Part shown: positions 1 to 64,000 of the stretch, piece after piece | How positions within the stretch are numbered: the first letter of the stretch is position 1 | Layout: each line of letters starts with the position of its first letter | Assembly: GCA_013368325.1 (NCBI GenBank) | Contig: JAACJK010000057.1 | Location: 992,001 to 1,056,000, forward strand | Length of the DNA stretch: 64,000 nt | Direction: 5' to 3' | Source of the DNA: Ephemerocybe angulata | Lineage: Eukaryota > Basidiomycota > Agaricomycetes > Agaricales > Psathyrellaceae | Position numbers and translations under genes: made by a program | The notes under the pieces: generated by a model | Seen by the model: only the letters and a program-made list of their open reading frames with translations | Databases searched by the model: none | Told to the model about the DNA's origin: nothing

Positions 1-1266
1 TCATCGAGTAGTAAGTGGCCCGTTAGCGTGATATACGGTGTACGAGCGCTGCTTGCCAGTAACGAGCATCGAGCAGTGTCACCAGCGTTCACGCGCCACC
101 GCAACCGTCCCACAGCAGCCAACAGTTACCCACCTCGCCACTCTTGGCCCATCCATCTGTGAATTTATACGACATACATAGAAGAGTCCGTGCACCGAAC
201 CCTTGAGTGACACTGGTATGGGTGGATTGTGGCCGTGGCGCTCCCTAACACCCCAAGCGTCCGGAACCGGCCCAACCGAGGGATATCGATCGCCGCCAAG
301 TGTCGCTGGGTGCCAGGGAGGGTCAGCGATCAACGCACATCGCTCCCAAGCGTCGTTTAGCGTGAGGGAGAGCCAAAAAGTAACTTAGGGTTCGTTCGGT
401 AACCAGATCCAGTTTTTGGATGTGGATTTTTAGTGCACATCGATGAAGGATGAAAACTGGTGGGTTTCGAGTCTCGACTTGAGGGTTGCTAATACGGAAA
501 TTAGGTTATCACTATCTTGCCGGGGGGCATTTGTCGGTGCCGCAGCGTGTGGGTATGACAGGGACCCAGGGTATGTAGGAAGGGCATGCAGCACGTTGGT
601 GACTCTTGAGCACGCCTCGATGGTCAAGGAAGCTGTCGGCAGCCGCAGCGCGCGGGTTAATACAGCATACATTCCTAAAAGGTAACGAGGTAAGGAAATG
701 AACCGTGAGCCGCAGCGTGCGAGACTCAGCCTTCAGTTCAGGAATTATAAAACACCAGTGTGCCAATCCACAAAACGGTCCTTGAATATTAGACCTCTGC
801 ACCGTTGCGGGGAGATAATTACACTGTGCACACTACGGTAAGCGACATAATAAAGGGTTAGCACCCTAAATTCCATATCTCCTGCTCTCATGTGCTGGCC
901 AGGCTGAGATAGGTGACAATGTGAGATTGACCTTAGAGGTTGATGGGGGCCAATACGGTTTGAATACGACAGTACCCTTGGAAATGCAGAGCTCGTTTAC
1001 CTGTATCTACCTTTCTGAGAAGTATTTGCACTCAGAGGACACACTTCCTATGGATAATGAACCAGAATGCTTACCTCAAGACAAGCACAGTTAAGAGTAG
1101 AAAGTAAAGACTCGGAACCGCCGTGCGAAGCAGCGGCCTTCCAGCACAAGTTTGGTTCGTGATTGAGTATATCTTCTGGAAGATGCGCACTGCCACGGGG
1201 GTGGATTGCCACGCAACATTGCTGCAAAGTACTTGCAGATGGGATTTCACTGCTTTTCATGTACCG
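1..1266. other. Left-edge intergenic region
   Basis: I recognise no gene, RNA or repeat here. The open frames on both strands are short, overlap each other and resemble no known family. The last part is presumably the promoter and leader of the gene that starts near 1267. Confidence 0.5.
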
Positions 1267-2976
1267 ATGTCCAGGTTTACCGCTGCCCGCCTCAATGTGA
1301 CGTGGCCGGGCTTGCTACTCACCAGCAATGTGGTCATACCCGTCCTCTTCGCCATTCTCCCTCCACACCGGTCATTCCCAGCCTTCACTCCGCGCCAGCT
1401 GATAGATGACCGCGACCTCGTCCCCCTTCTCTTCGCTCCATGGTCAGGCCCGACAAACCTTTCCTCCACTCTATCCAGAGTTCTCCAAATCTTCGCCCTC
1501 GTATCCTACTCCGCCCCAATCTCTGCGTTTTACCAGAATGCGTACTCGACGTGGATCTGTATTGCTTCAGCACGGGGGCTTGCAGGATGGGTTTTGACGA
1601 GATGTGTTGGTTGGGCAGCACCCCGGTTCTTCAAGCACTGGTCGCTCTACGAGTCTTCCAGTGGATTTGGTGCTATCCTATATGTCATGCACATCTTACA
1701 GAGTACAGGGACTTTGAGCAGTCCCCAGCAGCTGCCACTGAGCCTGCCAGGATTCGGGTTTGGCAAGTATGGTCAAGTTCCGATTAGCCTTGTATTCGGT
1801 GCAACGCTTTGCTACCTGGAGGACGCACCCTGGACGTATGGGATCGCCCTCCTTTGTGGGTTTGCCCTTGTCCTTGTACACAGAATGCTGGTTCTCTTCT
1901 TGCCCAAGATCGTCGCCCCTTCGAACCGCATCCCACTCAACCCTCGAAATTGGGATGACCCAGAGATGGCCTTAAATAGAGAAATGTCTGCATTCGAGCA
2001 GCCTCCGGCACCCATCCTAGGCATTCGTGACGTTCTGTTCATTGGTATTCTGTCTCTGGCCCTTCTAGAGGCGCCCTATGCTATATTTTCCCCCATCTTC
2101 AAATCGATGTCACCAACGCCCATGCCACATTCACCTTCGCCAAGTATCCCACTTCTCGAGATTCTAATGCTCACATTCCCTCGCTCCGACGTCAACGCCA
2201 GCACAGCTATAATGCAGACCACGATCGAGAGCTACATCCCAATCCTCAACGACAATATCCACCTCTCCGTTTTCACGCACGCAACCGAGCACCCCGCCTT
2301 CAACGCAATGAAGAAATTATATTCAGAAAACGCGACGTTTTATCAAGACCAAGATACCCATCCGGATGCCTGGTCTGGACATTACCTACACCTCGCCGAA
2401 GCGTTTCGATGGGTCTCCGATCCCAGGCCCAGCAGGCATGAAGCGGAGTGGATCATGCTGATCGAAGACGACTTCCCCATCTGCGCAGGGGAAGTGGGCA
2501 AGGATGCTCTCAGAAAAGTGCTTGCCATACTCGAGTCCAGCCGGCCACCGCCTGATGACAGCACCCTTCACCCCCTACCCCGGAGACGCGCAGGCTTTAT
2601 AGGCACGGGAGGCAGTGGTTTGATCATCCACAGAACAATGTTACCTATCCTTCAAGCCATCCTGCGGCTACACGCAGAGAAGCATTCGAAGCTGCCTGAG
2701 GGTCTGCAGCAACGACCGCCGGATGTGGTGATGCAGGATTGCATTTTGGGAAGAGATCCACTCTGCCCTATCGCGCGAGACGAGCTTTGCCTTAACCAGG
2801 AGTCCAAGCCCGCGACCTGTGGCATGGTCATTACTTCACGGCTCGTGATGGATCACATCGGAGGAATGTTTTCGACAACACGGGGGAAGATGAAAAACAG
2901 TGACAAGTGGAGGTGTGGATGGAGGCATGCTTTCCACGGGGCAAAGGGAGTAGAAGTTGTTGTTGTAGATTGGTGA
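1267..2976 (+). CDS. Multi-pass membrane protein with glycosyltransferase-like domain
   Basis: This is a single-exon gene of about 569 residues. The N-terminal half has several hydrophobic stretches (near residues 12-30, 75-95, 130-145, 160-205 and 255-275), which suggests a multi-pass protein of the ER or Golgi. The C-terminal half, from about residue 290, looks soluble and carries an acidic EDDF motif at residues 400-403 (IEDDF, near base 2461). It also has Cys-containing strands, as expected for a GT-A-type glycosyltransferase with a metal-binding acidic triad. PGAP4/TMEM246-like enzymes combine transmembrane segments with an EDD motif and are one possible relative, but I cannot show this. 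I chose the ATG at 1267 because it lies just before the first membrane segment. An in-frame ATG at 1183 would add 28 residues. The family is uncertain; that the frame is coding is fairly sure. Confidence 0.7.
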   Translation: MSRFTAARLNVTWPGLLLTSNVVIPVLFAILPPHRSFPAFTPRQLIDDRDLVPLLFAPWSGPTNLSSTLSRVLQIFALVSYSAPISAFYQNAYSTWICIASARGLAGWVLTRCVGWAAPRFFKHWSLYESSSGFGAILYVMHILQSTGTLSSPQQLPLSLPGFGFGKYGQVPISLVFGATLCYLEDAPWTYGIALLCGFALVLVHRMLVLFLPKIVAPSNRIPLNPRNWDDPEMALNREMSAFEQPPAPILGIRDVLFIGILSLALLEAPYAIFSPIFKSMSPTPMPHSPSPSIPLLEILMLTFPRSDVNASTAIMQTTIESYIPILNDNIHLSVFTHATEHPAFNAMKKLYSENATFYQDQDTHPDAWSGHYLHLAEAFRWVSDPRPSRHEAEWIMLIEDDFPICAGEVGKDALRKVLAILESSRPPPDDSTLHPLPRRRAGFIGTGGSGLIIHRTMLPILQAILRLHAEKHSKLPEGLQQRPPDVVMQDCILGRDPLCPIARDELCLNQESKPATCGMVITSRLVMDHIGGMFSTTRGKMKNSDKWRCGWRHAFHGAKGVEVVVVDW

Positions 2977-3860
2977 TTGGTGATTGTGCGGTGCTTCGGA
3001 CGGAAGGATACTTGTATAATCAGGATACTAGATTGCAAATATAAAGTAACAGGACAGGATTTACAGTAACCTTTTGTCATAGTCCTTGATTCTGAGCTCA
3101 GAACTGGTCTTCGCCGTAACAGGGTTGCCGTTATGGCCTAAAATACAGTGCACATGAATTCCCAAGATGCAATTGGAAGTAGCAAACCAAGTGGGCCAAC
3201 AGTGTTTGCCACGGTGTCCAAGATCGAGGTCCTCGATAACGGTTTCTATTCGAAACACGACAGTGTTCTAATGGACAATAGGGCAGAGGTGGAGTCGGTA
3301 GTTAGGTTTGAGCTGTGGAATGAAGAAATGGGCTAGCCACTGAAGGCCCGTTAGCGCCCAGCACTGTCCCGGAGCGGGCGCAGCGTGGTAAATTTTGATC
3401 CGTCTGGCGCGATTAATGATGGGACGCCAGACCTAGAGTATCCGGGCGAATGCTTCTTCTTCTCAACCATGATATCGTTCATGTGGCCCTTGTGTGGCCC
3501 CAAACATCCGAGGTTTATTCACCAATACCGCCAATTTCTCAAATAAAAGGTCGCCACAACCATGTCTCTAGGATGAAAGGAAGATGATAGGACGGTCTCA
3601 TGCTAATAGATGTTTATTCTTCGGCGCTTGTTTCGGTAGGGAACCACCATTGTTCAGGGATGTCTTCAGTTACCTTCAATTATGGCACACGGTGTCGCTC
3701 TAAGTGTCTCCACGCTGCTGGCACGGTTACACGTCGGTTTCTTATCAGAATCAGACTTGTGATTCACCTGAACCATGCGATGAAGAAGCAATCATGCTGG
3801 CTTCCATTCTCTTCCCTCTTATCCTTAAAGTCGTACTAACATGCACGGCGGTTTTGAAAG
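2977..3860. other. Intergenic region upstream of the S41 protease gene
   Basis: This gap between two genes on the same strand presumably holds the 3' end of the first transcript and the promoter of the protease. Small open frames are present but none resembles a known protein. I see no clear TATA box at the expected distance. Confidence 0.45.
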
Positions 3861-6850
3861 ATGGCACCCATGGCTCTCCTTCCCAAGGTCGTCCTTGCAG
3901 CTGTCCTAGCAGCGACTGCAGTTCAAGCCGTTCCTCAGGACGTCTCTGCGACATCTGCAGCCTCCAAGGACCCTTGTGCGAAGATTGGTGGGCAGAAATG
4001 GGTCGCGCCAGCGGACGTGCGAGCATGCTTCACCTCTTACAAAGTGGATGAGACGGTTAAGAGCAACGTGCGTAAATACTTGTTTTCTGCCCCTGGAACT
4101 TGCTCTTAATTCAGTCTATAGATCATTGAGGTCATCAACAAGACGTTGGCGTTCCACACCTCCACTAGCTACCAGATCCGCGCACCTGGAATCTTCGCGT
4201 CTGAAGTTCATGTGAACGTTCCCCAGGAGCTTGCTAGAATTAAGAAGCAATCTTACCGCTCGGAGTACGATCTGCACGTCGATTTATCGCGTACTTTGAA
4301 GCGCTTGAATGACGGGCATGCAACCTGGACGTTCGGATGTTATGTACGTGGCCGAAAGTCTACCGCCTTTAAGCTACACTAATCCCATCTCCCAAATAGG
4401 ATTGTATGTTCAGCTTTCCTCCACCACGGGCTCCGTTGCTAATCCAACTCGCTTCAAGCTTTGTTCCTTAACTATCTTCCGACACCGCTCTCGTTGTTCA
4501 CCAACGCTGATGGATCCCAGTCGATTCACATCTCACCTGAGGCGTTCAAAGTTGCCAGTGCTGAGTTCCCTGACCAAATAGACGTCTGGCAGAATGCCCT
4601 TCCCTTTAGTTTGAAGGGAAAACTTGAGTCGGTGCGTGACCGGAGCGATTGAGCCTTGTTTTGTGCTCGTATTGAAACACGAACAGTTTGCTGGTGCCAA
4701 AGTCCTCGCCATTAACGGCAAAAACCCCTGGGATGCGGTCAGCGCCAACTCTGCGATCGCTGGTAGCTACCAGGCTCTTGGCACTCGCCAAAACGGGTGC
4801 GCCCCTGTATTTCTTTTCATTAGGATTTAAACTAATCTTGCCCTTTAATTAGCTTCTTTTCAAGCTACCAAAGGAGCACCTCTTCCTGGAATTACCTCCT
4901 GGGCAACTTTGCTCAGCAATCTTTGCCATTATCCGACTCGGTTCTCTTGACTGTCCAGCGCACTGGACATATCTTGCCAGATATCATCCTTGTACGTGCC
5001 GTACCATACATTTGGTTGTGATATGCTGACCTCCTTAACCTGCATTTAGTTGCCTTATAGGAGTCGTATCAGCTCTTCTTCCACAGCCTTCACGGACACT
5101 GCGTCGTGGCGATCTGGCAACTGCGTAGCGAAGACTGGCACGAATGGCGCTGACATCAACGACTCTGGCTCAATGTCTGCCTTGACCGAAGACCCAACTG
5201 CTCAGTATGAACAACAGCCAACTGTGCCCCCCACAAAGAAGCAGCTGCTCAACGTGATGTACGATGACTCGCCCCTTTCGAATGTAGTCCTCCCACAGCC
5301 CCTCCAGCCCAGCCTTCCCGCTATTAATGGGAGTCGCTCGGTTGGACAATTCTACATGTTGAAGGATGGCAAGACTGGTGTCCTGGCCCTTGGAAGCTTC
5401 TCTGACGACGACTACGACGAGTTCCTCAGGGGACTTCTGGTTGGACTGCTCAACCTCAAGTCATTGGGAGCGAGCCAGCTCGTTGTCGACGTCGTACGTT
5501 CCTACAGTGCTTCTTCTGTGGCTCGAGTAAGCTAATTTGACCCAACTGCAGTCTAACAACGGTGGCGGATATATCTGTGCGGCTCACGTATGTTCTTCAA
5601 TCTTCAACCCCTGGAGGTACCATTCTGACAAGTATTCCAACCACCACTCAGTGGCTCCATCGTATTGTATGTGTGGTCTTGTATCATGACAAGGAAAACA
5701 GCTGCTTATACTCTCCCTCTAGATCGCAGGACCGAAAGGCACCACAGAGCCCCAAGCTGGTCTTGACACCAAGGCCCGAGCTGGACCCCTGGCTCAAGCA
5801 ATCGTTGACGAGTTGAACAAAAACCCGGAGCTCGATCCTACTCTGCAACTCAACTACAATCCTCTGAACTGGAGGTCGGAGAACAACGAGTTCTTTGCCA
5901 AGACCACTAACTGGCTTCGCCCTGTTGTCAATTCTGTGATCAACGGAGTCCCTGATGCTTTCAGCCCGAGGTGCGTTTGCATGACGCCAGTTCAGGTAAC
6001 ATCTGGACTTATATATATATTTCTCTTTAGACTTGGCCAAGAATGCCAACCTGAAGGTTTTTCGTTTAACCCCCCGAACGAGGCCCTTTTCGACCCCAAG
6101 AAGGTTGTCATTGTCTCAAACGGAAGGTAAGGTCCCGAGACCTGTCTATCGCTGGCAGCACAATCCTGACTACGCCTCTCCATGATATCACAGATGCGCT
6201 AGCTCTTGCTCGCTGTTCAGCGTTCGTCCCCTTTATCTGCTGTTGTGGCTGCACATTCTGACTATCCTGTTCTTGTACAGATCACTATGGCCAAGAAGGA
6301 AGGCTCAAAGACGGTTGTCCTTGGCGGCAAGTACGACGTAAAGCAGGAATACTGCGGTGTTGTTGGAGGACAGTCGACCAACTTCAAGCAAATCGACACT
6401 GAGATCAAGGTCAGCTCAGCTGTTGCCTTGGCTTGGGGCCCTTACTGACCATTGTGAACCTGATACAGACGACGAAGCTTAAGGACCACGAACTGGCACC
6501 CCCTGACCTGTGAGTTTCTCTATGGCATTGCTCACTGTATGGATGGCATATTGACAGTCGACATTGTAGGTTGGTCAACGGTGGTCAGGGCATTACCTGG
6601 AGATTGGCGTTCGGTGTGACCAACACCGCCGAGCCTGAAGGTGTGTACTCTGGAGGGTCTTTGCAACATTTGCTGATTGGGTAACTCTGTGTAGAATGGC
6701 AAGACCACCCTGCCGACCTCAACCTGCCCATTACGGCTGCTCTGTAAGATTCCCTACTCCCCCTGCAAGCGCTTTCGCTCATGTAATATCCTCAGCGTCA
6801 ACAACCCTGTTGCTATCTGGGAAACCGTGGTCGCAAAGTTGCTTGCATAA
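3861..6850 (+). CDS. Secreted peptidase S41 family protein (CPAF-like)
   Basis: This is a fungal S41-type serine protease related to the CPAF-like group that includes UstP of ustiloxin clusters. No cluster genes surround it here. The protein starts with a signal peptide (hydrophobic run at residues 5-22, ending VQAVPQ). Then come a conserved N-terminal domain, a PDZ-like segment (AKVLAINGKNPWDAV), the motif SNNGGGY and the presumed nucleophile region SNGRCASSCSLFS. It ends NNPVAIWETVVAKLLA. About 15 exons are needed, all with GT-AG introns of 50-65 nt. They include a 4-nt exon (4400-4403), a 15-nt exon (5652-5666) and a 36-nt exon (5552-5587). With these the frame is unbroken from ATG to TAA. 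Without the 4-nt exon the frame fails after GHATWTFGCY. Confidence 0.88.
4400..4403 (+). other. 4-nt micro-exon (GATT) in the S41 protease gene
   Basis: The upstream exon ends in TGT TAT followed by a GTACGT donor. The next exon must begin CT TTG TTC to read LFLNYLPTP. Only GATT, bounded by AATAG| and |GTATGT, joins them in frame and gives C-Y-D-S-L-F-L-N. The flanking introns are 56 nt (4344-4399) and 55 nt (4404-4458), normal sizes for this genome. The Asp-Ser pair agrees with what I recall of relatives at this point. Skipping the exon would shift the frame. This is inferred from frame and splice sites only, without transcript data. Confidence 0.8.
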
Positions 6851-7132
6851 AGCCTAGCACCCACTTTGTTCCTTTAATTTATAATATGAGTGATTGGCCT
6901 TGGGGGTAACCCAAAGACCTTCTTCTGTCGCATCGTATGCCCCCAAATCACCCGTGCAAAGTCAAGGCCTAAGAGTTCATTACAGTACCGAGTCTGTAGA
7001 TGATGCCAAGCATATAGATAGGCATGTCGAGCTTGAGTGCAATTTACAATGCACATCGTTGCTGGAGGCGTCCCCCCACTCTCATGATTTGCAGTCCTCA
7101 CTTGGTCTAGATCTTGAGGTACCAATGGTATA

Positions 7133-8515
7133 TCAGTCCATTTTCCATTCCTTGGTGACGGCGTCGTCTTCTGAGCCTACGATGAGTTCGATAGACCATA
7201 TCACGAGGGTAAAGAAGATGTTCATCCATCGCCACCAGATCTGCGATGAATGGTCGAGCACTGAAATCCCCAGCCATTAGTGTCAACGGGAGAGACAATG
7301 GAACAAATGCAGGGCGGCTTACGAAGTAGGTGCGAGTAGACAGTTATGAAAATAGTCTGCCTATAGGTGAGGAGGATCCTCGTAAGTGTTGAGGTCTAGG
7401 CGATTGAATGAAACATGTCAGTCATGGTGGATCCTCCTTCTAGATTTCGGCAGGACTACTCACCGGCCGGTCATCCCAAACACTGTCGACGCCTTCCTCT
7501 GAATCCCAGCTGTCCGCGCCGATGGTAGGAAGTATCCGAGAGGCGAGGTGAAGGATCATCAAGCGGTATAAGAGCGCTATGAGCACAGGTTTTGGGAGGG
7601 TATTGACCACGAAGTTGGTGAGGGTTTGGAAATGGGGAAGGATGTTTGGGAGCAGAGGGGCACTTCAGGGATGTTAAGCATGCAGGCTCACGACCAGATG
7701 ACTCGGGGGGTCGAAACTCACTATGAAGATGCTGGGTCCGTGAAGGAGTTTTGATCGAAGCCACACAACCACACGTTGTACGCGATGAAGACGGCAAGCG
7801 AGGAGGATTCGATAACGTTCGTTCGTCTCAATACGAATCCAATTACGGTGAGGAATACGAAGGCTGTCAGCGCAACGCCAAGTAGAGTAGATGATAGCGG
7901 TGTGGATGCTGCCGTAGGGTATGACTGAAAGTTTGAGTGTAAGTCAGCTGAACTCAAAGGAAGAGTCAAATGGCAGACGCACATTAACAATCCACCATGC
8001 GGACGACACATAGGCCACCGCTGCAGCAATGAGCATCCCAAACTGATACGACTCGCCCCTCTCCACCAGCTTCTTCCCTTCCTGCCCTATTTTCTGCGCG
8101 ACCAGCAAACTCGACAGACCCTCCATTCCAATGAAGAGTGGCCCAGAGAACACCAGTGCCTTCCCCCACCAGTCCGCGGCAGTCAACAACACCGGGCTCA
8201 CTGTCGACGAAAAGACGTTGAAGCATAGGAGAAGGAGGAACGGGTGCATGGGGACTTGTAGCACCGAGAGGGCCCGCGAACGCCAGAACCACGACATCGT
8301 GCCGTGTATAAGTGCATGTCCGGATAGTAGGAGTGATTGCAGGAGAAATGCTTGTCGGGATAGGGTAGCGAGGGTTAATGGTAAGAAGATGAGAATCTGG
8401 AGAGCCGTCGAGAGTCTATGTAGCCTGTATTAGATCGCTTGCAGAGAAAGGCAATGCGTCGCCCTCACCTCGCTGTGTTGGAGACCAGGCTCAAGAAAAA
8501 CCAGGGGTTAATCAT
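7133..8515 (-). CDS. ICE2: ICE2 family ER membrane protein
   Basis: This is an integral ER membrane protein of the fungal ICE2 family, implicated in cortical ER inheritance and ER-lipid droplet contact. The model begins MINPWFFLSLVSNTAR. It continues through several membrane helices, with the family-typical stretch from the SGPLFIGMEGL motif through VAQKIGQEGK to YQFGMLIAAAVAYVSSAWW. It ends with a loop carrying LALLYRLMILHLASRILP and a last exon LLDHSSQIWWRWMNIFF...EDDAVTKEWKMD. The C-terminal LLDHS and TKEW motifs match the family. About six exons are joined by short GT-AG introns. The gene is convergent with the S41 protease gene, with only about 280 bp between the stops. Confidence 0.9.
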
Positions 8516-8873
8516 ACCTGCCCCTCAAAGTTGAGACAAAAGTGTGTTTTTCTCGTGCTCGTCGTGAAATGAAGGGGATCTAGGTCTAGTGAATCAGCAG
8601 CGGGAATACCACTGCCGCAGCACGGTCATGGAGGTAAAGAACAGGCCGCAAAATGCACAAGTGGGGACAATGATCAATTGCGTTCGCGTGACTCTTGTCG
8701 ACCTTCATGCGGCAGCATTATCATACGCCAGCTCTCAGTGTTCTCTGTCTAACTTTCGACAGGGAAGTTGGCAGACTGACGATCACAACAGGATAGATTA
8801 GGATTAGAAACAAAATGTACAGTACACAGTGTCGAGAATACATCTAATGTTACACATAAGGGAGAACAAAGAA
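8516..8873. other. Intergenic region between ICE2 and DUG3
   Basis: Both neighbours are on the minus strand, so this holds the DUG3 3' end and the ICE2 promoter. I see no recognisable coding sequence, RNA or repeat. Confidence 0.45.
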
Positions 8874-10549
8874 CTAGCAGCAGTGAGTGCCTGCAGGGGC
8901 TCGTCGGGGGTGTTGCTGGTCAATCTGACCATCGGATTGAATGGGTGGAAGCGCTTTCCTGGGATTGAGCAAACCCTTCTCCTGTGCAAATTCCTTTGTC
9001 CGTTTAAGAGCCTCCGGGTCAGATGGAGGCACGTAAAATTCGTCGATAATGGGTATCTGTAGAAGGTTCATCTTCGGGGTGATAATGGCCATATGATTTG
9101 TCCTAATTTCCATCCAATCCGCTGCAGAAATCGTCAGGGAAGAAAAGATTGGACGGGGATCTAGAGAAACCTACCACGCTCAAAAGTCAAAGGTTCACTA
9201 GCAATCTGGGCGACTGTAAGCAAAGGCGGTCCAAGGAAGGGAAGGAGTGCGACATACCATGATGATGTTTTCCCGCTTGTCGGATTTAGTCATCTTGTAG
9301 TGACCCCCGTCTCCATATTCGCTAAATTCGGTGCCTGAGGAAAACCACTGTGCCAATGAGTGAGAATGTTGGCCTGGAAACAAAACGAGAGAGGCATACG
9401 AGGGAGGCGGCTTCTCCTCTCGCGAGGAGATGTATCGTGTGACGACGACACTTTCGCCATCGGTCACACAGAAGTTCAATAGACTTGGCTACGGAAGGTC
9501 AAGTCAGGCTAGTCGTGCAAGCATGACCATGAAGGACTTACTTCGGTAATGTTGTATTGCTTCCTATATACGTTCAATTGTGCAATCGTGGCTTCCATGG
9601 CTTTCCGCAAAACTAGCGGCGTGAAAGACTTGGCGGTGGAATCGGGAAGCTGAGTTAAGAGACACGTTTAGCATTGAGATCCAGTACGTGGAGCGTTATA
9701 TATATACCTTTGACAGGAAGACCGCGAATGCCCATTCTGAGTCTGCGACAATCCGATGAGTGTCATAATCAAACGTTTTGAGGACCGGGTAGCGTACCGG
9801 TATTGCCCTTGACCGTATCGAAAGCAATGTCTGGAAGGTCGCTCTGCAGCCTCCGCTTGATAGTATCGAATTCCGCTATTGAACCATTGTGCATCCACTG
9901 AGATTGCCATGAGCGATGGCATGAATGGCAGCAGAGAAAGACTTGCCATCAGTTTCCCGAACACGAATGGGTGGCAATTGTCCAAAGAAAGCGACCCTGC
10001 AGTCGTGGCACGAACATGGCCGCTGCACGATGCACCCGTCAGACAAACACACCCTCAAAGCGAGGCGAAAGGTTTGCTCACAAGACCAACGGCGACTTGA
10101 TCTTTTCGGCAATCCGCACAAGGTTCACATTGTTCCAAGCCTGGTGTCCGGGAGACAACGTGTAAGCGTCATGGACCACAGCCGAAAGCGAATAGGGCGC
10201 ACCGGTGTTACCGAGGTGAAGATGCACGGCTGTACCCCCAGCTCCTCATCGTACTTTGAGTCGTACCAGCCTATCCGTCGAGCGACCAATCCACATCGTC
10301 AGACAAGTACTGTATTCCGTCCGCGATGGGTCTCACCTACGCCAAATCCATCGCCATTCATTGGTCTCCTCTTGTCGAGGCGAAGCCGCGAGTCAAAGGC
10401 CTGGTTGATGATAGAATGGCATGGTCGAGTCAAGAGCTATTCACAAAACCATGGTGTTAGTGACTTGAGCACAGATGTAGTGCATCTGAGAGGCTCACAT
10501 GGGACAGGAGAACCGGTGAAGTGCCTTTGTAGATGACGAAACGGCACAT
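8874..10549 (-). CDS. DUG3: Glutamine amidotransferase subunit of the glutathione degradosome
   Basis: This class II (Ntn-type) glutamine amidotransferase acts with Dug1 and Dug2 in cytosolic, gamma-glutamyltransferase-independent breakdown of glutathione. The protein begins MCRFVIYKGTSPVLLSH, so the catalytic Cys2 would be exposed once Met is removed. Further family motifs are PMNGDGFGVGWY, HVRATTAG, CHPFVFGKLMWMHNG and LNFCVTDGESVVVTRY. It ends MNLLQIPIIDEFYVPP plus a divergent tail. About ten exons are required. The intron between GKLM and WMHNG starts with GC rather than GT. One intron near 9355-9395 is only about 39 nt. The model reads cleanly throughout and the family assignment is secure. 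Confidence 0.92.
9898..9946 (-). other. GC-AG intron in DUG3
   Basis: On the minus strand the exon ends CTG ATG, followed by a GCAAGT donor, and the intron ends in CTCAG before TGG ATG CAC. The 49-nt removal gives the conserved FGKLMWMHNG, an essential stretch of class II amidotransferases. No GT donor nearby keeps the frame. Confidence 0.82.
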
Positions 10550-11889
10550 AGAGATGGTGGTAGAAAGAATGAAAGGCGCTGTGCGGCTCCTGGCTTGTGG
10601 GCGCTCCGAAAGTCCAATTACGTGCGATCGCGCCAGCTGCTGGAAGCTAATTCGACACTTCCCAAAACGGAGATAGCCCCTGTTTCTCGCTAACCTACGC
10701 GGCTAAATCCACCGGGTTGATGGCTTCCGGACCCAGATGCCTGTCGACGATTCCGAGAGTCCTTTTATCGAATCAACCACCATCTACGACACCATATAGG
10801 TTACCTGCAAGACTCTGCATTCCTTGGGACCTCGTCAACTCTAGCCTACCCTTGTTCCGGTACGGAATATAATTACGGCACAGCCACGTCATCCTCGCGG
10901 GATGGCTCACCATTCTGCACTGGACCCAAGTTAACGCATTCGATTCAGACCACATATTATTCGTTGGCAAGATGTCTAGAATCATCTCAAGAATAAAATT
11001 TACCTGTTAGTGAACTCATGGCAAATGTCCCAATGCAAGAATGTAGCCTAGCCTGTCCAGACGCTGAGGATGGTCGCTATACACCCAGAATCAGCCCCCG
11101 TCCTGAATCCGAGCCCACGAACGATCTCTGGCGCCTATGGTCGGTATCGCAACGCCATTACGTTAGTGGGTTTTCGTAGTGGATGTCTGAGACAACCCGC
11201 ACGCCCCAACTCTCATGAGCCAACGCCCCCCAACTTTTGTCGTACTCAACTTTCCTTGGAATGAAAGCTCTGAGCCTCTATAGGCTGTGGCTGCTATCCC
11301 GTTTGGGTCACCTTGGGGCGTTAAATATGGCGCAACCGGTCTAGGTACAGAGGTTGGCCTCTGACCAAAGATATGTGCTGCTTCACAGCCAGTTATGTAT
11401 TGGATGCATATACTCCTGGGTGTGCGCAACGATGTGTTCAAAGATTATCCCCCTGCAGGACCGGCTCACACTCACACTAGGCTGGGCGTCCACACTGTTC
11501 TACCTCGACCTCATCACGGGTGAAAGCATACGGTTGGCCTAGAGGTGTACGCTGTTCTAGCCCTCCCGACGGCAACGATGGAAATGGGTCGTCGCTTTTC
11601 CTTCCAAACCGAGTATCCAATGAGCCTTCTGCGCCTGGCCCGCCATGCTCTCGAACTATCGTCGCTGCCAATGCAACAACTTTCAGCATCCATTGCCACT
11701 TGGACACCGCAATCTCACCTCGGAAATGCAAGCAAATAACGTTATTGTTGAAGTTCTAGCCGCTCAAAGACTTTTAAAGTGGCAAGCGCTGGGCTATAAA
11801 AGGGTTGCATCGTTTCTCAATTGAAGCGTACCAACATCCCAATCCATTCCCGCTTCCTATACCCGCCACCTACGCCTCTAATCCCCACA
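10550..11889. other. Intergenic region upstream of DUG3 and the small secreted-peptide gene
   Basis: A divergent intergenic region. The right end has a TATA box for the gene at 11890. The middle part has small frames only, without recognisable proteins. I see no repeat or RNA gene. Confidence 0.45.
11795..11802 (+). promoter_or_regulatory. TATA box (TATAAAAG)
   Basis: A perfect TATAAAAG lies 88-95 bp upstream of the ATG at 11890, and a pyrimidine-rich leader follows. Clear TATA boxes are uncommon near the other genes in this window, which suggests a regulated or strongly expressed gene downstream. Confidence 0.65.
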
Positions 11890-12079
11890 ATGCAAGTCTT
11901 CGCCAATATCGTAGCCATTGCGGCTGTTTTGGGTAAATATCTGAGGCTGGCTCGTTCTATCTCGGTTCAACTCATGTGTTGTAGTTGCCCCTGTCAGCTC
12001 CTCGGTGGCCGCCGCTATCCCTGCCCAGGATCTTGAGGCTCGAGACCCCCCGTGCGCCATAATCAACGCTTGCATCTGA
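11890..12079 (+). CDS. Small secreted peptide precursor, possibly decayed
   Basis: Two exons, split by a 52-nt GT-AG intron (11933-11984), encode about 45 residues. A signal-peptide-like N-terminus (MQVFANIVAIAAVL, then VAPVSSSVAAAIPA) is followed by QDLEARDPPCAIINACI and a stop. The CAIIN stretch resembles the first cysteine motif of small secreted proteins common in mushrooms, which usually continue for another 50-60 residues. Downstream, around 12160-12230, another frame reads ACNIATCSQPKLACS, which is also cysteine-rich. I could not join it with canonical splice sites. This may therefore be a short peptide gene, a truncated allele or a pseudogene. The TATA box and the intron argue that it is, or was, a real gene. 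Confidence 0.4.
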
Positions 12080-12511
12080 CAATCCCTGGAACGCCGCAAG
12101 TTTGCCCAGTGAGTAACATGGTCGCCGCCCTCCGTCTTCTATTGACCTCGGAACATTTCTTGACAGTGCTTGTAATATCGCAACTTGCTCTCAACCCAAG
12201 CTTGCTTGTTCCTATACGACCCAGCAACGGGCTTTCCCAATCAACGACCAACTTACCCTTAAATCTACTTAATCCGCACACCATGAACTCCCACTTTCTT
12301 GTATATCTTACGGGCTGCCGCAAGCAGCCCCATTCCTGACAGCCAGGTGCTGTAATGACTTTCATGCGAGTTGTCCTCGACTCCTCGAATTCCTGCCCTC
12401 CTCTTCCAGAAAACTTGATAATTCGATATCGAAGCCGGATATAGGTATAGGCATTACACATTTCATATTTGGTATTTGATAGAGAGGTAGATGTCAGATT
12501 TCTCAAAATTC
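12080..12511. other. Intergenic region between the small secreted gene and AGM1
   Basis: The region contains a cysteine-rich fragment in a different frame from the upstream peptide gene and the 3' end of AGM1. Nothing else is recognisable. Confidence 0.4.
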
Positions 12512-14483
12512 TCAGTAGTACTCCTTGGGCCGTCTGTGGGGATCTCCCCCGGCTTCGTCGTACACCATCCCAGCAACACGGAAGGCAAGTTCTGAGTAAA
12601 TGAATATCAGTACAATGTATTCAAGAACCCACTCAAAACACTAACCGTCGGCCTGGCTTCGCAAGACAGCCTCGGCATAGACGCGGACCACGTCTTCCGT
12701 TCCGCTAGGCCTGACGAAAGACCTCCCTCCATCATATCGTTTGCACAGATCGTCAATCTTCTTCTGCAACCCGCGGGGGCTAACAAGACGACGCTCCGCA
12801 TCCTCCGTCTTGAAGGCGTTCCGGTTGGGGACATGGACCTTCACAAGGCGGTTAGGCAAATCGGTGTACAAGGAGTTCCACTCGATCGCGCTGTACGCCT
12901 TGTGCGCAAGGACGACCTCAACAAGAAGCATGTCTGATAGCGCGTCCCCGACGGTTTGGTTGACCAGTTGCGTCAGGTTGTTGAGATGCCTGAGAGCCGT
13001 GGATTGAGCCGGTGTAGACGGTTCATGCTTCTCCAACTTCTCCAAAGTAGAAGGAGAGAACAAAACGGTTCCGTGTCCGTTGGCTTCGAAATAGACCCCG
13101 ATATTGAATTGCTCGGCAGCGTGGTGCAAGTGCTTCACGCCGGTAGGGGTGCACCTAACGGGCAATTTCTTCAATCCAGAACACATCAGCAATCGTCAGT
13201 GACCATTCTAAGCGGAGCTTCACTCACATCGGCGAGATACTTCGTCGAAGCGCCGTTAGCGTAGGCGGTTTGCACCACGCCAACTTTGACTTGCTCAGCC
13301 AGACCAGCAAGTCTGACGAGATCGACAATGAAAGCAGCGACAAGTGTTGCAATCTTGTCGCCGTCCAACATCAAGAAGTAATTCCGTTCGTCAATAAAGT
13401 AATACATCAGGCGATCAGCGTCTCCGTCCAAGCTACACGCTCGCTGGCCTTTCTGTAGGACACCGTTGAGCGATGGGGGTGGCTTCTGCTGGGTCTTCAC
13501 ATAATCCGCGCCACAGTTGTTGTTTAATCCACCCGGAGTGGTGGTATCGGTGTTATAAAGGACAAAGGGAAGGGTTTCTCCCAGGTATTCGGCCAATTTC
13601 TTAGCGATAGGCGCACCAACTCCATTGGCGCAATCGATAACCAAAGGGGGGATTCTAGGTCTTCCAGACTAAATATGCGACATGGCACAAATACTTGAGC
13701 ATACTAATTTGGCAGAGCAGTAGAGTTTTTGCTTACCACAAGCTTGCGGAAGGCTTCGCTCATCTTCTGGAAATACCCATCCTCCGAATCTTCTCCGTAT
13801 TCCTCTTTGGTGCCTTTGGTATTGATCGCTCTGACGAGATAATGGAGGACGGGTGTGGTAGTAATTCCAGCGTCGCGTCCTTCGGCGCCGATGGCCTTCA
13901 AACCGTCTTCGAGGGCCTTCACTAGAGATTCTCCTGTAGGACGGGTGTCCCGGGCATACACTACGCGAGAGGGCTTCGACATGTCAATGCGGCTGTCCCT
14001 GACGAAGTCATACAGGACATCGCTGAAATCCTCGTTCGACGCGTTAGCGAGGTTTGTCGCGTGGGCCTCCCATGCAGCTTCAAGCATTTCACCGCGTGGA
14101 TCTACGAGCTTCACGCCATTATCCTATGGTGGAGATCCACGCGATAAGCGGCGAGAACTCATATTAATAAACGACAGGAGACATTACCTCCTCCGGATTG
14201 TGGGATGCGGTGATCATCACCCCAACGGTCTTTCCATCGAGTTTCTTGCTACGAAGAGCTGCAAGAACACCGACTCTGAACAGAACGGAGTCCAGAACGA
14301 CACCCCTAATCGCCTATGTGTCAAACATAGCGAGGGAAGCTGAGATAACGACACTCACAGTGTCCTGAATCCTGCGGTGCCATACGAGAACTGAAGGTGG
14401 CGGGCTTTCGGATGGAGGGAACTGTAGTGTTCGATCTCTTTGTGGGGGAAATGGCCGCGGATTGAAACGGGTGGTCCAGACAT
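12512..14483 (-). CDS. AGM1: Phosphoacetylglucosamine mutase
   Basis: The enzyme converts GlcNAc-6-phosphate to GlcNAc-1-phosphate in the cytosolic path to UDP-GlcNAc, which feeds chitin, N-glycans and GPI anchors. Diagnostic motifs are YGTAGFR near the N-terminus, the active-site serine loop [10 protein letters not shown], the metal loop DGDADR, the sugar loop EANGHGT and the phosphate loop [16 protein letters not shown]. The C-terminus is restored by a last intron before [16 protein letters not shown] and ends KEYY. About seven exons are needed, all GT-AG. The gene diverges from SEC17 across only 155 bp. The identification is secure. Confidence 0.94.
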
Positions 14484-14638
14484 GGTGTGGAAAGAGATGA
14501 AGGATGAAGTTAAGAGGCTAATTTAATGACGATCGTTTTGTAGGCCGGCAGCCCTGATCAGATGACGCTTGGCATCTGCTGTGTAACTGGTTCCGGCGCC
14601 CCGTAGTCGACATCGCTTGACTTCACTCCACCACCATC
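14484..14638. promoter_or_regulatory. Bidirectional promoter between AGM1 and SEC17
   Basis: Only 155 bp separate the two divergent start codons, so both 5' leaders and core promoters must lie here. No TATA box is evident on either strand. Confidence 0.6.
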
Positions 14639-15678
14639 ATGTCCAACAAAGAGAGGGACGATGCCTTCAAACTTCTCGAGAAAGCGAACAAGAAAGCTGC
14701 TTCCTCGACCGGATGGTTCTCATCCGCATCCACCAAATACGAGGAAGCCGGCGACCTTTTCCAACAGGCAGCGAACGTCTTCAAGCTTCTGAAGATGTTT
14801 AAGGAGGCCGGAGACGCCTTTGCCCGGGAGGCAGAGTGTAGGGAGAAATGCAATGAAACCTCGGAGGCATCCAACTCCTGGTGGAATGCGTCCAAGGCGT
14901 ACAAGCGCGGCTATCCGGATCGTAGGCCTTTCCTGTACTTTCCACAGTCCATAATGCTCATTTGAACTCTAGTGGCTATCCAGGCCCTTCAGCAGACGAT
15001 ATCGCATCTGGTTAAGGGTGGACGGTTCAGGCAAGCTGCCGACAGAGAAAAGGAGATTGCCCAAATCTATCTGCAAGAGTCTAACGATATCCAGCGGGCA
15101 TGTGATAGCTTCCTTCGAGCTGGAGAATGGTACGCAGGAGAAGATGCCGTTGCGTATGTGATTCCTACATCTACATCAGAGGGACTACTGCCTGACTCCA
15201 CATCCACAGAACTGCCAATCAGTGCTACAAGGATGCCGCTGATTTATATGCGGATTTGGGACAATACCCACAAGCCATCGCCCTATACGAACGCGTTGCC
15301 GACCATTCCTTGACGTCCAACTTGACCAAATACAGCGTAAAAGAGTATTGGCTGAAGGCTCTGCTCTGTGCGACCGCTCTCGAGGTTAGTGGGATGTGCT
15401 TCATTTCCCACCTTCGTAGCGCTGATACCACTGCATGGCAGGACATTGTCACCGCGAGGCGTTCGGCTCAGAAGTACGTTACCCAGGACGGCACGTTTGC
15501 CTCGACTCGTGAATACAAGTTTGCCAACGCAATCATCGATGCTGTTGACGCAGGAGATATTGAAGCCTTTACTGGTGCTGTCTACGAGTTTGACCAGATC
15601 ACGAAGCTGGACAATTGGAAGACTGCCATCCTCCTCAAGATCAAGAAAGGGATCCAAGAGGAGCCCGGTCTTACTTAG
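14639..15678 (+). CDS. SEC17: Alpha-SNAP, vesicle fusion adaptor
   Basis: Alpha-SNAP binds SNARE complexes and recruits the NSF/Sec18 ATPase to disassemble them. The protein starts MSNKERDDAFKLLEKANKK and reads as a run of TPR-like helices (YEEAGDLFQQAANVFKLLK, AIQALQQTISHLVKGGRF, QCYKDAADLYADLGQYPQAI, YSVKEYWLKALLC). It ends ITKLDNWKTAILLKIKKGI, the region that stimulates NSF. Four exons with GT-AG introns account for the whole sequence. BET1 at 27.4 kb is a SNARE of the same traffic route. Confidence 0.94.
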
Positions 15679-15931
15679 AGTTCTTGCATGTTACCATCTT
15701 ATATCCATCTACACTTCCACCTTGCAATTACCTTTTCCTTGTACCATACCTTGTAACGGAAGTCCTGTTCATTCAGAGTTAGGAGGCTATGATGACGTTG
15801 ATCCGGTCTCCGAAAGCCGCAGCGGATTGATGGGACCACGTCGACAAACCGGGCGCTTCCAGAATCCCGCAAGATTCGCGCAGCCACACACTGTCTCATT
15901 CATGCTCATTTAACACCACCACACCTCCGTC

Positions 15932-17103
15932 ATGAACGCTGTCTTCTCGTCGTTCTTGAGGATATTTCACTGTATATACGCTCTTTATCTCTCCTTTCAT
16001 TCGTTCTGGGAACAACGAAGACGAAGACAACCACAACCACTGTTCGCCGCGCGACAACGTATTCCGAAACACCTTTCTGTTGTCTTGCTCGCACCGCCGA
16101 GCCATTCAAAGAACTCTATCAACACTGCTGTTGTCGAAAGCGTTGCAAATGCTGTACAGTGGTGCAGACAGCTAGGGGTGCCGAAGCTGACCATATACGA
16201 GGAACATGGTGCGTTAGACATCATATTTCCTTCGCGTTCCCAGTTCACTAAAGCTGCTTCCAGGCTACTTGTCGGAGCTGGAGCACGAGATACACTCACA
16301 GCTGGTCCCGGGCTTAAAGGATTGCGATTCAAGTGATTCTGAAGTCGAATATCATCCTTTAACACCTCCGCCGTCGGATTACTCCGATTCGAGACCTCTG
16401 ACCCCATCCCATCCACCCTCTCTTGTCCCTATCACGACCATCCTCATCTCCGATACACCAAAAGAGGATCCGTCGGCACGGAAGCAGAGCCTAAAGAAAC
16501 GTCGTACGTCCCAACTATATGCCAGGGTAAAGCTTTCCTAATGAATGTCCCATAGGTGGAGGGGTTGACAAACAATCGAACCATTCTCTTCAACTCTGCC
16601 TTATTTCAAGGGAAGCCTCGAAGGTGGCTATAGCCGCTGTTGCCACCTCTCTTGCTCGGAATCACAGTTCGAAGAAGCGCAGAGGCGCGCGGACTGGGTC
16701 ACTTGCCGACTTCCATCTCGCTGTCAACGAGTTGGAGGCCATTCTCGAAAGTTGGTACCCGAGGTTACTCAGTTGTGAATGCATCGCTGACGCTGGGATC
16801 TAGGCGAAGACGGATTATCTCCCCCCGACTTTATGATTGTCCATTCCCTGACCTCCGAAGCCACCTCGCAGAAAGTTCCACTCGAACTCCACGGATTCCC
16901 TCCATGGCATATCCGGCTCACGGAAATCTTGTACGTGGTTCCGTTGTCCAACCAGGTGCTTGACACGTCCTGACACACACAACAGCACTTCCCAGATCTA
17001 TCCTTTAAGCGATTCAAAATCTTTGGCATATCCCTTAGACGAATCAATATTCTGCCAGGCATTAGACCAGTTTGCCGGTGCCGAGATGCGCTTTGGTAAA
17101 TGA
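15932..17103 (+). CDS. NUS1: NUS1, cis-prenyltransferase accessory subunit (dehydrodolichyl diphosphate synthase)
   Basis: The product partners the catalytic cis-prenyltransferase in the ER to make dolichol precursors for protein glycosylation. The N-terminus has a membrane segment (IFHCIYALYLSFHSFW) followed by basic residues and IPKHLSVVLLAPP. The undecaprenyl-synthase-like fold follows, with LCLISREASKVAIAAVA, ADFHLAVNELEAIL and ELHGFPPWHIRLTEI. The last exon, read with the acceptor before CACTTCC, gives ALDQFAGAEMRFGK. The terminal RFG is the RxG motif that NUS1/NgBR proteins use in catalysis. A serine/proline-rich insert lies around residues 120-175. Five exons are needed. Confidence 0.9.
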
Positions 17104-17760
17104 TTCAGGGATTCTGTGTGGGTCATATGTAAGATATATCATGCTCTCCTCAGGCTGTATACACATAATTGCATTATCTTGCTGCTTCATGCACTTGGAG
17201 TCGGATAGGCTGCCAGAAAGGTTCGTGCACCACACCCATTACTCCTGGGCGTCCCCGTCAGACCTTCAGGTTTTATGGTATGTATCTGAAACGCCTTGAC
17301 GCAGTATTTCAGGATGCATATCGATTTTGGCCACAGGGTTATTTTGTTTCCGCACGAGGACCAGATACTGAAGTGGCAATAGGCGTGGCAACCTCGTTTT
17401 CAGGTCACTGAGTGGGTAACTCATTGCTGAAGTACTGTACAGTTCATTCTTGAAGCGCAAGTACGATTGCTTTGCAAGCTACCTAAACGTAGGCAATTGG
17501 GCACTTCGGCCAGGGAACTCACAGAACTCCCCAGCTACCCACATCAATCTTCTTGTGCTCCGGAAAGGTCGGGCAGGATGTGGTGGAGTGCCGGTGTGAT
17601 ATCGAACCGCTGGCGATGATATGGCAAGCATCGCATTCAGTAGCGCCCCAAGTACCCCTGCAAAAGGTTCGCTGGGCGTCAACAGCAGGCTGATATAAAG
17701 TGAGCATGTGAAAGAGTCCGAAATACATCTTCCCCGCCGTCACGTTCTCTTTATCATTCG
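17104..17760. other. Intergenic region between NUS1 and the DUF2235 gene
   Basis: The region presumably holds the NUS1 3' UTR and the promoter of the next gene, on the same strand. Small frames on both strands have no recognisable relatives. Confidence 0.45.
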
Positions 17761-20387
17761 ATGGAAGCACCAGTACCAACACCATTGACCCCGCTGGCTA
17801 ACTCCCTGCTCTTCAGGACGGAGTCGCGTCAGAGCCGCAGCAGCCATAACGCGACAGCCGTCGCCCACAGTAGTCCCAGCCGATCTCCTCGTCGCCTGAA
17901 CACCGACCCAAGAATCTCTTCCGCCGATGAGCTCAGGTTGAGAGTGAACAAACGAATAGTCGTTTGCTGTGATGGGTGTGTGGCTTTCTCAAGGCGGTGT
18001 CGACATCTACGGTTTCCTTGCTGTTGCACTCGGGTTGCAGAGCATTCGAGGCCCGGGACTGACGACAATTAACGTCTCCAGGACCTGGCAGGATGGAATC
18101 AGCGAACTTCACCGTTCCCGCTACACCAACGTCCTTGTGGGTCTTCCATTCCCCTCCCGAGCCATCAGCACTGTAGCCCGATTTGACTCATTGCGGCGCT
18201 GCTTTGTAGCGTCTCGCCCGAACAATACATCACGAAGACGAGCGCTTCCAGCCTCCAATACCTCAAGTGGTCTACTACCAGTCAGGGATTGGCACGGAGA
18301 AGAACTTCTACTCAGAGTACATAGAGGGTGAGTGCCGTTCATCTGTGACTCGGTACTTCATTATACTAATCCACTCGGCGCCGCTCCGCAGGGACAACAG
18401 GGGGCTCTCTCGGTACGTGGTATGACGTCGAGGCAAATCCGCCAGGTCGCTGATCCCTTGCAGCGGACAAAGTGGAAGAGGCCTATGCCTTCATTGCACA
18501 GTGAGTCGATTCAAGGCTGGCACAACTGGGCTGGTGTTGATGACTTCACAGCAATTACAATCCCGGCGATGAGGTTTGTTTCTTCGATACTCCAGTCTCG
18601 CACACGCTGAATGAATCTTTCCGTAGATATTTCTGTTCGGGTTCTCAAGGGTAAGACCCCGTTCCAAACGCGAATCCAGCACACTGATAGCTACATTCAG
18701 GGAGCATACACTGCGAGAATGGTCGCGATGCTTATTGTAAGTCGCGTTTTCTAGACGCTTCTGGTTCGATCCGGCTCAGTCGTATTCTAGGGAGAGTTTG
18801 GTGTCCTGGACCGGAAGGACATGGATCACTTCGCAAAAATATTTATCTGCTACCAGAAGCTTGGTAAGACCAACAATAAAGAGGGTAAGTAGCTTGTTTC
18901 AAACGCATTGCTTCGGAACGCTCGTAGAACTCAAGACTATTATAGAAAGGCAAAGACTCCATGAAGACCTTGAGTCCTGGAGGAGGCACGATGCGAGCGG
19001 CAAGACGAGAATAGATTGCGACGGAGATACCTTTACAATTAAGTGAGCTCCTCCTTTCGTTGTACTACGGACTTATGATCTAACAAGGTTCTGCAGGTGT
19101 CTGGGTGTATTTGACACTGTTGGGTCTGTTGGTCTCCCTGAGACCCTGACGCTCAGGGCCAGGTCTCCAAAGGCTCGAAACCTTTTGGGCATGAAAGATC
19201 CCATATTGGGAGAACATGTCGAACGAGCTTATCAGGCGCTCGCGCTTAACGAGATGCGAAGAGACTTCGTATGTCTTCAAAAATTTGGTTGATTCAATTA
19301 ACAGAGAGCCGACCGTTTTCAGAGATGTAACAAATTTGAGCAGACAGAGCAAGGTCGCCTCAAGAAGCAGGTGCTAGAGCAGGTGCGTTATGTTGCGTTG
19401 CGGGCTATTATACTCTCACTTACCATCTGGCGTGACAGTGTTGGTTCGCAGGTAGGGGCTTATCGAAGGACCAGTCGTGATATACACATGGACTGACATG
19501 GCACGATTGCACCTCAGGATCGCACTCCGACGTACACTCCGTTACGTATATATTAAATGTGAATCAGTCTAACCTAATCCTTCTCCCAGATCGGCGGCGG
19601 CTACGAAGAGCATGATCTAGCGGACCTTTCGCTGATATGGATGGCGGTATGTCGCCGACTGTTACCATTCTCTGGTATAACCTAAATTATCCATTAGTCG
19701 CGCATCGAGGATATCCTTGGCCTTGATGTGAAATACCTATCGAAACTTCCGAAGCCTGTGGCCCTTGGGGTAAGCAGCAGCCTCACAAGTCAGAACGCCT
19801 TCTCATCTATTATGTGATACTGCTAACGCCTATTCGTTCCTAGGAAAGAGGGGATATTCGTCATCCTCCCGAATATCCAGAGGCCAATTCCGACCGCTAC
19901 CAATGATGTGACGCACGAGTACATCCATCCTTCAGTATTGCAGCAAGAGAAGCTCAGCCCCTATCTCGCAAACTTGCTGAAGGATCACCCAGCGATAGTC
20001 GGCAAGCTCGAACCTCTGGAGGAAGGCTTCAAACGGAACTGGCCATTTAATCGAGACTCCAAGGCCGCGAGGACATATAGCTCCGGTTTGGACAACCAGA
20101 TCAAAGGAGCCAAAGATAGTCCTGCGCCGCCAACCGTGCCCTTCATCCTTTCGGCCTCTAGATTCCGCAGTAGTATTTCCAGGAGCCTCAGTTTATCCTC
20201 GAGTAGTAAACACCGAGATCTAAGGACGTATGAGACCGTGGTGCGGGAGGAAAGGAAGTCTGTCGTGGTCGCTGAGTCAGAGGACAGGGACATTACTGTT
20301 GTGCGAGTAACGGAGACCACCAAGCTGAAGAAGATCAGGAGACAGTCAACGCCGTTACCGAGCATTGCAGTTGTGTCAGGTGTATAG
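17761..20387 (+). CDS. DUF2235 (Tle1-like) alpha/beta hydrolase, with a probable one-base deletion
   Basis: A predicted phospholipase-like hydrolase of the DUF2235 family, which is expanded in mushrooms and related to bacterial Tle1 effectors. The conserved start RIVVCCDGTWQDG is followed by VVYYQSGIGTEKNFYSEYIEG, the nucleophile elbow FGFSRGAYTARM, KCLGVFDTVGSVGLPE, the catalytic region CWFAGSHSDIGGGYEEHDLADLSLIWM, and THEYIHPSVL near the C-terminus. The gene has at least 14 exons, including ones of 13 nt (19439-19451), 14 nt (19518-19531), 22 nt (18552-18573) and 24 nt (18627-18650). Between KPVA and the expected PWGKQQPHK the sequence lacks one base near 19761-19767, so the last ~180 codons are out of frame. 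The tail after the hydrolase domain is basic and serine-rich. Confidence 0.82.
19439..19531 (+). other. Consecutive 13-nt and 14-nt micro-exons encoding a hydrolase active-site loop
   Basis: Exon 19439-19451 (13 nt, C-W-F-A-G) and exon 19518-19531 (14 nt, S-H-S-D) are separated by a 66-nt GT-AG intron. They are flanked by further GT-AG introns. Joined to the next exon they give CWFAGSHSDIGGGY, the family's conserved acidic/glycine motif. Each boundary has AG| and |GT at the expected place. Confidence 0.8.
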
Positions 20388-20520
20388 GGGGCGAGCATCT
20401 TGGACATACCAATTCACTTTAGGAACACGTGCATTACTTTTACATTTTTTCTATAGTTATATCCCCAACCTATACCCTAAATTTCAAAGAAGTGACCTGT
20501 TCAGAGTGAGGCTTCGCTGT

Positions 20521-22930
20521 TCAGACCTTGATTCCGGTCGTTGCGAGGGCTCGTTTTTTGGTAGGCAGGCACGCCCAGTAGCAGCAAACTGTGCCGGTTA
20601 GAGCGACATTGACGTAGGGGAGGTTCTGGGCTCCCCTCTCGTTGAGTATAACCCCTGTTATGAATGGGAAAAGAGCTTTAGAAATCTGATGTTAGTAGAT
20701 TATTCGATTTTCGATACACGATGCAGACATACCGGCGCCGATGCTGGACGCACAGGATCTGCGGGATAGTCACTCGGTCAGCAAAAAGCATTGACTGAAA
20801 AGCAGCATCCACGTACATCAGCGCCATTCCCACCATCTCGACTTCCTTCGGTAAGATATCGCTAGCCAGACTCAAGACCGCTGGCCAAATCGGACCATAG
20901 AAAAGTCCAATGAGAGCGACCGCCGTGCCGTTTACGGGCACAGAACGAACGAACCAGATGAGCAGCTGCATTATCAAGCTTATCACTGGGAAGGATGAGC
21001 TTTATTTCGAGTAATTTGTATCTGGCGAATACGTACACCTGCACGTGAAAGGTTAGTATGAAGTCCTAAATGTAAAGTGACAAACCGACTCACAGGCAGC
21101 CCTCTGCAATCCATTTTCGCTGAGGAGGAGAGAGTCTACGAGGATCTGTATTTAGCTGTGCAATGGTCGGATCTCTAAACAACCGTGCGCACTTCGGTGT
21201 AAGATAACCCCAGGTTAAGCGCCCAACAGTGATACCAGCAAAGAAGCCAGAAGTGACATATCCAGTCGCTCTGGGGTCGCCATTCTGCTTACAGTCTTAA
21301 GCACCGAGTGTAAGCAAGGATGATAGCTGCGTACCCTGACTTGTAGAAGATAAGCCACCATCTAGATATGACGAGTATTCAGTGCCCTGAGACAAGGATT
21401 GATTGTCAAAAGGATGCACGCACGAAGCCCTGTGAATTGGTTTCGCTAAGAAGCAAAATGTTAGCGTGAGGAGAGTCAGCTAGAATTATTCTCACCTTCC
21501 ATAGTACAAAGCGGCGAAGATAGACATCGCCCACTGGAAAGGCTGCGTGAGCGCTAACCGCAAGGCTAGCGACAGTGGGCGCTTAGTGGATATTATGTAA
21601 GGTGATGGAGCAGACTCACTGTTAGGGGCTTCGACCTTGAAGGGTTCGCCTTCAACGATGGTGCTGGTAGCACTCAATGGCGGGCTTTTGACGGTATCTC
21701 TTTCAATTTTTTCAAATCCAAACTCAGCATCGGTCGGGCGAAACGCGATTGTGAAGAATATGATGTTCAATGCCGCTGCAACGAGCGATCCAAGGTAGAA
21801 CTGATACCATGGCACCCCCTTTGCCATTAAGGCTTGGCAGACAAGGGGCGCCACCACGGCTCCAAAGCCTAGGGAAGAAATGGTAAGTTTTGCATAGAGA
21901 CTAGGGGTAGAGAGGCTCACTCCAAAGGGCAAATGCATAGCCGACGTGTTTCGGGACAATGATAAAGTATTTGTTCCTTTCAACCCAGTCAGATCGCTGG
22001 TTTAGAAAGGTATTATGGAGCACCTACAAAGAAGCTGGACAAGGGAAATGAGTTCTATAATCGGCGGCGGCAGAAGGCAACTCACCAGTGAGGATGGAAC
22101 GCCCAACCGTAGAGATTACATGTGCCATGAAGATGGCAGGGAAGCCTCCTCGAGTGCCCATGAGGGTGAAGAACACGAAGTGCATGATAGTACACACAAT
22201 GCCCACAAGATGTCTCGCTTGAACGGCTGAGAATCGTGCGGGGGATTTTTGAAAAAGAGGGATATACGGCAGCCATGCACTGCGAGTGCTCGACTGTTCA
22301 ACCTGTCCTAGTTGTTTTAAGACCACCTCTAGCAGAAGTGTCCCTGTTAGAAATCTATCGGGCGGTGAAGTTAAGCAGAGGATGTCACTTTTGATTGACC
22401 AAGCTCACCCAACAGTTGAAGCTACGTAGAATAGTGAACCTGTCATGAAGGTGATACCGAAGTCCGCCATGAGCCCTACGAATATGTCAATCAGGTATCC
22501 GGTGAGTTAACTGAGCCGAAAACCGGTTCGTACGAGGGAGTACAGTGGCCATAACTGGAGGAGCATCTAAGATTAGGGCAAAGTTAAGACTGTGGAGATT
22601 AAACGTACCGCCGTCACCCCAGCCACACATGAAATAAGCGAAATAGCCGCTGGCTATGCGCCTTGTAAACCGGTCCGTTGATAGGTCGGTTGGCTGAGAT
22701 GCTAGAGAATACTTGCTCGCTGACGACGGAGATGCAACCATAGAGGCAAAGGCTTTCTCGTCGCTCTGGTAGGTGTCGCTGGGCTGGGTCACCGCCGGCT
22801 TCGAGCGAGGGCCATTTGTTCGATCCCCAGTAGACGGGGTTTCCCCGATGGTGTTCGAGGATGAACGGTCTAGAGGAGTAGATGAAGAGGGACTGTCGCA
22901 CTGGATACTAGGAGGAAGAGGGGCGCTCAT
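20521..22930 (-). CDS. Major facilitator superfamily transporter
   Basis: A predicted 12-helix MFS permease of the fungal sugar/fucose-permease-like group; the substrate is unknown. A long Ser/Thr-rich cytosolic N-terminus precedes YFAYFMCGWGDG. Helical segments follow: LMADFGITFMTGSLFYVASTVG, HLVGIVCTIMHFVFFTLMG, VGYAFALWSFGAVVAPLV, YQFYLGSLVAAALNIIFF, TGYVTSGFFAGITVGRLTWG, MQLLIWFVRSVPVNGTAVA and ALISCASSIGAALFPFITGVI. The central acidic loop lies around 21600-21740. At least eleven exons are needed, including a 7-nt exon (22028-22034) and 22-nt and 27-nt exons near 21,370-21,440. A 108-nt intron near 20986-21093 contains a perfect internal AG|GT. It is convergent with the DUF2235 gene, 130 bp apart. 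Confidence 0.85.
22028..22034 (-). other. 7-nt micro-exon (CTTCTTT) in the MFS transporter gene
   Basis: On the minus strand the upstream exon ends ATC CTC ACT G before GTGAGT, and the downstream exon starts G AAC AAA TAC. Inserting CTTCTTT between GTCCAG| and |GTAGGT gives I-L-T-A-S-L-N-K-Y-F. The LTASLN stretch fits my recollection of helix motifs in related permeases. The flanking introns are both 51 nt (22035-22085 and 21977-22027), and the second has a CTGAC branch site. No single-intron alternative that I tried keeps the frame. Confidence 0.78.
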
Positions 22931-23857
22931 TTTTGGATGTCGAATGTTGGAACACTCTGAGCATACTTATAAGCCACTCATTAGACCCCGAAGTACGGTT
23001 ACACCGGTAAGGGCTGGTTCTGCATGAGATCGCATCTTTCGGTATATCTCGAAAAAGTGGCGAATGGCCCTGAACAATCTGGTGCTTCGTAAGATTTTCG
23101 ATATCGAGGAAAGGGTTGTGATAGCCTTGCCGGCCTTCTTGGAATGTCGGACTTCGCTGCCGACTGTGACCAGGGATCGCCGGGCAAACCAAGGGCAAAC
23201 CCTTCAAAATCTCGTCAGCGACCCTTCATAAACACGTAAGAAATTGCTCTGGGGCAGCTTCTTTGAACATAAAGCATGTCTAAAGGTAGTAGATACCCAA
23301 AGATCCGAGAGATAAAAAAACCCAATGCATGGCGAGGTCCCATGTTCCGACTCAATACCGAGCGTTGGAGCGCATGTGCGCCTTGAGCTATGATGGCAGC
23401 TCGTGGATATGAACGTAAAAAATACGCCCACGGGTAGAACGGCATGAATTCGAGTCAATGGCGCCAGATAGTTTGGGCTTTCGAGGGTCCGAAAGTCCTA
23501 AGAAGCCCTGAACTGGGTTTTTGGGGACATGAGAGTTGGGATCAAAGAACAATAGCAGTTGTCCAACTTGAAAGTTGTTTGTTCAAGTCCGTCGGGCCGT
23601 CGCATCCGCGGGGTACCAGGTGGCACCGTGGCAGGCGCCAACGCCGCGCCTCTCGTTCCCTCACGATTGCGGACATAACTGCTCAGACTGGGTCAGACTA
23701 GCCACGGAGGCCCCCCTGCTAGTCTGGATCGTATCAGCGCTCCAGTGCAAAGAACATAGGAGCGAGCAGCAACCGAACCACCTTAATTAACTCGTCATGG
23801 AAGGTTCCAATGGTAACTTCCTTCCCGCCTATCTTCGTAACCTTCCCTATTAATTCT
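22931..23857. other. Divergent intergenic region between the MFS gene and PTRH2
   Basis: Promoters of both genes must lie here. Overlapping short frames on both strands have no recognisable relatives, and I see no tRNA, repeat or TATA box. Confidence 0.45.
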
Positions 23858-24753
23858 ATGCTTGGACCAGTTTCGACATACTCAGCTATAGTTGCCGTGT
23901 CTGTTGCCCTCGGTTTCTGGCTGGGCAAAGTCTGCTCCAAAAGAAGCGGTCGACTGAGAGGACTTCGCGCCCTTAAAGTTGATAAGTCAGACGAATGCAA
24001 ATTGGTTCGACCGATATCCGCTCCTAAGACGGAGATGCTCATATGCCAAAGTAGGCCCTCGTCGTTCGAATGGATCTGGGAATGAAGCCAGGAAAGATAG
24101 CCGCCCAGTAAGGGATCGTTCCTCTAAGTGGGCAGTTCGTCAATACCACAAGGTGAACCGGTTGCTTCCAGGTGCTCGTGCGTGTTCTACCCGTTTCAAT
24201 TTTCTCTGTACTGACAGTGAAGGACGACCCAGGCATGCTACGCTAGCGTGCTACAAAGATTTGGTAACTTCAAATTCGAGGGTGAGTCTAAATTAAATTT
24301 GACTATCACTCAGCACTGGAGCAACTGGCTGACTTGAGATTTTTAGTTGCTTAGACATTGGGAAAGAACGGGGTCAGTCCGATGTTCCCCAACTGCAGAC
24401 TATACCCTGATCAATCATCCAAAAGACAAACCAAAGTCGTGCTCAGGTGCGCCAGCGAGGAGGAGCTGTTAACATTGCAAGTGGAAGCGCAGAACCTCCA
24501 TCTTTGTGCCCGGTCAATCCGAGACGCGTGAGTTTTCCCCTCGGTCTGATCAATCCGGTCCCTGGACCCTTACCTCGCTTTTCACTTTTAAAGAGGACGA
24601 ACGCAGATAGCAGCGGGATCTAGAACAGTGCTCGGAGTGCTAGGTATCGGCAAGGTCCATACCACCCAAACGATTATTACCTGGCTGACCTACACATACT
24701 TAGGACCAGCTAAGCTTGTAAACCAGGTAACAGGCAAGCTCAAATTGCTTTAG
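23858..24753 (+). CDS. PTRH2: Peptidyl-tRNA hydrolase 2
   Basis: The enzyme releases tRNA from drop-off peptidyl-tRNA. The N-terminal hydrophobic segment (YSAIVAVSVALGFWLGKV) suggests an anchor in the mitochondrial outer membrane, as in other PTH2 proteins. The catalytic core reads KLALVVRMDLGMKPGKIAAQ, CSHATLACYKDLV, RHWERTGQTKVVLRC, EAQNLHLCARSIRDAGRTQIAAGSRTVLG and a C-terminal NQVTGKLKLL. Seven or more exons are required, one of only 6 nt (24172-24177), which encodes the Cys-Ser of the conserved AQCSHA motif. The start at 23858 is preferred because it sits right before the membrane segment. An in-frame ATG at 23810 would add 16 residues. Confidence 0.88.
24172..24177 (+). other. 6-nt micro-exon (GTGCTC) in PTRH2
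   Basis: The exon before ends GCC GCC CA and the exon after starts G CAT GCT ACG. With GTGCTC in between, the product reads A-A-Q-C-S-H-A-T, the motif conserved across PTH2 enzymes. The exon is bounded by TTCCAG| and |GTGCGT. The flanking introns are 64 nt (24108-24171) and 55 nt (24178-24232), and the second has a CTGAC branch site. Skipping would be in frame but would delete exactly Cys-Ser. Confidence 0.87.
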
Positions 24754-25158
24754 CTCGAGGAACACAATAGTGACTGCAGTCGGTGTGGACGACATGGTGC
24801 ACCAGTTCAATGACCATTGGTGACTGGTTTCGTATCAGTCATTGCCGTCATCGGACTTCTTTAGCCGTTGTGCATCTCCTGTAACGACACCATTGAGTGA
24901 CAACTGTGCCAGTGAGCCTGACTAGTAGCTATTTAGCTGGCTGTGAGATGATAGACCAGTGGAGGAGAAGAAGAATAACGGAAGGCGCGTGAACTGGTTG
25001 ATTGGAAATCAAGAACAAACACAGGTTTCGCTTGAGTAAATTGGTTACCTCCCTACGCTCACTACGGTTCTGCTACGTTTCTTCAGTCTCTGCCTCTCGT
25101 TTCTTTCCACAATCCTTTGAATACCCCTCGAGCTCGTTGTCGCTCCTTTCTCGCAGCC

Positions 25159-26819
25159 ATGTCGGCTCTGCGCGCACCACAATTCGACACATCACACCAG
25201 CCGTTTCCAGATCCCGAGACTCCGCCAGATGAATACAAGGCTTCATACGACGACCTGATAGACGACTACTCAGCGCCCTATGCTCCCAATTCACGGCACC
25301 AGACATTTGCAATTGGTTCACCGCACGCAGCAAGCCACCGGAGAGGGAACTCGGCATCCATGCAGAAGGCGTCCGCATCTTCTTTCTCGTTGAAGCATTC
25401 GGACGACACCCACGACACCCACGCACCTTGCTACCCTCCAGTCATGCAGTCGAAAGAGAAAGAAGTCGATACACGGACAGTCTGGCAAAAGGTGTGACAG
25501 CAAAGACCGTTCCATCCGCGAGACTTGGGACTGACGGCGAACTAGATCATCCCCGAATCGGTAGCATGCCGGCTATATCTCGCAACGGTGCTGGTCGAGA
25601 CGACAATTGACCTTGCAATAGAAGGAGAACTTTTCCTGCGGGTACAGGAGAAAGTGAAAGCCGACCAGAGTGCGTTGGGGGAGGATGCAGAACCGACATC
25701 TAGGCGGATGCCCGTGTACCTGGCCATCTTCGCCCTTGCGCAGTACGTTGCTTTTCCCACCAGGTGGGGTCGCCCAAATTGACAGTCACGATAGCGTTTT
25801 CCAGTTTATCATGGCTCTGGATGCCGTCTATGCCCGAAATACCCTCCAATTCATCTGCTTGGCGTGCGCATGAGATTCACCCTCCTTTCAGTGACCCTTG
25901 TACTGATGCGTCACTCATAGCATCTTCAACGCCCTCTTCCTTATGTACGCAATCATCCAAATTGGCGAGGTACAAACTGCCATGGCCGGCGATTCTTCCT
26001 CAGTCATCTCAAGCGTCCCCATCCACGTCCTCACCATCATTATTCCTATTGTCATCTCCGTCGCCGAAATTGCCTACATAGCCCTGGGCTGGAAAATCTA
26101 CCATGAATTTGGTTGGAAGGTCTACAAATTCCTTGGCGCTGACAGACGCATCAAGAAACTCTATGCCAACTACCAGATCTACGAGTGTCTGGTCAAATTC
26201 GACGTGTTCTTTTGGGTTGGATTTTCCGTGCAATTCATCTGGCTGGTGCTTTCGGAGAACGACTGGGAATACTACGTGACATGCGCGGCCCTTCCATTGT
26301 CTATTATCCTTCTTGTCGAGGGTCATCTCGCGGCACGGCACGAGAACAAGTGGATGATGGCGACGTTTATGTCAGGATGTGTTGGGGCGATGATATATTT
26401 TATCTACAAGGTGCGCGTCGCTTTTCTCAACTCATCTAGAAGCGCAAACGGCTTATCCACACAATAGTTGATTAAAGTTCTGCTGGATCCGAACGGCACT
26501 AGTTTCAGGCTTGTGTGGAAGTCGTTGACAGTCTTTTGTATGTCATTCAACCCTGCTGTGGAGATGTCCGTTCCTGACCGTATCCTTCAGCCGTCTTTTC
26601 GATATCACTTCTCATTGCAACCTTTGTCTACTCTGTGATCATTCTGAGAAACTTTGGAAAGGGTCTTAAGAATGCTTGTACGCCCCATTCCACCCTAGTC
26701 CTCACAATCCGTCCCTGACTACTATATTTTTAGTGAAACGCAAAGCCGATCAAGGTTTCAATTCACAAAACCATCGGCGCGCCGCAAGCGCAACCCTTAA
26801 TCGCATGAGCATAACCTGA
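25159..26819 (+). CDS. UPF0658 Golgi apparatus membrane protein
   Basis: A multi-pass membrane protein of the fungal UPF0658 family, located to the Golgi in fission yeast; its function is unknown. A polar, disordered N-terminus of about 110 residues ends at TRTVWQK. Seven or so hydrophobic segments follow, including YLATVLVETTIDLAIEG, MPVYLAIFALAQ, VFQFIMALDAVYARNTLQF, IFNALFLMYAIIQIGEVQ, VLTIIIPIVISVAEIAYIALGW, FFWVGFSVQFIWLVL and VFSISLLIATFVYSVIIL. It ends AASATLNRMSIT. Six or seven exons are joined by GT-AG introns. The ATG at 25159 begins MSALRAPQFDTS. Confidence 0.87.
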
Positions 26820-27355
26820 ACTTGTTCCACGACTTTCACGGCCCTAGCCCACTTGTAACCTTTAGCTCCCCCATATTTTAGGACGACGATAAACGGACAC
26901 TCGCACATCTTCTACGCATTCATTCTCTCAACACACCGCATTCTCTCGTCGCAGCTGCACATATTTCTTGTACCGTATATTATCTTACATAGTTCACTCA
27001 GGGCTTAGTTTTGTTAGTTGCGTTGGTTGATCCAGTTGCGCACTCATCTATACCCTAGTCTTTCAACTCGACTCCCCGTTGGAATCGATTCGTTCATGAT
27101 TTGGCGCTTCGGACTACTACTTATATGTATCTTTATTCCAGCCCATTTATTTTCCTTTTGCTGCACCCAATTCCATTCGCTGGATTGAGAGTTTGAGGGA
27201 CTGAATATGGAAGGTGCTCCGGCGACCATGAGTGTCCGATTCCGCTCCGTTCAGCACCATCATCAACGTGTCACTTCGACGACCACCGCAGGCCTCACAT
27301 ATGCACCCTTAGACCGCCCACGGCCCTTAGAACTATCTAAAACCTGCACATATCC
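26820..27355. other. Intergenic region between UPF0658 and BET1
   Basis: Same-strand spacing holding a 3' UTR and the BET1 promoter. The sequence is pyrimidine-rich, with no recognisable gene or RNA. Confidence 0.45.
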
Positions 27356-28032
27356 ATGTCGCAACGGTGCGTGCAGCATTTTGATATTCAACCGAGCTCA
27401 AACTAAAGTGACACCACCTCCGACCTTCCTCTCCGTTCTCCGCGCTTGTTCACTCACATAGAATCCGAGTCCGCGACCGCTCACAACTGCTGGGCACAAC
27501 ACCACCGCCAGGCAGCGGGCGGGCGTCGCCGTTTGGTGGTATCAGCGGCACGAGCACGCCAGGCAACCAGAATCGGTATGTCGACGACCTGGAGTCGCAG
27601 AACGACGAGGCCGTCAACCTTCTGAGCTCCAAGGTCAAACTGTTGAAGGATGTGAGTGAGTGGGGTCGGTCGGCTCTATTCTTGTGGAAGCTGCGTTTCT
27701 GATTCGTCTATTCGGTTCTCCGCCAATCCTCCTTACCTCGACTGCGCTGGATAGATCACTGTTGGAATTGGGAACGAAGTACGGGACTCGACAGCTCAGC
27801 TGAGCCAAATGGTGCGTGTCGTACATTCTCTGAACTCTCTTCCATTGTGCTAATCTTCTCGGAAAACTTTCGCCAGAACGACGCGTTTACAGAAACGGGC
27901 GACATCCTTTCAGGCACCTTCCGGAGGATGAACAACATGGCCGAACGTCATGGCTGCAAATGGCTGTGGTACATCGTCTTCTTCATTATCGTTTTCTGGT
28001 TCTTCATGGTCGTTTGGTGGTTTCGACGGTAA
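27356..28032 (+). CDS. BET1: BET1-type Qc-SNARE
   Basis: A v-SNARE of ER-Golgi transport. The first coding exon is only 11 nt (M-S-Q plus a split Arg codon). The product then reads IRVRDRSQLLGTTPPP, a glycine/serine-rich linker, and the SNARE helix NRYVDDLESQNDEAVNLLSSKVKLLK...GNEVRDSTAQLSQMNDAFTETG. After RMNNMAERHGCKWLW comes a single C-terminal membrane anchor rich in Ile/Phe/Trp, ending WWFRR. Four exons are needed. The length, helix plus tail anchor, and the position of the conserved layers fit BET1. SEC17, which would act on SNAREs like this one, is also in the window. Confidence 0.9.
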
Positions 28033-28309
28033 CCTCAAAAGTGCTCGACCTGACCTCTGTTGCCGATTTGCTCTCGCTCTTCATCCTACTTTTTCCCTGT
28101 TTGTTGTACCTTTCGATACCTTATTCTATGACCGCCCGACCGCAAGTCTCGACGGATGCTTGCAACAAAAATTATTGGTGGGATATCTTCAGAGAGCAGC
28201 AAGCACCACAGTCCACAATAAGATATGCTAATAATATACAAAATGAGGCACATAACATGTGCGAACGCAAGGAAGACAGGGAACTGGGGGAGGAGGGCTG
28301 AGTAGCCTA

Positions 28310-31073
28310 CTACACGTCGTTTCGAAGTCGCGTATGGGCAATTTCCCATACCATTCGTCTCCGAAGATATGGCATATCCTCCTGTGTGAAGACGAAATCG
28401 TCTTCTCCGCGGGAAAGTGACTCGAGGAACTGGCAGGTAAAGACACCACAGTCATATCCATTATCTTGCTGAGGGGTGGACTACAAAGCTTCCTGTTAGT
28501 ATAGGAGGAAGGGTGGAAGGGCCAGCTGTTCACTTACATCTGGCGCCCAATCTTTCCAGCCAGTGAAGTCGAACGGTTTCTTCTTCTTATTGAGATGTTC
28601 CGCGCGAACATAGTCTCGAAGCCTCTGCGAAATTTCATGGATGGGTAGGAAGAAACACGGAGAACTCTTTCCAACGTACCTTCCATACCGCTTCCGTCGC
28701 CATGCCCATGCTATCATACGACTCGAACCTCTTCTTCTGGAAGTTGATAGCTGCAGCAGTCCAGTGGGCGTTCCCATGGTTCACTGGAATCAGAACCACG
28801 TCTCTTGAAAAGATATCGACCTGGATGCATGCTAATGAGAGCGAGGCCAAACAAAATGACCGGGAAACTTACCTTCTTGGTCCACTTTGCCAACCGACCC
28901 TTTTCGTACCCATCCGTGGAAAGCTTTTGCCAGAAGAACGAGCTCAGGTAGAACGCTTTTAAGATCTTCCCCCGAGGAACAGCGTTCTCTTTCTGCTCTT
29001 CCGCCCGCGCCATAATCATAGCGCCGTAGAAGTTGATGATTTCGTCGTTTAGCCACTGGCGCGGACGCAGACGTACGATATCTGCGTTGGCCACCTGTTC
29101 TCTAGCGATCTTTGCAATGACTCCTGGTCTACGGAAGGTAGCTTCAACACTCTTTTCGTCATCTTCGGGGAGACTTTTGGGAAGTCGGGGGCGGGGAGGG
29201 TGTAGTCTTTCATCGATCGCGGCATCCCGAGTCCGGAAGTAGCTAAGGAGCTTGTCAAGTTCTGGGATGTAGGGTTTCGGAGGAGGCGGGCTGGAACCAC
29301 GTTTTAACATCAATACTTGTGGATGCGGGGATGGACGTACCCAGCAATAGTCTTCCTTGAGGTGTCCTGAGCTCGCCCCAACCAATCTTCCAGCGTGTCT
29401 TGCGCTAGTAAGGATTAGTTAAGTCAGATTCGAAGCCAGGGTGATTTGTACGACTGACCTGGCTTCTCGACAGCCTGGAGAGTTAGTGCAGCATAATCAA
29501 CAAATTCTGTGAGACATTTATTAGCGGGATGGTTGAGTGGGACACGGCGTAAACATACCATCGTGCTCCTCCTCTGTGCCCTTGTAACCTAGGCAGACAG
29601 TCAATACCCGGCGCACTACAGACGGGTGCCCTTCTTACCCTGCGATTTCGATTTTAGATATGCCACTCGTTTCAAGTTTTCCCTAACTGCCTCCCTTCTG
29701 GGAACTAGACTTTGTTTATGCTGCATCCCAGTCAGTAACAATTCTGCTTAGAATACAACAGGGGACTTGCTTTATCATAATATATATGTACCCGTTCTCG
29801 TTTCCTCTTTTCGGCCGGTCTGACCCTCGGTTTTGAATCTGTTGGGTAGATCATGCTTCGGCCATTGAGATCGACCTTGGGTTCGTATTGCGAAAGGAAA
29901 TGGGTACTCTGTCCTTGAGACGCCGCAGAAGGGACCAAGGCCGCATTAGTGGGTCTTTTGTCAGCGCCTGGTGTTGAATCAAGGGAGGAATGGCGATAAA
30001 AGAATTCTGGCAGGAGGATCGGTTTTGATTGAGGAGTTTCGGAATAGGTTGAAGTCGCTGATGTGGCGGAACTTGGGCGATCGGTCCCTGAATCATTGCT
30101 TATCCATGAGGAGGCAGAATCCAATGTCACCTTCGAAGTGCTCGCGACCGAGGACTGAGAACGGGACGGTGATGGCGATGGGACGACCGGGACCACAGGG
30201 CGCGCGCGCCATTGGGAAGCTTCAGTGATACTCTTCGAGGCTTTCTGAGGTTTCTCGTCTTCGCAATCGAGGTTTGGCATCGATGTCACGTTGATCATAG
30301 ACCGTGGCCGAGATACACTACTTGGAGGTCTCTCGAATACGGGTTTGTGGTTGCTTTCAGAGACGGAATGGCGCCGCGAAGATGATTGACTTGGTGCGTC
30401 TGCCGTCCTTCGAGATTGGTCGTCCCCTGGCTTTAATTTTTGCGCGTCTTTTGCGGTTGAGCATTTCGGAGGCCGACCCTCTTTCCTCGCGATGAATGGG
30501 CTGACAGTCGTTGGCCCGACGGGGGAGCCTGAGCTCGATATGGGTGCCAAAGAGGTAGACGAAGTCTTGATAGGCAGCACTTTGGGCGGGGGCATAGATA
30601 CTTGCTTTGTTGCCGGGGTCGGGTTACGGCTTATTCGTGGTGAGATGGTGGGCAAGTTTCCGGACTTGGGGTGAGAGTGCACTGTAGATAGGAAGTGAGC
30701 CATTGGTACCCATATGCATATGTTTAGACGCACCCGGGAGATCAGGTGAAGCAGTTGCGCCAAATACGCCTTTTACGAAAGATACAACTATTGATCGGTT
30801 GTCGTAGCCAGTGACGCGAGGAAGTTTGGCTGGGGAGTATATAGGTAGAGGGCTGTCGGCGGGGCGTTTGCGAGAGGCGTATGATGCTGCCTGTGTCATG
30901 AGAGCGGCTGAACCTCCTGAAGCAAACGAATCTTTCGGATTCGTTTGCGCCTCTGGAATGTAGCGGTATTCGGTGGTACGAGGTAGTGGTCGAGAGCAAG
31001 TTGGGGAAAGCGTGATGGCGCCGCTGCCACGGTGGTCACCGGTCAACGATGCGGTCAATTGCACTGGGCGCAT
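28310..31073 (-). CDS. ULP1: ULP1-type SUMO protease (C48 peptidase)
   Basis: The enzyme matures SUMO and removes it from substrates. A long disordered N-terminus (Ser/Pro-rich; SRPRSMINVTSMPNLDCEDEK region) precedes the C48 domain. Visible motifs are RLRPRQWLNDEIINFYG, the catalytic His in PVNHGNAHWTAAAINF, the Asp in FESYDSMG, the oxyanion Gln and nucleophile Cys in QQDNGYDCGVFTCQFLE, and the end RMVWEIAHTRLRNDV. About ten exons are needed. One intron (29721-29770) has a GC donor, and a 52-nt intron in the N-terminal part (GTGCGT donor after DLPG codons) resolves a frame change near 30720. I start at the ATG at 31073 (MRPVQLTAS); upstream sequence in this frame has only a TTG. Confidence 0.9.
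29721..29770 (-). other. GC-AG intron in ULP1
   Basis: On the minus strand, the exon ends TAT GAT AAA, followed by a GCAAGT donor and, 50 nt later, GATGCAG before CAT AAA CAA. It has a TACTGACTG branch region. Splicing keeps the frame between HIYYDK and HKQSLVPRREAV. Read through, the frame stops within 20 codons. Confidence 0.75.
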
Positions 31074-31420
31074 TGTGGGAACATCATTGTTTATTTCTCG
31101 CGCCAAGCTCAGCGTCAAATGTATACCGGATGGCCTGAAAACGGGGTTACTGGACGGAAGAGACTCAGTAAAAGTATAGGTCCTGACGGAGATCTACAAG
31201 GGTGCTACCCAGGTAACGTTTTCCACTTGTCTAAGTCGTGGTTTGTTTCTGGCCCGATAAAAATCATTTTGATGGGATAATCCACATTAAGATTCTGGGC
31301 TTAAATATGGTCTGGTGGTCACATTTGGGCCCCGAATGGCTTGAAACTTGCTGGTCTTGCTGGTATATACCTCAGAAACCACTCCATCCTTTTCAAATGG
31401 TCCTAGAATGGGGTTACAAG

Positions 31421-31538
31421 GCTTCTTTGGCTTAGTCGGTAGAGCGTCAGTCTCATAACAGCATAATTACGTAAGTTAATTACGTAATTAACGAGTATTG
31501 TGATCTGAAGGTCGCAAGTTCGATCCTTGCAAGGAGCA
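31421..31538 (+). tRNA. tRNA-Met (CAU), elongator type, with a 45-nt intron
   Basis: The acceptor stem GCTTCTT pairs with AAGGAGC, with discriminator A at 31538. The A box (GGCTTAGTCGGTAGAGCG) and B box (GGTCGCAAGTTCGATCC) are intact. The anticodon CAT is at 31454-31456. A 45-nt intron (31458-31502) sits after position 37, the standard eukaryotic place. The anticodon stem TCAG/CTGA forms across it. The intron is very AT-rich and contains two copies of TAATTACGTAA. The T loop GTTCGATC and the intron point to the elongator rather than the initiator. Confidence 0.93.
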
Positions 31539-31544
31539 TTTTTT
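31539..31544 (+). terminator. RNA polymerase III terminator (T6)
   Basis: A run of six T residues starts directly after the discriminator base of tRNA-Met, the normal Pol III stop signal. Confidence 0.9.
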
Positions 31545-31974
31545 GATATTCCAATGAATCTTTCAAGCCCACCACTCACCATGGTCCATGAAATGATGAT
31601 GCTACAGTTACGAGCGCTTTCTTGACTCCATGAACCTATGTTTCCAAAGCCCGCAGACCCCCATTTCTCTTTTTATCCTTCGGGTTGCCGGCTTACGGGC
31701 ATGTTATCACAAAAGGCAATCGGATTCAGTTGCCGAGGCCTAAGGAGTAGTAATAAAGCCGTCCGTCATTAGTGCTTTCCTTCGCTTTCTCCGCCACCAA
31801 CCCCTCTTTCCCTTGAACAATCGCTAGCCATCGCTGTCGCTTGTGGGCCCCTCTCTATAACTGCGGCCGCTGCCTGCATCCTCTCTGGCCATCACCGACA
31901 CTTTCAATTGCGCCATAAACACCGCTGGGGCCCCTAACACAGAACCAGGGAAGCCCGCACCAGACGACTCCACC
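31545..31974. other. Intergenic region between tRNA-Met and the Yippee gene
   Basis: The region holds the promoter of the Yippee gene. The right half is pyrimidine-rich. No gene is recognisable. Confidence 0.45.
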
Positions 31975-32518
31975 ATGGGCATGACCTTCCGCCAATACCT
32001 TTCTGGACCTCGCATATATGGGTGCCAAAAGTGCAAGACCCACCTTGCGACATTAGCCTCGATGATGTCTCGTGTATGTAGACTTGCCCATCGCTTGCGT
32101 TGTGCATCTCCGGAGCTTGTCTGACCCCCGCCCCCACTACCAGGCTTTCAATGGGCAGCATGGACGGGCCTATCTGTTCGAGAAAGTGTATGTCCAGCGG
32201 CCTCTTCGCATTCTCTACTCGTCGCTCTTGTCGGAATGGGAGGCTGACTCCACTCTTGCTTCTCCAGAGTGAATGTGATCGAAGGCGAGCCCTGTGACCG
32301 AGCTATGACCACTGGCCAACATACCGTCCGAGATATCTACTGCTGCAAATGCGGCGATACCCTAGGCTGGAAATACGTGAGACTCATGTCCTAAATCAGC
32401 TGCAATGCGGTACTGACTACTCTCGCCACTTGATTAGGAGGTTGCCCAGGAGCCGTCCCAGAAGTACAAAGAAGGGAAATATATCCTGGAGCGCAACCTG
32501 CTCGTTGACGTGCAATGA
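31975..32518 (+). CDS. Yippee-like zinc-binding protein
   Basis: A small protein of the Yippee/MIS18-type family (yeast Moh1 relative), probably nuclear or cytosolic, with an unknown role in proliferation and stress. It begins [20 protein letters not shown], with the first zinc pair at Cys17 and Cys20. After a spacer ([27 protein letters not shown]) comes the second pair in [13 protein letters not shown]. It ends [18 protein letters not shown]. Four exons with short GT-AG introns fit precisely. The length (about 110 residues) and the cysteine spacing match the family. Confidence 0.93.
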
Positions 32519-35142
32519 TCCTCCCGGTATCCAACTCTGACTCTCTTTCGCCAATTTCTCCCGCTGCGCTGCCGGCTTCCCCCCTCTGAACTTCTCTGAC
32601 TCTACTACTCAGATCACCGGATGGTCGCCCGTTTCTCCCGTTCCGTGACCATCGCGCTTCCCCAGGGATCAGCGTATTCGTCTTCGTCGACACCTACTTT
32701 CTGAGCGGCTTAATTGGGTAAACAATCTTCTCTGCCGTGCCCATATCCATCGTCATCCGTTCCGTGCTCGTCTCACTCGCACATAACCCACCATATCCGG
32801 ACTCTTCAAGCTCTCTTTCTCTGGCGATTCTTATCTCGTTCGTTATCCTTATCTCATCCTGTCACTTGTATTTGCATAACTTCTTCCGTCATCCACCCAC
32901 TTAGCATATTGCATTTCTTTTTCTGTCTATCTTTCCCATTGTACCATCGGCATTTATTTATTATTCCCCTATTTTACAAGTTCATATTCGCATGTTTCTT
33001 ACTGTTGGATCTTCGTTTCCCACCCACTTTTAACGATTGCATCGAACCTTTGGTTTTTCGCATTCAGTCGTGTTCCTGTTGGTAGATTTGCCATCCCGTC
33101 TCCTTTGCCTTGGCTTCAGTCATCATCTTTCTCCGCCACCACCTCTGTCACGTTTCCTCGTCTCATCCAACGATTACCGGTGTTCGCTTTCCATTCTCGT
33201 GCATCTACGACCTTCCGTGATTTTCTACGTATACATATCCGCCCCCCAAAGGTGGTCCCAGAATCCTGACTGTCTCCCCCGCTTCGTCTCGTCCCTCCCT
33301 CGAAAGAACCAATGTACATTGAAATCGTTGTCCGTTGTACACTACCCAGTCCTACCATCGACTAACCTCTCTCACCACGTTGTTAACAGAATAAACACGG
33401 AATTCTGCCAGCTTTAATGGTTCAGGGAAACAATCCTGCAATGCACGCCGACGATTTCTTGGTGCGCACGTACTAACTGCGTGCGCAGGCAGTTCACTTC
33501 CAACTTGAAGACACCGTGGATACGGAAAGGAGCGCGTCGAAAACTGCGCCAAGAACCCAGGTTGGCCGGAACACAGTACGGATTGTTCCTACTTACTCAA
33601 TTGACTGACGCACATCGACATAAACCCAGAAGCTAAGCTCGGACGTGTATATACTGTTCAGGTGAATGATAGCTAGAGGCTGTAACATGGCTGTACGCAC
33701 GCAGTATGCCAATTGGCCACTAGGAGGGGTATGCAGAGGTTGTGCCTTATAGAAAGAGGCGCCCGCACTACCTGCGTGTCATATTGTACACGGAGATGGA
33801 TGAGGGGAATGGTAAACAGGTCCACCAGGGTGATAGACTTGGTTATGATCATGCCTAGCCAAAGAGAGGGCGAATCGACGAGCCCGAGGTTGGATGAGGC
33901 TACGCCTGTCTTAGGCGCCCGCAGAATTGCATGTCATGCAGGCCTAGCCCAGCTACTAGTAGGAGGCGCAGCCTGTTTAGATCAGATGCTTAGCACCAGA
34001 GCACACCCCAATGCAGGCGTGGCAAGGGTCAAGTCAGTGTCGTTAGAGTGCCAGTTGGGTCATGAATAACGAGTCAAACGAGGTCAAACGCGGACAGAAT
34101 CAGCCAATCCTTCGAAGAAGCGGCGGATGGGCAAGTGGCAACTTGGCAAGAGCTCGAGGTCAGGCGCTAGGTCATGGGCATAGCCGTCACCGAGTGGAAG
34201 TGAACAGAAGACTCCAGTAAGCACTCGACCCTGTAGCCTAGAGTCAAGGTATACTTCTCGGAATACCTCGGCCGCGAGCGAGGATGCAGGGGCTAAAGAC
34301 CATGAATAGAAAGGGGCTCGCTGAGTTTGAGGGGGTCGGACTGCCGGAGCGCAACAAGCATATCCCGAGTAAAATTAGATCCTGAAAACTCCTGCAGTTA
34401 CCCTGTGGCGTCCTTATCACCTCGTAGACACGCAAATGGGCTGACCGTTGAAGTCCTGTAAAAGATTCGGGATGGAGCCGCACTAGTTCATCTTCGACAT
34501 AGCCCGATGGCACTGTGGGGTCTCGAGATGAAATGATCTTTACCTAGGGGGTCGCGAAGGAGCCCACCGCCGTCTAGCGCTTGACCAAAGCTATCAAGCT
34601 GACCACGCGGGGCCAGGTAGACGCACTTTGTGACAAAAATAGTGCACGAGGCTATTCATTCACGACTCGGTAGAAAACGGTGAATAGGGGAGTTCAAGTT
34701 TGACCGCGGTTTGAACCGCGGCCACGGTATCCCGACGAACCCGGTCCTTTGAAAGAGCACCTTTGTCAATGCAACCGAACCGGCGAGACACCCTTTGATG
34801 CTGATACCTTGGGGAGAGCAAAGCCTGAGAGTAGGGTGTGTTCAAGGGTTGCATTGGCCATAGTCGCCCAATGCCGTGTGAAGAATGAGCGGTAGGACCA
34901 AGCCCGGAACGGGCAGGAGAGTTCCTAGAAAGGAGACAAACGCGATCGGAAACGCGTGAACGGGCTGCCGGTTTAAGACGGCTTCCAAATGCGGCATGCA
35001 TTCCCCCCAAGAGTTGCAAAAGACTCCTCTCCCCAAACGAATTTGGGATTTGATCACCGAAATTGCAGTTGGGGCTTTGCTTCACGACTTGCTATAAAAC
35101 CGCCATCTGCCCTGGCCTATCTCCCTGTCCGTACTCTCTGAA
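32519..35142. other. Gene-poor region with a pyrimidine-rich tract
   Basis: No protein of a known family can be read on either strand. From about 32700 to 33350 the plus strand is strongly C/T-rich, like a long untranslated leader or trailer. From 33420 to 35090 composition is mixed, with short overlapping frames and stops everywhere. I see no LTR, terminal inverted repeat or reverse-transcriptase remnant. It could hold a non-coding RNA or a long 3' UTR of the Yippee gene. Confidence 0.4.
35093..35100 (+). promoter_or_regulatory. TATA box (TATAAAAC)
   Basis: A TATA element lies 43-50 bp upstream of the ATG at 35143, with a CT-rich start region between, which is normal core-promoter spacing. 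Confidence 0.6.
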
Positions 35143-35490
35143 ATGGGTGTGTACGCTCTGCACGTCATCCAGGATCTGCCGCTAACGCCCCCCGCAGCCA
35201 CCATGTCCGTAACAATGTCGCGCCCGCTGGTCTCCTCCCCCCTGGCAGACTCGCCGAGTACAGGCAGGGCGCCCATGCCACGGCCAGCATTCCCCATGCG
35301 CAAATCCGGACAGTTTGCCACCTCGCGCGCGCTGCGGCCATTCCCCACCATCTCCACCGCCCTCCAGCCGTCCAAGTCGGCAAACCTCGCCTCCAAGTCA
35401 AAACCCATCAAGCTTATCGAGCCCCCAAAGAACTTCAAAATGAGCTTTGTGCTCGACCTGACTCAGGCTGAGCTCAGGCGCCAGGAGTAG
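35143..35490 (+). CDS. Small basic proline/serine-rich protein of unknown function
   Basis: I do not recognise the family. ATG G, then a 51-nt intron (35147-35197; GTGTGT donor, CTAAC branch site 11 nt before the acceptor, CGCAG acceptor), then one exon, give 98 residues starting MATMSVTMSRPL. The unspliced frame would also be open (115 residues), but the intron signals are excellent. The product is rich in Ser, Pro, Lys and Arg, with no membrane segment or signal peptide. It ends KNFKMSFVLDLTQAELRRQE, possibly a short amphipathic helix. Support is the TATA box, the intron and an uninterrupted frame in a region otherwise full of stops. Confidence 0.6.
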   Translation: MGVYALHVIQDLPLTPPAATMSVTMSRPLVSSPLADSPSTGRAPMPRPAFPMRKSGQFATSRALRPFPTISTALQPSKSANLASKSKPIKLIEPPKNFKMSFVLDLTQAELRRQE

Positions 35491-38400
35491 ACGTTCCAGT
35501 CCACGCACCAACCGCGCCAACCACCCCACGCATCCGAACCAACCAACCCCGCATCCCGCTTAGGCGGTGTCCCGTTGCCACGCATAGGCGACGGTGTACC
35601 ATAGACGAGCCATACACAACCGGCTCCCATCCACACGAGATATCACGGTCTTCTTCTTCTACTTCTCCCTTCCACCCTTGCATTAGTATCCTCCATAACT
35701 TGGGCCCCTTCAAGACACTGTTTCAGTCCACGACAACAACAACAAGTAGCATAGCAGCATTTCAACCCTTTTTTCTTTGACTTATTCCTTCCTTTACCCT
35801 TTTCGAATCCTTCTCGAACCTCGTCTCGCCTTGGAACCGAACACGATTTGTTGTAGGCAGTCGCCAATTCCCTATGTATCAGTATGTGTATCCCAGAAAC
35901 GTTTCCCCTTTCCCTACCCCGACCTCCATTCCTCCTCCATCTCTTGGGGTTTGTCTCAAATAATGTAGACATTGATCACAGTAGTAGTCGCAACCGTAGC
36001 AGTAATGTGGTGTGCAGAGCTTCTCTATCAGATACCTTTACCTTCAACTACACTTCGCACATGCCACACCCGCAGCAATCGCGCGACACCAGGCGCGCAT
36101 CCAACCTTCCCCCTTCCTCGCCTTCTTTTCTTCCACTTAAACACCCTTCCCTCCTTCTTGCTTCTCTTCACGGAGAGGGAAGCTCTTGGCCGCCAACCCC
36201 TTGCCCCGCTGCAGCTATACCCCGGGCGGCTCTGTAATACCTGTCTCCTCCTGTTGTCTGTAATACATTCGATCCAAAAGGCCATATGACGTCGTCCCCA
36301 AACATTAAGCTCGGTACCTCGGGCTAGATATGCACTCCTATGCGCAAGTTTTTCGGCTTCGGAGACCATGGAATGCTCTGGAATGGAGAACGCGGAGGTA
36401 AGGGTGCACTCGTTAATGATAGGAGAGCAGCCTGCATCATCGATGATGAGGCAGCGGAAACGGGCCCCCAGATAGTGTAAAGGCAAACGCTATACTTAGG
36501 CTCCATCATGACTTGGGAGCTCAGCGAATCAACAGTAGCATAACGCAGTCGCTGACGCGCACCCCAAGGCGCCAGTTGGTGGGTTAAGCGCGTGTGGTGC
36601 AGGGCTGCCAGCTGGTGACAGGAGGCTCCTTCACATTGCGTTTCCACCAAATTACGTCCATTCATTCTGTGGGGTAGAGGGAAATGGACTGTGGCCCGAG
36701 GACACAACGAGTGAACCTTTGATATGCCACGGGTGGTTTCGGGATGGACGCGTATGCGCGCATACAACCGCCAACGCGTCACAACGGCAGCAGCCATCTC
36801 TGTCAGACACAATTTCCCATCCCCGCAGTGGGATCTGTGCATAACGTGCACGTTTATCCGGGGAGATTTCTCTCCCTCACTCGGTGTAGGTGGGAATGTG
36901 GGCGAGAGCTTAGAGAGGGTGCTTTGTCATTGGTTCGGAGGTCATAGAGTAAGGACTGCGATCGCTGCGAGCCTGCTGCGAGCGAGAAACAGATGCACAA
37001 CATGGGTAATCGCAATAACGTCAGCAAAAGCTGCGAGCAACACATTCTGGTCCACCCTGGAAGACATCAGATTAAGTAGGTGAACCAGGTGCTTGACCCA
37101 ACAAAAGATTACGACCAGAAGGATACACCGTGATGCTGGTTGTGGCCGAAGAGATGTCGTTAGGACTCGTTATGGCGTCCTCGTAGAAGTTAACCCGGCG
37201 AAAGAGGAAAGCCAGCATACAGTTGACACATCTCGTATGTGGTTTACAAGATTCCAGTTAAAACTTCGTTTTCGATGTCGACACAACCAAATACTAAGAG
37301 CACCTCCAAGTCAAAGCCTCGAGCGTCGTGAATATCACCGGCAGATAGAACCCACTGGCACGGACCGAGGCGGCCTCCGGGCTTGGTGTCGGAAGAAGCG
37401 TAGGGTGAATGATGACCTTCCTTCCTTCATCAAAAAGGAGAGTGCGAGTATCAACAATCCTTCGGTAGTGCCGTTGGTGTCACAGAAGATAACAAGATGA
37501 AACAAGACGCCAGAACGCGTGTTGCCAAAAGACCAAATGACCTGAGATAGCGTCTCGCCGCTTGGATAGCTTGCAAAGTCGATTCTTGAACCGGCACAAG
37601 AGAAGAGTTGAGAGATAGGTGAGGCGAGAGCCAGAGCAAGCCCGCGATACGCGAAAAGCAGGGAAGACCAGATGGACAGAAGGAAAGTGTCTGTCACGCA
37701 CTGGCAGTCGAGGACTCGAGTAACGAAGTTCCGTACGATCTCGAGCGAGTCGGACTGTGGTTGTCGTTTGAATGAATATCAGAGAATCGGGGCTAAAGTT
37801 CCTGAGCGATACTTAGTACGCGGATAGACCGAGCGGATGTACTTACCTACCACCCCGTGGTCCGAGTCGGTGGTTGGGGAGACACGAAAAGCCGCCTCAT
37901 ACGCAAGCGCCAGGATCGCGGAAGTGGTCGTAGCGATAGTAGACATCATCCAATATCCTATGCGAACGGTCAAGTATATCACTTCACCACGCCCAGGTAA
38001 ACGAACCACCAACTCCGGGGTTCAAGGACTGGCGGGTACGCGAGCGAACCCCAGGCCAGTCCAGTTCACAGATGCCGTACTCAACTGCAATAGTTCAGCT
38101 CAAGTTTGAAGGACGAGATACGTGGACGACTCATCGAAAAGCTTGCGCTTGAAAAAAAGTATTTCGGCCGTGATGTTAACATCATCTTCCATACAGAATT
38201 TTTAGCCAGTGCCACGAGGCTCTCCGGTCCAATGTGACATACCTGGTCTAGCGAAAGACGGGGAACGGTCCGCCCCAAATAGTCCGGCGCCAGTTAGCAG
38301 CGATCGCGTCGTGAAGGAGCATCCTGCCTTGGAAATAGCCAGCGAAGAAGCAAACGTTAGGTTCCCAAGACGCCCTTGACAATTAGGATTGGGTGAAGAT

Positions 38401-41400
38401 AGGCCTAGATAGGCTGGCCCTAGAGACGATTAATTGAACGAAAGAGAGAGACCACCCAGTGTCCCAGGGAACAGGAGCCACTAGCTGGTACAGATGACAC
38501 ATGACCAGAGAACGGCTGAAGCTCCCCTTCAAGTTTCCTTTTCGAGGTATTAGAGGGGCTTGGAAGAGGGAAAGTGAGCCAGGTTGTCAAGCCAGTGTAG
38601 CATATGTAGTAGTATGTTCGACAGAGAACACGGGCCCGCATTTCCCCCCAAAGTGGGCCCAAGGTGGAAGGTTCGCAGCTGGGTACAGGCGAAATTGTCG
38701 TGCCAGGTTATCGTCAGATTTATCTATTTGCGTTTGGGGTCTTCCGGCGGGCGTCCAAGCCTCCGGGTAGAGTGTGAGACTGGTTTGGACGGATTGAATG
38801 GCGCCTTGGACGAAGGCGCACATGTGCTTGGGAGTCGTTCGATGGTCGCATCTTGGACAATTGATGAGATTTATGATGGGCCCTGGTCAGAAATCAAACG
38901 ACACTGGGGAAGTGCGCCATCAAGAGCAGCCACATCAGATGAGGGCAAGGGGGGCGCACCATTGCACGTTGCGCAAAGTCTTGAGTCGAGCTAAAAAGAT
39001 TTGCACCCTGGAAACAGTGCTAGCGAATGCCAAGAGAGGTGTAGACAATAGGCGCCATGTTCTCCGACCTGTTGGCAGAATCTGTAGACTCCTTCCCCAT
39101 AGAAGTTTAAAACCTTCCCAGACGCAGTAAAAGCGTACGAGGGATCGAAGCCAAAAGTCGAGCCTCGGGAGCAGAGATGAGTCTGCAGAAGTATCAGAGT
39201 TGAGGCACGAGGGAAGACGACGTCCAAATGGCCGGGAAGAAGAATCTGCCTTCGAACACACGTTAAGATACTTTTTCAGTGGAAAGTCCGCTTGCATCGT
39301 GTTTCTATGTAAGAACTTACCTGGGAACTTGTCGTGGTCACTAGTGAGGAGGGAACGAGCCGGGTTGTTCGAATTCCCAACGTGTATGGTGGCCAAGGCG
39401 AGATAAGTAGCACAATCTTCCTGATTGATTGTCCGGGCAAAGAGGGGCGAGGAGAAGCGCCGAGGAAGAGGAACGTCATTATCTTGTGCCCCTGTGGCTG
39501 CCACGAGGAATGCATGTGTCGAAAGAGTCATCCCGAATCGAGGTCAGTGTAGATCCACCACCAACGGAACCAGAATAAGGGGACCCAAGCGGATGTGTCT
39601 CTATGTGTCTCCTCCTTCCCAGTAATCTGGTGAGCGATGCCGCGACTTCAAAAACGGTTCGAAAGCACGGCAACCATGCTTCCGACTGTGTGCGTCTCCA
39701 TCTTAACTCGGCCCGGGGTGGGAGTCTCGGAGAGATGCTGAGGGGACGAGGACTATGACGCTGATACGAGTTCGAAAGAAAGAACCCGGGCCTATGACTG
39801 GCATAGTATTTCTGAGCCACTGAGGGCGGCGGCAAACGTAAATTGGTTGCGATATCTTGCCTCCGGACTTGAAGGAGGATGAAGAGCCGACAATGAGATG
39901 GATCACGGAGGGCTGCAGAGAGACGGTAATCAGATGTCTTGATTGGTTTGGAGGGAACTTCGGTGGCCTACTGATGTTATCTGCGTTGTTCATAGGTTCA
40001 GTCCATGGCGATTTTGCGGAAAGAGATAGGTCATCTGGTCCTTCCTGTTAGATTCAGTTTAAAGTCGCAGGACAACAGGATGGGATCGTGTGATTGACAA
40101 TACGATATGTATAATTGGCTACACCATTCAAGAGCCTCGTGCCGTAGAGAGCTTGGGCGAAGGGCGAAAGTCTGCGATGCTTCTTCCGTCTGCGATGAGA
40201 TTGTAAATATGTAGCCAAAGCCAGCCATTGGTGTACACACCAATGAGGAATACCACTTCTGAGAGGGGATGACTCCGATGTAGAGCTTCGACAAGCCGCA
40301 ATGTAGATGCCCAGCTACGATCGTTTATCAGCCTCAAAAGAAGGCGACTGGACGCCGTAGCAGTTGTGGCAATTCGACCATCCAGTCGATGTTATTCATC
40401 TCGACATGGGTCGCGAGACTGTTGGGCTAAAGGTTGAAACCCTCCAGGGAGGTTTACAACCAAGACAGCGACAATGAGGAGGCTTCAAACGTGCGGATGG
40501 AAACATGTTTCTGGGCGCCCAGAGTTAACCATTCGAGATATACGTTCGGGGTTTGGACCCACCTCGGCATTCGGACCAAAAGACAGCACTGCAGTCACAT
40601 GCATTGCGGACTCGGAGAAGGTGGGGGCGTTCAACTGCATTGTCATCCCCGTTCCTTCCAGACGCAGCGCATCCGGCTAAGCGAAGGAGCAGCTTGTACG
40701 TGGTTGCGGTTGCAGGACTTTGGGTAAGCTTGGGTGTGCTTGGGCACGCGTCCAACGAGTCAGCGAAACAGCCTTGGACGGAGCATGTCTTGGCGACGAG
40801 TTCCCGAAACGTCAAAGGTCCTCCGGCGACTGCTCCGAAATATGAGTAACAGGATGGTCCTGGACCTGAGGATAGCTGCAGCCAATGAAAAGAGGCCTCG
40901 TCCTTGTTATTCGCCGTGTCCAAGAAGCGCCTGCTTCTCGAGGACGGTAGATACCGACTTCGGCACCGTTCTTGGGCGTCCTCTGTTGGACAGACCTTTT
41001 CGATGGCGTGAGCTCGAGTCGAGACTCTTGCATACGGGATCAATGCCTAACCCCCTCCTCGATAACCGCCGCGTGATCGTCCCATAATGCTTCGGAACAG
41101 CCTCCATTCAAGAAATGATATGGATAGAGGGCACAAAGGGAAGAGGACATTCGGCGGCTGGAGATATCGTCTATGTGGTGGGCCTTCCAGATGGAAAGGT
41201 GGTCTCTGTGGGCGACAAACGAGACGTAGGTCCAAGCGGGCCCGGCGCGCGCCCCACCCCGGATCTTCACGGCAGAAAAAGAGGGTGCTCCTGGGCTCAG
41301 CGCGTCGGGTTGGATTCGAACTGGTGCATTCGAGGTAATGGATAATCCGTGGCCGGCAGCAGAGGTGTTCCTGGGGAGGCCCTGATTTAGGCAGAAACGG

Positions 41401-41816
41401 ACGAAAGGGCGAATGTGCGCGAAAAGAGGGGAGAGGGTGCTTAGTCAGCTGGCTAATTGGGGTTGTGTCCTTTCGAAGAAAGCTTGAAATAGACGTGATT
41501 CGACTTGAGGACCGAACCAAGCTCTTTGCCCATCGGCTCGTTCTCCCAAGGCGTCCTGCCAGATATCCCCCACAAGGGTCTTCCCTGTCTTCTTTACGAC
41601 CTCTCCACGACTTCGACGACGACCACCTTTGTTTTCTCTTTTCTTTTCTCTCTCCCCACGAGCAAGCGCCCTCCTATCTACTCGGCCACTTGATACATAC
41701 TTGCATCTGCTCGGCCACACATCTTGCGAATCGCAACGACACCGTCTACGCATTTCAAGCCTCTATTCGCCCTTCCTGGCCTCATTTCGCCTCTCTAACG
41801 ACCGAAATACACAATC
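35491..41816. other. Gene-poor region of about 6.3 kb
   Basis: The first 750 bp are again pyrimidine-rich on the plus strand, probably the 3' UTR of the small gene before it. From 36.3 to 41.4 kb I read both strands without finding a family I know. There are hydrophobic minus-strand frames around 37.4-38.0 kb and 40.0-40.3 kb. They do not join into a convincing gene, so a diverged or decayed membrane-protein gene is possible. The end (41.5-41.8 kb) is the CT-rich leader of the Ras gene. No terminal repeats are visible. Confidence 0.4.
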
Positions 41817-42684
41817 ATGGACAGCTGGAGAGTTGCTGTTCTCGGGGATGGTGGTGTGGGTAAAACTGCTTTGGCTGTTCAGGTGAGCGCACCCATGGTT
41901 CCATCTATATGTGAATCCGTTAATGACTGGCCATAGTTTACTTTGAACTGTTTTGTTGGTGAGCATCGCATCTCCCGACCCCAAAAGTCGGTTGCTGACT
42001 CTCGGCTATTTCTCCCCTGTGGATTACAGAGGTGTGTTCCCCTGTTTAAATTGCGGCCCACCTGTGATGCTTATATTGCCCAAGACATACGATCCAACGA
42101 TAGAAGATGCCTACCGAAAGCAACTTGTGGTGGATAACCGGATGTGTTTTGTAGAAGTCATCGACACTGCTGGTCAGGGTACGTACATTGCCACACCGCC
42201 TCGTTCGCCTGCTTATCGTGCATTGACACAGAGGAATACGCCACGCTCCGTGATCAGTGGGTCCGGTACGGATATTGGTCACTATATCTCCAGGGTCTCT
42301 GCTAATACTCGGTCCTTCAGGGAAGGGCAGGGCTTCATCTTGGTCTATTCCATTGCCTCGCGATCAACATTCGACCGGCTCGAGATTTTCCGAGCGTCAA
42401 TGCGCAAGGTAAAACGTGGGGATCCTATCTTCATGCTTGTGGGCAACAAGTGCGACAAGGCATACGAGCGGGAGGTATCACGGGAGGAAGGAGCCGCCCT
42501 CGCGCGCCAATTTGGCTGCGAATTCATCGAGACATCAGCCAAAACAGCCCTTAACGTCGAACGTCTTTTCATGAACCTTGTCCGCGCGTTACGAAATACA
42601 AGAAGCATAGAACCAGGAACGCCAGTGAACTCAGAAGTCCAAGGGAAAGTGAAAAAGAAGGGGGTCAAATGTGTTGTCATGTAG
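41817..42684 (+). CDS. Ras-family small GTPase
   Basis: A membrane-anchored signalling GTPase of the Ras subfamily. It begins MDSWRVAVLGDGGVGKTALAVQ (P-loop residues 10-17). The switch I region VETYDPTIEDAYRK (residues 29-42) needs a 2-nt exon. Then come DTAGQEEYATLRDQW, NKCD, ETSAK and a lysine-rich tail ending in the CaaX box CVVM, expected to be prenylated. The exons are 66 nt, 22 nt (41937-41958), 2 nt (42030-42031) and then longer ones. Numbering agrees with H-Ras in the effector loop (Tyr32, Thr35). Divergent positions such as FTLNCF at 23-28 mark it as a basidiomycete Ras-like paralogue rather than a strict RAS1. Confidence 0.92.
42030..42031 (+). other. 2-nt micro-exon (AG) in the Ras-type GTPase gene
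   Basis: The exon before ends TTT GTT G (41958) with a strong GTGAGC donor. The exon after begins ACA TAC GAT CCA (42085). The two bases AG at 42030-42031, bounded by TTACAG| and |GTGTGT, complete the GAG codon for Glu30 of the effector loop, giving F-V-E-T-Y-D-P-T. The introns are 71 nt (41959-42029, CTGAC branch region) and 53 nt (42032-42084). A single-intron reading either shifts the frame or must use a weak GTTGGT donor and lose Val-Glu. Confidence 0.75.
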
Positions 42685-43200
42685 GGGACTTTTTCTGGGG
42701 ATCCTGGGCCTTAGACTGCCTCTGTCGTTTTTTTCCTCCATCGATACCACTATGTCTTCATTGTTGCTTCGCTTACCCTTCTTTTCGTCTCGCATGTAGC
42801 ATCTTCCGTTTTCATCTTGATATCTGACATTTCCCCACATTCCTCTTCTGCATATATCAGCATCCATGTCTTCCATGCCACATCGTTTCTACTAGGGAAT
42901 GTGATGTACCTCGACTCCATTGAATAAGCCCACTCCTCGAGTATGTACTTAGTGCGAATCATTATGACAGGCATTTCATCAGTCGCTCTCGACGTGAGAG
43001 CGCCTTGATATGAATCCCTCCTTACCCCCCGCTTCAAGGACCATGGGCGTTAAAGATCGGCTAGGTTACTGCGTCTATCTGCAATTACTCTGTCGTGGGC
43101 CAGTGGCGTACGACACGCTGCGCATAATTGGGTATATAGGGCAGTGCCAATGCCATGAGCATGTTCAATTCATCACTTCCCTCTTATCATATTCCACGAC
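42685..43200. other. Intergenic region between the Ras gene and the BTB gene
   Basis: Same-strand spacing with the Ras 3' UTR and the BTB promoter. Nothing else is recognisable. Confidence 0.45.
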
Positions 43201-44330
43201 ATGTCCTGGTCTATATTTCAATGTCAAGATCCAGACTTTAGCGTGCGCTCTGCTCCCGATAATATTACTTTCGGTGTCAGTCGCCATGCCATGCAGAGGA
43301 GCGAAGTATTCCGTGAGCTTCGCTGTACGTTTTTGTTCCTAGCAGGTTAACAAACCGGATGTAGGTGACATGTTCTCCTTGTGCGAACAAGAACCAGGGA
43401 ATTCTCCGGAGGCACCTGACGCTGAAGGCCCCAACGTTGTGGATCTCCACGAACCAGCCGATGTGCTCGCAATCCTCTTGCGAATCCTGCATGAGCCCCC
43501 CAAACCGCCCGAGGAAATTGTGTCTGATCCCCCCGAGCTCGACTCATATGTCAAGAAGTACAATGAAGCTACGGTGATCCCATTACCACTCCTGGAGCTG
43601 GTGCTGCTTCACTTGGTTGACAAATACCTTCTCGACGAGTCTATCACGAGAGTTCTGGAGCAGCATCTGCTTGCCCATGCAGCCTCGAATGGCCTCCGGG
43701 TGTACAGCTTCGCTGTGGCCAACGGCATGTCGAAGGTCGCCAATAAAGCAAGTCACTACGTCCTGCCCATGGCACAGTACACGTTGCAAGACGTTAGGTG
43801 CATTCCGACGGTGAAGGCATATCACGATATCGTCAGATTGCAGGACTTCCGAGTTCAAGCACTCCGAGATCTACTTCTCAAAGAGGACATCTTCCCTCAT
43901 GGTACGTACCGTTGTCTATTGTGTTTGGTCTAGGAAACCTAAGCAGAGCCATGAAGGGTATGGGGCGTGCCAGCCTCATGCCGAGTCGACACCCACAACT
44001 TGGGACACTCGCCGCAAAGCACTCTTGGCCAGGATTGAAACAGGTAGGTGTACACAACCCTTCTTATTGTTCCTATCAAAAAAGACATCTCTCAACATCA
44101 TGTTGGATAGGAAGCGATATTGCTTGGGAAATGAGCTCACTCGTGGAAACCTTCCGAGATTGCAAGACCTGCCAAAAGGCGTGCATCGCAGCAGTTGACA
44201 TGCTCGCAGTGAGTCTTAAGTCATATTGAATTGGCGGACAATTAAACCTAAACCCCTTTGATACATCTAGTATAAATGTCGAAGGATACCCAAAACTCTA
44301 GAGAAACTTCCATCGGGGTATCTTGAATAG
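43201..44330 (+). CDS. BTB/POZ domain protein
   Basis: A mushroom-type BTB protein, possibly a substrate adaptor or a transcription-related factor; the partner is unknown. It begins MSWSIFQCQDPDFSVRSAPDNITFGVSRHAM, then FRELRCDMFSLCEQEP, VVDLHEPADVLAILLRILH, VIPLPLLELVLLHLVDKYLLD and a C-terminal helical region with KACIAAVDML, ending LEKLPSGYLE. The DPDF start and the LDEPADVL-like box are typical of the fungal BTB family. Five exons are needed. The last three exons contain CxxC-like pairs (CKTCQKAC). It is convergent with PXMP4, with 70 bp between the stops. Confidence 0.85.
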
Positions 44331-44400
44331 GCGCGCGGTGGTCACGAAGCAGCCACGGAGCGCAGTTATAAGCGGGATGGGCGGATTATCCACCACAAGA

Positions 44401-45166
44401 TCATACGTTGTGCCAGAGCAATGTCCTGAGATCTTTCCAGGCGTTGGAATCGAGATACAAGTATTTCATCGAATTGAACATTCCGGGTTGTATAGTCTCG
44501 CCTCGGTGTCTGAAGAGCCACATTACTGCTCCCCACGACAGGGCAGCAAAGGCAGTGAAGTACTTCGAATTGGGGGGAAGTGGCTTCACGGCGGAGCCCG
44601 CGAGCGCCGAATCGGGTGCCGTGTTGTAGGCTGAAGTGGCTCGAGGAATGAATGAAGCGACTACGCGTGAGACGACATAGAGGACAATCTGGACGTTCGA
44701 AAATAGGAAGGAGACGGAATGAGATAACACGTCCGAGGATAGTCCAGCTTCGTTACGCACCTGCTCGTTCACGGCATTCCGCTCTCCAAAGACAACATAG
44801 CCGCCGATGAGGCCAGCAATAAAGGTGTCAAGGCTGCGCTCCTTGCCCTTATTCAACTTCTTCTGGAGGAGAAGGATGGTCTTGTATAGCGTGACAAACT
44901 TGGCCAGGTTGAAGGCGTGTTGTTTGGTCGCACGGAAGATGACCTTGGCCCGGGATTGCCAACTATGAAGGTATTCAGACTCGGAGGGTAGGGTACAGAG
45001 AGGATGCTACTTACTCTCCACGGCCAAATAGAACAGACATGACCAATGCATGAGGAAATCGGACCTTCACTCCGTATACGAATCCATTACGGGCTCCCTT
45101 CAGGATTGCTAGATATTCGTGGTATGCCGGATTCGTGATGATCTCGTTCAGCAGGGCCATCGACAT
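44401..45166 (-). CDS. PXMP4: Peroxisomal membrane protein 4 (Tim17/Tim22/Pmp24 family)
   Basis: An integral peroxisomal membrane protein of the PMP24 group; its molecular role is unclear. The protein begins MSMALLNEIITNPAYHEYLAILKGARNGFVYGVKVRFPHALVM. It continues SWQSRAKVIFRATKQHAFNLAKFVTLYKTI, TFIAGLIGGYVVFGERNAVNEQ and IVLYVVSRVVASFIPRA. It ends with ALSWGAVMWLFRHRGETIQPGM and LRTLLWHNV. The GGYVVFG..NAVNEQI motif and the glycine-rich helices are the family signature. Three exons are needed. Confidence 0.88.
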
Positions 45167-46251
45167 TTTGACTGTGGAGCAAGACAAGAGGATTTAGACT
45201 GAAGAAAGCGGTCCGAACCAAGAAAACGAAGTCGTGGTACAGTGGTGGAGGAAGGAAGAAAGGGGGTCCATGGAGGAGAGCATGAAGCCAGCGTAATCAC
45301 ATGGGAATTCCTTGACCCGGTTGATGCTTCGGGCGCGGCGTATCAGTGCCGGGCGCCTGACTGCCTTTCGACTCGACCCGCCACCGATCCACCACTCGTA
45401 GACCGCTGTAGGTTGCTTGGACTAGTTGGAATGAAGGCAAACAGTGCCTATGGCTTATTTGCACTTATGACATGCACCCTAGAGGAGTAGTTGGCGGGGT
45501 CAGACTTGTTCTACGGTGGGCCAAGGAATGCGAAGCCGTTGTCAGCATTAACTGACAGTTTATATAAATGCCCTGGGCCACCAGTACTGGAAAGGTTAAC
45601 ACATCCTGAGGACATTATTGCTTAACTACGACGAGGGGGTCACTTACCACCCCTATACAAGGAGCCCTACCCATTGAAATTTAGAGGAATACTCACGAGT
45701 AAGGAGCTAGTTGAGTATTATTACAGGGCAGCATATTCGACGCCCTTGCCCGCCATATAAGCCTGGAAGTAAGGGTAGGGAGACCGGTAATATCGATCCT
45801 AGCTCATTTGAGCAGTAGCGGGGGAGGATATTTTAATAAGCGCCCAAAAAGCGTCTTCCGCTCGGAACAGCGTATTCTATCTGCAGACCGCAAAGTATAG
45901 GAACAGGCCACTATCCCATACTTTCTCTTGGTCATTATTTTGTGTCTAAGCCTAAGGACCCCACCTTACTCAAAAGACTTCGAGTCTAGCCACACTCGTG
46001 CCATGGCGGTCTCTTGGCGCCATGGATCACTGCCAACTCGGAGACTTGTGAGCGGAAAACTTTCCCACGCGTGCGCACTGGGGCGGAAGTTGAGGCAATT
46101 TGAATGTCACTTGTTTCTTTTGGCCCTTCGTCCGACTCCCGAGCCCTCCAGAACGCGTTTTCCTCTTTCTTCAGAAGTGGTTCGCGACGAAGGTACACAT
46201 TATTGGTATAACCCTGGTCCGATCGGAGTCTTGACATGGCAACAACCCTAG
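45167..46251. other. Divergent intergenic region between PXMP4 and the F-box gene
   Basis: About 1.1 kb holding two promoters. A TATATAAA-like element is near 45,562. No gene, RNA or repeat is recognised. Confidence 0.45.
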
Positions 46252-48033
46252 ATGCCAGTAACAGAATCCAGTTCGGAGTCCACGATTACGGCCCTCCTCT
46301 CCAGTCAACGAGTTTTACCGGTGTCCAGCGAGACCCAGCTCCTCGCGAACTCTACCCAATCCTACAACATCGAGGACTACCGCGGTAGGCTATGGCAACG
46401 CGTCCTCGAGTTGGAAAATGAAATGCGGATTGTCAGGGGCTGTCTAAATGTTGCCGTGCCCATAGGTCGCCTTCCACCGGAGGTCCTATCGAACATCTTC
46501 CTCGTGCTGAAGCAAGAACACGCTCATAAGCAGCTTCCCGTCTGCTTCATCCTTTCGCATGTCTGCCAGCAATGGAGGGCTATCGCCATGGATTGCTCGT
46601 CCCTTTGGTCGGATCTGTCTGACTCCGACGGCCCTAAACTTTCAGAGCTAAAGCTTTCGAGGTCAAGGAATGCACCATTATCAATCCAATATCTTCAACC
46701 AAACGGAGAAAATGAAAAGATACTCCAACTTGCATTATCCCAAGTCAGCCGTTTGCGCGACATCGACATTTACGATTCCTGCCGCTCCAACAATGCCTTC
46801 GATCTCGTTGCCGCATTCTCGGGATTTACAGGAAATGCGCCGCTCCTCAGAAGCCTACGAATAGAAAGGGAAACGATGAAGGCAGAAGACCAATTTCCCG
46901 ATGTTGACCTGAAAGATATCCCCCCTTCCCTTCAGATACTTGAGCTGCGTAACTGCAACATCCCCTGGACATACATTCCAATCTCCCCAAGCCTCGAATA
47001 TCTACAACTCTGCAACGAGCACTTGAATGAAATAAATCGCCTTCCTACACAAGTTTTCGCCAAACTTCTCAAGTGTTTACCTCGACTTGTATCTCTCGAC
47101 CTGTGTGGCTATCTTCCTGCAGATGGGATATCAACGTTCGCGCACACACCCGTCACTTTGCCAAGGCTCTCCACCCTGAAGCTCAAGGACCCCATAAATC
47201 ATATCAGGAGCTTCCTCCGGCACATTCAAGTTCCCCATACGACGGATGTTGACGTATACATTCGGGACGAAATCCAAGATGCCGCAACTCTGAATCTCGT
47301 TCTAACCGAGCTGAAAGGAATGGACATGGCGTCCTCGGAACTCCCTGCGATGGTTCCGATTTTCAAGCTCGACCTTGGCAACGACGACCACATCGCCATT
47401 GCAAACGCCAAGTTCAAGATCGAAATGTGGTTTAGCGAGGTCAAGCGCGATTGGAAGAGATCCCTTACGTTTGGGGTAAGCGACATGCTACCAACTGCTG
47501 ATATAGTGACTATGCTCGGGGAGAACTTCGACCTTTCAACTCTTGAAGAACTTCGAATCTGGGAATATGGTTATCAGCTGTCGAGGTCGACGTGGACTCA
47601 GTTGTTTGGGCATTTGCTGAAACTAAAGACCATAAATGTGGATCAAACTACGGACCTCCAAGCATTTTTCGAGTCTTTGGCCACACAGTTGCCCCAGGAA
47701 GCTGCCCAAGATGCCCCTGCGATTGCGCCAAATCCGAGGTCTCGACTGTACTTTCCGGCCCTCTCCGCCATCCACCTTGAGTGGGTTGACTTCGGACGCG
47801 CGGATGAGAGGGAAGCGGATGTCTTGAGAGTCATCGACACCCTTGAAAAGCGGTCGCTACATGCTCAACCCATCAAGAAGCTGAGGCTCGAATCGTGCAG
47901 AAATTTCAAGTGGTCGCACTTCGAGAGGCTGAAAGACGCCAAAATCCCCGGCCTTACCATATCATGGGACGAATGCGAGGAGCTCGACTCTGAATCGGAA
48001 TACGAGGACGACGATGAAGCCGATCATTATTAG
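46252..48033 (+). CDS. F-box protein with leucine-rich C-terminal region
   Basis: A single-exon protein of 593 residues, expected to be the substrate-binding subunit of an SCF ubiquitin ligase. After a coiled segment (WQRVLELENEMRIVRGCL) the F-box reads VPIGRLPPEVLSNIFLVLKQ...ILSHVCQQWRAIAMDCSSLWSDL (about residues 70-125). The rest is an irregular leucine-rich series (LQILELRNCNIPW, LEYLQLCNEHL, LVSLDLCGYLP, LSTLKLKDPI, LEELRIWEYGY, IKKLRLESCRNFKW), ending in an acidic tail. Mushroom genomes carry hundreds of such genes, so the target cannot be guessed. Confidence 0.9.
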   Translation: MPVTESSSESTITALLSSQRVLPVSSETQLLANSTQSYNIEDYRGRLWQRVLELENEMRIVRGCLNVAVPIGRLPPEVLSNIFLVLKQEHAHKQLPVCFILSHVCQQWRAIAMDCSSLWSDLSDSDGPKLSELKLSRSRNAPLSIQYLQPNGENEKILQLALSQVSRLRDIDIYDSCRSNNAFDLVAAFSGFTGNAPLLRSLRIERETMKAEDQFPDVDLKDIPPSLQILELRNCNIPWTYIPISPSLEYLQLCNEHLNEINRLPTQVFAKLLKCLPRLVSLDLCGYLPADGISTFAHTPVTLPRLSTLKLKDPINHIRSFLRHIQVPHTTDVDVYIRDEIQDAATLNLVLTELKGMDMASSELPAMVPIFKLDLGNDDHIAIANAKFKIEMWFSEVKRDWKRSLTFGVSDMLPTADIVTMLGENFDLSTLEELRIWEYGYQLSRSTWTQLFGHLLKLKTINVDQTTDLQAFFESLATQLPQEAAQDAPAIAPNPRSRLYFPALSAIHLEWVDFGRADEREADVLRVIDTLEKRSLHAQPIKKLRLESCRNFKWSHFERLKDAKIPGLTISWDECEELDSESEYEDDDEADHY

Positions 48034-49280
48034 TTGTAGAGGGAAGCTGACGTTTGCTAAGCGCTAATGTCGTCTGGTAATGGTACTCTCGAATGCCACG
48101 ATGCTAGTTTCCTGGCAAAATCGTTGTTTTAATTTGGTCTACTAGAACGGTCAGATCATGCCTGGAGATTTGTTGAGACGGGTGTTATTGGCAGGCAACC
48201 CCTCGCACGAAAAGCGGCGAGACGCGTTTGGGAAGGGTCCGATGGGGTACAAGCAAGCAATCAAGCAGGGCTGAACCCGGGCCAGCAGCATGAGCCGATT
48301 TCACGGCCTATGGTCCATTCCATCGCTTTCTCGAAGCAAGCCCATGTTCTGATCTGAGAAGCATAGCGGGTATATGTTAGGCGTCCGATTTTCCGCTTCA
48401 ATCCCAGTTGCGAGTATGGAAGGCTTTCTTGGACAAAAATCAAACCCACTGTTTTAGAGTAAGTACTGATGAAATTCAATGATGTCTTACTGAGTTTCTC
48501 TATGACTGGGCAATGTTTTTGTGTTTTCACTAATGATCATTAATGAGCTCCTCCAAGTATCGCTGCGGTGCGATGAAACGAGGGTAGTGAAAAAGCTTCC
48601 GAACTCAAAATGGATGCATAGCCACGGACGGCGTGATACTGCCGCTTATCTAACCGCGGGATCTCGCGCCTTGCCAAGGATGGCCCCCTTGTGAAGCTAT
48701 ACCAGTTCTCCTCCTAGTTCCTCATGGGGCCACGCAAAAATTGGGTATAAAATGTTGTGAGTATAAAAGATCCTCCCGAACGGAGACTTTCATCCCTTTG
48801 AGCGCCGTTATATGTGAAGCTCTCAGAAAATGGCCATCAGCGATGCCGTCTCGGCTCTGTCTGCCGTTTGATATGTGGCTGTGGAGATTGAGTATTTCAC
48901 ACAGTGAAAAGCTTCCGAACTCCGAAAACAGTGACAAGGACGAATCATTAATGCGAAATCATTGGATTGCTTTTTGTCCAAGAAACCCGCCCATATGCGA
49001 GGGTCTAGTTCTTGTGTGATTCTGCCGGGAAGTGCGCAGATAAATATGTGGGCCATGGGAAGTAAGTAGATCCTTCAGGTTACTCTAAATTCTCGGCCTT
49101 CCGGCGTCCTTTGGAATTTGGTAGTGAATTTTGGAACCCAAAAGCCTAAAGGAGCCCAAAGGTTGGACACGTGATGGTGTATGAATGATCTGAGATCGAA
49201 GTTTCCCCCTGGAAAGCTTCTGAATATGGTGCATCGAAAGGTCTGCCTCAGACGACTACACCTTGGAAAGCAACAGGATA
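48034..49280. other. Intergenic region between the F-box gene and MTC1
   Basis: About 1.2 kb without a recognisable gene. Two TATAAAA-like sites occur near 48,746 and 48,763 (plus strand), but no convincing ORF follows them. Confidence 0.4.
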
Positions 49281-50747
49281 ATGCCAATGGCCTCCAAGTC
49301 CAAATCCAAGCAGGAGGAGGCCCTCGAATTCCTGGATGACCTCGATTCGTTCGCAGCCCCACAATCCAAGGCCAAACCAGCGAAGACGCCGCCGCCGCCA
49401 GCTGCTGCAGGCCAAGGAAAGAGCAATGAAGCGGAGGTGTTCGCGTTTATCGACGAGATTACCCAGAAGAGCACGGAACCTACTCGCACGGCGGCCTCTA
49501 TCCCGCGATCAGGTACACCGACTATCAGGAAGAGCACTGAGCGCGTGCGCCTTGGCGGGGGACCAGTGACTTCGTTGCCTTCTGCATCATCCTCGACGAC
49601 CTCGCTGAACAGGAGTGCAAGCAACGATGGTTCCAAATCCAAGGCCGACACCTCGCCCACCCCTGCGGCCGCAACACCAGGTCCTGGCGCATGGGGATGG
49701 GGATCAGTGTGGTCCACTGCATCCGCTGCCATCCAACAGGCGAAGACGGTAGTCGATGAGCAGGTGAAGCATCTGCCCAAGAATGATCAGGTTCGCGGCT
49801 GGGGAGAGGGTGTTTTAGAGTATGCAAAGCAAGCGCAGCTTGACAAACTTGGTGATTATACTATCCTCCTTTTGAGGGACAGCTAGGCTCACGTAACTGC
49901 AGGACAGGATTTCAAGCGAGTCGGTCTATCCACCTTGACGGACATCCTCAATGTTGTCGCGCCTCCCATCTCGGAGCATGAGGCTATTCAGATCTGGCTG
50001 AGCCATGACATGCAGGGATACGATGGAGTTGAAACTCTAGTCTATCGTGCCTTGACACGGGTACGCAACCGCAGACACAGTCCTCCCGTGTTTGTCTAAT
50101 TTCGACGACTTCTAGATCTTAGAACAGGTTCAAGCGGGTGACCTCGTCGTTAGTCGTGGTAATGAGGTCAAACCCAAGCAAGGGAGTTCAACTGGACGAG
50201 AGCTCAATGCCGTCGACAGCTACGAATCTGCCGTCAAGCTTGCTCAAGTTAGTCAAGATTTCCTCCTTGATACTCAAATACGGCATTGCTGACAGAATCC
50301 CAGGTTGAAGTCGAAACCCTCGTCAAGAACAACAAGAAGGAATCCAAGCCTTCAGATATAAACTCTCCCACCATATACTCCAACGTCTACATTCGGATCC
50401 AACCCTACTTCAGCGAGTACGATCTTCCTGAAGCTATTTCTTCTGCAGACGCTTCCGACGAATTGTCGGAAAAGCTCCAATTCCTCGTCTATCTGTACGA
50501 CCCGGAGCACAAGCTTGTGCACACTTCAATAACGCAAGCTGTGTCTGCCGAATGGGTTGACATCTGGGACGACTATGATTGGGTAGAGGACCTTGTCGCC
50601 GACTCCCTCAGGCTCAGTGTTGAAGTCATTGGTCAAGAGTACGTGGTTTCTCGCATGGGTTGGGCGAAGAAAGGAGAGGATCAAGGTGCGAGCGATGCCC
50701 CCGACGCTGCATCGGAGGAAGGAGAGAAGAAACTGGGGGACTCCTGA
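49281..50747 (+). CDS. MTC1: MTC1 (maintenance of telomere capping protein 1) homologue
   Basis: A conserved fungal protein named for genetic interaction with CDC13 mutations; in yeast it is linked to COPI vesicles, and its role is not settled. It begins MPMASKSKSKQEEALEFLDDLDSF, then EAEVFAFIDEITQKS and a Ser/Thr-rich linker. The family core follows: GAWGWGSVWSTASAAIQQAKTVVDEQ, VGLSTLTDILNVVAPPISEHE, IQIWLSHDMQGYDGVETLVYRAL, VYIRIQPYF and LVYLYDPEHKLVHTSITQAV. It ends WVDIWDDYDWVEDLVADSLRLSVEVIGQEYVVSRMGW. Four exons are needed. The Met at 49287 is an equally good start. Confidence 0.9.
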
Positions 50748-50930
50748 CAATTAGTAACATAAATGATACCCACCCACGGCCATTATAATGCTTATGTGCC
50801 GACCTATGCCTCCTGGCCGTTTACCCTGCGCTTTTCGGATGTTCTTTCGTGTATATTAGTTTCGCGATCCCGTCCTGTTCGAATATGATATATCTCGAAT
50901 TATGAACATGGCGATCTACGGAGGTGTAGT

Positions 50931-52029
50931 CTATTTCTTGCCTGCCTCGGGTTGAGGAGGTGGCGGAGGGAGATGCTTGAGATCTGAAGGGCGCTTCCCC
51001 TTGGTGCCGTCCCCAATCTGCTCCCATGGCGATTGAGACTCGAAGTTGCTAAAACAAAGTGAGATGAAGAGAGGTCGAGAATTAAATTCAAAACTTACCG
51101 GAAAGCCTGGGTAAGCTGGAGGGGCTCGTACACGACCCGCTTGCGCTCTTCGTCGTATCGGAGTTCGGTATAACCCTGTCGTTGGTTTAGTGGGAAGTCG
51201 CGAGTGGGTGAATGCGAAACGCACGGTGAGAGGGAAGTCCTTCCTCAAAGGATGGCCTTCGAAGCCGTAGTCGGTAAGGATGCGACGACTAGGCGGTTAT
51301 AGTCAGTTAACGTCGACATGGGATACAGTAAGACGTACAGATCAGGGTGGCCTTCGAAGAAAATGCCGAAAAGATCCCAAGCCTCACGCTCGTACCTGGT
51401 CTGAAATTAATCGGCACACCCAAGAGCGACATGAAAGGCTCGGCGTACCAGTCAGCTCCTCTGAAAACCTCCACAGCACTCGGAACGGGGTCAGCCTCGC
51501 CAGCGTAGGTCTTGACCCTGATTCTTCCGGCGTGCTTTATGCTGAGCAAGTGGTAGACAACCTCGAAACGCTTCTCTCGCTCCGGGAAGTCGACACCACT
51601 GATATCCATGCAAGCCTTGAACTGGCACTGAGAGTGGTCACGCAGAAAGGTGAGGACGGGGATAACGCCAGAGGGGCCGACATAGAGCGTCAATTCGTCC
51701 TTGAGAACCGAGAATTGCTGGATGAACTTGGGCAAGCACTGGGTGAGGTAGGAACCGTAGGTGTGCAGCTTCTCCGTAGTCTCGGCGTAGAGTGTTTCAG
51801 TCAGATTGGGTGAGGTGGGTTCCTTAAAAGGAGCAGCAGACGCTGTTCACAAATGATTTAGCACCAGTCTCGGAGCCCTGTGGAGAGACCACGGCTTGTA
51901 CTCACCTTTCGGAGCGGTGGTCGAGTGCAGGCAGCGTCTACGCTGGGCAGCCAGGACGTTGGAGACTGCAGGGCGCACTGCGACGGCCCTGAGAGCCTGG
52001 CCTGTGCGGAGAGCGAGACGGAAAGCCAT
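50931..52029 (-). CDS. NDUFS3: NADH:ubiquinone oxidoreductase 30 kDa subunit (complex I)
   Basis: A mitochondrial matrix-arm subunit of respiratory complex I, NDUFS3/NuoC. A basic presequence ([20 protein letters not shown]) leads to [74 protein letters not shown], then the family signature [38 protein letters not shown]. It ends [36 protein letters not shown] plus a proline-rich tail. Six or seven exons are needed. The start lies 85 bp from the divergent SPF27 start. Confidence 0.93.
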
Positions 52030-52114
52030 GTCAACGACGATGTAGAGCGGAGAGAAATGTTGGCCAACGTTGTCACAAACCGGGTTCGGCAATTGCCGAG
52101 CCTCTACCAACGCG
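52030..52114. promoter_or_regulatory. 85-bp bidirectional promoter between NDUFS3 and SPF27
   Basis: The two start codons are only 85 bp apart, so the leaders and core promoters of a mitochondrial gene and a spliceosome gene overlap here. No TATA box is visible. Confidence 0.6.
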
Positions 52115-52987
52115 ATGATTTCCTACCCCGCCATCCCTGACGCCAACCACTACCAATTATCCCAAATGGCTGCTATCGAGGATATTTTCGACAGTCTCCC
52201 GTACTATGACGACGACCTCCAGAAGTTTCCTCAATTACGCGAGAAAGTCGACCAAGAACTTGCCCGCGAATTGAAGAAGATTGACCAGTCCACTTTGCAC
52301 GCCAAAGTTCCACCACCAATCCAGCTATTTACGACTGTTCGTGAGCACTGTTTCTGTCGCCGTTCTGATATTCTCAATTGTGAAACTTGTACAGGATGAT
52401 CATCCGTTGCTCAAGGCAGAGCTCGAACGCGCTCGAGCTGGCCAGCCAATGCCATCCATTGACACAATGAGATACCAGCTGCCTGCACCGACCTCGAACC
52501 CCGGATCTGACGAGGAATGGAAAGAGGCCCTCGACAACGCACGAGCACAGCTGCAGCACCAACGGATACGGTGGGTGATTATGCTGTCTCCCATAATCCA
52601 TACGGCTTCCTGAGGTGACCGTCCAGGCAAACGAACCTTGCCCTCCTTCAAACATACGGCGCAAATGCATGGCGTATAAACAACTACCTTTTTGAATCAA
52701 CAACAAAGCAGTTCGAGAAGGCTTCGGAAGACTTGAAGCAACTGACAGTCGAGGTTAACCGTGAACGAAAGAATGATCAGGTACCGTGCTATGGTCTATA
52801 GCACCTGGACGCGTCGTTGCTAACATTGGACATTCAGGAGCGTCTCGGAAAGCAGTTGACGTCGTTAGAGACTCGGTGGACGGAGCTCATCTCTAATATT
52901 CTGCAGATTGAGATGGCCAACATTGCGCTGGATGCGGAGATTGACCGTTTGAACAAGAAGGAGGCAGAGCTTGCCGACCAGCTCTAG
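52115..52987 (+). CDS. Pre-mRNA-splicing factor SPF27/BCAS2 family
   Basis: A core subunit of the Prp19 (NineTeen) complex, which activates the spliceosome; Cwf7 in fission yeast. The protein begins MISYPAIPDANHYQLSQMAAIEDIFDSLPYYDDDLQKFPQLREKVDQE. Next come PPPIQLF, HPLLKAELERARAGQPMPSIDTMRYQLPAP, and the family signature RQTNLALLQTYGANAWRINNYLFE. It ends in a long coiled coil (LTSLETRWTELISNILQIEMANIALDAEIDRLNKKEAELADQL). Four exons are needed. One intron seems to use a weak GTTCGT donor near 52337. Confidence 0.9.
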
Positions 52988-53370
52988 ACCGCGCACCGTT
53001 TTTCTTTTCGTTGTACTATACTTATATTTGTAACTCATAATTCATATCGACCTTGGCATGAACCTTCTGAAGCATGGTGTGTCGACAGTAGCGGCCGAAG
53101 TGCTCCGGCCCCTTACCAAAGCGAGACATTAGAACACCTGCCGCCGGCCGGTGTGGGATCATTGGGCAAGTTGGCAAGCGCTGCAGGTTCATACATATCC
53201 TCCCCCTCACTGGTGGTCAAATCCCCAGGTAAGCACTAATCCACGTCTGTAGACGAAGATTTGTTGACTTGCCGCCATCTACGTTCTCTCTATGCGCCAA
53301 ATAATCGTCTTTATCGGCTAGTTCTCATAGGGAAGACACACAGCACGCAAAAGCGTCTTAAGACGCGTTT
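52988..53370. other. Intergenic region between SPF27 and the large disordered protein
   Basis: A same-strand gap of about 380 bp with presumed 3' UTR and promoter. Nothing else is recognised. Confidence 0.45.
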
Positions 53371-56300
53371 ATGGCTAATACAGACACCGCAACTCCTGCA
53401 TTGTCGACCGGGACGAGCTCAGATGGCAATGAGCCAGTGACCGAACAACGAGTCGATGGCGCGTCAACCGCGGAGGCGCCCAAAGATTCCCCGAGCTCCG
53501 CGACCACGACAGCGTCACCACCATCTGTCTCAGCGTCAAACTCCTCGGCAACGACCCCGCAACCACAACCATCGACTCCTTCAGCGCGGCCATCCCTGGT
53601 TCCTCTGGGCTCAAGTCAGTCTTCGACAACATCCCACCCCAAGAAGTTCAGCGCAGTCAACGTCAACAAGAAGTTTCTCGAGAAGACAGCTCAAGCAGCG
53701 TCGGCTACTGCGTCAGCGACCTCCTCTTCGGCCAAGTCAAGCCCTACAGTTGGTGAGTTCACCATTGGTATCGCCTTTGAATCAAGCATAAAACACTAAT
53801 GTTGCTATCAATCAGCCCGGCCGGCGATTACTCCTGCAGCCTCTCACTCCCGACTGGTTACAGCCAAATTGACAGCAAGCCCGGTATCTTCGACAGCAGG
53901 GTGGTCACGACCAGCATCTGTTGCCCCGACCGCCAACCCCTCGCCCAACAGCACTTCGCCACTCCCGACATCCGCCAATGCTTCGAATCCAGGTTCCGTT
54001 GCCCCGCAATTACCTCATGCTGGCAAGGTCATTCAACCCCAGCCAAAGACTGTTGCCCAGCTCTCGACAATGAAGGATACCATTCCCGGATCCAAACCTG
54101 TTTGGGGGAACGCCAAGCCACCCTCAGCGCCAGTGCGCCTGGATATTCCACCTGAAGACTTTCCCACTGCAGCCGAAGCAGTCAGAAGTACACTTGCACT
54201 GGAATCTGCGAAGAAATCGAAATCTGAGGAGGCCGCAAAATCCACCGAGGCAGCTAAACAGGCAAGATTGGAGGATGCGGATGCCTTCCGTGGCGTGCAT
54301 CTGGACCCCAATGCCCACCATTGGGACGAGGTGTGTGGCTAAGACGAGTGTTATTAATCAATACCGACTTTTCTTCTAGATGGAAGAAGACGACGATGAT
54401 TTCTTGGGCGGGGTGGTCGAATTTGGAGATGGGCGGCAGTATAAAGTCGAGTCGGTAAATGGCGATGAGAAACCATCATCTCCCGGCCCCGGTTCGAGAT
54501 CTCCAGGTAAACCAGAGAATGTGCGGGACCGAGACGTGGACGACTTCGATCGCAGCTGGCCCAAATCGAAAACATCACCTCTTCCAACTCCCAATGATTT
54601 GCCTATCCACCACGAAGCATCGCGAAGTCCGACGACCTCTCTCAATGGCCTACACCCCAGTTCGTCTCCAGTGGAATCATCTCGCGTGCTATTCAACGAA
54701 CGTTCAAATCGACTAGAACCCTACAATCACTCTAGACCAGGGCCACCTTCACTAAACAAGCGCCCTGGGTACTTGGACGCTGACAGCAGGCATTCTCGGG
54801 AATTCGCAGGGCAACCGGCAAATATTCAAGTATTGCACAAACCACCTGGCGAGTTCGCTCCTCGAAATCGACGATTCAGTGGAGCGAGCAATAGCTCAGC
54901 AGGTGGCCCTGTTATCAGCCCACGCGATGGTTTCTTCCCTCGAAGAGATGGCCCTCCTCCAAGCCCAAGGATGTCAAGAGACGGGGCTCATCTAATGGCG
55001 CCGTCGACTTCCCACGGTGGCCGTGAACGAGATGCTGTGAGGAGAGGCAGCATGGGCCCTCCTCCCGTTCCTCCTCGCGCGTTGAAATCCGCACAGGAGA
55101 ACGGTCGTCAGCTCCCGCCTCATCTCACTCAGGTACCCCCCGTCCGACGAGAGCCTCGCCCCTTCCGTGATGAACCCCTCACCCCAGCCAGTTCCAAGGC
55201 TCCCAGCCTACCTTCGCAATCCCCACTTCTAACTCATTCCCAACTATCCGCTGTTTCCCCCGTAATTGGCACCGTTGCAGGGTTACCTCTTCCGGCAGGA
55301 ACTGACTTGGAAGTGGTGCGGAAAGATGTGATGCACAATGCCGCGGCACGTGCGAAGCAACGTCGTGAGCAAGAGGAGGCAGAGCGAGAGGCGCAGAAGG
55401 AGAGGGCCCGTCAGAAGGCACAGGAACTGGAAGAGAAGATGAAGGCCGCGGCATTGGAGAAGGAGAAGGAGGAGCAGAGGGTTGCTAAGGTGGAAGCCAA
55501 GAAGAACCCCCCTCCCCCACCTTCTGAACCTTCGCAGGCAAGTATTATCCATGGCTTTCGCTATTATAAAGATTGTTAACTCTTCCCGGACTTATAGGAG
55601 GATATCGTCAATTCGTTCATCGCAGAGGCTGTTGAAAGTTCCAAATCCCCAGTTTCTGAGCAACCCACAACGCTGTCATCAGCGCGCCCAGCCCCCTTCT
55701 CCACTGACCCCACCAAACGACCCTCGACCTTCCCCCCACGACCCTCTCCTCCGTCCGCAAAGCCCGAGTCTTGGCGATCCAACGCTCCTTCCGCACCCCC
55801 ACTTCAGCAGCGGAGATCATCTTCAGGGTTCGTTGCGTCGGCCACGACGGCTCTCGATGCCGCGGTGGATATGAAGAAGGAGGACCTCGAAATTGTTGAT
55901 TTCTCCGATATGAGTAATTTCGTGAAGGCACCTCGCCCACAACCCCAGCGCCCCCAAACGGAGGAAGGCTCGCCCTCGACTCTGCGGCCACCTCGGCCTG
56001 TTGCCAGCGATTTCATGGAGGAGAAGATACTCGAAGATCAATCCCAACGTCCCGAGCCTGCTACCTGGCGCCGCAAGTCTTCAATTGCCCAACCGGATTC
56101 TCAGCCTACGACGCCTGCCCAAGATGTCCATGAAGCAAAGGAGTCTGCCGGGTCCCCTCCCACTGGTGTCGATGATCCTTCGCAACAGAGGCCCGCAATC
56201 TCTGACCAGACGACACCGAGTCCTTCTTCCTCGAAGGAGTCATTGTCTTCCCAAGGCCCTGATAGTCGAAATGGAAACGGGGCGGGGCCACCACGCACCC

Positions 56301-58476
56301 CCCGAACTCAGGCGTTTTTCAAAGAGGCTACGATGTCTTCCTTGGACGATACCATGTCGAGGATCAAGGGCGCCATCGTCCACATGAAGTCACACGAGGT
56401 TCCCAAGGCACTGCCATCGGAATCACATCCTGAACGCACTCACCCAAGAGTACCATCCTCTCAGCCGTCACTCAGGCCCCCGCGGGAAAGATGGGTTCCG
56501 CCTGCTCTCCGGCCGCGCCATTCTGAATTCCCAGAGGATGATGAGCGAGAGGTGTTCGATGTCACGGTGCTGGCCCTCCCCCCTTCTCCGCCACCATCGT
56601 CTCTTCGCATCCAGCTCCCGAAACAATCGCGAATCGTCGAGTTCATTAGCCGAAAGCAACTGCAGAATTTCCATAGGCCTCCCTACCCCGCTCGGGTTGA
56701 ACAGCTCCTATCCTTTGAACCCCCCGTCGAAGGCATGAACAGGCGAGACCTTTCATTGAATGATGTCCTCTTCCGCAAGCCTATAAACTACAAGGGAAAG
56801 CTGCCGAAGTATCGGGTGCTGCTCCCGAGGAGGCAGAATAAAATCACCCTCCGCGGGTTTGGCAAGCCTCCCGTCGCTGATAGCACGACGTCTTGGAGAA
56901 AGGCCGCTCCTGCTGCGAGGCCTTCTACGGATGTTGCAAGCTTGCCTGTGGGCAGTGGACTAGAAACAATGAGCCGCTCTCCTCCACCAGACACGCCGCT
57001 GGATTCTGAGGCGAGTGCGTCTCTGCCGAAGCCTTCTGAGCCTGGTGCGGCTAAACCGGCCACACCTCCTGGGGTCCGAACCAGATCACAGCCCAAGATG
57101 CCTGCCGGTTCTGCTGTGGTGGTGATGCGCGATTCGAAGATGGATGTCATTGGAGCCAATGTTAAGACACCTATGAACTTCATTGTTTCCGACGAGTTGG
57201 AGGAAGCTAGGGAACCTGCGCAGACCATGGAAGATCTCTCGTCCGACAGCCTAACAATCAACCCTGTGCTTAATGGACAGTCTAAAGAGCTGCAGGCCGC
57301 TCTACCAGACACCTTAAAGCCCTCCGATACAATCCTGCCTGGTAGCAACAACGAACCTGTCCGGACAACCCCTGCCCCGCCTTCAATATCTGAAGCTAAG
57401 CCCTCTGAAAGTACCACCTCAGTGAGTCTTTGTCTGTGTAGCCGGTATACCTCATTACTTTACTAATCCCGCCGGTGAAGACAGACCGAGCCGCCTTTCC
57501 AACACAGCAAGAATCGCCGTGGGCGAAGTCGTCATTGATACCCTCTTTGAAGGAGTCGACATCGAGAGGCCCTGATCCCGAGCACCTCAAAGCTCTCTGG
57601 TCACAGCCGTCTGAGAAGTCAGAATTACACCCCGTGAACTCACTAGAGGCTATCCCCGATGACCTGACATCGCTACCGTTTACCCTGCACGAAGTTAAGT
57701 CGGAAGATGGTGCCACACCCCCGCCTGCTCCTCCCCCACAGCCACCATCCCGGATGTCCCTGCATGATGTGACGAGAGCATTCCAGCAAGTACCTCAGTC
57801 ATCAGCGACGACCACTGGTTCCACTCGCCCTCCCATTTCCCCACCATCGACGAACGCACCTGTGGCTCGCCCAACAGGTTACTCATATGCTGTACCTCCA
57901 AATGGAATGCGCCCATCGTACGCTTCATATTCCCCTATCACCAGCCATTCTCCAGCACCTCCTATGATGTACTCGCCCCACCCTCCGCCCATGAATGCTA
58001 GCCCTGTCCCCGGTCGGATGCAAGTGAACCCTTACGGACCATCGATGTGGATGATGCCAGTCATGCCCCCACCTACAAACGGCGGTAATATCATGAGGCC
58101 ACCCCCATATCCCGCGCCCCAGATGATGCCCTACAGCCCATCGCCCCCTGCTAATGGCGTTTATCCACAACATCCTCCGACCATGATGCAGCACCAGCAT
58201 CCGCCCTCGCAGAATGGGGGACCAGCGAACCGCAGCCGCAGCATGCCTGGAATGAGTCCTGCAATGTCACAGTCCCCGATGTATCCTCCCAGCCCCATGC
58301 TGATGCATGCTCATGCTCATCCACCGCCTGTCATGCAGAACCACGGCTATGGTCCCATGCCGGCGGGGAGGGGACAGCCGAGAACCGACAGTAACGCTAG
58401 CCATTTGGGTCATCAGCAACATCCCCCGTATCCTCCTCCTGCTCCTTCAGCTCCCTTCGCGAGGCCTGGCTGGTAG
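53371..58476 (+). CDS. Large intrinsically disordered protein of unknown function
   Basis: About 1,600 residues in six or more exons, nearly all low-complexity Ser/Pro/Thr-rich sequence. I do not recognise the family. Islands that look conserved are KKFSAVNVNKKFLEK, SKPVWGNAKPPSA...DFPTAAEAV, HHWDEMEEDDDDFLGGVVEFGDGRQYKV, an Arg/Glu-rich coiled coil near 55,330-55,500 (AKQRREQEEAEREAQKERARQKAQELEEKM), ERWVPPALRPR, and a basic stretch LPKYRVLLPRRQNKITLRGFG. The last ~250 residues are rich in Pro, Met, His and Tyr (MYPPSPMLMHAHAHPPP). The HWDEMEEDDDDF and WVPPALR islands suggest peptide motifs for partner binding. A role in RNA or translation control is a guess. Confidence 0.8.
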
Positions 58477-58688
58477 ATTTCTTGTGGCTCTACGTTATCA
58501 TCTTCGTAATTCTCTATACGTTGTTGCTATGCTTTTTATCTGTTGTATTGCAAGCATTTTTCTTCCCTGATCCCGCTCGGTGCATGGTAGTGATAAGATT
58601 AGGAACGTCTATATGCCGCGCTGGAGTATGAGGTATGGTATCTGGTATCTATCATCTACTGGAAGCAAAAAGAGAAGACGCTGTGGGC

Positions 58689-60338
58689 TTAAACAGCAAG
58701 GGAGACAGCCTTCTCAGCTGCTTCATCCAAACCGTCGAAGGCAATAATCTTGAGGCCAGAGTCTTTGATCATCCTGGAAAAAGACTCCTTTAGAACTTTG
58801 GGACACACATAACTTTAAGATATTTGACGTACTGCTTAGCCTCCGCCTCCTTGGTCCCCTTCAACCTGACGACGAGGGGGATGGTAAGGCCGAGTTCTTT
58901 TGTGGCTTTGATGACACCCTCAGCAATGTAGTCGCATCGCATAATACCTGGGGAAACCTCGATAAACAAGGGAACGAACGGGCGGGTTGCAACGGAAACA
59001 TACCTCCGAAAATGTTGATGAAGATGCTCTTAACTTTAGGATCAGCAAGGAGAATCTCGAAGGCTTTCTTCACCGTCTCGGGGGTGGCTCCTCTGCGAGA
59101 TGAGAGAAATGATAGAAGTCAGCACGGGACATTAAGGAATTCGGGTATGAGTTTTACTGACCCTCCAACGTCGAGGAAGTTGGCGGGGTTGCCTCCGTGG
59201 AGGGATAGAACATCCATGGTGGCCATGGCGAGTCCGGCACCGTTAACGAGGCAGCCGATATTGCCGTCAAGCTTGATAAAGTTGAGGTCAGCCTTCTGGG
59301 CCTCAACCTCGGAGGGCTCTTCCTGAGAGATATCACGGAGAGCGAAGACGTCTTTCTGGCGGAAAGAGGCGTTGTCGTCGAAGCCAAACTTGGCATCCAT
59401 GCAAAGGACGGCACCGTCTGTGGTAAGGGCCATAGGGTTGATCTCAATCTGAGTGGCATCCTTTTCCTTGAAGATGCGGTAGAGGTTGATGAAGATGTCA
59501 GCGGCCTCGTTTTGGGTTTGGGCATCGCTGAATCCGAGCTTCTTCGCGACCTCAATGGCCTCGGGCTTGGAGAGGCCGTTGTTGAAGTCGATGGGGGTGG
59601 TGATGATGGCGCTGGGGTCCTTGGCCGCAACCTCTTCGATGTTCATGCCTCCCTGCGCAGACGCGACGAGGACGACGCCCTGGGTCGCGCGGTCGTTCAA
59701 CACGGCGACATAGTATTCGTGGGCGGTCTGGCGGCGCTCGGCCAACATGACCGCATTGCAGACACGGCCTCCAGCTCCGGTCTGCTTGGTGATAAGCTTG
59801 GAACCGATCATCTTGCTCGCGTACTCCTTCGCTTCTGCAGGGCTGCCCAACGAACGGTTCGCTTAATCACAAGCTTGAGGATGGGGGGACCATACCTGTT
59901 GACCATATGGACTCCTCCCTGGAGGCCAGTGTCGAAGTGGCCCTTGCCACGACCGCCAGCAAGCACTTGGGCCTTAATGACGAGGCCATCCTTGCCTATG
60001 GGCGGTTATTAACCTTGGACGCGATCAGAGCTGGCAAAGCACTGTACCGAAGTTTGATGCGACCTCGAAGGCCTCTTCAGGGGTGTGTGCAGCGACACTC
60101 TTCGGTGTAGGGATACCGTACTATGAAGGTCCTTCAGCAAAGTCTGGAGTGTCAAACTAAAATTTATGACGAACCGAGTTCAGGAGCTTCATTGACTGGT
60201 ACTCATGGATGGAAAGGCATCGCTTCTGGCTTGCAGTCGCAGCCTACACGATAAAACCGTCAGAATTGCGCGTAAAAAAGCGGAGAAGGGTGCACGCACC
60301 CTTGCCAGTGGCTTGGCTTTGGAAATATAGCGGAACAT
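58689..60338 (-). CDS. LSC2: Succinate-CoA ligase beta subunit, mitochondrial
   Basis: The enzyme converts succinyl-CoA and NDP plus phosphate to succinate and NTP in the TCA cycle. A short presequence ([21 protein letters not shown]) precedes [14 protein letters not shown], then [21 protein letters not shown] and the ATP-grasp nucleotide region [16 protein letters not shown]. Then come [28 protein letters not shown] and [26 protein letters not shown]. The CoA-ligase domain follows ([47 protein letters not shown]), ending AEKAVSLAV. Eight exons are needed. Whether it prefers ADP or GDP cannot be read from sequence. Confidence 0.94.
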
Positions 60339-60896
60339 GGTGTCGGTGAACAAGATAGAGCAGCTCTATCGCGATGACAGAACGAGTTTGGAAGCCAGCT
60401 CTCCAGAACTTGATCGGGGAACACGTTACTGTGCTTAGTCATCCTCGCATCCATCATAAGAGACCGCAATCATTTTTCGCTTTTCCTCGACCAAAACGCA
60501 GACGACGGTCGACGGCGCCCTCCCGGTCCTCCAGTCTCTCACCAGGCAGGCCTCGAGTCTGTTGTGGCTCTCCTTTGGCAGACCGACTTCTCGCTTCGAG
60601 TTCGGACGGCACCACCCCCATGGGTCGTCCGTAATTAAGCAGAGAAATATCTCTTGTGGCATCCATCTCCAGCTCCGACCACATCAACGTCATCGCGGTC
60701 TGGTAGCAGGGACGCACGGTCTGGGTGGATGGAGATGCTGCCATACTTTGGGGACGGCTGCAGCGTGTTAGGCTCGAGGCAGCGACCCACCGGACCTCCC
60801 CTGTAGCACTTTTTTGTATTTATGTCCAAATCAATCCGTCGATGCTTACCCGCCTTTCGATCGCCTCTTTCTCTATTGCCAGTCTCAAACCGGTTT
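60339..60896. other. Divergent intergenic region between LSC2 and the DinB-like gene
   Basis: The region holds both promoters and leaders. Small frames on both strands have no recognisable relatives. An in-frame ATG at 60822 could extend the downstream gene. Confidence 0.45.
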
Positions 60897-61826
60897 ATGA
60901 TGCAGTCCTCCGACTCTGATGTCATTTCTCCTTCCGCCGCCAACATGAGCAGCTATACACCGCGCACGAACGCCGCTGACCCCTCAACCTCGCAGGAGCG
61001 CAACGAAACTTTGGCCCAGCAACTCGTCGTCGCCAGGACCGTCCTCTCCCAGGCAGTTGATCTAATCGACAACCACCTTACAACCGACGAGCAGCTGACT
61101 GTCAGCTCTAAGTATCTGCCTGGCTCGACTATTGGTATGTCGTGTGATGTGGAGGATGTCGGCCGACTGAGGGAATGCTGCAGGGAAACACCTTCGCCAT
61201 GCTAGGGATCACTATGTCCTGCTCCTGGATAGCTTGAAAACCCCTGCCCCCCATACCATGTCCTACGACACTCGGATACGGAATACACCGATGGAGACAA
61301 GTTTGTCGGGTGCGAGGGAAGCACTGCTAGCGACAATTAAGCAGCTTGAGGATGCGGTACCGGCGGCGAACGTGGACCAGCCTCTGACTCTTCATGCTAT
61401 CACACCCCATATGCACGAGTTCAAGTCGACGTTTGGACGTGAGGTAAGCCCCCGCAGGAGCTCAAGGGCCAAGGCGATCCTTTGCTGATAACGTTGAATT
61501 CTTCAGCTCTGGTTCGCAAGTCTTCATTGTGTTCATCACTGGTCGATGGTAAGCATTTCGGCAAGTTCTTTAGCTGGTCTAGGGGATAACGGCGGCACCA
61601 GGTTCGAGTCATCGCTGGCGAGTTGGTCAGTGTCAACGTTTCCCTTCTGGCGGTGAATTTGAATACGAAATTGGAGCAGGGTATTACTTTACAGGAAGGC
61701 TTCGGATTCGCTCCTTCGACCCTTGTATATCAGGGTAAGAATTCGCCCACCCCTTCGAGTCTGAAATCGTCTAAAATTTGACTCGCAGATCGCCAAGACA
61801 CACCTCTGGGGAAGGCAAATCTGTAG
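60897..61826 (+). CDS. DinB-superfamily-like protein
   Basis: A helical-bundle protein resembling DinB-like, metal-binding proteins found across fungi; its function is unknown. The model reads NETLAQQLVVARTVLSQAVDLIDNHLTTDEQLTVSSKYLPGSTI, then GKHLRHARDHYVLLLDSL (His in the HxxxHxxD-like arrangement), SYDTRIRNTPMETSLSGAREAL, and LHAITPHMHEFKSTFGRELWFASLHCVHHWSMVRVIAGEL. It ends GFGFAPSTLVYQDRQDTPLGKANL. Conserved histidines (HARDH, HCVHHW) could bind metal. Six exons are needed, one of 24 nt (61602-61625). The start is ambiguous between ATGs at 60822, 60897 and 60945. Confidence 0.85.
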
Positions 61827-62206
61827 CGTCGATGGGAAGGGGCCTGGAGGAAAGCCTTGTCGCCATCCGATTGTGTTTTCCAATAACCTAGTTTCGTATA
61901 ATGGATCGCTATCTACTAGGCAGTCTTTAACAGTAGAAATGACTGAAATCTGGTCAGCGCTAGAGTGAGGTTGGCGAAGTGAGAGCATCCACGAATTGAG
62001 AACTTCACGGCTTCCGTGACGCCCGTGAAGTGCCGTGAACCGACGCCGATCGGGATATTTTTGGTTGTGTTTGGCTACAGCTTCGATATGGCGCGCTCGG
62101 CATTGGCCGTGCTTCTCCTTGTCCCACACCCCGCGTTACTTGTTTCTCTCCCCCTGCCCTCCCCTTGACTCCAATCCCCTTATTATTTTTCCTGGAGATA
62201 GCGACC
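61827..62206. other. Intergenic region between the DinB-like gene and the KDZ-associated gene
   Basis: A same-strand gap of about 380 bp. The right part is CT-rich, as expected for a leader. No gene or repeat is recognised. Confidence 0.45.
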
Positions 62207-64000
62207 ATGTCTGGGACGACATTCTTTGATGTTTACTCCGTTCTATCGAGGAATAAAGGCCTGGAAAAGACCTTCACTATCTCCAAAGCTATTACTTATG
62301 TCCGACTTGCGACGGCCCTGAAGCGCGCTATCATTCATGCGCAGCCTCCAAACTATGATCCTAGTGTACCTCCCATATCACTTCCACCGAATCTAGCAGA
62401 GTTTCTACAGGGATCCGTAGGTATAAAGGAAGAAGATATGGACACAATCTGGACAGCATTCCGCATGGTTGCCTGGAATCTCGACCTATCACAGCAATCG
62501 GTTATCGGTGATGGGATGCTGTACGTGAAGGCTGGACAGGGGATGAGTATGACCTGCATCTGTACACCCTATCGCAGCTACTAAGCTCTGAGAACAGGGA
62601 ATCGAACACTCTATCCTCCAGTGACAAAATGCGTGACACCCAGTGCCCAGGCACCGACAAGATTCTGAGAGCCGGAGACCGTGCGGAGAGAAAAATCGTG
62701 CTATATACCCTCAAGGACGGTGCATGTGCGACCTATCACATGCAGTTACGATGTCTGCGTACGCTTTAGATGTTTATTTGAGCGTACATGGACTTACCTT
62801 GTTATGTTTCATCAAATAGACTGCCATACTGTCTACCACAACAATTACTACGTCGTGGGCAGTCATCGGCACTACTACAGTGGTGTTCCTGAGGTTATCG
62901 ATATCGGAAAGCACCATTTCATCGAACGGGATGTCGCTGCTTTATTCTTGAACCTGATGCTTGTTTCATGGTGCGCAGATGTGTTTCCCTGGCATAAGTA
63001 ATCCCTAGTAACCCTGTTTTAAAGGACCTCGGTTACAAATGCTGCGGAGATATATAACCGTTCATTAATGAAGAAGGAGAACCAACCCGATGAGTGGGAC
63101 TTCGTCTTTGACATACGCGCGGAGCATATATGGAATGCCATCGCCCATCTTGCTATTCTTGAGGACTGCGAGGAGCATGGGACGCTTCTCACTGTAACAA
63201 ACAAAGAGGAGCAAAAGGACCGTCTCTCAGAAGCCATATCCGCTCGCAATAAACGCTTCGAGAACTTTGGGCAGCCTGAATGGGCGCATTTCTGTGAGCG
63301 ATGTGTACGACTTCTAAAGAAGCCTGACGGAGTGACATGTATGTACTCGCCGGAACACACCTATGCAGCTGTACTGACGATGGTATATTGCTAGACAAGG
63401 CATCAGCCATCGTCTGCGATGGAATTACAATAGGTCATCCCTGTTGCAATGTCCCGAACTGCATGATATCGCTCGCGGACTGCAAAAAGGATAGATTTTG
63501 CAAAAACCATACAAGCAGGAACTCGGTCTGCGCCGTTGATATCTGCGAGCAGCCAGTTCAACCGGGATTCAAGACATGCGGCGAAGCGTCTCATAGGGAG
63601 CTCGATAACAAACAGAAAATCCGTAACACCGCCAACTTCCAGACCAAGCATCGTCTCCAGCGGAAGGGAGTTTCAGCTCCACCAGACGAAGAAACACTCG
63701 AGGAGCTTGTTGCTAATGATATGGCGCCAGATGAGGGTGTAGAGGAAGGGATGTGCGCCCAGAAGAAGACGAGAATAAAGGGAAGCTTTGGAAGGAATCA
63801 AACGAGCACGGAGATGATAATGGCGCGCCCTTGCGGTATCATTGTGGCGCGCGCAACATCATACTTCTCCGAGTCCGTGCCACAAACAGTTGTGAGTTTT
63901 GGGCTCTCTGTATGAACACTATTGCTGATGCGTAACGGTTAGAAAATGCTCGAACAAGTCTTCAATGTCCCTGGATCAATGCCCGACTATTTCATATACG
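62207..64000 (+). CDS. KDZ-transposon-associated cysteine-cluster protein (CxC5/CxC6 type), partial at right edge
   Basis: A protein of the kind found next to, and probably mobilised with, Kyakuja-Dileera-Zisupton (KDZ) DNA transposons in mushrooms. It begins MSGTTFFDVYSVLSRNKGLEKTF. The cysteine clusters include HCHTVYHNNYYVVG, HRHYYSGVPEVIDIGKHHFIERDV and then SWTSVTNAAEIYNRS. These are followed by VCDGITIGHPCCNVPNCMISLADCKKDRFCKNH and DICEQPVQPGFKTCGEASH. The following PCGIIVARATSYFSESVPQTVKMLEQVF resembles the start of the transposase-like RNase H region. Five introns of 50-60 nt are needed. The frame is open to the last base, so the gene continues beyond the window. It looks intact, with no stop inside exons. 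Confidence 0.82.

What the first reader, a model, noticed from the sequence alone, without database searches (positions are those of the whole stretch)
42030..42031. A two-nucleotide exon completes the effector loop of a Ras-type GTPase
Seen: a strong GTGAGC donor after GTT G, an isolated AG flanked by acceptor TTACAG and donor GTGTGT, then ACA TAC GAT CCA ACG. Known: Ras effector loops are almost invariant here (x-V-x-x-Y-D-P-T). Only a 2-nt exon gives V-E-T-Y-D-P-T with consensus sites. Skipping would frameshift the protein. A 2-nt exon is too small for exon definition, so the 53-nt downstream intron is probably removed first. Splicing efficiency could then gate production of active GTPase.
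Basis: partly seen in the sequence, partly recalled or inferred. Interest (0 to 1): 0.92.

Follow-up and report, generated by a model that had tools for sequence, protein, structure and literature searches.

The report
Two-nucleotide exon in mushroom Ras gene
A mushroom Ras signalling gene appears to contain an exon only two bases long that supplies part of one conserved codon; related genes in many mushroom genomes look misannotated at the same spot, so it is probably old, shared and widely missed.

Summary
The gene at 41817-42684 (+) encodes a 193-residue Ras-family GTPase. Among the GT-AG solutions enumerated, only an exon at 42030-42031 (AG), between introns of 71 and 53 nt, restores FVETYDPT. 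Shuffles offer a Glu-giving two-base exon in 0.52% of trials. Of listed relatives, 104 of 104 non-NCBI proteins keep two residues here; 82 of them lie on contigs of 905-1600 nt, hence transcript-like. In the search not aimed at the error, 17 of 40 NCBI genome annotations are wrong at this junction, against 3, 1 and 2 at the others. Twelve wrong records looked up fall in 12 Agaricomycete orders. A few translate the flanking introns and fit the same isolated AG. One rival that cDNA cannot exclude remains: a single GT-CA intron gives the identical mRNA. Splicing order and splicing-gated Ras activity are unsupported. One-base exons are already known (Arabidopsis APC11, Fusarium CYP621A), so this is a new member of a known kind; its apparent breadth and the repeated misannotation of a Ras switch region are the interesting parts.

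The parts
41817..41882 (+). exon 1, start codon and P-loop (GDGGVGKT)
   Evidence: translation
41883..41936 (+). intron 1, 54 nt, GTGAGC..CATAG
   Evidence: TTAAT branch-like motif (position value 13)
41937..41958 (+). exon 2, 22 nt, FTLNCFV plus first G of the Glu-30 codon
41959..42029 (+). intron 2, 71 nt, GTGAGC..TTACAG, phase 1
   Evidence: CTGAC branch-like motif (position value 31)
42030..42031 (+). exon 3, two nucleotides (AG), second and third bases of the Glu-30 codon
   Evidence: relatives
42032..42084 (+). intron 3, 53 nt, GTGTGT..CCCAAG, phase 0
   Evidence: CTTAT branch-like motif (position value 11); a paralogue intron in this genome also has GTGTGT..TTAAG ends
42085..42178 (+). 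exon 4, TYDPTIEDAYRKQ ... DTAGQ
42232..42265 (+). exon 5, EYATLRDQWV region
42321..42684 (+). exon 6, rest of the G domain, C-terminal CVVM and stop

Best explanation
42030-42031 is a constitutive two-nucleotide exon of a basidiomycete Ras-family gene. Two ordinary GT-AG introns (71 and 53 nt) flank it, and its AG completes the GAG codon for Glu-30 of switch I. Because a 3' and a 5' splice site only 2 nt apart are unlikely to be occupied together, the introns are probably removed one after the other, each defined across itself; either order leaves normal sites. Errors in relatives' annotations suggest that the arrangement is shared across Agaricomycetes. Shown: the sequence, the frame, the uniqueness of the solution among those enumerated, and the annotation pattern. 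Inferred: actual splicing in this organism, sequential removal, and conservation at DNA level.
For: Only enumerated GT-AG solution giving FVETYDPT; chance 0.52%, or 0.085% with a GTRNG donor. 104 of 104 listed non-NCBI relatives have exactly two residues between F28 and T31. In one search, not aimed at the error, 17 of 40 NCBI genome annotations are wrong here, against 3, 1 and 2 of 40 at the other three junctions by pattern (one of the last two, P0055, is only a substitution); 17 of 40 against 0 of 79 gives Fisher p 5e-10. Over all three searches 58 of 87 are wrong here, 47 lacking Val-Glu, against 4, 6 and 8 of 87 elsewhere, but two of those searches used queries lacking Val-Glu. Twelve wrong records looked up lie in 12 orders. 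Readthrough records fit the flanks: P0036 has V-E then VC (GTN TGY after the AG); P0044, P0080 and P0100 end their extra residues in E directly before TYDPT.
Against: No RNA from this organism and no genomic DNA of any orthologue was available (searches found none). 29 of 87 genome annotations are intact here; whether they hold the tiny exon or have lost an intron is unknown. cDNA identity cannot exclude one GT-CA intron. The flanks in relatives are deduced from protein translations. Each listed protein is the representative of a cluster at 90% identity, and only the best 120 rows per search were seen.
Confidence: 0.93

Rival explanations
1. One 124-nt intron, 41959-42082, with a non-canonical GT-CA ending; the AG comes from 42083-42084. 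The mRNA is identical to that of the 2-nt exon model.
For: The identical mRNA was checked.
Against: A CA acceptor would be exceptional (recalled knowledge). The gene's other introns are 53-55 nt and two paralogue introns are 52 and 56 nt, so 124 would be long while 71 plus 53 is near normal. Internal sites would not be expected to recur in Armillaria, Desarmillaria, Amanita and Cyclocybe annotations.
Confidence: 0.04
2. The donor at 41955 (GTTGGT) is joined to 42085, making a Ras lacking Val-29 and Glu-30, as many genome annotations show.
For: In frame; 47 of 87 listed genome annotations carry this form, a share raised by two queries that lacked Val-Glu.
Against: None of 104 listed non-NCBI proteins has it, although searches used queries lacking Val-Glu. 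The Pfam Ras score falls from 174.4 to 165.2 bits. Any Val codon offers a GT here, so the form is an easy prediction error.
Confidence: 0.02
3. The other 2-nt exon register, 42032-42033 (GT), giving FVGTYDPT.
For: In frame; P0070 and P0079 are annotated with FVGTYDPT.
Against: No listed non-NCBI protein has Gly here, 0 of 104; the donor would be GTGTTC instead of GTGTGT.
Confidence: 0.01

Closest known systems
Single-nucleotide constitutive exon of Arabidopsis APC11 (PMC4674806)
   Same: An ultra-small constitutive exon between AG and GT, required for frame and missed by annotation (part 1 of 3 of the text read).
   Different: Plant, one base, different gene; proven by base substitution in reporter constructs, which has not been done here.
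Single-nucleotide exon of Fusarium CYP621A (PMC12940212)
   Same: Fungal ultra-small exon found in 20 orthologues and completing a conserved codon; inferred from phase mismatch and conserved sites (outline and part 1 of 3 of the text read).
   Different: Ascomycete genus, one base, supported by RNA reads. Here two bases, apparently across a basidiomycete class, in a Ras switch region.
Microexons of 2-5 bases reported in Arabidopsis, Drosophila and humans
   Same: Same size class; stated in PMC12940212 citing an earlier paper that I did not read.
   Different: Not this gene or lineage.
Microexons in P450 genes of the basidiomycete Phanerochaete chrysosporium (PMC1184071)
   Same: Very small coding exons between small introns of 45-55 bp in an Agaricomycete (three passages seen).
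   Different: The shortest there is 6 bp.
Spliceosomal twin introns (stwintrons) of ascomycetes
   Same: Two neighbouring introns that need consecutive splicing (abstracts in search listing).
   Different: In a stwintron one intron interrupts a splice site of the other; here two coding bases lie between two complete introns.

Membership tests
Ras family small GTPase | Pfam Ras domain above cut-off | tested here: met
   PF00071 1.8e-51, 174.4 bits against cut-off 21.6
Ras family small GTPase | P-loop, switch I, DTAGQ, NKCD and ETSAK motifs plus CaaX-like end | tested here: met
   read in the translation; motif names recalled; aligned to Rap-1b
Ultra-small constitutive exon | canonical sites on both sides and need for frame | tested here: met
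Ultra-small constitutive exon | bases present in mature mRNA, from that place in the gene | tested here: inconclusive
   relatives' transcript-like proteins carry the residue, but the mRNA would be the same under a GT-CA intron
Ultra-small constitutive exon | substitution of the exon bases alters the cDNA | not testable with these tools
   needs a minigene
Stwintron | internal intron interrupts a splice site of an external intron, so that the whole stretch leaves without residue | tested here: not met
   joining 41958 to 42085 without the AG frameshifts; joining 41954 to 42085 loses Val-Glu

The most novel reading that the evidence does not exclude
The two-base exon dates from the ancestor of most mushroom-forming fungi and has been kept because obligatory consecutive removal of its two introns acts as a slow step that limits Ras output, so that the exon itself is a regulatory device.
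Probability: 0.1. Interest if true: 0.85.

Novelty: new member of a known kind. Interest (0 to 1): 0.6.

Why it matters
If real, this is a two-base exon that appears to have persisted across a fungal class, making it a natural test of how a spliceosome handles a 3' and a 5' splice site two bases apart. It also has a practical side: many public mushroom Ras annotations lack two switch I residues or carry translated intron at this spot, so models, trees and expression constructs built on them would be wrong.

Tried and rejected
Looked for genomic DNA of orthologues in viral and bacterial/archaeal contig collections: no relative in either. Two paralogues of the own genome were read at this place: a classical-looking Ras (C125, L020 reverse strand, SHFVDEYDPT) and a Rheb-looking gene (C143, L018, FVESYYPT); both are continuous there (the two labels are by eye). 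Other Ras-superfamily matches were not reconstructed. The third protein search, with the Sistotremastrum sequence, named no organism outside Agaricomycetes that I recognised among the 120 of 2243 rows listed, so the age limit is open. Paper searches for a 2-nt exon, for microexons in basidiomycetes or Agaricomycetes and for Ras gene structure in mushrooms listed no report of this exon; the one hit is a table of HLA-F deletions. The library holds only open-licence papers. Stwintron considered and rejected. Pfam gave no family for two downstream frames.

Limits of the counts: only the best 120 rows of each protein search could be classified (1652, 392 and 2243 hits), giving 192 distinct proteins, each a cluster representative; one record without contig, P0050 (S. 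commune Ras1p, intact), was kept out of both groups. I sorted records by the source column: any with an ncbi source counts as genome annotation. Nine of the 29 intact ones (P0023, P0028, P0034, P0051, P0056, P0061, P0109, P0113, P0192) also have a jgi or lgn source. P0189 (IE) fails the strict pattern but has the right length. In one search the other-junction patterns fail for 1, 0 and 4 of 104 non-NCBI proteins (exon 1/2, 4/5, 5/6); four of these five are substitutions and one, P0153, looks like a splice variant at exon 5/6. P0055 and, at exon 1/2, P0174 are substitutions too, so the control counts are upper bounds.

Full report
The gene. A Ras-family GTPase lies at 41817-42684 on the + strand in six exons: 41817-41882, 41937-41958, 42030-42031, 42085-42178, 42232-42265 and 42321-42684. 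The product has 193 residues, ends in CVVM, and matches Pfam Ras at 1.8e-51 and Rap-1b and Ras chains in the PDB. The whole genome is 58.7 Mb in 232 contigs; the named best relatives are Agaricales and other Agaricomycetes, so this is very probably a mushroom-forming basidiomycete (inference).

The two-base exon. The donor GTTG|GTGAGC leaves the frame at phase 1, and ACATACGAT resumes at phase 0, so two bases are needed. Between them stands ATTACAG|AG|GTGTGT. Among the GT-AG solutions enumerated, only 42030-42031 restores FVETYDPT; the others lose or replace Val-Glu, give Gly, or insert residues. Dinucleotide shuffles of the interval offer a Glu-giving 2-nt exon in 0.52% of 20,000 trials, and in 0.085% with a GTRNG donor; a 2-nt exon of any sequence appears in 9.5%. 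Each of the two introns has a branch-like motif (CTGAC, CTTAT), as do the gene's other three. A classical-looking Ras paralogue in the same genome uses an intron with GTGTGT and TTAAG ends, so sites like those of intron 3 occur elsewhere here.

Relatives. Three protein searches gave 192 distinct listed proteins. All 104 from non-NCBI sources have two residues between Phe-28 and Thr-31: 102 VE, one VQ, one IE. For 82 of these 104 the longest contig is 905-1600 nt, 21 are longer (up to 7913) and one has no contig. A single uninterrupted frame of about 190 codons on a contig of that size, from a gene cut by five introns, means a spliced transcript (inference); one, P0105, reads on into what looks like a 5' untranslated region. 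The two closest, P0001 and P0002, differ from the window protein at three and four of the first 165 residues and carry FVETYDPT.

Genome annotations behave differently. In one search, whose query was the intact protein, 17 of 40 NCBI genome annotations are wrong at this junction, against 3 of 40 at exon 1/2, 1 of 40 at exon 4/5 and 2 of 40 at exon 5/6 by pattern. The three at exon 1/2 are among the seventeen, and one of the two at exon 5/6 is only a substitution. Over all three searches 58 of 87 are wrong here and 47 lack Val-Glu, against 4, 6 and 8 of 87 at the other junctions; these totals are enriched, because searches used queries lacking Val-Glu. Twelve of the 58 wrong records were looked up and fall in Boletales, Corticiales, Russulales, Gloeophyllales, Polyporales, Thelephorales, Hysterangiales, Hymenochaetales, Atheliales, Sistotremastrales, Jaapiales and Agaricales; ten of the twelve lack Val-Glu, Jaapia has FVG and Armillaria ostoyae keeps intron. 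29 of 87 genome annotations are intact, and their gene structure is unknown; nine of those clusters also hold jgi or lgn sequences.

Some wrong annotations translate the introns. In Desarmillaria (P0036) the protein reads FVE, then VCLMATGPD, then TYDPT: this fits use of an acceptor directly before the AG, with GTN TGY after it, a donor like GTGTGT here. In Armillaria ostoyae (P0044), Amanita polypyramis (P0080) and Cyclocybe aegerita (P0100) the extra residues end in Glu directly before TYDPT, as expected when intron 2 is partly or wholly kept and intron 3 is spliced after GAG. The residue before that Glu (Ile, Val, Thr) can in each case have a codon ending in A, as an AG acceptor demands, though this alone is weak evidence. 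Together these suggest an isolated AG with an acceptor before it and a donor after it in several genera. It is deduction from proteins, not DNA.

The hidden ambiguity. Intron 3 itself ends in AG. Removing 41959-42082 as a single GT-CA intron would give exactly the same mRNA. I rate the single intron at about 4% because a CA acceptor would be exceptional, because 124 nt is long for this gene (53-55 nt for its other three introns), and because the internal sites seem to recur in relatives. Changing the AG to AA, which keeps Glu, would settle it.

Mechanism. The two splice sites are 2 nt apart, so simultaneous recognition is unlikely and consecutive removal is probable (inference). Either order leaves ordinary sites: GTTGAG|GTGTGT, or TTACAG|AGACATAC. 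Nothing here favours removing the 53-nt intron first. Retention of either intron or of both, or skipping of the AG, gives early stops. No evidence supports a regulatory role, and the in-frame form lacking Val-Glu occurs in none of the 104 listed non-NCBI proteins.

Place among known things. Single-base exons are published for Arabidopsis APC11 (PMC4674806; part 1 of 3 read) and for Fusarium CYP621A (PMC12940212; outline and part 1 of 3 read); the latter states that exons of 2-5 bases are known from Arabidopsis, Drosophila and humans. Microexons down to 6 bp are reported in P450 genes of the basidiomycete Phanerochaete chrysosporium (PMC1184071; three passages seen). This is therefore a new member of a known kind. 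What stands out is its apparent breadth across a class and its place in the switch region of a Ras protein. My paper searches listed no earlier report of it, with the limit that only open-licence papers are held.

Noticed in passing
41937-41958: Exon 2 of the same gene is itself only 22 nt long; the annotations P0085 and P0115 lack it together with the 2-nt exon.
   Followed up: partly
42083-42084: The last two bases of intron 3 equal the tiny exon (AG), so cDNA alone cannot tell a 2-nt AG exon from a GT-CA intron; this would hold for any exon consisting of AG.
   Followed up: yes
L020 reverse strand, about 1300-1600: A classical-looking Ras paralogue of this genome has an intron inside the P-loop codons and another just after PTIE, but none at Val-29/Glu-30.
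   Followed up: partly
43370-43933: Open frame downstream of the Ras gene that looked BTB-like by eye; a Pfam scan of this single frame found no family.
   Followed up: partly
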